The position numbers and the translations under genes are program-made. A stretch of 39,510 nucleotides of DNA from the NCBI GenBank assembly GCA_016840305.1, contig JAEOSP010000338.1:1-39510 (forward strand), read 5' to 3'. Below, in pieces: positions 1 through 39,510 of the stretch (within the stretch, counting starts at the first letter, position 1; each line of letters begins with the position of its first letter). The DNA comes from Candidatus Hodarchaeota archaeon (GTDB lineage Archaea; Asgardarchaeota; Heimdallarchaeia; Hodarchaeales; Hodarchaeaceae). The notes beneath the pieces are model-generated. The model was not told where the DNA came from. It ran no database searches and saw nothing but the letters and a program-made list of their open reading frames with translations.

Positions 1-1215
1 AATGGTAGTCAGTCGAATCCGATCATAATAAGTAATCTGAGCATAATTGGAGAAGATAGGTATGGAATATTAATTTTCATAAAAGAAACATATTTACACT
101 TTCGGATCGGGAATTGTATATTAACAGGGGGAGAACGAGGAATAGAGCTTTGGAGAAGCTGGAACGGAGTAATCACCAATAATTCGATATACGATAACGA
201 AATAGGAATACTCGCTGATGGACAGAATATACAAATTATCGAAAATTCAATATTTCAAAATGGAAGGGGGATAATTAGCAGTGATGGTAACAATATCGAT
301 TGTTCGCATAATACGATCTATGACTGTGGTACTGGAATTAATTATGGAAACAATGAAGAATCTTCCATTAGCTTCAATAAAGTCTATAATAATGGTGCTG
401 GAATCAATCTTGATTTTAATAAAAAGGAGATTGAAGTTTGCAACAATACAATTTTCAACAACTCAAAAGGAATTCTAGTATATGCCTCGAACGGGACTAG
501 TATAAGAGGTAATGTCATTTATAATAATTATTATTATGGGATACGAATCACGATATCCAAGGATTTTAGTATATCTAGGAACGATTTAATAGGCAATAGC
601 ATGAATATGGATCTATATCTAAGTATGACAGACATTCATACAATGTCAATTGAATACAACTACTGGTGGCCGGAATGGACAAGCCCTGACGACAACAAAG
701 ATGGGTTCATTGATCAACCTTATAGAATCCCTCTAAATAAGGAGGAAGGCGAAATAAGTGATCCTTATCCACTAACACAGCCTAATTTTCTTCCTCTACC
801 ACATGTTCTAACCAAACCAGTTATCATTTCACCAAAAGGGTCGTTTTCTATCAATAAAACGGTAGAAGTAGAATGGATCGCTTCACAGGATACAGAAGAA
901 CATGATATTTTCTACCAGCTTTTCTATTCGATTGATATTAACAGAACTTGGCAAATAATTGCAACAGAATTAACAAACACCAGTTTTTATTGGAATACAA
1001 ATAGTGTGAATATTGTTGAAGACGAGGAATTTTTAAATTGTGAACTCCTTGTAATAGCTACTTGTGAGGGGAATTTGACTGCAAGCGGAACTGCCTCCTG
1101 TTATGTTATAGTCAGTTCAACGTCCTACACCAATTCAGGGTGGATTCCAGTGTTTACCCTAATCTCCTTAATAGGGGTTATGATACTAAGAAGACGGCGA
1201 AATAAGAAGAAATAG
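1..1215 (+). CDS. Parallel beta-helix (NosD/PbH1-type) surface protein, 5'-truncated by the window edge
   Basis: The frame is open from base 1 to the stop at 1213-1215, so only the C-terminal 404 residues are visible. Residues 1-200 are short repeats of the form N-x-I-x-x-N-x-x-G-I (for example NNSIYDNEIGILADG and NNTIFNNSKGILVYASNG), the signature of right-handed parallel beta-helix proteins such as NosD/PbH1 families. An aspartate-rich insert with a DDNKDGFID segment resembles a calcium-binding loop. A beta-rich, Ig-like stretch follows (about 270-370). The end is one hydrophobic helix (WIPVFTLISLIGVMIL) and a basic tail (RRRRNKKK), as in archaeal cell-surface proteins anchored by a C-terminal membrane segment. 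An adhesin or carbohydrate-active role is possible but not shown. The internal ATG at 601 is not a likely start. Confidence 0.8.
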   Translation, partial: NGSQSNPIIISNLSIIGEDRYGILIFIKETYLHFRIGNCILTGGERGIELWRSWNGVITNNSIYDNEIGILADGQNIQIIENSIFQNGRGIISSDGNNIDCSHNTIYDCGTGINYGNNEESSISFNKVYNNGAGINLDFNKKEIEVCNNTIFNNSKGILVYASNGTSIRGNVIYNNYYYGIRITISKDFSISRNDLIGNSMNMDLYLSMTDIHTMSIEYNYWWPEWTSPDDNKDGFIDQPYRIPLNKEEGEISDPYPLTQPNFLPLPHVLTKPVIISPKGSFSINKTVEVEWIASQDTEEHDIFYQLFYSIDINRTWQIIATELTNTSFYWNTNSVNIVEDEEFLNCELLVIATCEGNLTASGTASCYVIVSSTSYTNSGWIPVFTLISLIGVMILRRRRNKKK

Positions 1216-1311
1216 TGATAACTACAAAGAGCTCATCTATAAATTAAGCATCGAGATTACCGTATAGAGTTATTCTAATCCGTTTTATCTCGTTTTCAAA
1301 GGGTCAAGGGA

Positions 1312-1320
1312 TCTTTTTTC
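1312..1320 (+). terminator. Candidate oligo-T terminator after the beta-helix gene
   Basis: A six-T run (1314-1319) lies about 100 bases downstream of the stop. Archaeal RNA polymerase terminates at T-rich tracts, often with aCPSF1, which this window encodes. There is no hairpin. This is inferred from base composition only. Confidence 0.3.
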
Positions 1321-1402
1321 TTGATAAATTCGTTTATACTTAACCATCACATATACATTGAATCATTCAAAAAAATAATGATTTAGTTTGATAATACTCC
1401 AG

Positions 1403-1717
1403 TTATTTATCTTTAATGACGATGGTTCCCGCTACATAATCGCCAAATCGTCGTTTTCCTTTTGTGAGAAATATTAAGAAAGGGCAACAGGAGCAACAGT
1501 TCCTAAGGCAGGAGTCTGATAAGGTGATGGGTTTTCTTTCAGTGAAGTTTACTACACGGAGACCTAGTAAGCCTTTTCCAATGCTTTGTCCATGTCTAAT
1601 ATTATCTTTCCAGAAAAAGTAACAGGGAAGAAAATTAAAACATCCATCAATGCAAAAAGCTGTACTTCTTGATAGACAGGGGGCAGGATTTTCATCTAGT
1701 TCTTGATGACGCCTCAT
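1403..1717 (-). CDS. Minimal cysteine-rich RDD-family protein
   Basis: The 104 residues carry the RDD-family signature: an Arg and Asp in RSTAFCIDGCF near the N-terminus, GQSIGKGLLGLRVVN in the middle, and RRFGDYVAGTIVI at the end (compare the family consensus GxxxGKxLLGLRVV ... RRLGDxLAGTxVV). Typical RDD proteins have about three membrane helices. Here the first helix is very short and the region before RRFGD is a cysteine cluster (RNCCSCCPFLIF) with little hydrophobic length. It is either a small membrane protein or a reduced, possibly metal- or thiol-active derivative. A GGGAG ribosome-binding sequence sits just upstream of the ATG. It is transcribed alone, divergent from the sirtuin gene. 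Confidence 0.6.
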   Translation of the reverse strand: MRRHQELDENPAPCLSRSTAFCIDGCFNFLPCYFFWKDNIRHGQSIGKGLLGLRVVNFTERKPITLSDSCLRNCCSCCPFLIFLTKGKRRFGDYVAGTIVIKDK

Positions 1718-1939
1718 TTTACGTTATCTCCCTTATTCGAGTAATATATGGACCACTTTAGTATACTTCTTGTTGAAACCTCTTTTCTGGTTTCAAATAG
1801 GTCAGGTTTATTTTTCTTTTTAAATCTTATAAGTTGACGTTGCAGTATTCATTAATCATATTCTACCATCAGATAGCTTATGAAGAATATCCCGAATTTC
1901 TGTATCTTAAGGTAGAAGAATATATGGAGGTATAGTGCA

Positions 1940-2707
1940 ATGGAAGACATGATAAACAAAGCTATTGCTATTATTGCAGAATCTGAATATATAGTCGCTT
2001 TTACTGGAGCAGGTGTAAGTACCGAATCAGGGATTCCAGATTTTAGATCTAAAGACGGAATCTGGAAGAAATATGATCCATATGAATATGGTTCCTATGA
2101 AGGCTTTTTAGAGGATCCAGCAAAATATTGGACTATGGCCAAAGAATCAAGTAAAATGATATCAGAAGCTGAACCAAATGCTACGCATACTGCGTTAGCT
2201 ATGCTTGAAAACAAACACAATAAGCTAAAAGCAGTAATTACGCAAAATATTGATTATCTGCACTCGATTGCAGGGAATAGTAAGGTAATTGAATTGCATG
2301 GGACGTATCAAAGAAATTTTTGTATGGATTGTGGAGACGATATTCCTCTTGAATATGTGCAAAAATTTCTAATTTCTGGTATTATCCCACCTAGATGTCA
2401 ATGTGGTGGGGTGATAAAAAATTCTTCCATTTTATTTGGAGAATCTCTTCCAGAAAGAGTAATTCAGGAAGCAAAACAAGAAATTAAACAATGTGATTGC
2501 TTGATTGTAATTGGTTCTTCTTTAAGTGTTTTTCCAGCCTCATTAATGCCTTTTGAAGCGGCTGTTTCTGGTAGTAAAGTTATTATAATCAATGATGAGC
2601 CAACGAGGTTTGATTATATTGCTGATGTTGTACTACGTGGTAAGGCTGCGCTCCTGATGTCTAAAATTATCGATCAGCTTGGATCTTTTGTACCTTCAAA
2701 TGACTAA
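1940..2707 (+). CDS. Sir2-family NAD-dependent protein deacylase
   Basis: The 255-residue protein has the full sirtuin core. The NAD-binding motif GAGVSTESGIPDFRS is at residues 23-37, TQNID at 101-105, the catalytic histidine at 120 (ELHGT), a four-cysteine zinc site at C128/C131/C153/C155, and the second NAD segment IGSSLSVFPA at about 191-200. Sirtuins transfer acyl groups from lysine to ADP-ribose of NAD, releasing nicotinamide. In archaea a known substrate is the chromatin protein Alba, but the target here is unknown. The ATG is preceded by a good GGAGG site. It is monocistronic, with about 220 bases of upstream non-coding DNA. Confidence 0.93.
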   Translation: MEDMINKAIAIIAESEYIVAFTGAGVSTESGIPDFRSKDGIWKKYDPYEYGSYEGFLEDPAKYWTMAKESSKMISEAEPNATHTALAMLENKHNKLKAVITQNIDYLHSIAGNSKVIELHGTYQRNFCMDCGDDIPLEYVQKFLISGIIPPRCQCGGVIKNSSILFGESLPERVIQEAKQEIKQCDCLIVIGSSLSVFPASLMPFEAAVSGSKVIIINDEPTRFDYIADVVLRGKAALLMSKIIDQLGSFVPSND

Positions 2708-2825
2708 AACGGACTATTCCGACACTGACTAGTTTTCAGGCAAGCCTGCCATATTCAAACAGTTTCTTAGTGATCTAACTTCAACCAAAATTCAATCTTA
2801 ATAATCCGTTAAAGGAATTTTCAAC

Positions 2826-3860
2826 CTAAATAAAGTGATTTGAATCTAATTGTTTAAACTTAGTGTAAGCTCGCTTTCCACTAATAGTTTGTAATTCAGT
2901 TGTATATTCTTTTAACTTATCGAAAAATGAAATTTCTTTTAATTCGGAGTCCAAGCTCATTTTGAGATAATAAGCAGGATCATTGGATCTAGGAATTCTA
3001 TCACGCATCCATCCCCCAGGAGTATATAATTGATCAGTCTTTATATCCAAATTACTAATAATTCCAAAATTTGTTAATGTATCTAAGTAAGTTTTCCAGC
3101 CTTTTTCGTTAGTAGGCAGCTTAGCTGATTTTTTATTTTTATTCAAGGTGATTCCATCTACTTTTATCCCCCTCTCATCGATTTTTCCCAAGGTACCTAC
3201 AATCCATAACAACCTCAAAATCCCCTCCTGCCTATTTTTCCATTTTTCAAACCCAGCCTTCGTATCCGTATCTTTTATTTCTAGGTTAGAAGTATAAATA
3301 TTTCTTAAAACAGCATAAAAACGTTTTAGTTCTTTATTATTTATCTTTTCAGATATATTTAGACCTAATAAAGGCTTCTCAACTGGTTTTGGATTTTTTA
3401 ATTGCTTCTCGTGTAAAGCGTTCCGTATTTCCGTCATATTTTTCATTGAATCAAACATTTGGATAAATTGCATGTAATCGCTATCAGATATCTCTACCCC
3501 TAACTTTTTTGACTGTTTTTCTCTCGTTAATCCTTGTACTGTTACTGTATTTGCACAAGGAAATCTGGTACAATGTGCACACGTTTCTATTTCATTGAAA
3601 TTAACACACTTTCTTGTATTACATGCTTTTAAGAAATTATGATGAGGATGTTTTGGTAATTGCTCATTTGGGGTTCGACAACCAACACATCCCTCCCATT
3701 CGTACTTTATGGGTGTATATCCTACGTATTTCTTGTATTGTTCACTTAAATACTCCCAATCATCTTTTTCAACTTTTTTCCGGTAATACTTTGACCAAGG
3801 ACAGTCAGAACAGATATTCCCACATCTCGATACTATTATTTCCAAAAGAATCCCTATCAA
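2826..3860 (-). CDS. DUF3795-like cysteine-rich protein with C-terminal extension
   Basis: The first ~105 residues are cysteine-rich in the pattern of DUF3795 (CGNICSDCP at 13-21, GCVGC at 57-61, then C80, C85, C94, C97 and C102), suggesting one or more metal sites, zinc or iron-sulfur. The remaining ~240 residues are mainly helical and unrecognised; GILRLLWIVGTLGKIDERG and TLTNFGIISNL resemble winged-helix segments, which would suit a nucleic-acid-binding role but is weak evidence. The first codon is TTG. A second TTG five codons later (first base 3845), just after AGGGA, is an alternative start. The gene diverges from the membrane-protein gene with only a short shared promoter region. Biochemical function is unknown. 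Confidence 0.7.
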   Translation of the reverse strand: MIGILLEIIVSRCGNICSDCPWSKYYRKKVEKDDWEYLSEQYKKYVGYTPIKYEWEGCVGCRTPNEQLPKHPHHNFLKACNTRKCVNFNEIETCAHCTRFPCANTVTVQGLTREKQSKKLGVEISDSDYMQFIQMFDSMKNMTEIRNALHEKQLKNPKPVEKPLLGLNISEKINNKELKRFYAVLRNIYTSNLEIKDTDTKAGFEKWKNRQEGILRLLWIVGTLGKIDERGIKVDGITLNKNKKSAKLPTNEKGWKTYLDTLTNFGIISNLDIKTDQLYTPGGWMRDRIPRSNDPAYYLKMSLDSELKEISFFDKLKEYTTELQTISGKRAYTKFKQLDSNHFI

Positions 3861-3887
3861 CCTAAGTTTTGATTTACTCTATTAAAC

Positions 3888-3895
3888 TTTATAAT
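3888..3895 (+). promoter_or_regulatory. Candidate TATA box for the split membrane-protein gene
   Basis: TTTATAAT lies in the short gap between divergent genes. If used, initiation about 25 bases downstream would fall after the TTG at 3897, which argues for the GTG at 3954 as the true start. Confidence 0.4.
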
Positions 3896-3953
3896 CTTGG
3901 GCCCCAGAATACTAGAAAGAATTGGTTATGAGCATTATTCAGAGGAAACAAAT

Positions 3954-4535
3954 GTGAGCGAAGCTAATAGATACATCAAGCTAGAAGAGGATTTCATTTG
4001 GAAAATAAAAACTGAAATTCTATATAATTCAGTGAAAGAAACTTTTTACGACTATTTGATAAAAGAAAAGGTATCATATGATCGAAATCGGCCATTAAAT
4101 AAGCTAGCGCCTGCAATTGGTGCAATAGCTCTTCTCTTAATTACTAGCCTGTATTCCACCTCTATGTTAATGGATTTCATGATTTCCTTCTTCATTGATG
4201 GTAATTTCCTTGGTCCTTCTCAATTCCAGTCAGAATTTTTTTCTCTGCTTGTCATAACATCGATTTTTGCTTCTATTCTTGGTCAATTATTAGTTATTTT
4301 CATGCTAATCTTCAAGTTCTTCTTCACTAAAGACAATTGGTCAAGATTCCATGATCAAACTTTATTATTAGCTGAAAGACTGGTTAATACAGGTCTATTG
4401 GATGAATACATAATATTTACTGAGAGTAAAGATGTAAAAAATGGGTTTAAACTAAAAAAAATCTCTGTAGATTTTCAGATAGAGTGGGTATTTCCTTTCT
4501 TTTTCCCTTTTCAATTGCTACCTTGGTATCATTAA
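3954..4535 (+). CDS. Integral membrane protein, N-terminal part (reading frame broken near 4500)
   Basis: Not a recognised family. The GTG at 3954 is chosen because GAGGA lies 7 bases upstream and a TATA-like sequence at 3888-3895 would place the transcript start after the earlier TTG at 3897. A soluble N-terminal helix is followed by two strong hydrophobic segments (APAIGAIALLLITSLYS and FFSLLVITSIFASILGQ running into LLVIFMLIFKFFF), then a cytoplasmic-looking loop. The last residues (WVFPFFFPFQLLPWYH) run into a stop just where the overlapping downstream frame continues with matching hydrophobic sequence. The two ORFs overlap by 52 bases and probably encode one protein of about 305 residues from this start. 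Confidence 0.55.
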   Translation: MSEANRYIKLEEDFIWKIKTEILYNSVKETFYDYLIKEKVSYDRNRPLNKLAPAIGAIALLLITSLYSTSMLMDFMISFFIDGNFLGPSQFQSEFFSLLVITSIFASILGQLLVIFMLIFKFFFTKDNWSRFHDQTLLLAERLVNTGLLDEYIIFTESKDVKNGFKLKKISVDFQIEWVFPFFFPFQLLPWYH

Positions 4536-4876
4536 TTGTTGCTTTAACTACCTCTGATTGGTTCGTTGGTGGAGTCATGTTTCTTTTATTTGTTCTCATA
4601 GTAGCTGGAGTGATATCAAGTGCAACAACTATCTACAAGTCGTTTTCAAATTATTCCCACATAAGAAATGCTATGATCGATAAACAACATGCGATAATTC
4701 ACAATCTATCTTTAAAAGGAGGTAATGATTTACCAATTCTGCGTAACGAATATAATCTTGCTAGGTTGGTGAAAATGCACCCATTCCCCCTACCAAGTAT
4801 TCTTCGTATTACTACCTTCATTCCTTTAGTTGGATCCCTCCTAGGATATGTTGTGGGTATTTCACTGCTTATTTAG
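4484..4876 (+). CDS. Integral membrane protein, C-terminal part (likely the same gene as 3954-4535)
   Basis: The frame carries two or three further hydrophobic segments (SIATLVSLIVALTTSDWF, GGVMFLLFVLIVAGVIS and a C-terminal ITTFIPLVGSLLGYVVGI). Its formal first codon is a GTG with no ribosome-binding sequence, lying inside the coding sequence of the previous frame. Joining the frames in the pyrimidine tract at about 4495-4515 gives a smooth helix (EWVFPFFFPFSIATLVSLIV). A one-base deletion, real or from assembly, is the simplest explanation; independent translation by overlap is less likely. Function unknown. Confidence 0.5.
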   Translation: MGISFLFPFSIATLVSLIVALTTSDWFVGGVMFLLFVLIVAGVISSATTIYKSFSNYSHIRNAMIDKQHAIIHNLSLKGGNDLPILRNEYNLARLVKMHPFPLPSILRITTFIPLVGSLLGYVVGISLLI

Positions 4877-5162
4877 GTCACTGAGTGCAAACAATGCATC
4901 GGTGTCGCACCCCTCATCCGTTCATTCGAAATAAGTATTTAAAGTAAAGACAAAACCAATTTTTTCCACATTTATTTGATTGGGAGGATATTTTTTCCTT
5001 ATTAAAGGTGTATATGCTCTTTACAGGTATATTAAACAGAATTATTCGAAACACATCAAATTGGATTTGAACGGGGTGCAAATCATCTTTTTTCATTAAC
5101 CCTGTAGCATTATTCAACCAAGAATGAATAAATTTTTCATAAGACTAATTAGAGGTTTGAGC

Positions 5163-5735
5163 ATGAACCAAAAAGAGCTAAAACGGTGTGGATGGGCTGG
5201 TGGAGATCTGCTTATGTGTGCATATCATGATGAAGAATGGGGAGTACCCGTTCATGATGATCGTGAATTGTTTGAACTGCTGATTTTAGAAGGAGCACAA
5301 GCTGGCTTGAGCTGGTCAACCATTCTAAAAAGAAGAGAAGGGTATCGTCAAGCTTTTGCTAATTTTGACGTTAATAAGGTTGCAAAATTCACCGAAGCCG
5401 ATTTCAATAAATTGATTGAGAATACTGGTATCATTCGGAATAAATTGAAAATAAAAAGTGCTATAAACAATGCTAAACAATTCATCAAAGTACAGAAGGA
5501 ATTTGGATCATTTGAGTCATATATATGGAGTTTTACTGATAATAAACCCATAAAAAATGTTTTTACTACCTTATCAAATATTCCCGCAGACACACCTCTT
5601 TCTAAAACAATTAGTAAAGATCTTAAAAAACGGGGTTTTAATTTTGTTGGACCTACTATTGTTTACGCTTATATGCAATCCATTGGTTTGGTTAATGATC
5701 ATATTACTAGCTGCTTCAGGTATAATGAAGTGTAA
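5163..5735 (+). CDS. tag: DNA-3-methyladenine glycosylase I
   Basis: A 190-residue Tag protein, close to the 187 residues of the E. coli enzyme. It removes 3-methyladenine from alkylated DNA, opening base-excision repair. The four ligands of the family's zinc 'snap' are present: C9 (RCGW), H22 (AYHDEEWG), H180 and C184 (NDHITSCF). LEGAQAGLSW contains the active-site glutamate (E43), equivalent to Glu38 in E. coli. The ATG at 5163 is preferred over the in-frame ATG at 5124 because GAGGT precedes it and the protein then starts right before the family's conserved N-terminus. It stands alone with long flanks. Tag is mostly bacterial, so horizontal acquisition is plausible but not tested. Confidence 0.95.
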   Translation: MNQKELKRCGWAGGDLLMCAYHDEEWGVPVHDDRELFELLILEGAQAGLSWSTILKRREGYRQAFANFDVNKVAKFTEADFNKLIENTGIIRNKLKIKSAINNAKQFIKVQKEFGSFESYIWSFTDNKPIKNVFTTLSNIPADTPLSKTISKDLKKRGFNFVGPTIVYAYMQSIGLVNDHITSCFRYNEV

Positions 5736-5931
5736 TCACGAGTAAACACAAATTTATCTTGATTTCACATTTTTTACGAACAATTTTAGGATTATTTTGA
5801 TTTTATATTCACCTGGGAATTTATCGTACCGTTTATACCACATTTTATGTTCAAATGTAAATCTTGAAGAGATCCAAAACCTCCTTTGGTAATTTGTATA
5901 TGATGGCTTTTATGCACCAGCTGGGTAGAAA

Positions 5932-6120
5932 ATGAAGTCTGAAAAGAGCTTTGATTCTTTATTAGATTGAAAAGATATTCCTGAAGAAGTAAAAACAATT
6001 TTAAGAGAGTTTATCTCAGAGAGTAATCAACGTAGAATAGAAAATGAATCAATTCTTAATCAGGTACAAGAAATTATTCAGGGGATTAAAATTAATAATG
6101 GACCATATTCCGCACCATGA
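5932..6120 (+). pseudogene. Probable remnant of a small gene, interrupted by an in-frame TGA at 5968
   Basis: From ATG 5932 the frame reads MKSEKSFDSLLD, meets TGA at 5968-5970, then stays open for 49 codons with protein-like, charged helical sequence (KDIPEEVKTILREFISESN ... QEIIQGIKIN) up to TGA 6118-6120. No start codon exists after the internal stop, so the downstream part cannot be translated alone. A TGG-to-TGA change would explain it. The same frame upstream of 5932 also gives gene-like pieces between stops. The rest of the 442-base gap (5736-6177) contains no convincing gene. The family is not recognised, and chance is not excluded. Confidence 0.3.
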
Positions 6121-6177
6121 CTAAATTTGTCGGACAAAATTGATCATGTGATATTAATTCTTAATACCAATAAAATC

Positions 6178-7275
6178 TTACAAGTCCGCTAAATACCGTC
6201 CCCAAACCCTTAAGACTTGATGTATTCGTTCTTCACGTAAAAGATCGTTACTTTCTTCCCCATCCCCAAACGAGAATTGCATATTTTCAGTTGTTTCACC
6301 TATATATTTATCTAGTAAGGATTCAGCAGAGAGGCGCGAGAGTTTAGTAGTACTTAAATTTAAGATTTCTTCAATAATCAATTCCTTAATTCCAATAGCT
6401 AAATCCTTTATGACCAAATAGCTTGTTTCAAAGAATTTACTCTGAAATTTCCTAGTTAAGAGTAGGTCTAGCATAAAAGATTTATCTAGGGCCATAAAGA
6501 ATTGTCTTCCATAAACAAATCGTAATTTCCTCAAATTTGTAGTGCCAAAAGCAAGAAATTTTGGTCTAGAATTGAATAATGTCGAAAGAAGTCCAATGAT
6601 TGCTGAAAAATATCCCCCAAGCAGAACATCATCGTCAATGTTAAACGAAAAGGGTATATCTCCTCCATCTTGATGAGATATCAGGCACCAGCTAGAGGGA
6701 GAGAAATACATTCCTTCCTCAACCTGTTTTCGCAAGAAATAATGAAATAATATACACTCTTCAAATGAAAGAATACCAAAATTGGATCCTGAGTTACCCA
6801 CAATAATTTGAACTTGATTATTTTCTTTGTAACTAGGGTTAATGTCTAAAATAATATCTTGAAGTTGTTTATGAATTCTGTCCTTTTCAGATTGGGTAGC
6901 TTCTGCAATGCTTGCTGCATAGAGGACAGAAGCCTGTCCTACCAAGACTGCCGTCATAATCTCCTTTATATCATAAGGTATTCCTTCTTTTGCGGATATA
7001 AGCATGAGAGTGATCTCAGGCTCACTTATAACAAAGTAAAAATGATCTTGAAGGGATACTATAAATAATTCGGTTGATTTGTATCCGGAATGTTTTGGTA
7101 AATCAAACGTAATGCTTGCAATCCCTTCTCCGAACAGTTCTTCTCCAAAAGATCCTAATCCTCTTAAAAAATCTGATACAATCCCTTGAAATTCTTGGCT
7201 TGGGTCACCAAAAGTCCATTTAACATCCGTTCCTTCGACAAAGATTGCCCAGTGTTCCTTCTGATTCAATTCCAA
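6178..7275 (-). CDS. Tandem longin/roadblock-like domain protein (Asgard-type)
   Basis: The 365-residue protein has two similar units. Unit 1 (about 8-130) reads as two strands (HWAIFVE, DVKWTFG), a helix, strands (IASITFDL, TELFIVSLQDHFYFVIS) and a long helix. Unit 2 (about 190-300) repeats this order, with WCLISHQDGGDIPFSFNI, the helix after DDDVLLGG, then FLAFGTTNLRKLRFVYGR. This strand-strand-helix-strand order fits longin or roadblock folds, which are greatly expanded in Asgard archaea and in eukaryotes act with small GTPases and vesicle-trafficking complexes. The C-terminal ~60 residues are helical. There is no membrane segment. The domain call is by pattern only; no GTPase gene lies nearby in the window. 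Confidence 0.5.
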   Translation of the reverse strand: MELNQKEHWAIFVEGTDVKWTFGDPSQEFQGIVSDFLRGLGSFGEELFGEGIASITFDLPKHSGYKSTELFIVSLQDHFYFVISEPEITLMLISAKEGIPYDIKEIMTAVLVGQASVLYAASIAEATQSEKDRIHKQLQDIILDINPSYKENNQVQIIVGNSGSNFGILSFEECILFHYFLRKQVEEGMYFSPSSWCLISHQDGGDIPFSFNIDDDVLLGGYFSAIIGLLSTLFNSRPKFLAFGTTNLRKLRFVYGRQFFMALDKSFMLDLLLTRKFQSKFFETSYLVIKDLAIGIKELIIEEILNLSTTKLSRLSAESLLDKYIGETTENMQFSFGDGEESNDLLREERIHQVLRVWGRYLADL

Positions 7276-7373
7276 GATCCTCTTTTTAAAAGATGGGACA
7301 AGAATAAAACATTTTACTATATCTTATTGGTTTTAAAGGGCTTCTGAAAGGAGCTGAACATTTCTTATTGGAA

Positions 7374-7832
7374 TTACGCTTCACCTAATTCTTCTGTTGA
7401 TTTCATCAAGCTCTCTACATTATCAGGGGTAAAAAAACCATCAAAATCTCCGAATCGTTGAATGTACTCTATGATATGATTAGTGTGTTTAGTAGGCATT
7501 GTAAAAATCTGTTTAATTCCCTCTTCTTCACTACCTATAATTTCCTCTGATGTAAATTCAACACCACGGGATTTTTGAATTTTAACTACTTCTACAATAT
7601 CAGTAACAAGATAAGCAAGATGATGAACACGAGAGCCATATTTTCGGCAATATTTTTCGACAATAGAGTCTTCAACTAAGCCTTCGGACACAACAATTAC
7701 TGGTAGCGTTTCATGGAGCTTTATACAGGTCGTGATTGCATTAGCATTAATAATTTTGAAGTTCTTAAACTGATGATAAGGAAGTAAATGCATTAGAGAT
7801 TGGATAGTAGCAAGTCGTTCTCCCATTTTCAC
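7374..7832 (-). CDS. VOC-superfamily protein resembling the C-terminal half of 4-hydroxyphenylpyruvate dioxygenase
   Basis: The 152-residue protein contains GSRVHHLAYLVTDI (about 67-79), the start of a vicinal-oxygen-chelate module with a metal-ligand histidine, and HIIEYIQRFGDFDGFFTPDN, with a glutamate (about E122) in the position of the last HPPD metal ligand and the FxxxN-type tail of that family. GVEFTSEEI between them matches the RGVEF segment of HPPD. Full HPPD has about 350-400 residues and two VOC units, so this is one unit and possibly a homodimer. The activity cannot be assigned (dioxygenase, epimerase or glyoxalase-like). The ATG start is clear. It lies about 100 bases upstream of the double-longin gene on the same strand. 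Confidence 0.6.
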   Translation of the reverse strand: MKMGERLATIQSLMHLLPYHQFKNFKIINANAITTCIKLHETLPVIVVSEGLVEDSIVEKYCRKYGSRVHHLAYLVTDIVEVVKIQKSRGVEFTSEEIIGSEEEGIKQIFTMPTKHTNHIIEYIQRFGDFDGFFTPDNVESLMKSTEELGEA

Positions 7833-8040
7833 TATGTATGCAATATGGTACAGTTTTAAAATAAGATTATCTAGACCTGAAGTTTTTAGATCATTGATTA
7901 CCTTTTAAAGGTCAATTTCCATTTTTTTCTCATTCCTATCTTTTCTTACCAAGAACAATTTTCATTTGAATTGCTTAATAATTACACTCTTTGAATTTAT
8001 TAATAATTATCTTAAGGTATCCATTATTCTTCATTGTAAT

Positions 8041-9786
8041 TCATTTCTTCTCGATTACCGTCCACAAATTGAATTGCTTCTTTTTCTTCGGAAATTGTTC
8101 TGATGAGTTATCTTGGAGTTGGAATGCTTTTCCAATGTTTTCTTTCATAATCTCTTCGACACTTCTTGGATTAAAAGTCATTAATGATTTAGTCTCGAAT
8201 AATTTTTTATAAAGAATAGGATCTAGAGAGTTTTGAATTTGATTGAAAGCCATTGGTTCTCCTTTAGCTGTAATAATCTTCGCAACTATTTGTATTATCC
8301 ATTTTTCCAATTCTTGTTTTGTTATAGGATTGTAAACTGAAGAAATTTTCTTTTCAGGTTTTTTGAACCTGAAAAAGTAATCTCCACTTTGAGAACCAGC
8401 AGGTTGGAGAAGGCTTTTTGCTGAGGCACGAGCGGGCTCCTGATAGATAACTTTTTCAAAATGAAACCCTGAACGAATAACGGATCGATATAACACATTT
8501 CTAATGGTTAGGCTAGGGTTATGGAATGTAACTGTGCAGTATCTATTTGGTTTCAGTACTAAATATACTTTTTTAAATGCCTGATGTAGTAACTCTTCAT
8601 AATCGTCCAAATCTTTATTCTGATGGCTGTTAACCACAATTTCATTAAGAAAGATTGTTTTATACTTGTCCACGATATTCAACCAGGCTCCCCATAAATA
8701 TAATAATTCTCCATATTGAATTGAGTGGCCGTAAGGAGGGTCTGTAATGACATAATCGATGGAATTTGGAGGTAAATCGTTTAATTGGATGATACTTAAT
8801 TCTAATAGAAGAAATCCGGGATTTTTTGTGTTTAGAAGATCGTCATAGTTTTTTCTTATTTCCGTCTTTTGAATACTATTAGATAAGTCTTTTTTTGCTC
8901 TTATTAGACCTTGCTTTCCTAGAATTGCTCTTTCAAAGAGAAACCAGACATTAGATTCCATGTAATGAGGACAGAACCAGTAGCTTTGTTGCACCCAAGC
9001 TGAACTAAATGGTCTAGAAGGGCGGACAGGAGTCATTCTTGAGGCTAAATGTACAATACTTGAAAAAGCAAAGAGGAAGGAATCTCTGAGCTCCGACTCT
9101 TTTATTTTGGAAATCCTATCGCGAATTTTAGCAAGAGAAATAAGATTTCTCAGTGTAAACAGATCATTAACTTTTTCATATTGCTCTTTCTTAAGAAATG
9201 GTACCCCATTTTTATAGTAAAGGGGAAAATCTGGAAACCAGAAGCGAATTCGTCCTTCTGAGGTGAAAAAGTTACTCATAGTTCTTGTTAGGATTGTTTC
9301 AACTAGATTCCGATCGGTATCACAAACCTCTTCAATAATCCTTCCGTGTTCAGGGCATTCATATCTTTTATCGTATAACACAGAGTTTTTCCAAGTAAAA
9401 CAGATTACTGAAACCACTGATTGACAAATTTTACATTTAGACTGATAAAGGGAAAGGATTTCATGTTTAATTTCTGATTGAATAATGTTAAATTCATTTA
9501 GTATTTCTTTAGAATCAATTTTTGATAATGTATTTTTAGTTATGAAGATTGAAACAGGATTTATATCAATTCCTATAGCTTTTCTCCCTAAGCGCAAGGC
9601 TTCACCAATCATCACACCGCTTCCGCAAAAAGGGTCTAAAACAATCTCATCTTGATTTTCTGTATGATTTTTAATATACTCACGAATTACACTACCTTGT
9701 TTTCTTCCAAAGAATTTATGCATTACATACATTGGAGAATGGCCAGAGGATGATATGCTTTCTTCAATCAAGGGTAATTGAGTCAC
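8041..9786 (-). CDS. Orphan amino-methyltransferase for DNA (N4-cytosine/N6-adenine type) with zinc-binding insert
   Basis: The SAM-binding motif DPFCGSG is at residues 51-57 and the catalytic DPPYGHSIQYGELLYLW begins at 349, so motif I precedes motif IV with about 290 residues between, as in alpha-type enzymes where the recognition domain lies there. The insert holds a probable zinc site (C118, C121, C144 and H147 in CKICQ ... CPEHG). The N-terminal segment FFGRKQGSVIREYI is typical of large archaeal and bacterial orphan methylases. The GTG start at 9786 opens directly into MTQLPLIEESISSSG. No restriction endonuclease is adjacent, so it is either a solitary epigenetic methylase or part of a split system. 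The target sequence cannot be read from the protein. Confidence 0.85.
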   Translation of the reverse strand: MTQLPLIEESISSSGHSPMYVMHKFFGRKQGSVIREYIKNHTENQDEIVLDPFCGSGVMIGEALRLGRKAIGIDINPVSIFITKNTLSKIDSKEILNEFNIIQSEIKHEILSLYQSKCKICQSVVSVICFTWKNSVLYDKRYECPEHGRIIEEVCDTDRNLVETILTRTMSNFFTSEGRIRFWFPDFPLYYKNGVPFLKKEQYEKVNDLFTLRNLISLAKIRDRISKIKESELRDSFLFAFSSIVHLASRMTPVRPSRPFSSAWVQQSYWFCPHYMESNVWFLFERAILGKQGLIRAKKDLSNSIQKTEIRKNYDDLLNTKNPGFLLLELSIIQLNDLPPNSIDYVITDPPYGHSIQYGELLYLWGAWLNIVDKYKTIFLNEIVVNSHQNKDLDDYEELLHQAFKKVYLVLKPNRYCTVTFHNPSLTIRNVLYRSVIRSGFHFEKVIYQEPARASAKSLLQPAGSQSGDYFFRFKKPEKKISSVYNPITKQELEKWIIQIVAKIITAKGEPMAFNQIQNSLDPILYKKLFETKSLMTFNPRSVEEIMKENIGKAFQLQDNSSEQFPKKKKQFNLWTVIEKK

Positions 9787-9929
9787 TTAATCCGTCCTTA
9801 AAAGCATTGAGCGTTATGTATTTGGTAGGTTGAGAGGGAGTAATGATTTATATTCTGCTTGATAATAACAAAAATACCTACTGGAAAATCTGATTAATTA
9901 GTTTTTCATCTTCTTATGAGGTATAAATC

Positions 9930-11363
9930 ATGAACCAACAAGTTACTGAAACGTCGAAGCTAAATATTTTTGCTTGGACTACATACGATATAGCAAATAC
10001 AATATTTTCAATGGGTATTGTATCTATGACGGTTTTGCAATATTTAACTCTTTTAGGAATGTCAAATGGCTTTGATTATGGATTAAGTTATTTTATTGCT
10101 AGTATAGGAGTTGCTCTTAGTACTCTATTTGTAGCAATCACTATTCCAGTTATTGGGACGATTGCCGATAATAATGGAAAGGGTAAGCCCGGGACTGTGT
10201 TATTTGGAAGCTTAACAATATTATTTACTGGATTAGTCTTTTTATTCGACAATTTATTCCTCGCAGTATTCCTATTTATAGGTGCTAATATCTTCTATCA
10301 GTGGGGAAATCTTTTTTATGATACTATGATACCTAGAATATGCCAAGAAAAGGATAATGGTTGGGTCTCAGCATTTGGTGTAGCACTTGGATATTTTGGG
10401 TCTTTTTTCGCAGTTATTTTTAATTTCGCAGCAATAGCTATCTTTGGAGAAGCTGCTGATTTGCCGAATGATATAGGCACTATTAATCCAGCAAATTATG
10501 AAACAGCACTTGGTCCTAAAGCCGATTGGTTAGGTCATTTGGGGCCAATGTGGCTAATATGCGCGCTCGGATTCTTTTTGATGGCTCTCCCCTTTTTATT
10601 AACAAAAGAAGCGTCAGGAAAAAATAGAATAAAAGAGGAAGGTTTTCGTAAAGTACTTCGAACTGCAGTTTCGGAAACGATTGAAACAGGACGTGAAATT
10701 TGGAACTACAAAGATATGCGATGGTTTGTGATTGGTTGGTTCTTTACTGTTGACGTAGTACAAACAATTATCAATATAATGAAACCTGCAGCAGTAGATG
10801 GATTTGGAATGGCCGAAGGTGAAGCAACTATTTTGCTCTTAGTTGGTGTTGTATTTGCGGTATTATTAACAGGAATTGCTGGGCCCATTGCGGATCGAAA
10901 GGGTCCCAAATTCTTAGCAGGTGTTGTTTCAACAACATGGTTGATTGCTTTAACGATACCAGTATTTGCCGGATCATTTGATGAGACTGTAGAACTGCCT
11001 TTCTTTTTAAATATACTTCCCAATTTCACAATTTACTTCATGGCTATTTTAGTCGGTTTTGGTATGGGCAGCATCTGGGTAGTACAACGTACTATGACTA
11101 TTGAGTTAGCACCTGAAGGAAAAGTGGGTAAGTACTTTGGTTTCAGCAAATTGGCAGGTAAAGGAAGCAGTGCCTTTGGAATGATACTATTTGGTGGAGT
11201 AATCAGTATCTTCTCCTCTGTTGCAGGATCTTTGGCTCTAGCGTATAAAATAGGTATTGGATTATTACTGGTGTTATTTTTGATTGGTACATCCTTCTTT
11301 ATGAGAATGAAGGGCCATCATAAAGAATATTTGGAAGGTAAAAGAGCTCCCTATGATGATTAA
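9930..11363 (+). CDS. UMF1/Atg22-like major facilitator transporter
   Basis: The 477-residue protein has about twelve hydrophobic segments. WTTYDIANTIFSMGI near the N-terminus matches the D-x-A-N-x-x-F motif of the UMF1 branch of MFS (Atg22-like, vacuole effluxer family). GTIADNNGKGKPG between helices 2 and 3 and GPIADRKGPKFLAG in the second half are the two MFS loop motifs. FVIGWFFTVDVVQTIINIM corresponds to the conserved helix 7 of this group. In yeast Atg22 exports amino acids from the vacuole; the archaeal substrate is unknown. ATG start with a GAGGT site upstream. Monocistronic, followed by a strong oligo-T tract. Confidence 0.88.
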   Translation: MNQQVTETSKLNIFAWTTYDIANTIFSMGIVSMTVLQYLTLLGMSNGFDYGLSYFIASIGVALSTLFVAITIPVIGTIADNNGKGKPGTVLFGSLTILFTGLVFLFDNLFLAVFLFIGANIFYQWGNLFYDTMIPRICQEKDNGWVSAFGVALGYFGSFFAVIFNFAAIAIFGEAADLPNDIGTINPANYETALGPKADWLGHLGPMWLICALGFFLMALPFLLTKEASGKNRIKEEGFRKVLRTAVSETIETGREIWNYKDMRWFVIGWFFTVDVVQTIINIMKPAAVDGFGMAEGEATILLLVGVVFAVLLTGIAGPIADRKGPKFLAGVVSTTWLIALTIPVFAGSFDETVELPFFLNILPNFTIYFMAILVGFGMGSIWVVQRTMTIELAPEGKVGKYFGFSKLAGKGSSAFGMILFGGVISIFSSVAGSLALAYKIGIGLLLVLFLIGTSFFMRMKGHHKEYLEGKRAPYDD

Positions 11364-11368
11364 TGAGT

Positions 11369-11393
11369 TCTTTTTCCCCTTTCTCTTTTTTTT
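11369..11393 (+). terminator. Oligo-T terminator after the UMF1-type transporter
   Basis: A pyrimidine-rich stretch with a five-T run and an eight-T run (11386-11393) starts about 6 bases after the stop codon, the form expected for archaeal intrinsic/FttA-assisted termination. Confidence 0.6.
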
Positions 11394-11527
11394 CCGTGTT
11401 TCAATCAGAATTCTTAGAAGAGATAATCAAAATAAATAATTTTAAGGTTCCATTATAGTTCTGTTTTTAAAAGAGTAAATAAGACGTTTATCTGCGAATT
11501 TTTTGATGAAAAAGTATGTGATGAATC

Positions 11528-12244
11528 ATGTCGAATGAGAAAGAAAAATCGTTTTTCAAATATGATATAACAGGAGGTCCTGCTTTCGCCGTAGTAAAGA
11601 TTACTTTGGAAAATCCAGGACATCAGATACGAGCAGAGGGTGGTGCCATGGTATACATGGATGGGCACGTTAATATGGAAACTAAATCTGCCGGAGGCGT
11701 TATGCGAGGACTGAAACGTAAATTTTCTGGTGAATCTATGTTCCAAAACTTCTTTTCCATCTCCGATGGCTCCCCACCCGGAACCATTGCTTTTGCTCAT
11801 GGTGCTCCAGGTGATATTGTTCATTTTCATCTAGAACAAGGCGAGGAATGGATGTTATCTCGTGATGCCTATATTTGTGGCTCTACGAGTGTCTCTGTCA
11901 CTTCTAAAATGGGTGGTTTCAAATCTGTTTTAGGAGGAGAAGGACTTATGCTGACTAAGATTATCGCTGAATCAGAAGGTGATGTTTGGATTGGAGGATA
12001 TGGTTTTGTTGAACGTCATGAACTTAAACCTGGCCAGGAATTTGTAGTTGATAATGGAGTAATGATGGCTTACAATGCAGATATAGAACATAAAGTCTCC
12101 AAGGTTGGAGGTAGAAAAAGTTTTATGCTTGGTGGTGAAGGTATTGTTATCCGCTATACAGGACCTGGTGTTGTATATACACAGAACCGTGAAATTGGAT
12201 TATTAGCCTCCTTGATTATACCTTACCTCCCTCCATCTAGATGA
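11528..12244 (+). CDS. AIM24/TIGR00266-family protein
   Basis: The 238-residue protein is all-beta and glycine-rich, in the pattern of the AIM24 (TIGR00266) family: IRAEGGAMVYMDGHVNMETK near the N-terminus, GESMFQNFFSI at about 65-75, GEEWMLSRDAYICGSTSV in the middle, LTKIIAESEGDVWIGGYG, and a late VVDNGVMMAYNADIEHKV. The family spans bacteria, archaea and mitochondria (Aim24, linked to cristae organisation); a biochemical activity is not established. Full family length. ATG start. It follows the transporter on the same strand after a terminator, so it is probably a separate transcript. Confidence 0.9.
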   Translation: MSNEKEKSFFKYDITGGPAFAVVKITLENPGHQIRAEGGAMVYMDGHVNMETKSAGGVMRGLKRKFSGESMFQNFFSISDGSPPGTIAFAHGAPGDIVHFHLEQGEEWMLSRDAYICGSTSVSVTSKMGGFKSVLGGEGLMLTKIIAESEGDVWIGGYGFVERHELKPGQEFVVDNGVMMAYNADIEHKVSKVGGRKSFMLGGEGIVIRYTGPGVVYTQNREIGLLASLIIPYLPPSR

Positions 12245-12258
12245 GTATCACTCCTCTC

Positions 12259-12270
12259 TTTCTTTTTTCT
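12259..12270 (+). terminator. Oligo-T terminator after the AIM24-family gene
   Basis: A pyrimidine-rich tract with a six-T run (12263-12268) starts within 20 bases of the stop codon. Confidence 0.5.
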
Positions 12271-12419
12271 TAATTCTTGGATTCAAGATTAGAATTTTTG
12301 CTAATCGAGACAATTCTGCGTCTAGTAATTTTGATTCACCTTTTTATTGCAAGAAAAGTTATGACTGATTTCATAATTAGACAAATCACCACTTCATAAT
12401 AATTCTGTGAATGTAGAAG

Positions 12420-13679
12420 ATGTTAATTGTGAGATCTGATGTAGTAGAACGGTTTTTAAGATATGTTACGGTGCATACAACAAGCAAAGAAGACGTAGAT
12501 GAAATTCCAAGTACTAAAAGACAATTTGATTTAGCTAGAATACTTGTTGAAGAGCTTCACAAGATGGGTATAAGTGATGCAGCAGTTAATGAGAACTGTT
12601 ATGTTATTGGAACCTTGCCTTCGAACATCAGTTCTGAAGCTAAAGACAAAGTTCCTGTATTATGTTTCCTTGCTCATCTAGATACTTCACCAGAATCTCC
12701 TGGAGAAGGAGTTAAACCTAGAGTTATTAAAAATTATCCTGGTGGAGATATACTATATCCTGCTAATCCAGATTTGGTTATTTCTGCGGATGAGACACCT
12801 GCATTAGCAAAATTCATTGGAGGAGATATAATAACTTCTGATGGTACAACATTACTAGGTGGAGATGACAAGGCTGGAATTGCTTCAATTATGGCAGCTA
12901 TTTCGATCATGACTAAGAATCCAGGAATTAAACATGGAACAATTAAAATTGTATTTACTCCAGATGAAGAGGTTGGTCATGGGGTTGATGCATTAGATGT
13001 TAAATCATTAGGAGCTGATTATGGGTATACAATGGATGGAGATGAAATGGGCGCTCTTGAATCAGAAACTTTTAATGCTGCAGGAGGTACAATCAAAGTT
13101 AAAGGCTTTAATTGTCATCCAGGTTACGGAAAAAATAAAATGGTAAATGCAATTCGGATTTTATCTGAGATTGTTCAATTTTTCCCAATTAAGGAATCTC
13201 CAGAGACCACAGAATTAAAAGAAGGATACTATCATGTATATGAATTCTCTGGGACGGTGAACGAAGCGAAAATAAGATTCATTATTCGTGATTTCGACTA
13301 TGATGAGCTTAGAAGAAAAATTGAAGTAGTGAAATCCTTCGTGGAAAAAACCAAGCTTAAGTTTCCAAAGGCTGATATTGTTCTTAATGTGAAAGAATCA
13401 TACAAAAATATGAAATATAAGATTGACGAGGTTCCTGAAGTTATGCATAATGCTGAGGAAGCAATTAAACGCGCAGGAATACCCGTAATTAAGAAAGCAA
13501 TTCGCGGTGGTACTGATGGCGCAAGGTTAAGCTATATGGGTCTTCCTACACCGAATGTATTTGCTGGAGCAATGAATTTTCATAGTACAAAGGAATTTGT
13601 ACCTGTTATTGCAATGGAAAAATCAGTCGAGACAATAGTCAATCTGGTACAAATATTTGCTGAAAAAGCGAGTATTTAA
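12420..13679 (+). CDS. pepT: Peptidase T (tripeptide aminopeptidase, M20B)
   Basis: The 419-residue protein carries all di-zinc aminopeptidase signatures: FLAHLDTSPE (H86, D88), LLGGDDKAGIASIM (bridging D149), FTPDEEVGHGVDAL (catalytic E183 and ligand E184), MDGDEMGALESETFNAAG (D206) and FAGAMNFHSTKEF near the C-terminus with the last histidine ligand. IRGGTDGARLSYMGLPTPN is the conserved PepT substrate/dimer segment. PepT removes the N-terminal residue from tripeptides in the cytosol, supplying amino acids; this fits a peptide-consuming lifestyle. Length is as usual (about 410). The start is ATG, without an obvious ribosome-binding sequence. It lies 137 bases before the giant repeat-protein gene. 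Confidence 0.95.
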   Translation: MLIVRSDVVERFLRYVTVHTTSKEDVDEIPSTKRQFDLARILVEELHKMGISDAAVNENCYVIGTLPSNISSEAKDKVPVLCFLAHLDTSPESPGEGVKPRVIKNYPGGDILYPANPDLVISADETPALAKFIGGDIITSDGTTLLGGDDKAGIASIMAAISIMTKNPGIKHGTIKIVFTPDEEVGHGVDALDVKSLGADYGYTMDGDEMGALESETFNAAGGTIKVKGFNCHPGYGKNKMVNAIRILSEIVQFFPIKESPETTELKEGYYHVYEFSGTVNEAKIRFIIRDFDYDELRRKIEVVKSFVEKTKLKFPKADIVLNVKESYKNMKYKIDEVPEVMHNAEEAIKRAGIPVIKKAIRGGTDGARLSYMGLPTPNVFAGAMNFHSTKEFVPVIAMEKSVETIVNLVQIFAEKASI

Positions 13680-13816
13680 GATTTTTAAACGTAGTGAATG
13701 TTTATGGTGGAAATAATTGAGTCAGATGTACTTATCGTAGGGAGCTATATCTAGAATACGAAAATATTTTAGAAGACTGTAGGTAATGATATAATACGTA
13801 GGAAGTAAAGATATTC

Positions 13817-16800
13817 ATGGTAACGAGTGACCAAAAAACTTTACGTTTAGAACTCCCTTCAACCTCTGGTATGGAATGTGAGATTCGAGAAGAAAAGGAT
13901 TCATACATAATTAATTTTTATCAGAATGATAGACAAGTTAATACTTCTTCTATTGCGATTTCTCGTCTTGATCAGGATAGAATGGTTGACCTTTTGAGTG
14001 AGGCTGGAGTAGAATTTTTCAGTTTTTCAGCGATATTTGATGTTGCAGATTTACTCGTAAATACAATAAAAGATGAGTTCCAAGCACTTTCAATAGGAGA
14101 TGAACCAACAGTCAGTAGTGAACCCACAGAAGTTATTGAGAGTCCAGAAGTATCGTTAGAAGAATCGATATCCATTTCAAAAACAAGAGATAGCAAAAAG
14201 TCTTCCCCAAAAAGACGAAAAATTGCTATCCCAAAGGGAGACAAGCTATTAAAGCGATTTAATATGCTTCATTCCAAATCTGGTTATGCAGCAATATATT
14301 TCACCCGTAAGGGAAACTATTCTGTTGTTTTGTCAAAAAAGGATGAAATTGTATCACAAAAAGCTTTTTTAAAAAACGAGATTAATCAGGATGCACTAGT
14401 TGAATTAATAAGTGAATCTGGAATTGATTTCTTATCCTTTTCAGCGATTTATGATTCAGCGGAGCAAATAGAATCGATTATACTGAATCCTGTTGTAGAT
14501 GATGATTCAGTAGTTATCCCTGACATGGCTTCTGTATCAGAGGTAAAATCTGTTGTTGAAAAAGATACTAGCATAGAATCTCAAGATGAAATCTCGCTTG
14601 TTGATTTATCTGATTTAGATGCTTCAGAATATAAAAAATCAGAAGATTTTGATAAATTTATCGCAAAAGTTAAGGAATCTGTCGAAGTTGGTCAACCTTT
14701 ACCTGTTAAAGAAGTTGAGATTGCGCATTCCGATGGCGTCGTATGTATAATTTTACGAAAATCTGACGCTTGGTTTTTACGATTCCGAAACCCTCATGGA
14801 AGATTGTCAAAATCAGCGAAGATAAATCTTGATCAAGACGAGATTGCTCGATTAATTAACCAGGAAATACCTCAAATATCCTTCAGCTATCTTTATGATG
14901 CTTCTGAACTAATATTTCAAACAATTGAACAACTAGCTTTGCGGCCCATTGATCAAATCATAATTAATGTGGCAGTTGGGCATTTCTTAAAAGTAATAGA
15001 GCAATATGAAAAAGAAGATGATTTTAATGCTGCTTCAAAGGTTACTGAAGTACTTCTTAAGAGATTCAGAAGAGAGAAAAATTTTAAAGGAATTTTACGC
15101 TTTGGAAAGAAGTTAATTGAGTCTCTAAAAAAACAGGGAAAGAATTCAAAAGTTATCAAGCTTCAGTCAGATCTAGTGGCTGAATTATTGGAGCTTGACA
15201 TAGACACATCAGTTGAATTTGTGTATGAATCTATAGAAACCTTGGTTGAACAGGAAAAATATTTGAATGCGGCTAATTTATGTGATTTGGTATTAGATCA
15301 TTATTTAGCCGAGAAAATTAGACCAGAGTCATTATCCACAATACTATCTTTAGCAAAGAAGCAAGTTGGTTATTATAAAAAGGCACGTCTACCTGTAGTA
15401 ATGTGGGAAAATGCCTTAAGATATGCCTATTTTGGTATTAAACAGATACGAAAAGCTGATAATCTTCTAGCTGATCAACGAAGTGCTTATCTTGAAGATA
15501 TCATTATGTTAATCGACTCTGCTCTCGAAGTTCAAGAAGAGAAGAAAGCTAATTTCGAAATTATTAGTACACTTGATGAAACTTCTCAATTGTTGAAAGA
15601 GATCAGGGAAAAGGAGAACTATCAGAAATATGCAAATAGACTCATCTTAACATTAGAAACTCAAGGAAAGAAAGAAAAAGCACTGGAAAAAACCCTTGAA
15701 GTTTCAAATTACTTAATGGATTCAGATACGTATGTAAAAGCATGTGAATTCGCCAATCAAGCGATTAAAATTTACTATGAGTTGAATAAAATTGACGATG
15801 CTGTTAATTTTAGCCTAGAAATAGTACAAGGACTCATAAACTTAAAAGAGAGTGATGCTGCAAAGAACTATCTGAAATTTGCAGAAGAATTAGTAACAAA
15901 GGCTTACAAAGATGATGATTCCAGTCGAATTGAAAAACAACTGGCAATGGGTGATTTGTTAGGCAAATTAGGAATGAAAGATAGATCAAAAACGTTCATT
16001 CAAAATGCTCTGCAGACTATTGATGATCCTAAGAAACGTGAAAATATTGTTTTGAAATATGTGGATGATTTATTAGCTAGTCAAGCTGTTTTGACCGCTC
16101 AAGAAATGGTAAACCTTGAACTTTCTCGATTACTTAGTACAAAGAAAACTAAAGACGTTATTAAATTCTGTTGTCAATTTATTGACAAATTAAAAGAATA
16201 CTCTCATAATGACATGGTATTCGAATATATTCGATATATCTCAAATTTAATGGTACAAACTGATGATGCTGATTATGACTTAATCATGAGCTTTGTGAAG
16301 GATCTACTATCATTAAATGAAGTCGATAAGGGAGCAGCTGTTTTAGATCAATTAATTATTCTTCAAACAAAAGAAAATGACTATACAAGAGCAATAGACA
16401 CGATATCGCGATTTATTGAACATCTTTTAGAGAAAACAGAAAGATATGACTTACTCCAGAAATATATTTTCGAAGTAGCAGAAACGTACCGGAAAATGGG
16501 GGATCCTCAAGGATCTGTTGAACAATTAGTTAAGTATCAAAATGAAGTATTAGATCGCTCTGTTGATTTAGCACAGAAAATTACTGATACGATCCTGAAA
16601 GAATATGAACGTGAAGAAAATTATAAGAAAGCAATAGAAGTTGTTTCCAAGATAATTGATAAACAAATGGCTTCAGGTAATTATCAGGATGCGTATATCT
16701 TTAGTGTACAAAATGCTAGGTATATTGAAAGTTCTGGGAGCATCACTGATGTAATTAAATATCTAGGTAAAATGCGAAATCGGTTCTTAGAACATAAACA

Positions 16801-19414
16801 ATTCGAAGGTGCATCTAAAACTACTGATTTAATCTATAGATTTGGAAAAACCCATAATCAAACCAAATTGGCAATTCAATCGCTGAAGGAATATACAAAG
16901 CTGACCTTAAAGCGAGAAGATTATCCTACAGCTATAAAATTCACCTTAAGTGTTGCTGATTTGTTTGAAGAAGAAGATAAACCTGGAAAAGCTCTTGAAT
17001 TTCTTCAAATGGTATTCAATACAACCTTTGAACATGATAAAGAGATTACCATGCAAATCTATCGAAGAATTTTAGAGATTCACAAGGGTAAGGGTGAAAT
17101 AAAGAAAATTATTCAGAAAGTTGTAATCCCTCTTCTGGATAAATATTCGGATGTTTCCCTTTTAAATATGATGAATGAAGTCCTTTCACCACCACTTGAG
17201 GATTTCATTGAATATTCCAAGAATTTTTATTATCGTTTAGTTGAATCATCAACTTTAACTCCAGATGCAACCCAAGGAATATTAGAATTGGTGGCTACAG
17301 TTTATCGGAATGAACTTATTGAATCTGGGGATTCGCTCGTTAACCAATATACGAATAGTTTGCTATTAGCAGGGTTTGTAGCAGAGGCAATAGTATTAAT
17401 GTTAACTATGTTGGAAAAAACAGGAAAGCCTATTAATAAATCTATTGATGAAGCTCTTGATTTCATCACAAAATTAGTGAAAAATTCATATATTAATAAA
17501 GCAAGAGAATTCCTAGACAAGATTATTCAGAAGGTAACGACTGATACTGTTTTAGCGGAAGAAAATAATCAATTGGCGGCTCTTGTAGCGAAGAAATTTG
17601 CTTTCATTGTTGCTGATGAAAATCCAGATCTTGCATCTGAGTATGCCTATCTTGCATCTGATTACCTAAGGGCGTCAAATGATTTTGATGGTGTCGTCAA
17701 AGTATATGAAGAGCTAGCTACTCATTTTACATCATCCAATAGGGTAATTAGATCATTGAAAAGAGGCGCATATATTTGCAAAAAGTTTAAAGCCATAAAA
17801 CATGAGGCTAAATTACTTACATCACTAACAGAGTATATGTTGTCAGTATCTGATAAATCCTCTCAATTGGCTTATCAACAAACTGTTGAGAAGCTCGAAG
17901 AATTAGAGGATCTTGATGTATTATTTTCTAATAGCTGTAAAATCATGAAAAAAGCCGTAACTACAGATAACCTTGATTTAGTATATGATTATCTGGAGTA
18001 CAATAGCAAATTAGCTGCTATGATTAATCAAGCTAAAGAAATGGGGGGAATTCTCACTTTCATGTTAAATCATTATGGTGAACTCAAAAATACTGAAATT
18101 GTTGATTTCGTCAAGAAACTAATGGATGAGCTAACTATTCATCCTAAAAAGTTTAAGAAAGAGTATAAGGAGTTATCTGAGCAGCGAGATCAATTTTTAC
18201 GAACTAAGGTTGAGGAAGAAGGTCTAAAACCAGAAATATCGGAAAAAGAACTACCAAGTTTAGTCGAAACTACAGAAATTATTCCCCCTGCAGTAGAACC
18301 TGTGATCAAAGTTCAATCAGGTATCGAAATGGATAAAGGAGAAGAAGAATTCGTAGATGTTATTAAACAATACGAACCAGAAGCTCCATTGGCTGAACTT
18401 TCTCTCAAACAACCTCCAGACGCAATTCCTGATCTTGGATCTCTTGTAACAAGTGATACAACAGAAACGGAAATTATCCCTGAACCAGAACCAACAATTA
18501 TCAGTAGTGACATATTAGAAGTTCCAAAAAAGAAAGAAGGAGAAAAACTAGCTACCACGTTGAGCGATGATGAGATTACAGGATTATTTGCACAAACTGC
18601 TCCTACTGAACAAACTGAGCAGATTTTCCCTTCCCATGATGAAGAAATCTTTCCAGAAACTCAAGAAATGGTAAAAGAAGGTGTTACTCTTACTAATGGC
18701 GAGATTTCTTCTCTTTTTAGCTCAAAGGACGAACAAATTGTTCCTAGTATAGCACCAACTGAAATAAAACTTCAAGAAGCCTCGGATGAAGATGAATGGG
18801 AAGTTGATGCTTTTGGGCGGTTAATAAAAAAGGCAAAGACTCCCCCGCCTGTGAAAACAGAAGCTAAACCTGCTGTATTATCCAGAAAAGGAGCAATTCT
18901 CAAAAGTCTTTCAGAAACACCTGATTTGTCTGTTCTCGAGTCCAAATTTGAGGAACCTTCTACTGGTCAAATGAAACCCACTCAGCTCAAAGGGCTTCAG
19001 ATTGAACCTGACGAGGAGTTAGAACGTAAAAAGCAATTACAAAACCTTCCCAATATAGAATCTTTAGAAATGGCTTTAGTAGATACTCAAAATGTTGTTG
19101 AACAAAAGAATTCTGGGAGTGCATTTGATAAAATACCAAAAGAGGACACAGGTTTGTTTGATAAAGATTCTTCAACTTCATTCACCTCAATAGTTGATTC
19201 TATTGCAGAAGATGAGTCAACATCCCCCTCAGAAATGTTTGGAATACCCGAGGTTAGTTATGAAGAAATACCTACAGATAGCAAACCTGCAGAATCTGAT
19301 ATCCAACCTCCTGATTTAATAGATTTATTCTCAAATGCCTTATCAGAACTAGGATCAATTTCTGGAGAATCGGGTGAAACTACGAAGGGTAAGAAGAAAA
19401 AATCAAAGAAATAA
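13817..19414 (+). CDS. Giant helical-repeat (TPR-like) protein with three N-terminal repeats and acidic disordered tail
   Basis: 1,865 residues, no known full-length relative. Three related units of about 80 residues lie at 8-86, 148-224 and 298-373, each ending in an (F/L/I)SFSxx(F/Y)D motif (FSFSAIFD, LSFSAIYD, ISFSYLYD) plus a helix; acidic/Ser-rich linkers separate them. About 380-1480 is continuous alpha-helix in pairs typical of TPR-like solenoids (repeated A-x-x-Y-x-x-A-I patterns, for example NYKKAIEVVSKIID). About 1480-1865 is acidic, Pro/Ser/Thr-rich and probably disordered, with short motifs LSDDEITGLFAQ (1582), LTNGEISSLFSS (1625) and DLIDLFSNALSEL (1833), ending GKKKKSKK. No signal peptide or membrane helix, so it is a cytosolic scaffold candidate. 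ATG start. It converges on gcvT with a 5-base gap. Confidence 0.75.
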   Translation: MVTSDQKTLRLELPSTSGMECEIREEKDSYIINFYQNDRQVNTSSIAISRLDQDRMVDLLSEAGVEFFSFSAIFDVADLLVNTIKDEFQALSIGDEPTVSSEPTEVIESPEVSLEESISISKTRDSKKSSPKRRKIAIPKGDKLLKRFNMLHSKSGYAAIYFTRKGNYSVVLSKKDEIVSQKAFLKNEINQDALVELISESGIDFLSFSAIYDSAEQIESIILNPVVDDDSVVIPDMASVSEVKSVVEKDTSIESQDEISLVDLSDLDASEYKKSEDFDKFIAKVKESVEVGQPLPVKEVEIAHSDGVVCIILRKSDAWFLRFRNPHGRLSKSAKINLDQDEIARLINQEIPQISFSYLYDASELIFQTIEQLALRPIDQIIINVAVGHFLKVIEQYEKEDDFNAASKVTEVLLKRFRREKNFKGILRFGKKLIESLKKQGKNSKVIKLQSDLVAELLELDIDTSVEFVYESIETLVEQEKYLNAANLCDLVLDHYLAEKIRPESLSTILSLAKKQVGYYKKARLPVVMWENALRYAYFGIKQIRKADNLLADQRSAYLEDIIMLIDSALEVQEEKKANFEIISTLDETSQLLKEIREKENYQKYANRLILTLETQGKKEKALEKTLEVSNYLMDSDTYVKACEFANQAIKIYYELNKIDDAVNFSLEIVQGLINLKESDAAKNYLKFAEELVTKAYKDDDSSRIEKQLAMGDLLGKLGMKDRSKTFIQNALQTIDDPKKRENIVLKYVDDLLASQAVLTAQEMVNLELSRLLSTKKTKDVIKFCCQFIDKLKEYSHNDMVFEYIRYISNLMVQTDDADYDLIMSFVKDLLSLNEVDKGAAVLDQLIILQTKENDYTRAIDTISRFIEHLLEKTERYDLLQKYIFEVAETYRKMGDPQGSVEQLVKYQNEVLDRSVDLAQKITDTILKEYEREENYKKAIEVVSKIIDKQMASGNYQDAYIFSVQNARYIESSGSITDVIKYLGKMRNRFLEHKQFEGASKTTDLIYRFGKTHNQTKLAIQSLKEYTKLTLKREDYPTAIKFTLSVADLFEEEDKPGKALEFLQMVFNTTFEHDKEITMQIYRRILEIHKGKGEIKKIIQKVVIPLLDKYSDVSLLNMMNEVLSPPLEDFIEYSKNFYYRLVESSTLTPDATQGILELVATVYRNELIESGDSLVNQYTNSLLLAGFVAEAIVLMLTMLEKTGKPINKSIDEALDFITKLVKNSYINKAREFLDKIIQKVTTDTVLAEENNQLAALVAKKFAFIVADENPDLASEYAYLASDYLRASNDFDGVVKVYEELATHFTSSNRVIRSLKRGAYICKKFKAIKHEAKLLTSLTEYMLSVSDKSSQLAYQQTVEKLEELEDLDVLFSNSCKIMKKAVTTDNLDLVYDYLEYNSKLAAMINQAKEMGGILTFMLNHYGELKNTEIVDFVKKLMDELTIHPKKFKKEYKELSEQRDQFLRTKVEEEGLKPEISEKELPSLVETTEIIPPAVEPVIKVQSGIEMDKGEEEFVDVIKQYEPEAPLAELSLKQPPDAIPDLGSLVTSDTTETEIIPEPEPTIISSDILEVPKKKEGEKLATTLSDDEITGLFAQTAPTEQTEQIFPSHDEEIFPETQEMVKEGVTLTNGEISSLFSSKDEQIVPSIAPTEIKLQEASDEDEWEVDAFGRLIKKAKTPPPVKTEAKPAVLSRKGAILKSLSETPDLSVLESKFEEPSTGQMKPTQLKGLQIEPDEELERKKQLQNLPNIESLEMALVDTQNVVEQKNSGSAFDKIPKEDTGLFDKDSSTSFTSIVDSIAEDESTSPSEMFGIPEVSYEEIPTDSKPAESDIQPPDLIDLFSNALSELGSISGESGETTKGKKKKSKK

Positions 19415-19419
19415 TTTTG

Positions 19420-20568
19420 CTATTTCTCTCGCATTTTACCATATACTTTTTGATCGAAGAGGGGGAATTTCTTTATTTTAACTGGAAACATTTTCTCTCT
19501 AGCTTGGAAATGAAGGATATCTCCTTCTTGGTTATATTGTGGATTGATATAACCCATCCCAATTCCAACGTTTAGAAGAGGAGAGAACATTCCAGACGTG
19601 ATTACTCCTATCTCCTTATCTTCTTTGTATAGCTTTAACCCAGCTCTGGGACTTGGTCCTTTCTTAATTGCAAGAAGGCCCACGCGAATTTTCGATAATT
19701 CTTTTTGTTTAAGAGACTCTAAGGCGTTTTTTCCAACGAATAAGGATTTTTCAATATGAATAAAGGGAGGAAAAAACAAATCCGCTTCTTTTGGATTAAT
19801 TGTCTCTAATATATCATTTCCATACAGATGATAACCTGCCTCTAATCTAAGTGAATCTCGTGCACCTAACCCACATGGTAAGAGCCCAAATTTCTTACCT
19901 TCACTTATTATTTTAAGCCAAACTTTTTCAGCTTTAGTAAAATCAACATTTGATGTATTTAGCACAATGATTTCATATCCAGCTTCCCCAGTATATCCTG
20001 TGCCTGAAATAATAACATCACATCCTTCTATAGACGAATTTAATATCCTCCAAGATGCAGGAGGGGTCACATCAGGTGGTAACAATTCTTTGAGAAGGAG
20101 TTCTGCTTTTGGCCCTTGTAATGCGAACATAGCAGATGTTTGTGTGATATCTGTGATTGTGATGTTCAAGGAAATGAAGTGATTTACGGCCATTAAAAAT
20201 GTTTGAATCCACGTACGTATTTTTTCCATATTTCCTGCGTTCCATACAAGCAACCACTTCTTGTCTTCAAGACGTTCAAATACTAAATCATCCCGAAAAC
20301 CTCCTTGCTCATTAAGCATGAATGTATATGATGCTCTTCCAACTAAGGTCTTGGAAAGATCCCTTGGAACCAGTAAATCTAAAAATTTCTCTGCATCATC
20401 CCCCTCAATTTTCATACGACCCATATGTGATACATCAAATATTCCGACTGAGTTTCTAACAGCTAAATGCTCTTCTTTGATTGAAGAATACATGATAGGC
20501 ATTTGAAAGCCTGCAAAATTAACAATATCACCGTGTTCGGCATGCCAATGGTAGAGTTGTGTTTTCAT
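19420..20568 (-). CDS. gcvT: Aminomethyltransferase (glycine cleavage T protein)
   Basis: The 382-residue protein is full-length GcvT. It opens with LYHWHAEHGDIVNFAGFQMP and has VGIFDVSHMGRMKIEGDDA, YTFMLNEQGGFRDDLVF (folate-site aspartate), FALQGPKAELLL, ISGTGYTGEAGYEI and LPCGLGARDSLRLEAGYHLYGNDI, in the family's order. It moves the aminomethyl group from GcvH to tetrahydrofolate (or an archaeal pterin), releasing ammonia. The ATG is preceded by AGGTGA. It diverges from glyA across about 206 bases, so the two one-carbon genes may share regulation. gcvH is about 13 kb away; gcvP and lpd are not in the window. Confidence 0.96.
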   Translation of the reverse strand: MKTQLYHWHAEHGDIVNFAGFQMPIMYSSIKEEHLAVRNSVGIFDVSHMGRMKIEGDDAEKFLDLLVPRDLSKTLVGRASYTFMLNEQGGFRDDLVFERLEDKKWLLVWNAGNMEKIRTWIQTFLMAVNHFISLNITITDITQTSAMFALQGPKAELLLKELLPPDVTPPASWRILNSSIEGCDVIISGTGYTGEAGYEIIVLNTSNVDFTKAEKVWLKIISEGKKFGLLPCGLGARDSLRLEAGYHLYGNDILETINPKEADLFFPPFIHIEKSLFVGKNALESLKQKELSKIRVGLLAIKKGPSPRAGLKLYKEDKEIGVITSGMFSPLLNVGIGMGYINPQYNQEGDILHFQAREKMFPVKIKKFPLFDQKVYGKMREK

Positions 20569-20774
20569 TATGTTTCACCTATAATTGTCAGTTTTCTTCA
20601 AATTTCTAAATGATGATGAAGATATCAGAACCTTTTATGCAAAGGTGATTTTTTTGGGAAGGAATTTCTATCAGGATTGAGAGGTATCTACTTGTTATAA
20701 TAATTTCTTGAGAATTTATTTAAGAATGAGGAGAAAGTCGATAAACCAAATATTTCTGCCTTGGAGAGAATCTT

Positions 20775-22106
20775 ATGACTGATAATCCAGATTTTTTAAA
20801 AATTCGTGAAATTTTAAATGCACATCATAATTATTGGGAACATTCAATACCACTTATTGCGAGTGAAAATTTAACCAGTCCTGCTGTACGTGAAGTGGCA
20901 ATATCTGATCTTGTACATCGTTATGCAGAAGGATGGATAGGTGAACGGGTATATCCTGGAAACGAGTACTTCGATGATCTAGAGGAATTCTGTCTCAAAT
21001 TGTTGAAAGAACTCTTTAACGCTCCATTTATTGATGCACGGCCAATTTCAGGCGTTGTGGCTAATTTAACAGTTTATACAGCTTTTACACAAGCTCATGA
21101 TAAAATGATGGCTATTTCAATTCCTGTAGGGGGTCATATTAGCTCTGGTCCATTATCAGCTAAATCAGGATCCTTTATTGGTGGTACTGCAGGAGCTGTA
21201 TCTCGATTAGATGTAGATTACATTCCTTATGATAGATATGGATTAAATATTGATGTAGATGCGGCAATCAAAGCATTTCGTGAGAAAAAACCAAAACTGG
21301 TGCAATTTGGAGCCAGTGTTTTTCTCTTCCCTCATCCAGTGAAGGAACTAGTACCTGTTGCCCATGAAGTAGGAGCACATGTTAATTATGATGCGGCTCA
21401 TGTTGCGGGATTGATTGCAGGAAAACAATTCCAAGATCCAATTCAAGAAGGAACAGATACAATGACTATGTCAACACATAAAACCTTCCCTGGTCCTCAA
21501 AAAGGAATAGTCATTGCTTCCCGTGATGAATTAGCTGAGAAGATAAAGAGAGCTGCTTTTCCTGGAATGACTTCTAATCATCATCTTATGCATGTTGCTG
21601 GTCTTGCAGTCGCTGCTGCGGAATTCAAAAAATATGGGGAAGCGTACTCAAAGCAAATTATAAAAAATGCAAAAGCATTAGGACAAGCTTTGTATGAACG
21701 TGGATTCCAGGTTGTTTGTCCTGATAAGGGTTTTACTGAATCTCACACATTACTTGTTGATATAACAAACTTTCAAAATTCAATAGGCCTAGGAGCTGAT
21801 GTCGAACAAAGATTGGAGAAAGCACATATAGTAGCGAATCGTAATTTACTACCTTGGGATATATTGGAAAAAAGAAATTATCTGAATCCAGGTGGAATTC
21901 GAATAGGTACCCAGGAAATTACACGTCTTGGAATGAAAGAAGCTGATATGATTTCTATATCTGATTTTTTCAAAGCTGTACTTGTAGATCAAAAAGATCC
22001 AAAAGCTGTAGCCCAAGAAATAAAAGAATTTAGATCGGAATTCCAGAAAATACACTATGGGTTCGAAACTTCTCTTAAAGCTTATGAGTACATAAAAATT
22101 GTTTAG
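20775..22106 (+). CDS. glyA: Serine hydroxymethyltransferase, archaeal type
   Basis: A 443-residue PLP enzyme interconverting serine and glycine with a one-carbon carrier. SIPLIASENLTSPAVRE, RYAEGWIGERVYPGNEYFD, the PLP aspartate in NYDAAHVAGL (D206, H209) and the PLP lysine in STHKTFPGPQ (K236) are all present. TFPGPQ and the short N-terminus are typical of archaeal SHMT, which in methanogens uses tetrahydromethanopterin; which pterin is used here is not readable. The C-terminus has NPGGIRIGTQEITRLGM. The ATG has a GGAGAG site upstream. Divergent from gcvT; the pair supports glycine synthesis or breakdown. Confidence 0.96.
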   Translation: MTDNPDFLKIREILNAHHNYWEHSIPLIASENLTSPAVREVAISDLVHRYAEGWIGERVYPGNEYFDDLEEFCLKLLKELFNAPFIDARPISGVVANLTVYTAFTQAHDKMMAISIPVGGHISSGPLSAKSGSFIGGTAGAVSRLDVDYIPYDRYGLNIDVDAAIKAFREKKPKLVQFGASVFLFPHPVKELVPVAHEVGAHVNYDAAHVAGLIAGKQFQDPIQEGTDTMTMSTHKTFPGPQKGIVIASRDELAEKIKRAAFPGMTSNHHLMHVAGLAVAAAEFKKYGEAYSKQIIKNAKALGQALYERGFQVVCPDKGFTESHTLLVDITNFQNSIGLGADVEQRLEKAHIVANRNLLPWDILEKRNYLNPGGIRIGTQEITRLGMKEADMISISDFFKAVLVDQKDPKAVAQEIKEFRSEFQKIHYGFETSLKAYEYIKIV

Positions 22107-22124
22107 ATAGGAGAAGCAACTCTC

Positions 22125-22141
22125 TTTTTCTAACTATTTTT
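22125..22141 (+). terminator. Oligo-T tracts after glyA
   Basis: Two five-T runs (22125-22129 and 22137-22141) follow the glyA stop within 35 bases, a plausible archaeal terminator. Confidence 0.4.
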
Positions 22142-22247
22142 ATTACCTTAAAATGGCTGATCCAGCTATAAAAAAACCTTCAAAATCCCTTTTTCATAGA
22201 AAATACTTTAACTTTTCAATCTAAAAATAAAGGATTGGTGAATAATT

Positions 22248-22829
22248 ATGGTTTCTGTTGAATCTCAAATGCTTCCTCTAGGCACAAAGGCTCCTGAATT
22301 TTCACTTCGGAATACAGTAGCAGATAATGAAATATCCCTCAACAAAGTTCGTGGGACACGTGGTACATTAGTATTTTTTATTAGTAACCATTGTCCTTAT
22401 GTCATCCATATTCGTGACCATTTTAAATCAATTTATGATAATTATCATTCACAAGGAGTTACGCTTATTGCAATTAGTTCAAATGACATTGACACATACC
22501 CCCAAGATGCACCAAAATTTATGAGAAAGCTAGCTGAAGAGAAAGAGTGGATTTTTCCATGTTGTTATGATGAAACACAAGAAGTAGCAAAGAGATATAA
22601 AGCTGCTTGCACTCCTGATTTCTTTCTATTCGATAAAGACCTAAAGCTGTACTATCGTGGACAATTTGATAAGAGTCGTCCAAAAAATGGTCAAGCTATT
22701 ACTGGGGAAGATCTTAAAAACGCAATCAACTCTTTATTGGAAGGTAAAGACTCTCCTCAAAATCAAATTCCTAGTATGGGCTGTAATATTAAATGGAAAG
22801 AAGGCAATGAACCTGAATACTTTAATTAG
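22248..22829 (+). CDS. Peroxiredoxin-like/thioredoxin-fold redox protein (PRX-like1 group)
   Basis: The 193-residue thioredoxin-fold protein has TKAPEFSLRNTVADNEISL at the N-terminus and LVFFISNHCPYVIHIRDHF around C49. The NHCPYV site with one cysteine, followed by IAISSNDIDTYPQDAP and YDETQEVAKRYKAACTPDFFLFD (cis-Pro region), is the pattern of the 'peroxiredoxin-like 1' / thioredoxin-family proteins seen with AhpC/TSA domains. Probably a cytosolic thiol peroxidase or reductase; the electron donor is unknown. C49 is the probable active thiol; other cysteines lie at about 106-118. ATG start. It sits on glyA's strand but follows oligo-T tracts. Confidence 0.85.
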   Translation: MVSVESQMLPLGTKAPEFSLRNTVADNEISLNKVRGTRGTLVFFISNHCPYVIHIRDHFKSIYDNYHSQGVTLIAISSNDIDTYPQDAPKFMRKLAEEKEWIFPCCYDETQEVAKRYKAACTPDFFLFDKDLKLYYRGQFDKSRPKNGQAITGEDLKNAINSLLEGKDSPQNQIPSMGCNIKWKEGNEPEYFN

Positions 22830-22841
22830 GTAACTTCGTCG

Positions 22842-22847
22842 TTTTTT
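22842..22847 (+). terminator. Oligo-T terminator between convergent genes
   Basis: Six Ts lie 13 bases after the peroxiredoxin-like stop and just before the 3' end of the leftward 108-residue gene. Confidence 0.4.
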
Positions 22848-22857
22848 CTTGAAGTAG

Positions 22858-23184
22858 TTATTTCCAGTCATTTGTAGAAAGCCAATCATCAACTGTTTCT
22901 TTAAGAACAGCCCATGGTTTTGTTGAATTTAGATTGAATGATTTAGCTTGAGCCCAGTAGCTGCTCATTTTCCCTTCAGCATCAGGGTCAGCTCGATTAC
23001 GTTTTTGCCATCTTTGAATAACTACTGTTCGTTTTTCAGCATTTTCAACTGATTGAACCAATAAAACAGCGGTCCACCATCGACCTCTTCTTGAAATAGT
23101 CTTTCCTTTTATTAAATGATTGTAATCAGAACGGTAAGGAAATTTTTCCTTTTCTTCTTTGTCTACCATCGTTGTTACTTCCAA
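22858..23184 (-). CDS. Conserved-looking small tryptophan-rich protein, unknown function
   Basis: The 108 residues are soluble, with charged ends and several tryptophans (SRRGRWWTAVLLVQS, VIQRWQKRN, MSSYWAQAK, TKPWAVLKETVDDWL). The middle looks like beta-strands carrying basic residues and the C-terminus is helical. I do not recognise the family. The basic WW segment could bind nucleic acid or another polyanion, but this is speculation. A second methionine (MVDKEEKEKF) five codons in is a plausible alternative start, since the family-like sequence begins after it. It converges on the peroxiredoxin-like gene, 28 bases away. Confidence 0.6.
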   Translation of the reverse strand: MEVTTMVDKEEKEKFPYRSDYNHLIKGKTISRRGRWWTAVLLVQSVENAEKRTVVIQRWQKRNRADPDAEGKMSSYWAQAKSFNLNSTKPWAVLKETVDDWLSTNDWK

Positions 23185-23303
23185 TCTTTCTTATTCGTGC
23201 AAAACTAAAATGAAAATAAAAAAACCACTGGCCAATGATCATTTAATGGTGCCTATAAGATAAATTTTTAAGACTGGGTAATGTAATACTCTAGTAAGAA
23301 TCA

Positions 23304-24350
23304 GTGCATTATAGAGCTGGTGATCTTTTGAGTGATTACGATACTTATATTCATTATGGACGCCTTGTTGTCATTCTACAGTTTATAATAATTCCCGCCT
23401 ACTTCTATTTACTTTCATTTATATTTGTAGGTGGAGTAATTTGGTTTTTAAACACACCTGATCTTATTTATATTTCAAATTTCATTGTTTACGGTGTAGG
23501 ACCCTTAATCATGGCGATTCCTTTTTTTATTTGGACATATGGAAAACGCTATCAAATCGGTGATGCTTATGAGTTATTTGGGAGGGAAGTTTGGCGATTA
23601 CCAACAACTATTAAAGCCTTTTATGGTTTCAATTTTATTCTTGGTTTAATATTCCTATTTCCATTGATCACTCCATTTCTTTCGATTTTCGGTGGGTATT
23701 TTATTGCTGTATACCTATTTGGATGGAAGGATGAGGATCAACGTATTTCTAACCATAGAAAAACTCGTCTATTAACAGTTCTTTATCTCCCTCTTCCATT
23801 ACTAGTAGTTATGGGTTTTTATTTCGGGTTTGATCCACTTGGATCGAATTCGGGGATATTTTCTTTCTTCCTTCGGTTAGTAGAAATGTGGAATGCAAGA
23901 ATAGATGTATTGTATACTTCAGCATTAATTCTAGCCGATTGTGCAACTATAGGAGGGGTTATATATTTGATTTACGAAGGTGCACAACAAGTTGATCATA
24001 CAGTTCAGATTCCAGAGGTTCTGATCACTTTAATCTCTCTTTCCTGTTTCATAATTCTGGAATCTCTGTTTTTAACCTTTGGGCCTAGTTTTGAGGTGTT
24101 TCTATACTGGATTCACATTGCTGTGGTAATTCTTGGAATTTTAATGTTGTTTATTCGTTATTGGAAGGGTTTATTGACTAGTAAGGATACTAGTATTGTA
24201 GGCTGGTTAACTCTTGTTCTATTTCAGCTCGTAAACTTTGCATCTGGTGCCTTGGAAGCTTTCAGTAGATCCAGTGCAATTTTTTTCGCCTTTACCATCT
24301 TTTTATTTCTCTACTGGCTCTCTTACAAACGAGCAGGTCAACGATATTGA
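23304..24350 (+). CDS. Polytopic membrane protein, unknown function
   Basis: The 348-residue protein has about nine hydrophobic segments (for example LVVILQFIIIPAYFYLLSFI, FIVYGVGPLIMAIPFFIW, TVLYLPLPLLVVMGFYFGF, VLITLISLSCFIILESLF, IHIAVVILGILMLFI) and short loops. No transporter or enzyme motif is evident. The first codon is GTG 23304, with a TATA-like AAATTTTTAAG about 40 bases upstream and no ribosome-binding sequence, suggesting a short leader; a TTG at 23328 after GGTGAT is an alternative. It is followed on the same strand, at gaps of 53 and 107 bases, by two genes of unknown function, possibly a lineage-specific group. Confidence 0.7.
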   Translation: MHYRAGDLLSDYDTYIHYGRLVVILQFIIIPAYFYLLSFIFVGGVIWFLNTPDLIYISNFIVYGVGPLIMAIPFFIWTYGKRYQIGDAYELFGREVWRLPTTIKAFYGFNFILGLIFLFPLITPFLSIFGGYFIAVYLFGWKDEDQRISNHRKTRLLTVLYLPLPLLVVMGFYFGFDPLGSNSGIFSFFLRLVEMWNARIDVLYTSALILADCATIGGVIYLIYEGAQQVDHTVQIPEVLITLISLSCFIILESLFLTFGPSFEVFLYWIHIAVVILGILMLFIRYWKGLLTSKDTSIVGWLTLVLFQLVNFASGALEAFSRSSAIFFAFTIFLFLYWLSYKRAGQRY

Positions 24351-24403
24351 AGGATTCGTTAATGAAAATCTTTTATTAGTGATCCATCTTCAGAGTAAAT
24401 AGA

Positions 24404-25432
24404 ATGAGACAGCCACAGAAGATTCCATTAACTCGTCAATTTCAATTCCGATTAACCATTGAGGAATGGATGGCAATCGAGTTTGAAAGGGTGACCCTTC
24501 AATACTCTGTGCTTTTAGATGTCATTGAAAATGTTCATTTCTATGGTATTAACGGATTAATCCAAAGAGAGAATCAAAAAATCAGTCCTTTTCACTTTAA
24601 TCTAGTTGATGAGCAGAATGAGAAATTTTTAATAATTGTTTTTTCCATTCCTATTTTTCAAGCATTGGATTCGATTGCACTGCAGACTTGTATGGAATAT
24701 TTTGCTTCTGTTGTACAAAAAATATTTTGTGATAAAAAACCTGTTTCAGAGGCTGAAATTTTTGCCTTTAGTGACATAAAAAATCTACCCATGATAAGAT
24801 CACAAGGGGTAGAGATTATTCCGTTTGAAGATTTTACAGAGAAAATAGAACTTCAATTACGAATGAAGGTTAGGTTAGGTTTACAGATATTTCCCATATC
24901 AAAAATTCAGGAAGATATCTCTAATGAATCTATGCAAAATCTTGCAGAAATTCGTAAAGCTAAGTCTGCGTTAGTGACTATTCAATCAAATCTTAGAGAG
25001 TATTCAGCGAAAATTTCAAGTAAATATAGAATATCCGTAAAATCCTATTTATTTCGTACTTCTTTAGAAAATCGTTTTGAACCAACAATTATTCCTGTTT
25101 TTATTTTGGATGCTGTGAGTCAAATTAAAGAAGATTTCTCGGTTTTAGTTTTTTCTGCAGAATTAATAGCCCGTGTAGATCTTAAACACTTAAAAATTTT
25201 AATTGCTCATGAGATTATCTTTAATTTACTAAAAGGTAAATTTTCCAGAGGACTACTTGAAAGAGAAATATATCAAATATTATCTGATGGTCAGGATGAT
25301 CCAAATTTCCTAATTGCTAAGGAAATGACAAAATTTTTCCCAATGGAGGATATTTCTGAGGCTCAGAAAGCAATTCGTGAAATCATTGAACAACTGCATG
25401 AAGAAAAATATCCAATATTAAATCTCGATTAG
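24404..25432 (+). CDS. Unknown soluble protein with possible degenerate zinc-peptidase-like segment
   Basis: The 342-residue protein has no signal or membrane segment. Residues 1-125 look like an alpha/beta domain (FHFNLVDEQNEKFLIIVF; possibly longin/roadblock-like). A helical linker (about 165-205) follows. The C-terminal domain contains LVFSAELIARVDLKHLKILIAHEIIFNLLKG read in two parts: a strand with SAEL, then HLKILIAHEI. This resembles the helix of gluzincin peptidases, but the second histidine of HExxH is a phenylalanine (H269, E270, F273), so catalysis by that mechanism is not expected. Family unknown. ATG start; it lies between two membrane-protein genes on the same strand. Confidence 0.6.
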   Translation: MRQPQKIPLTRQFQFRLTIEEWMAIEFERVTLQYSVLLDVIENVHFYGINGLIQRENQKISPFHFNLVDEQNEKFLIIVFSIPIFQALDSIALQTCMEYFASVVQKIFCDKKPVSEAEIFAFSDIKNLPMIRSQGVEIIPFEDFTEKIELQLRMKVRLGLQIFPISKIQEDISNESMQNLAEIRKAKSALVTIQSNLREYSAKISSKYRISVKSYLFRTSLENRFEPTIIPVFILDAVSQIKEDFSVLVFSAELIARVDLKHLKILIAHEIIFNLLKGKFSRGLLEREIYQILSDGQDDPNFLIAKEMTKFFPMEDISEAQKAIREIIEQLHEEKYPILNLD

Positions 25433-25539
25433 TCTAAGATAAAAATCATAAAAGATATAGACTGTATTAAAAAAGGTCGAATCAACTCTTAACAGTAAGA
25501 AAACTTGTATCTCAAAGAGTAAATGGATCGGTACGCAGT

Positions 25540-26250
25540 ATGGTACGTTATGTTGCTCAAACTACACTAATTCTATCAGTGATTATGTTATCATTAGGAA
25601 TATACCCTTCTATTCAAACAGAAAATATGAAAATAAATTCTGTTGCGGCACAATCGGAATCCCCCCTAATAATTATTCATCAGGTAAACGTCGAGGTTGA
25701 AAAAACAGGTAAGTTCTTTACTCTTGAGGAATTGATAATAGATGACCCTACAATTGATGATCAGCTTCTTACGCCTCAGCTTCTAAATAAATCGACTTTA
25801 CGAGTTAATACAACATATTCAACAATTATAGGAAATTCTGAAGAAATTGCTATTCATTTCTTTGCCGTAGATGTGTATGAAGTTATAACTGGAACAAGTG
25901 ATAACTTTACAGTTCAAGCTGGAATTTCTTTATATAAATACGAACCTCCCGAAGAGCTCGTTCTTCCTCCAAACAGTTCAAAATCAGAAATTATTAAGAT
26001 ACCTTCCTTAATTCTACCAACCTACGGGTTATATAAATTGGTTTTTCATGTTCAGTATCATATCTATGAAGATAGTCAGCTTCCAATAGAAATCTACTTT
26101 CCTCAAAATATGACATTTGAGTTAGTTGAGAGCCTTCCCGAACCTCCATACGTTATTTTAATCATATTTTATGCTGTTGCCTTTATACTTATTGCGTTTG
26201 TAGCATTAGGAGTATACGGTAATCGCAAGTATAAGGATCTGGACATTTAA
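25540..26250 (+). CDS. Secreted type I membrane protein, unknown function
   Basis: The 236-residue protein begins with a signal-peptide-like segment (TLILSVIMLSLGIYPS) and ends with a single membrane helix (ILIIFYAVAFILIAFVALGVYG) followed by a short basic tail. The ~170-residue outer domain is beta-rich with several N-x-S/T sites (NKST, NTTYS, NFTVQ, NSSKS, NMTFE), candidates for N-glycosylation. No known domain. GGATCGG upstream of the ATG may act as ribosome-binding site. It converges on the JAMM gene with 10 bases between stops. Confidence 0.65.
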   Translation: MVRYVAQTTLILSVIMLSLGIYPSIQTENMKINSVAAQSESPLIIIHQVNVEVEKTGKFFTLEELIIDDPTIDDQLLTPQLLNKSTLRVNTTYSTIIGNSEEIAIHFFAVDVYEVITGTSDNFTVQAGISLYKYEPPEELVLPPNSSKSEIIKIPSLILPTYGLYKLVFHVQYHIYEDSQLPIEIYFPQNMTFELVESLPEPPYVILIIFYAVAFILIAFVALGVYGNRKYKDLDI

Positions 26251-26260
26251 AAAAAGAATA

Positions 26261-27166
26261 TTAATTTGGCTTGAGTTTAAGGATCAAATCTGGTAAATCA
26301 TAATATTGCTGTGTATAATCTGCAATCCTTATATTTCTCAACCATATATTAATCTCAGTATTCTCTTCCAACTTGAATGAATGCAGAGATAAGGATCCTG
26401 AGCTAATTGTTTCATGGAAATAATATTGTGCTAATTCAGATTCAATGTGAACGGGTAAACCATCAACTTCTGTCGATAATTCATATTCTACACGAACAAA
26501 CTGACGAAAAGGGAGTTTAAGTTCTATTTTCACTTTGAATGTCTCATTTAAATCAATAAGAATTGGTTCTTTGATGCTTAAGATGATATTTTTCCAAACA
26601 ACTTCATAATTTTCAATTAAAACTGGATCAGTATCTGAAATTTTGATGGGAACACCATACAAATCGTTGGTGAGGTGTTCATGAACAGATTGGAAGTTAA
26701 AGTGTTCTGTAAAATCATAATCTACCGTATAAGGACGGGAAGTGTTAATGTCCACTCGATAGATATTAAAACCTGAAAAATCGGTCTTAATCTTTGTGGG
26801 GTCTAATACTAAACCGAAAGATTTTGGGTGCATCTTTTGGTATGTCAATTGCGTCTCTATATCTGTTCCAGAAAAAAATAATCCCAACCCTGGATGCGTA
26901 TGAGCCCATCCTACGATCACTTCCCCTTCATCAATCCTCTCAAACGAAATTAAGGAAAAAACTTGCTCATAATCAGTGATATCAACAAATACAGCCGAAC
27001 CAGAGCTTATTGGAACAATTTCCGTTACAATAATATCATCATCTGATATTCGACCCAATATTAATCCAATGCATTCTCTCCAATTTCGTGAACTACCAAG
27101 AGGATTGGCATTTTCCAACGCAAATTGAAGAAATTTCTCGTACACATCTCTTGGGATTTCTATCAT
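26261..27166 (-). CDS. Rpn11-like JAMM (MPN+) metalloprotease, candidate deubiquitinase
   Basis: The N-terminal ~150 residues form an MPN domain with an intact JAMM site: E31 (RECIGLILG), then GWAHTHPGLGLFFSGTDIET giving H89, H91, S99 and D102 in the H-x-H-P-x6-S-x2-D spacing. VGWAHTHPGLGLFFSGTDI followed by a DPTK segment is very close to eukaryotic Rpn11/AMSH-type sequences (VGW-HSHPG-G-xxSG-DI). JAMM enzymes hydrolyse ubiquitin-like isopeptide bonds; Asgard archaea have ubiquitin systems, but no ubiquitin, E1 or E2 gene is in the window. Residues ~155-301 are a second, beta-rich domain of unknown family. Last gene of a tight leftward cluster, 9 bases after trmI. ATG start. Confidence 0.85.
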   Translation of the reverse strand: MIEIPRDVYEKFLQFALENANPLGSSRNWRECIGLILGRISDDDIIVTEIVPISSGSAVFVDITDYEQVFSLISFERIDEGEVIVGWAHTHPGLGLFFSGTDIETQLTYQKMHPKSFGLVLDPTKIKTDFSGFNIYRVDINTSRPYTVDYDFTEHFNFQSVHEHLTNDLYGVPIKISDTDPVLIENYEVVWKNIILSIKEPILIDLNETFKVKIELKLPFRQFVRVEYELSTEVDGLPVHIESELAQYYFHETISSGSLSLHSFKLEENTEINIWLRNIRIADYTQQYYDLPDLILKLKPN

Positions 27167-27175
27167 TTAGGCACC

Positions 27176-27967
27176 TTAGGGTTCCGTGTTGATTTTTATC
27201 GCATGTATAAGAATTCCAGAGTAAACTATTGATCTGAATGATGGTCGCATTATATGTTTTTTTGGATTCACAGCGAAGTTCCTACGTGTTATTTCAAATG
27301 TTTCCTGATGTGTAAGATTTGGATTCAAGTCTATCCTGTTTACGGTATTTTCTACTTGACCCCAATTTGGAACAAAACAAACTAGATGTCCTCCCCCCGT
27401 TAAAACTTGAGATATATTATCTATTGCATTGAATGGATCAGAGAAATCGAGAAAAAAAGCATCTAAAGCAGGAACATCAATTTTTTCTCGGACATCTTGA
27501 ACTGAGAAAGTAACATTACTAAGTCCTGTTAATTCTAGATTTTTCTCTGCGTTCTTTAAATGACCTTCATTTATATCAAAAGAGTAAACATGCCCATGAG
27601 GTGATGTAGACCAAGCAAGAAATGTCGTTAAGGCTCCTGATCCTGTACCTGCTTCACCAACCTTCATTCCATTTCCAATACCAGCTGTGTCGCAAGCTAT
27701 TGCACAATCATCGGCATATAGTATCTGAGTTTTAAGTTTAAAGGCTTTAAGAAAATCTCTGGGCGAAGGTTTTAAAATGGTAACCTTTCCATGTGATAAA
27801 TCTATAATGTCCCCGTAGTTTTTTCCCAGTAGAGTGTTGTGAAGGATTTGCCCTAAATGGGTTGATTTCTCTTTATCAGTCTTGAGAGTAAATATCCATG
27901 ATTTTGGATTGTGTACGTTCAATTCAACTATGCGAACAAGGTTCCCAATTTCTAGCATTAAATGCAC
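27176..27967 (-). CDS. trmI: tRNA (adenine-N1)-methyltransferase, TrmI/Gcd14 family
   Basis: The 263-residue protein has the TrmI layout: a small N-terminal beta domain ending GDIIDLSHGKVTILKPSP, the QILYADDCAIA segment (family QxIYxKD), SAM motif KVGEAGTGSGALTTFLA, acidic VYSFDINEGH, and LDAFFLDFSDPFNAI (family DAVxLDLPxPW). It makes m1A at position 57/58 of tRNA, acting as a tetramer in archaea. The catalytic aspartate is in LDFSDP, where family members usually have LDLPDP. ATG start. Spacing is 3 bases from the preceding gene and 9 to the following JAMM gene, indicating one transcript. Confidence 0.9.
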   Translation of the reverse strand: MHLMLEIGNLVRIVELNVHNPKSWIFTLKTDKEKSTHLGQILHNTLLGKNYGDIIDLSHGKVTILKPSPRDFLKAFKLKTQILYADDCAIACDTAGIGNGMKVGEAGTGSGALTTFLAWSTSPHGHVYSFDINEGHLKNAEKNLELTGLSNVTFSVQDVREKIDVPALDAFFLDFSDPFNAIDNISQVLTGGGHLVCFVPNWGQVENTVNRIDLNPNLTHQETFEITRRNFAVNPKKHIMRPSFRSIVYSGILIHAIKINTEP

Positions 27968-27970
27968 TTC

Positions 27971-28357
27971 TTACGACATACTACTGAAGATATGTGGAGG
28001 GGTTTTCAAATTGATGATTGGGATAAAGCGAACAAGACCTGTCTGGGTATTCTCTAAATCTTTTTCCTTGAGAAAACGGAGAAAAGTAATTTGCTGCTCT
28101 GCTCGTTGAAGATCATATCTAACTAATGACTGTCCCTCAGCTTCTAGTGATGTTTTAGATGTTATGTAAAACATAACAGGTAATCCTTTGTAATCAAAAT
28201 AACCGGGAAAAATTGTAAAGGAGCCATAATAGAATAGTTCAGAATCACCTGTCCACTTAAATACAGTAGAGGGACGATCAGGACTTGAACTTGAAATAAG
28301 ACGAATTAGATCAATGAAACTGGATAATTCAATACCATAGGTGTTTGGAAGTTCCAT
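27971..28357 (-). CDS. Small soluble protein of unknown function in the longin/JAMM cluster
   Basis: The 128 residues have no signal or membrane segment. The centre is beta-rich (DSELFYYGSFTIFPGYFDYK, LPVMFYITSKTS), followed by a helix (AEQQITFLRFLKEKDLE) and a strand (GLVRFIPIINL). I do not recognise the family. It sits between the longin-gelsolin gene (15 bases upstream) and trmI (3 bases downstream), so it is co-transcribed and could be a partner of either. ATG start. Confidence 0.6.
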   Translation of the reverse strand: MELPNTYGIELSSFIDLIRLISSSSPDRPSTVFKWTGDSELFYYGSFTIFPGYFDYKGLPVMFYITSKTSLEAEGQSLVRYDLQRAEQQITFLRFLKEKDLENTQTGLVRFIPIINLKTPPHIFSSMS

Positions 28358-28372
28358 AATATGAAATCTCGG

Positions 28373-29113
28373 TTATAGATTTTTCTTGAGACCAAAAAAG
28401 TTCAATAATTGCTCCGCTTCTTCTTCTGAGTCGACTATGCGCTTATTAAAACCCCTTCTATATGTTTTTTCGTTTAAAGAGTCTATTAATATGCTTACAG
28501 CTCGTTTACGAACAGGTGAAAGATGTTGATCGTACATAACAAAGAGGGTTTTCTTTTCTAAATCTGCTACGACATAAGCATCAGAGGGAATGAAAAGGTT
28601 GTCAAGATGCTCTATTAGTTTATCTTTGGCAACGCGATAAATTCTTATAGGATTTGTCGTCATCAAATCCGTTAGACGTTTATCAATTACTATCATTTTT
28701 TCTGGAATAAAATCTTCTTCATTTTTAAAGAACTCTGGAACAGAATTTGTTAAGTAAGAAAGTATAAGTCCATGTGCATGTGATACAATCCGTTTTAATC
28801 TTTTTCTGAAGATAACGCTAATTACAGATGGGCGTTTCTTTAATCGTGGATCAGTGGTAAATGTTGAATCAACAAAGAATGCATATGCCAAGCATAGAAA
28901 TTCCTCATTTTCTGGTACTGGAAGAGGACCGTAAATTTCACCGCTCGTCAAATTCATTGTTTCACCAATGAGAGTCATGATACGAATGGATAAATTGAAC
29001 GCTTGATCTTCTGTTACTTGTTTTTCTGCTGAATTAAAAATCACCTGAGGTCCAGCATCAGTGAAAATACTGATTATGACTCCAACAACTGGACTCTCAG
29101 TTTTCTGATTCAT
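28373..29113 (-). CDS. Longin-like domain fused to a gelsolin-like domain
   Basis: The 246-residue protein has two parts. Residues ~8-130 look like a longin domain: VVGVIISIFTDAGPQVIFNS (strands 1-2), a helix with LSIRIMTLIGE, YGPLPVPE, FLCLAYAFFVDST, then RPSVISVIFRKRLKRIV and a helix. Similar 'GPQVIYN ... GPLPVPE ... RPSVIS' segments occur in Asgard longin proteins. Residues ~155-242 fit a gelsolin repeat: IRIYRVAKDKLIE, IPSDAYVVADLEKKTLFVMY (the 'DvYiLD-x-iyvW' core), SPVRKRAVSILID helix, and RIVDSEEEAEQLLNFFG (the 'v-eg-E-xxF-xxF' end). Gelsolin repeats bind actin in eukaryotes and Asgards. First gene of the leftward cluster; 83 bases downstream of egsA. The fusion call is by pattern only. 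Confidence 0.65.
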   Translation of the reverse strand: MNQKTESPVVGVIISIFTDAGPQVIFNSAEKQVTEDQAFNLSIRIMTLIGETMNLTSGEIYGPLPVPENEEFLCLAYAFFVDSTFTTDPRLKKRPSVISVIFRKRLKRIVSHAHGLILSYLTNSVPEFFKNEEDFIPEKMIVIDKRLTDLMTTNPIRIYRVAKDKLIEHLDNLFIPSDAYVVADLEKKTLFVMYDQHLSPVRKRAVSILIDSLNEKTYRRGFNKRIVDSEEEAEQLLNFFGLKKNL

Positions 29114-29196
29114 CGTTGATCACTACATATGTTTTTAATTATTAATCCTTTAAAAATAACACTAGACAATTATCAAAATAAATGGTTCTTTTCTCC

Positions 29197-30276
29197 TCAA
29201 TTAATAACATTGGTCTGGTGAGCTAGGTTTTTTGCAGCTTTCATTGATAAACCTGTTTCACCAAGAACGGTATACATCGTGTTTACCTTATGGGCTTTTT
29301 GTAATGCATTGAATACAGCTATGGAATCAAGATCATCCTCCAAATCATCTATGCTCGTTGGACAACCCACACTTTCTAATATCGCTCTAATTTTTTTGAA
29401 ATCTTGACCTTGCAATTTAGCCATTAAAATTGTTCCTAAAGCTACTCTCTCACCATGGAGAATATTTGAATTTGGAGCCTCTGCATGTAAAGCTTGAGAA
29501 AACATGTGCTCTGAGCCGTAACCGACTCTCATATCATTTGATGTTCCCATAAGAACTCCTGCAATTAGAAGGGCCTTTAAAACAACCTTAATAGCATGTT
29601 CCTGATCTAAAGTTGCTTCTGAAACTTGATTTTGGAATAGAGAGTCTGCATTTTGTAAAACTCCTCCTACAAATCTTGAATACTTGACTGATTTAATTCG
29701 CCAAGCATATTTCCAGTCCCAAATAGCAGTCATTTTCCCTACTGTATCGCCTACACCTGCAGCTAAATATCGGAGCAAATCTGGGTGTTGTTTAATCTTG
29801 TCTATATCAGCTAATATCGCAAAAGGAGGACGGGTTTCTCCTATAAATTTCTCTGTTGGATCATTTAGAAAAATAAATTGTGAGGCTATTCCATCATGCG
29901 GGGTAGCCGTTGGGATAGAGATTAATTCTACTCTTCGGTCTGATCTAAGTGTACAATACTTGCCAACATCAATAATTTTTCCCCCACCAGCACTTATGAT
30001 TATATTAGGATTGAATTTGTCAACTTCCTCTTTATAGGAAATTGCGGCTTCCAATGAGGAGTTTTTGATTGTTAAAGTTTCAAAATCTATGTTATTATTT
30101 TCTATGATAGTATGAATCTCTTCCCCAACAATTTGACGTGTTTTCTTTCCAGAAAGAACCATAATTTTCGGTTTAAATCTTAAGGACTTAATTACCTGTG
30201 GAATTTTTCCAAGAATTGAATTTCCGATTATTATCGATCTTGGTACAACCGATTCTAGAATCTCTGATCCTGGCAT
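29197..30276 (-). CDS. egsA: sn-Glycerol-1-phosphate dehydrogenase
   Basis: The 359-residue protein reduces dihydroxyacetone phosphate to sn-glycerol-1-phosphate, the backbone of archaeal ether lipids. ISAGGGKIIDVGKYC binds NAD(P); ISIPTATPHDGIAS is the family substrate loop; zinc ligands are the aspartate in AAGVGDTVGKMTAIWDW, the histidine in GSEHMFSQAL and the histidine in ILHGERVALGT. Length is normal for the archaeal family (about 350). ATG start with AAGGAT upstream and a clean TATA box about 50 bases upstream. It is the first gene of the leftward block ending at the JAMM gene and may drive it. Confidence 0.95.
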   Translation of the reverse strand: MPGSEILESVVPRSIIIGNSILGKIPQVIKSLRFKPKIMVLSGKKTRQIVGEEIHTIIENNNIDFETLTIKNSSLEAAISYKEEVDKFNPNIIISAGGGKIIDVGKYCTLRSDRRVELISIPTATPHDGIASQFIFLNDPTEKFIGETRPPFAILADIDKIKQHPDLLRYLAAGVGDTVGKMTAIWDWKYAWRIKSVKYSRFVGGVLQNADSLFQNQVSEATLDQEHAIKVVLKALLIAGVLMGTSNDMRVGYGSEHMFSQALHAEAPNSNILHGERVALGTILMAKLQGQDFKKIRAILESVGCPTSIDDLEDDLDSIAVFNALQKAHKVNTMYTVLGETGLSMKAAKNLAHQTNVIN

Positions 30277-30324
30277 TATCCATCTATCCTTGATTCTTGC
30301 CTTTAAAGGATTAATGACGCAATC

Positions 30325-30332
30325 TTTATAAA
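30325..30332 (-). promoter_or_regulatory. TATA box of egsA
   Basis: TTTATAAA, palindromic, lies about 50 bases upstream of the egsA ATG, giving an expected leader of about 25 bases that contains the AAGGAT site. Confidence 0.55.
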
Positions 30333-30715
30333 CTCTGTGTGTCTGGGAGAGAATAGAGGAATTTTTGACTCAGTTGAAATTTCTCTAAGGGGAATTACGA
30401 AAAATCTTACAATGGTTTTTATTATCCATTCTAATACATTCTAGATGAAGATTGCACTGATAAATAAAATAATTATTGCATATTTAGAACGTACTCAAAG
30501 ATCAGAGTACTGTAACGAGTACAAAGGTAATTACTCCGCTCCTCCCTTCCTATATCGTATTTCACATAGGCATTCACATGATTAAACAGTATCATTTGAT
30601 TTACCTATGGTGAAATTTCGAGACAAAATCAATCATAACAAATCATTCTAACAAGTCTGTTAAGTTAGGCATAATGGTTTTCCTCTTAAACAAGAATCCA
30701 AGGATAGAATTCTGA
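30333..30715. other. Long divergent intergenic region between egsA and aCPSF1
   Basis: Together with the egsA leader this is a 439-base gene-free stretch. I see no tRNA, C/D box RNA or plausible ORF. It holds GTACTC at 30491-30496 and two direct GAGTAC copies at 30505-30510 and 30517-30522; the first pair forms a 6-bp hairpin with an 8-base loop. A pyrimidine tract follows at about 30535-30550. The remainder is AT-rich and probably includes the aCPSF1 leader. Confidence 0.35.
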
Positions 30716-32644
30716 ATGTATAATAATCGTTCAAAATATAGTCGTGAATTGGCAATAGACCAACTGAAAGCAGATTTAATTAGTGCACGTCCCCCTAATG
30801 CTCAAATATCAAATGTTGAATTTGAAGGGCCATTCGTGGTCTTATATTCACTTAAACCAACGGTTTTAATGGAAAATGGTGATATTGTAAAAAGTTTAGC
30901 AAAAACTTTACGAAAGAGAATAGTAATACGCTCTGATGTATCTGTTAGACGAGAAAAAGAGGAAGCTAAAGCTCGTATCAAAGAAATTGTGCCCGAGAAC
31001 GCCGATATTACCAATATTATCTTTGATGACGAGTTAGGTGAAGTAATTGTTGAGGCAAAAAAACCTGGAGCTGTTATTGGTAGAAGCGGAATAACCCTTC
31101 GTGAAATTGCGAGAGAAATCTCTTGGCGTCCACGCGTGGTTAGATCTCCCCCAATTCAATCACAACTAATAAATTCAATACGTAACACACTAACCAACGA
31201 ATCTGAAAAACGAAAACAAGCGTTGCTAAGTATTGGAAAGCGAATTCATCGTCCAAGAGTAATTGAAGATAATTTTGTTCGAATAACTGGATTAGGAGGT
31301 TTTTCAGAGGTTGGACGATCATCTATGATTTTGGAGACAGCAGAAACGAAAATTTTAATCGATGCAGGATTAAATGTTGGTACTCGAGAACCAGGCCAGA
31401 TGTTTCCTTATTTTAATGTACCAGAATTCGATATAGCAGCTTTAGATGCAGTTGTTGTCTCCCATGCACATTTAGATCATAGCGGACTTGTCCCCTTTTT
31501 GTATAAATGGGGTTATAGAGGGCCTGTATATGTGAATGACGCTACCTTATCGCTTATGACTTTACTTCAGAAAGATTACATCGAAGTTGCAGAACGTGAG
31601 AATAAGCTGGTACCATATAGTCAAAAAGATATAAAACAGATGATTCTTCACACGATTACGAGAAGATATGGTGAAGTTACCGATCTGAGTGATGATATTA
31701 GACTTACAATGACTCCTGCGGGTCATATTCTTGGATCTTCGATCATGCATCTCCATGTAGGTGATGGACAATATAACTTAGCAATCGCAAATGATTTCAA
31801 AGCTAGGCGTTCACGTCTCCTTGATCGTGCAAATACACGTTTTCCAAGACTGGAAACTATAATTATGGAAGCAACCTATGGTGGACCAAGAGATACCATG
31901 CCTAGACGGGATGATGCAGAAATTCAACTTGTAAAAATTATTAATCAAACAGTTAAGCGAGGTGGAAAGGTTTTAATTCCTACAATGGCTGTTGGAAGGG
32001 CTCAAGAGCTCATGATTGTGCTAGCTCATCATTACAAACGCCGACAGATGGTCAAAGTTCCTGTCTATCTAGATGGATTAATAGCAGAGGCAGTAGCTAT
32101 CCATTCTTGCCATCCTGAATATCTTTCCTCATATCTTCAGGATCAGATTTTCAATGAAGGTCAAAATCCTTTCCTATCAGAAATATTTCGTCCCGTTCAG
32201 CAAAATGAAAGAAATTCCGTTTTACGAGGAGGACCAGCTGTAATACTTGCGACTTCTGGTATGTTGAGTGGGGGAAATTCGGTGGATTATTTCAAAAAAC
32301 TAGCTGAGGATTCACGAAATTCGTTAGTTTTCGTATCTTATCAACCTGAAGGAACTTTAGGTAGAAGAATTGCTTCTGGCGTAAAGGAGATTCGAAGCAT
32401 TGATGAGGGGAGAATGAATATGCTTCGTGTTAACATGGATATCCACCAAATCGATGGATTTAGTGGCCATTCTGATCGTGGAGAAATTATGAATTTCTTT
32501 AGGGAACTATCCCCAAAACCTGAACAAGTCATTTTGATGCACGGACAGCGAAATAAAGCCCAATCTTTAGCCCAATCCTTGTCGAAACGGTATCATGTGA
32601 AGGTAAAAGTCCCTTACAATCTTGAAACTATAAGATTTAAGTAG
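30716..32644 (+). CDS. aCPSF1/FttA beta-CASP ribonuclease (archaeal transcription termination factor)
   Basis: The 642-residue protein has the complete archaeal CPSF1 plan. N-terminal KH-like region (about 1-145) with a GAVIGRSGITLREIA loop; metallo-beta-lactamase domain from ~185 with SHAHLDHSG (H250, H252, D254, H255); beta-CASP part with GGKVLIPTMAVGRAQELM; ATSGMLSGGNSVDYF; and the C-terminal IDGFSGHSDRGEI and LMHGQRNKAQSL motifs with catalytic histidines. It cuts nascent RNA at U-rich 3' ends and releases RNA polymerase, and is the archaeal counterpart of CPSF73. ATG start. The oligo-T tracts seen after many genes here are its expected substrates. Confidence 0.96.
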   Translation: MYNNRSKYSRELAIDQLKADLISARPPNAQISNVEFEGPFVVLYSLKPTVLMENGDIVKSLAKTLRKRIVIRSDVSVRREKEEAKARIKEIVPENADITNIIFDDELGEVIVEAKKPGAVIGRSGITLREIAREISWRPRVVRSPPIQSQLINSIRNTLTNESEKRKQALLSIGKRIHRPRVIEDNFVRITGLGGFSEVGRSSMILETAETKILIDAGLNVGTREPGQMFPYFNVPEFDIAALDAVVVSHAHLDHSGLVPFLYKWGYRGPVYVNDATLSLMTLLQKDYIEVAERENKLVPYSQKDIKQMILHTITRRYGEVTDLSDDIRLTMTPAGHILGSSIMHLHVGDGQYNLAIANDFKARRSRLLDRANTRFPRLETIIMEATYGGPRDTMPRRDDAEIQLVKIINQTVKRGGKVLIPTMAVGRAQELMIVLAHHYKRRQMVKVPVYLDGLIAEAVAIHSCHPEYLSSYLQDQIFNEGQNPFLSEIFRPVQQNERNSVLRGGPAVILATSGMLSGGNSVDYFKKLAEDSRNSLVFVSYQPEGTLGRRIASGVKEIRSIDEGRMNMLRVNMDIHQIDGFSGHSDRGEIMNFFRELSPKPEQVILMHGQRNKAQSLAQSLSKRYHVKVKVPYNLETIRFK

Positions 32645-32774
32645 ATATAAAGTAATTCGAATTAAAATGTCAATCAGAAAAGAACTAGGATCAAAAAGGA
32701 GAAAATAAATTTTTTCCTCTATCTATGCGCCTGGAATTTCAACTAGTGTTCTTAAAAAAAACGTTCAATTTCTT

Positions 32775-33149
32775 ATGCATGATGAGAAGAAGGGTAAAGA
32801 TTACATTTTTGATCTTAATCAGCAGATCAGTTTTTTCTCATATGAAGAGCTGTTTTTACCCAGTCTTATGTTTATTCGAAAACATCCAGAACTTGTTATC
32901 CCCACAGTCCAAGTCGATGCAGGCGCAGTTAAATTTGTCATAAATGGCGCCGATATCTTTACACAAGGAATAGTTTCATGTAGTCAGGATTTTGATGAAA
33001 ATACAATCATAATCATTATAAATCCACAAAATGCGGCACTGAGTATAGGATTTAGTCTAATGAAGTCTTCTGATCTCCTAACAAAAAAAGGAAAGGGAAT
33101 ACTGAATCTTCATTATTTGGGAGATAAGATTTGGGAAATGGAAATATAA
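32775..33149 (+). CDS. MCT-1/Tma20-like PUA-domain protein
   Basis: The 124-residue protein ends in a PUA domain (about 43-122): VQVDAGAVKFVINGADIFTQ, ALSIGFSLMKSSDLL, then KGKGILNLHYLGDKIWEME. These align well with eukaryotic MCT-1 (VDKGAIKFVLSGANIMCPG ... VGVMKMSAEDI ... GIENIHYLNDGLWHM), which with DENR aids ribosome recycling and reinitiation. The N-terminal domain is short (~42 residues). The same frame is open upstream without a start codon (TSVLKKNVQF), while an ATG at 32725 in the neighbouring frame leads to a seven-A run; a one-base slip there would give a longer N-terminus. It lies 130 bases after aCPSF1 on the same strand. Confidence 0.8.
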   Translation: MHDEKKGKDYIFDLNQQISFFSYEELFLPSLMFIRKHPELVIPTVQVDAGAVKFVINGADIFTQGIVSCSQDFDENTIIIIINPQNAALSIGFSLMKSSDLLTKKGKGILNLHYLGDKIWEMEI

Positions 33150-33243
33150 CAAATTTCTTATATTTTGAGCGATCTAAAAAAAGATAAATAATCGCAATAT
33201 TTAAGATGAAGCAGATATTCAGTATATCAGAGATATTTCAAGG

Positions 33244-33642
33244 ATGATTTTAAAAATGACCTACAAGATTCTACCTGATTTACGATATTTACCAGAACAT
33301 GATTGGGCAAAGAAAGAAGGAGACATTGTACTTATGGGTGTCACGGATTTTGCTCAGAAAACACTGAAAGATGTAGTCTATGTTGATTTACCTGAAGTGG
33401 GAGAAAACTTCGAGTTTAAGGATGTAATTGGATCTATTGAAAGCGTGAAAGCGGTATCTCATTTATTGTGTCCAATTGGTGGAGAAGTTGTAGCAATAAA
33501 TGAGGAAGTTGTTGAAGAGCCTGAAAAAGTAAATGAGGATCCTTATGGATCTTGGCTGATAAAAATTAAACCAACAGATCTAGAAGCTGACTGGAATAAA
33601 TTGATGAATTCAGATGAATATGATTCTCATTGCAATAAGTAA
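33244..33642 (+). CDS. gcvH: Glycine cleavage system H protein
   Basis: A lipoyl-carrier protein of 132 residues (128 if the second ATG at 33256 is used, which fits the AAGGAT at about -14 and the family N-terminus). PDLRYLPEHDWAKKEGD and VLMGVTDFAQKTLKDVVYVDLP are the conserved N-terminal half. The lipoylated lysine is K69 in GSIESVKAVSHL. GGEVVAINEEVVEEPEKVNEDPYGSWLIKI completes the fold in two visible pieces. It shuttles the aminomethyl group between GcvP and GcvT. It is unlinked to gcvT (13 kb away), and no lipoate ligase is near. Confidence 0.96.
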   Translation: MILKMTYKILPDLRYLPEHDWAKKEGDIVLMGVTDFAQKTLKDVVYVDLPEVGENFEFKDVIGSIESVKAVSHLLCPIGGEVVAINEEVVEEPEKVNEDPYGSWLIKIKPTDLEADWNKLMNSDEYDSHCNK

Positions 33643-33650
33643 TAGGAACG

Positions 33651-33656
33651 TTTTTT
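33651..33656 (+). terminator. Oligo-T terminator after gcvH
   Basis: Six Ts start 9 bases after the gcvH stop codon. dphB begins 23 bases later, so the tract may separate the transcripts or lie in a leader. Confidence 0.4.
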
Positions 33657-33679
33657 CTCTAATCAATATTTTCAGATGA

Positions 33680-34498
33680 ATGCTCTTGGTTGTAAGTGAA
33701 ACTTGCCTTTATTTCATAGGAATGGGTCTATCAGGATTTAAAACATGCTCATTAGAGACTGTGAAAATCCTCAATAAGGTTGATAAAATTTTTATCGAAA
33801 ACTATACTAATTTCATGAGTGAAAAACTTCCACATGAATTTAAACAACTAAAAGCTAAGTTTTCTTACCTAAAGAGAGAGGATCTGGAAGAAAATGACGT
33901 TCAATTTCTCGATAGAATACAAGGTAAAACTGTTGCAATAATGATCCCTGGCGATCCCTTTATTGCGACCCTCCATAACTCTTTCAGAGTTGCAGCTACC
34001 AAACGGGGATATTCTTGTTATGTTATACACAACACTTCAATACTTTCTGCTGCTGCTTCAATTTCCGGATTGTCTTCCTATAGTTTTGGGCGGACAGTAA
34101 CTTGTTCCTTTCCTGAAAACGCAAGTGAGGTTCCATATGAAATCATTCAAAAGAATAAATCAATAAACGCTCATACATTAGTTCTGCTAGATATCCAGCT
34201 AGAAAAAAATAAATTTCTAACAGTTAGAGAAGCTATTGATATCTTAACTAATCTAGAAAAGGAGAAATCTAAGAATATCTTCACATCTGAGAGTAAAATA
34301 GTCGGTTTAGCCCGATTAGGTTATGATGACATTTACATTGAATATGGAACTCCATTTGAAGTAAGTGATAGATCTAACTGGGAGGAAATAGGGCCTCCTC
34401 AAGCATTAATTGTGTGTGCAGATACTCTCTCCTTCGCTGAAGAGGAAATTCTAGAAGCCTTATCGAAAAAATATCCCTCTGATGGGGAGGATCAATGA
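33680..34498 (+). CDS. dphB: Diphthine synthase
   Basis: The 272-residue SAM-dependent tetrapyrrole-methylase-fold enzyme methylates the modified histidine of elongation factor 2 on the way to diphthamide. FIGMGLSGFKTCSLETVKIL is the N-terminal glycine loop; IFIENYTNF, AIMIPGDPFIATLHNSFR (SAM site), HNTSILSAAASISGLSSYSFG and VGLARLGYDD match Dph5 in order. Family proteins usually start a few residues before LYFIGMGL, so the first ~8 residues from ATG 33680 are slightly extra. 45 bases upstream of the ribL-like gene on the same strand. Confidence 0.95.
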   Translation: MLLVVSETCLYFIGMGLSGFKTCSLETVKILNKVDKIFIENYTNFMSEKLPHEFKQLKAKFSYLKREDLEENDVQFLDRIQGKTVAIMIPGDPFIATLHNSFRVAATKRGYSCYVIHNTSILSAAASISGLSSYSFGRTVTCSFPENASEVPYEIIQKNKSINAHTLVLLDIQLEKNKFLTVREAIDILTNLEKEKSKNIFTSESKIVGLARLGYDDIYIEYGTPFEVSDRSNWEEIGPPQALIVCADTLSFAEEEILEALSKKYPSDGEDQ

Positions 34499-34543
34499 TA
34501 AAAAATGTATAAGAGAAAAAATTCAATATTAGGACGGTAAAAA

Positions 34544-35197
34544 GTGTCAGAATTATTTCAAACATTACTGAAAGAATTTTTGAAAACTGCGTATATATTA
34601 ACAATTAAAAATGGGTCATTTAGCAATAAAGAATTTTCTGTTAAACATAATCGAACTGAAGAGGAAGGAAAATCTTTACTATCTGTACTTATAAGTTTGA
34701 AATTAATTCATAGAGTTTCAGATCCTCCTAATCACTATTCCATCACCCAAGGAGGCAAGAATAATTTAAAAGTCGTATTAACTGGAGGGGTTTTTGATAT
34801 AATACACTTGGGACATGTAACTACTCTGAAGAAGGCAAAAGAAGGAGCAGATGTGCTCTTAGTCGTAGTTGCTTCTGATGAAATCGTGGAAAGAAGTAAA
34901 GGTCGTCCTCCATTGAATAATCAGCCAAATCGGATGAAATTACTTGAAGAATTAACGATTGTAGATATCGTTGCAAAAGGCGATCCTGATTCATCAAAAT
35001 TCTTAGATTCCGTAATAGAATATGAACCTGATACAATTGTACTTGGCTATGATCAAACATCAACAGAAAATATGTTGATGAAGTATTTAGAAAATTCTAA
35101 TCTTCGGGAAATTGAAATAAAGAAACTTAAATCTCACATTCCAAATGAGAAATCATCATTGAAGAAAGAAAAGATGGACAAACATTCCTTTGATTAA
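34544..35197 (+). CDS. ribL: Cytidylyltransferase-fold FAD synthase (RibL-like) with N-terminal winged-helix-like domain
   Basis: The 217-residue protein joins two domains. About 5-72 looks like a small winged helix (ILTIKNGSFSNKEFSVKHN, LLSVLISLKLIHRVS, HYSITQGGKNN). About 75-200 is a nucleotidyltransferase with VVLTGGVFDIIHLGHVTTL (HxGH at 88-91), VVASDEIVERSKGRPPLN, NRMKLLEEL and VLGYDQTS, matching archaeal FAD synthase RibL more than TagD-type enzymes. RibL adenylates FMN to FAD. GTG start. The facing gene encodes riboflavin kinase, the preceding step, which supports the assignment; another pathway's cytidylyltransferase remains possible. The stop overlaps ribK by four bases. Confidence 0.85.
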   Translation: MSELFQTLLKEFLKTAYILTIKNGSFSNKEFSVKHNRTEEEGKSLLSVLISLKLIHRVSDPPNHYSITQGGKNNLKVVLTGGVFDIIHLGHVTTLKKAKEGADVLLVVVASDEIVERSKGRPPLNNQPNRMKLLEELTIVDIVAKGDPDSSKFLDSVIEYEPDTIVLGYDQTSTENMLMKYLENSNLREIEIKKLKSHIPNEKSSLKKEKMDKHSFD

Positions 35198-35907
35198 CGA
35201 AGAATGACTGTAAGTTCATCACCATCTTTTACATGATAAACTTTTTTGATATTTTCATGTGCTATTAGTTCTATTTGATTTGCATGATGAGTTCTGCCAG
35301 GACGGACAATTGCAGAAAGAATCTTCTTGTTTCCAATAAGTAAATAAGTAGGCCACAAAAAAACATCCCCAAAAACTCGATCTTCTTCTTTAAACCCAGA
35401 AATAAACTTTGCAGGAAGACGTAGTAAACGTTCAAAATTACCTGAGTTTATTTCGTCAAGGATTTGAAGATTCAATGTTCCCGGAAAAGGGGAAAATCCT
35501 AAAATCATTGTAATTTGATCTAGATATGGTCTCTTCCCCATATAATAGGCACCTTCGGCCATTCCAGTTATCACAGTGCCTTTCAATGTTATTTCCTCTT
35601 TTAGCTTTCTACCACTTGTAGTTAAAATCATCCACATATCTGTAAAAACGTGTTCTAAATTCGAAATTCCTTCCTGAGTAATTTTGATTGAATTTCCTCG
35701 TTGAGAATACTTACGAACAATGAGATGTCGATGCTCCATTTCTACTAGTTTTCTTGATGCAGTTTGTTGTGAAATACCAAGTAAGTCTCCTAATTCGGCT
35801 GTAGTACACGTAACTTGCCTTCTGATACCTCCCATTTTTCCCAAGGCTATAAGAATGTCTAAATAGTCAAAATCACCTGTTTTCAAATCTTTAGGAACGG
35901 CAGTCAT
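35194..35907 (-). CDS. ribK: CTP-dependent riboflavin kinase with N-terminal HTH domain
   Basis: The 237-residue protein has an N-terminal winged helix (about 12-85, with CTTAELGDLLGISQQTASRK as recognition region) and a C-terminal DUF120/RibK barrel: LKGTVITGMAEGAYYMGKRP (nucleotide loop), LGFSPFPGTLNLQI (family GFxPfPGTLNv), GDVFLWPTYL, and IVRPGRTHHANQIELIAHEN. It phosphorylates riboflavin to FMN using CTP. HTH-RibK fusions (RbkR in some archaea) also regulate riboflavin genes, so this may autoregulate its own promoter or the facing ribL. ATG start. Confidence 0.95.
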   Translation of the reverse strand: MTAVPKDLKTGDFDYLDILIALGKMGGIRRQVTCTTAELGDLLGISQQTASRKLVEMEHRHLIVRKYSQRGNSIKITQEGISNLEHVFTDMWMILTTSGRKLKEEITLKGTVITGMAEGAYYMGKRPYLDQITMILGFSPFPGTLNLQILDEINSGNFERLLRLPAKFISGFKEEDRVFGDVFLWPTYLLIGNKKILSAIVRPGRTHHANQIELIAHENIKKVYHVKDGDELTVILR

Positions 35908-35949
35908 CAGTAATCACTCTATATTCTGTGGACAATTTAATTACCCTTT

Positions 35950-35957
35950 GTATAAAT
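35950..35957 (-). promoter_or_regulatory. Candidate TATA box of ribK
   Basis: GTATAAAT on the + strand (ATTTATAC in the gene's sense) lies about 43 bases upstream of the ribK ATG, a usual archaeal distance with a ~20-base leader. AT-rich repeats just beyond it could hold an operator for the HTH domain. Confidence 0.45.
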
Positions 35958-36069
35958 AATTACCTAATATTGAGTAAAGAGGTTTAAATTTAATTAAATA
36001 TGAATAGTTATATTAGGGTTAGGATTTTCTCCAAATTACGAATCAATTAGATTTAACTACCCTAGAATA

Positions 36070-36077
36070 TTTATATT
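36070..36077 (+). promoter_or_regulatory. TATA box of the tRNA-Lys gene
   Basis: TTTATATT is centred about 35 bases upstream of the mature tRNA 5' end, the usual spacing for archaeal tRNA promoters. Confidence 0.5.
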
Positions 36078-36108
36078 TGCTATTAATTCCATGTGATTGT
36101 CTTAAAAA

Positions 36109-36182
36109 GGGCGCATGGCTCAGTCAGGTAGAGCGACTGGCTCTTAACCAGTTGGTCGGGGGTTCAAATCCCTCTGTGCCCG
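36109..36182 (+). tRNA. tRNA-Lys (anticodon CUU)
   Basis: A complete 74-base cloverleaf. Acceptor GGGCGCA pairs with TGTGCCC (one G-U), D stem GCTC/GAGC, anticodon stem ACTGG/CCAGT around loop CTCTTAA (anticodon CTT at 36143-36145, with C32, U33, A37), five-base variable region, T stem GGGGG/CCCTC with loop TTCAAAT, and discriminator G at 36182. No intron, and CCA is not encoded. It stands alone between ribK and trm5. Confidence 0.97.
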
Positions 36183-36409
36183 TAAATATTTTTTTGAAGC
36201 TTCTTTCGAAGTTCTCCAAATAGGGGTTGAAGATCTTGGAAGAGTAATTATTCAGAATGTTTGCTACCTTCCGTAGAGTTAATAATTGTGACTAATCTGT
36301 AGTTAAATGAGGATTGGAATCTCTTGAACTTAAGTTACAAATTCTCTTACTACATCCGAAATCTTCTTAGGTATTACTTTTATTGATCATTTCTTAAGAA
36401 AATTAATGC

Positions 36410-37528
36410 TTGTTCTTTCTCCAGACAAAAAAAACATTGAGTAGGAGAGTAAAACAAATAGGAAATACTAGTACCTCCCTAGGAGTTAAGCTTCCATTAA
36501 GCCAAGCAGAAGATGCAAGGCTCCTTTTGAGAAAAACTCAAGTTTTGCATTGTGATAGAAGAATATTCAGGGATCGCAATTTTGTCTATCTCCCAATTGT
36601 AAGTAAAGATAAGATAGATGATATTCTAGCGGAATTTGATTTCGAGATTCTTGATGCTAATTTCTTAAAGAAAGAGAAGAAGTTGGATTTCACAAGCCTC
36701 CTAAAAAGTGAATTTCCTGATGAAGCTTGGGGAGAAATTTCTTTGAAATTCGACCAGATTGGTTCTATCGGTCTTTTACGACTTGATCCAGAAAATACAA
36801 CAGAAGAATTTCGTAAGAGAGCAGGGCAACTAATAATCGAATCGTACCCGAAAATAACAACAGCAGTCAATAAAAAAGATATTACGAGCGGAGTTGAAAG
36901 GATTTATCCTTTAGAATTTTTGTCAGGAGTTAGTAACTACAAAAGTTGGCATCGAGAATATGGTGTGAATATTAAGATTGATTTAGAAAATGCCTATTTC
37001 AATCCCCGTCTCGCGGAAGAGCATCGAAGAATCTCTTACGAAATTAAAAAAGGGGAAAAAATTCTTGACTTATTCACAGGGGTTGGCCCTTTCGCTTTGC
37101 ATATCGCAAAAGCTGTAGAATGTCAGGTATATGCAGTTGATATTAATCCTGATGCTATTTCGTGTTTAAAAGAGAGTATACGGAAAAATAAGCTTAAGGG
37201 TGAAATTTTTCCAATTACAGGGGATGCAGGGGGAATACTTCAAAAAAAATTTATCTATGATCGAATCATTATCAATTTGCCTAGAAAATCTATTGATTTT
37301 CTAGAATCAGCAACCAGATCGGTTAAAAAAGATGGTTTTATCTATTTTTATCAGTTCATTGATAATATTAAAACCCCGATTCAATTTATGGAATCTCTTA
37401 TTGAAGAAAGGCTTAAGAACATCCACATGTACAAAGTTCAAGATATTCAAGTAGGTCGTGAAGTTTCTCCTTCTAAAGTTCAAATGAATGTGAGTCTACA
37501 AATTTTAAGAAACCCAAAGTCTAGTTAA
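36410..37528 (+). CDS. trm5: tRNA (guanine37-N1)-methyltransferase Trm5
   Basis: The 372-residue protein has the Trm5 domain order: D1 (LGVKLPLSQAEDARLLLRK, about 24-42), D2 with GSIGLLRLD and AYFNPRLAEEHRRI (196-209), and a Rossmann methyltransferase with LDLFTGVGPFALHIA (about 219-233), YAVDINPDA and the catalytic NLPRKSIDF (289-297). It makes m1G37, which prevents +1 frameshifting, and in some archaea the first step toward wyosine. The formal start is TTG 36410. An ATG at 36406 in another frame (MLVLSPDKK) would join this frame if the A8 run at 36427-36434 had one base fewer. Followed by pcm after 25 bases. Confidence 0.92.
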   Translation: MFFLQTKKTLSRRVKQIGNTSTSLGVKLPLSQAEDARLLLRKTQVLHCDRRIFRDRNFVYLPIVSKDKIDDILAEFDFEILDANFLKKEKKLDFTSLLKSEFPDEAWGEISLKFDQIGSIGLLRLDPENTTEEFRKRAGQLIIESYPKITTAVNKKDITSGVERIYPLEFLSGVSNYKSWHREYGVNIKIDLENAYFNPRLAEEHRRISYEIKKGEKILDLFTGVGPFALHIAKAVECQVYAVDINPDAISCLKESIRKNKLKGEIFPITGDAGGILQKKFIYDRIIINLPRKSIDFLESATRSVKKDGFIYFYQFIDNIKTPIQFMESLIEERLKNIHMYKVQDIQVGREVSPSKVQMNVSLQILRNPKSS

Positions 37529-37553
37529 AGAAATATTAAGGAGAATTTAATGA

Positions 37554-38225
37554 GTGCGAGATCTCCAGAAAGATAAAAATCGCTTGATTAGAATGTATAA
37601 AGATAGAGGTTTAGTTAAAGATGAAATTGCATTCAAGGCATTCAGTGAAGTTCCCAGAGAATTATTCATACCAGAGAATTATTCATCTTCAGCATACTTG
37701 GACCACCCATTACCCTTAATGAATACAGGTCAAACAATCTCTGCTCCTCATATGACAATAATGATTTTGGAATATTTAGAATTGGAAGATAACTTGAAAG
37801 TTCTGGAAATAGGCGCAGGATCTGGTTATCAAGCTTCATTAATTGCAGCAGCAATATCATCAAATTCTTACACAACAGGGCACGTATATTCCTTCGAAAT
37901 TGTTCCAGAGCTTGTTAATTTTGCAAAAAACAATATAAAAATGGCCAATTACGATCATATTGTCACAGTTTTAGAAGGAGATGGAACACAGGGGTATCAA
38001 GAAGAATCTCCTTACGATCGGATAATCCTGACGGCAGCTGGTCCAAAACTTCCTCCACCACTTATAGATCAATTGAAAATCGGAGGTATCTTAGTAATGC
38101 CCCTCGGAACACCCAGGTCATATCAGGTGATGACGAGATTCAGAAAATTGTCTGAATCAAAGATTACACAAGAGAAATTATCTTCTGTCGCATTTGTCCC
38201 GTTACGTGGAGAATATGGTACTTAA
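37554..38225 (+). CDS. pcm: Protein-L-isoaspartate O-methyltransferase
   Basis: The 223-residue repair enzyme methylates isoaspartyl residues in aged proteins. Signatures: REIL-type N-terminus VPRELFIPENY, TGQTISAPHMTIMILEYLEL, SAM motif VLEIGAGSGYQASLIA, VYSFEIVPEL, VLEGDGTQGY and YDRIILTAAGPKLPPPLIDQL, ending VAFVPLRGEYG. GTG start 37554 with AAGGAG ending 10 bases upstream. The same AAGGAG is better spaced (6 bases) for an ATG at 37550 that opens an eight-codon ORF (MSARSPER) overlapping the start. Probably co-transcribed with trm5; its stop overlaps the fen stop. Confidence 0.95.
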   Translation: MRDLQKDKNRLIRMYKDRGLVKDEIAFKAFSEVPRELFIPENYSSSAYLDHPLPLMNTGQTISAPHMTIMILEYLELEDNLKVLEIGAGSGYQASLIAAAISSNSYTTGHVYSFEIVPELVNFAKNNIKMANYDHIVTVLEGDGTQGYQEESPYDRIILTAAGPKLPPPLIDQLKIGGILVMPLGTPRSYQVMTRFRKLSESKITQEKLSSVAFVPLRGEYGT

Positions 38226-39277
38226 GCGCCAAAAAACTGATCTAATGTATTTTGTTTTGAAATACGTCCAAGAATTTTTAATGAATTTTGAATTCTCTCG
38301 GGTTTGAAGTCACGATCATCAACAAGAAATTCAGAGAGCTTGCTGATTTGAGGTTTTGAAAAAGTAAAATTGAGATTGGGATCCGATTCTGGTGATTCAA
38401 AGCAATTAAGAAGCGTTGCTAGAGAGTACGGTAAAACTTCTTGCAAAGTATACTTCGATTCCAAGTAATCTTGAAGAGATTGTAGGTTTGGATACTTTTT
38501 TACTAGTTTCAATGCTGTTTTTGGCCCAATTCCTTTTATCCCTTTCGGGTTGTAATCAGTTCCAACAAGAATTCCCAACAATATTAACTGTTCTCGATTT
38601 TTTAGCTCCAATTCTTGTAACATGTCTTTTAACACAATCTGTTCTGTTGGAATATTCACAAACTTTTGTTGATTAGGAATTTTTCTTCTTTGAGAGATAC
38701 CTAGATTACGAATAACAACTGGACATCCAAATAAAAAAGAATCGTAATCTTGTGAAGCCATTGCCTGAATTAAGCCACTTTGGTTCATAATTGCTCCCTG
38801 AGCTTCGGCTTCAGAAGGAGCTTGAATAAATGGAATACCTAATAGTTGTAACAGGGTTTTTGTATCTTTTAAAATTTCCGTTGTAATTCTAGATGTTGCC
38901 TGAGCGTATTTTGAAGCTTCTTCTAACTTACCATCGGCTATAGCAGCATCTCGTTTAGTTTCTGCTATCTTTTTGCGTTCTTTTCTGTAGCTGATCTCTT
39001 TTACCTTAAGAAGGGGGGGTTTTCCGTCAAAAATAAACACAGGTTTGATATTATATTGTAAAAAGTATGTAAGTCTTGGAAATAAGCCAATTAAATGACT
39101 AGTTACATGACCTTCTGAATCAGTAAAATATCCACCCCCAGTTGATTGATCTCTAATTCGTGCTAAGAACGCATAAATGGTATTATATGCATCAAAACCA
39201 ACCGTTTTGCCTGATAAATCGGAAATTACTATGTTCTGCCTGCAATTTGTTAATATTTTACCAATTTGTGTTCCCAT
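38222..39277 (-). CDS. fen: Flap endonuclease 1 with PCNA-interacting C-terminus
   Basis: The 351-residue structure-specific nuclease removes 5' flaps in Okazaki-fragment maturation and base-excision repair. FEN1 proteins start with Met-Gly, so the ATG at 39277 (MGTQIGK) is chosen over the GTG four codons upstream. Metal ligands lie in VGFDAYNTIYAF (D29), PVFIFDGKPP, PSEAEAQGA, ASQDYDSFLFG and LVGTDYN; the helix-two-turn-helix is GIKGIGPKTALKLVKKY. The last residues QNTLDQFF (342-349) form a canonical PIP box for the sliding clamp. The gene converges on pcm, sharing four bases. Confidence 0.96.
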   Translation of the reverse strand: MGTQIGKILTNCRQNIVISDLSGKTVGFDAYNTIYAFLARIRDQSTGGGYFTDSEGHVTSHLIGLFPRLTYFLQYNIKPVFIFDGKPPLLKVKEISYRKERKKIAETKRDAAIADGKLEEASKYAQATSRITTEILKDTKTLLQLLGIPFIQAPSEAEAQGAIMNQSGLIQAMASQDYDSFLFGCPVVIRNLGISQRRKIPNQQKFVNIPTEQIVLKDMLQELELKNREQLILLGILVGTDYNPKGIKGIGPKTALKLVKKYPNLQSLQDYLESKYTLQEVLPYSLATLLNCFESPESDPNLNFTFSKPQISKLSEFLVDDRDFKPERIQNSLKILGRISKQNTLDQFFGA

Positions 39278-39357
39278 CTTGATTTTCACATACCACTTAC
39301 TTCATAGAAGAACGTTAACCGCCAGATATCCACGAGTCTAAAATCAAGTTACGATTA

Positions 39358-39435
39358 GTTACTCAATATTAAATAATTGAAATATCATTTTGATATTTTT
39401 GTATATTTCCAGAATTAATAATTACTTTGAGTAAC
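39358..39435. repeat. AT-rich inverted repeats upstream of fen
   Basis: GTTACTCAA (39358-39366) is mirrored by TTGAGTAAC (39427-39435), and between them AAATATCA (39380-39387) is mirrored by TGATATTT (39391-39398) around a three-base spacer. These could be operators for fen or for a gene beyond the window. Short AT-rich palindromes also arise by chance. I see no gene in 39290-39510. Confidence 0.25.
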
Positions 39436-39510
39436 ATTTGAGGCTCTTATCAAACTGGTTTGTAATTTTTCTCTTCATCTAAAAAATTTTAAATTCACTA
39501 ACAACTGGAG

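Follow-up and report, generated by a model that had tools for sequence, protein, structure and literature searches.

The locus described here lies in the 39,510-nucleotide contig JAEOSP010000338.1 (assembly GCA_016840305.1) of Candidatus Hodarchaeota archaeon (Heimdallarchaeia; Hodarchaeales; Hodarchaeaceae); the whole of this stretch of DNA is what we call the window. One of its genes encodes a protein that, going by structure predictions, appears to combine a longin and a gelsolin fold in a single chain, and which we refer to as LG. The gene, its predicted domains and its neighbours, all on the minus strand, are as follows.

28373..29113, minus strand: longin-gelsolin (LG) protein, 246 amino acids (ORF, homologues, structure model)
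28655..29089, minus strand: predicted longin domain of LG, residues 9-153
28832..28852, minus strand: conserved loop of the LG longin, residues 88-94, D-x-R-x-x-x-R (conservation and model strands)
28376..28654, minus strand: predicted gelsolin-fold domain of LG, residues 154-246
29197..30276, minus strand: Fe-ADH family gene, upstream, a conserved neighbour in the window's subfamily (Pfam Fe-ADH_2; synteny)
27971..28357, minus strand: 128-residue protein without a Pfam match, downstream, 15 nucleotides after LG, a conserved neighbour (ORF, Pfam, synteny)
27176..27967, minus strand: tRNA methyltransferase of the GCD14/TrmI family (Pfam GCD14, 2.4e-27; synteny)
26261..27166, minus strand: JAB/MPN (JAMM-type) protein, 301 amino acids, end of the co-directional run (Pfam JAB, 3.6e-13; synteny)

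The LG reading frame is genuine and conserved. It is one ORF of 246 codons, and the plus strand of the same interval is blocked by many stops. Protein searches recover 51 homologues at E ≤ 0.01; profile A1 finds 55 at E ≤ 0.1, and the wider profile A2 finds 87 at E ≤ 0.001. The named sources are Hodarchaeales, Hodarchaeota, Heimdall-type MAGs, some Promethearchaeota and one Thorarchaeota, and the closest named match, from Candidatus Hodarchaeales, is 92% identical. No relatives were found in the viral contigs searched. Profile A1 covers the window clade, i.e. the window protein and 50 others at 49-96% identity to it, with the fragment P0052 removed; A2 has 22 rows and reaches beyond this clade; and a third profile, A4, covers the Heimdall clade, with P0090 removed. 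For the conservation analysis we used a 162-row alignment of 86 database proteins and 76 locus ORFs, near-duplicates among them, from which six proteins outside 225-299 residues and the LG of locus L052 (interrupted by Ns) were left out.

The order Fe-ADH, LG, 128-residue protein, TrmI, JAMM is found in the window and in seven of eight related loci (L001, L075, L076, L077, L080, L081 and L083), and it recurs in a Hodarchaeota MAG. The eighth related locus, L052, retains only the Fe-ADH gene, whose window copy we take to be glycerol-1-phosphate dehydrogenase-like. The C-terminal half of the JAB/MPN protein is of no recognised type. Reading the window's ORF list by eye revealed no GTPase. Two other window proteins drew our attention: a 365-residue protein (6178-7275, minus strand) that by eye has two longin/roadblock-like halves, with only a sub-threshold LANC_like match in Pfam, and a 1865-residue protein (13817-19414, plus strand) that by eye apparently carries three diverged copies of an N-terminal unit of about 70 residues, together with long helical repeats and a low-complexity tail.

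The fold assignment comes from two AlphaFold models built on separate alignments, one for the window protein and one for a Heimdallarchaeum homologue that is 25% identical. In both, a longin is followed by a gelsolin repeat. The N-terminal half has the topology b-b-a-b-b-b-a-a and matches solved longins, and the gelsolin-repeat fold spans the entire C-terminal domain, where the best matches are gelsolin-family domains. A first-pass annotation of the sequence had named these two domains, a longin and then a gelsolin repeat in the last 90 or so residues, and had proposed structure prediction of each half as the check; the models bear both assignments out, and neither half departs from the fold proposed for it. 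The same annotation took the pairing to be undescribed. In agreement with this, none of the listings and passages covered, which come from the main text of openly readable journal papers, points to an earlier description of a longin-gelsolin fusion.

Sequence evidence for the gelsolin kinship is remote and uneven. Searched against 177,635 distinct PDB sequences, profile A2 gives a sole hit at E ≤ 10, the Thorarchaeal gelsolin domain 7c2f_B (E 0.13), with profile positions 157-246 aligned to 4-93 of 94, i.e. to the whole domain. No gelsolin is found by the A1 and A4 profiles, the latter returning only noise (ribosomal eS1, E 0.055), and the window protein as a single query finds nothing convincing. 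With hhalign, the C-terminal profile from the 162 rows matches four single Asgard gelsolins with probabilities of 91, 79, 14 and 0.2% (scores of 34.3, 29.2, 19.8 and 9.6). As a null we used 250 unrelated pieces of 100 residues, with a maximum score of 16.8 and a median of 9.7: three of the four gelsolins exceed the maximum, and the fourth does no better than the median. The best-scoring gelsolin (L042) is itself below the Pfam gelsolin cut-off (19.3 against 21 bits) and the second-best (L040) above it. The probability is 80% against the four gelsolins aligned together and 25% against 21 pooled gelsolin domains. An earlier, smaller comparison had given 5.6% for a wide alignment (score of 17.8, against 9.0 for 200 column shuffles) and 0.6% for the window-clade C-terminus by itself; with 162 rows and single-domain gelsolins the match improved, though unevenly. 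Pfam reports no meaningful family for LG members, only sub-threshold noise, and no longin model at E ≤ 1 for sets of 51 and 22 members; curated models miss divergent longins.

The LG family is spread class-wide in Heimdallarchaeia. Among the 227 genomes of the phylum that were searched, a match at E ≤ 1e-5 is present in 57 of the 58 genomes of the class to which the reference Hodarchaeota genome belongs, and in 6 of the 169 outside it. By our own count of the matches listed, 50 of the 58 have a stop-free match running from profile position 15 or earlier to 235 or later of 249; two further full-span matches (G029, G045) each contain one in-frame stop. The matches listed from outside the class (G179, G084) do not cover both domains. 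The observation of a fusion in the first-pass annotation is correct, and it is broader than was then supposed.

The pattern of kept and lost residues differs between the two domains. In the longin, D88 is present in 161 of 162 rows, R90 in 158 and R94 in 151, and the window's subfamily keeps these residues as the others do. In the model they occupy a loop between strands 69-82 and 93-103, a candidate GTPase-contact or arginine site. In the C-terminal domain, none of the 162 rows has the gelsolin signature WxG, and the type II calcium glutamate of the long helix is missing: the position aligned to it, K203 (a column assigned by eye from the gelsolins of genome G001), is lysine or arginine in 143 of 162 rows. 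Both WxG and these calcium residues serve as signatures in the Asgard gelsolin literature, as excerpted from PMC9433394. The closest gelsolin relatives that we found for the LG domain are three single-repeat Asgard gelsolins (L042:781-1740, minus; L041:916-1773, minus; L040:1414-1743, plus). These carry WxG and, as far as the alignment places it, a basic VRKR, VRRK or VRSR at the expected calcium-glutamate position.

The genes beside LG give a further view of its function. We collected 76 loci, 52 of them from as many class genomes (a single LG locus per genome) and 24 hand-picked from the match list; in these loci profile A2 labels 77 ORFs of at least 230 residues as LG; immediate neighbours were labelled with HMMs made from the GTPases of the same loci. 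A small GTPase gene immediately adjoins 41 of the 77 (35 co-directional) and is absent beside 36, counts that refer to sequences sharing descent and not to independent events. On a quick FastTree phylogeny, rooted at the midpoint and with branches taken without support values, the adjacency holds for 29/29 in the clade of 256-residue (Heimdallarchaeaceae) and 267-residue proteins, for 5/5 loci of a Hodarchaeal 268-residue group, for 6/8 loci of a group of about 345 residues (here in convergent orientation) and for L133 (1/1). The remaining branches have 0/26, and the window's own subfamily has 0/8. Eight genomes of 2.8-4.9 Mb contain 23-59 Arf-profile matches each; with about one gene per kb, we would expect roughly 1-3% adjacency by chance.

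Some of these ORFs might have been paralogues sharing the longin half only. This was mostly dropped after a check against a profile of the C-terminal domain, for which 145 of the 162 rows served as the training set and the Hodarchaeal paralogue groups were left out. It confirms the domain in 71 of the 77 ORFs at E ≤ 1e-3 (best non-LG ORF, 0.013), a GTPase adjoining 39 of the 71, and it matches 13 of the 17 held-out paralogues (11 at E ≤ 1e-3 and two at 0.0024 and 0.0051). L005, L128, L132 and L133 are not matched. The GTPase neighbour of L133 therefore counts for a longin relative and not for a demonstrated LG, and the GTPase link rests on three branches.

Within these branches the arrangements are regular. 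In the 256/267-residue clade one GTPase gene (B) lies directly upstream of LG in 27 loci and is preceded by a second (A) in 26, forming a trio A-B-LG with gaps of -4 to 149 nucleotides between A and B and -8 to 171 between B and LG. The genes flanking the trio differ between two subclades. GTPase A has a P-loop, DLGGH and an NKxD-type motif in 25/25, and GTPase B a P-loop in 27/28, an NKxD-type motif in 25/28 and DxGG in 0/28. Among Hodarchaeal GTPases the best A/B match lies at G001:C199. The Hodarchaeal 268-residue loci have, on a single strand, the order Rag, a protein of about 314 residues, LG, Rag; in the one genome tested, the 314-residue protein matches Gtr1_RagA just above the cut-off. 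Among those neighbours of LG that were scanned by Pfam, a part of the whole, none was recognised as actin or profilin.

Two other arrangements deserve mention as observations in their own right. In another LG subfamily the gene next to LG is longin/roadblock-like and not a GTPase (L015:2346-2939, Fuz_longin_1 E 1.2e-4; L018:2326-2943, Fuz_longin_1 0.034 and Robl_LC7 0.042; all under the cut-off). At ten loci from nine class genomes (L063-L072, with L063 and L064 both in the Hodarchaeota genome G001) there is a protein of about 310 residues whose C-terminal longin is related to that of LG. In 9/10 loci the next gene, on the same strand, encodes a gelsolin, and in 9/10 the preceding gene encodes a large protein, part of which is repetitive and probably extracellular. 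Pfam was run on two of the nine gelsolins and finds a pair of gelsolin repeats in both (1.6e-22, 3.4e-19). This is a longin-gelsolin link at the level of the operon.

Our best reading, which as a whole we consider probable, is that the window protein is a Hodarchaeal member of a Heimdallarchaeia family, LG, made of a longin and then one gelsolin-fold domain, and that LG is a regulator of the longin type, directed at Rag/Arf-like GTPases, in which the gelsolin fold forms a scaffold. The longin, which resembles in type those of NPRL2, FLCN/Lst4 and C9orf72-SMCR8, would bind Rag/Arf-type GTPases and may control their nucleotide state through the D88-R90-R94 loop. Two of the subfamilies would have a pair of GTPases as the partner, A carrying the P-loop, DLGGH and NKxD-type motifs and B lacking DxGG, and together the pair recalls the Rag heterodimer. 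The gelsolin-fold domain, having neither WxG nor the expected calcium ligand, is by analogy with Sec23/Sec24 most likely a binding or scaffolding surface and not a calcium-regulated actin-severing unit. In the window's subfamily no GTPase gene adjoins LG, so the GTPase link there is by homology only.

The first-pass annotation had expected LG to connect a GTPase or membrane module to the cytoskeleton. The GTPase side of this gains support from the neighbourhoods of other subfamilies (41/77), and the actin side does not. Were LG an actin linker, its gelsolin domain would bind Asgard actin, as the single-domain Thor ProGel does, and its longin would tie this to a GTPase or a membrane; WxG is nevertheless missing from all 162 rows, the calcium-ligand position is basic in 143, and the partial Pfam scan saw neither actin nor profilin next door, all of which makes the linker unlikely. 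The step from gelsolins acting on actin to a role at the cytoskeleton is unsupported; gelsolin-like domains with non-actin roles exist, on the evidence of passages about Sec23/Sec24. Many relatives of LG adjoin Rag/Arf-type GTPase genes, and an old GTPase switch is therefore likelier than an actin-cutting protein. The more likely reading thus shifts from an actin linker towards a Rag/Arf-like GTPase regulator with a gelsolin-fold accessory domain, a shift suggested by gene context in three branches and by homology for the window LG. It is far less probable still that the C-terminal domain is no gelsolin relative at all and that its AF2 fold is a common alpha/beta arrangement aligning by chance. 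The absence of a Pfam match and the weak or absent signal from single clades would suit such an accident, yet the two models agree from separate alignments, with gelsolin-family domains as best matches over the whole domain, and the two sequence-only tests (the 7c2f_B hit and hhalign against its null) favour gelsolins.

A narrower version of the GTPase regulator would be a GAP that acts specifically on A/B or Rag-like GTPases and, like NPRL2, FLCN or SMCR8, supplies an arginine finger, here R90 or R94. The best eukaryotic fold matches of LG are longin-domain GAP complexes of Rag/Arf, both arginines are near-invariant within their loop, and published passages place the SMCR8 finger for ARF1, Arg147, in the longin domain (PMC8213707) and Nprl2 Arg78/Npr2 Arg84 within the longin-containing lobe (PMC9646525). 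Regulation by exchange or recruitment is equally possible, however. Known GAPs of the NPRL2/FLCN/SMCR8 type act as longin-DENN heterodimers, whereas the second domain of LG is gelsolin-fold. Most Arf and Rag GTPases have a glutamine in DxGGQ where GTPase A has a histidine, and we hold a specific GAP activity to be possible though doubtful. For the window's subfamily one might also imagine that LG no longer takes part in GTPase signalling and works for the Fe-ADH to JAMM run, e.g. as a structural partner of the 128-residue protein. The five-gene order in the window and seven of eight related loci, with no GTPase adjacent, speaks for this; housekeeping neighbours, however, are often uninformative on function, and the retention of D88-R90-R94 suggests a retained partner, so that we think such a departure improbable.

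Read as a Rag/Arf-like GTPase regulator, LG bears on how control of these GTPases arose before eukaryotes, and it is a warning that a gelsolin fold in an Asgard protein need not mean regulation of actin. Excerpts of PMC10933270 state that the small GTPase genes of the Lokiarchaeon MK-D1 do not generally share an operon with genes for roadblock, longin or TRAPPC3 proteins and are for this reason hard to pair with them, and describe fusions of longin or roadblock with GTPases and of longin with TRAPPC3. The LG trios and quartets are ready candidate GTPase-regulator pairs for in vitro work. Longin and gelsolin domains are named apart in the portions of PMC4917890, PMC9834061, PMC11291895, PMC9648965 and PMC7949163 that we consulted.

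Several known systems share a part with LG. The Lokiarchaeal roadblock-longin protein (PDB 8yqg) has a longin that we liken to that of LG (15% and 13% identity), joined by its entry title to a roadblock where LG has a gelsolin domain. With the Asgard gelsolins, Thorarchaeal ProGel among them (PDB 7c2f, 7c2g, 7whf, 7whg), LG shares one gelsolin-repeat fold at remote sequence similarity; in LG, unlike in these, the domain follows a longin in the same chain and has neither WxG nor the glutamate of the type II calcium site. GATOR1 NPRL2/NPRL3, FLCN-FNIP/Lst4-Lst7 and C9orf72-SMCR8 are longin-domain GAP complexes with a DENN-type second domain; no DENN-type or C-lobe module was found behind the LG longin, where both models have a gelsolin fold. 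In COPII, Sec23/Sec24 offer a parallel, as a gelsolin-like domain in proteins working with the Arf-family GTPase Sar1, which carries DLGGH like GTPase A. Foldseek with the LG models also lists Sec23 chains, at low TM-score. Sec23 lacks a longin and contains other domains besides, and there is no evidence that its architecture and that of LG share descent. According to passages of PMC8016994 and PMC3778437, Sec23/Sec24 show that a domain of the gelsolin-like kind can serve to bind proteins within a coat linked to a GTPase. Asgard homologues of Sec23/Sec24 are mentioned as reported in PMC9648965 and may or may not include LG-type proteins. One recent analysis (PMC10307638, in excerpt) places Hodarchaeales as sister to eukaryotes. 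As a tentative idea, which in full we think somewhat unlikely, LG with GTPases A and B could be an archaeal Rag/Sar1-like switch, a motif-complete and a motif-poor GTPase with a regulator that fuses longin and gelsolin-like folds, kept across the archaeal class where eukaryotes are thought to originate; eukaryotes use the longin (GATOR1/FLCN) and the gelsolin-like domain (Sec23) separately on Rag/Arf-family GTPases.
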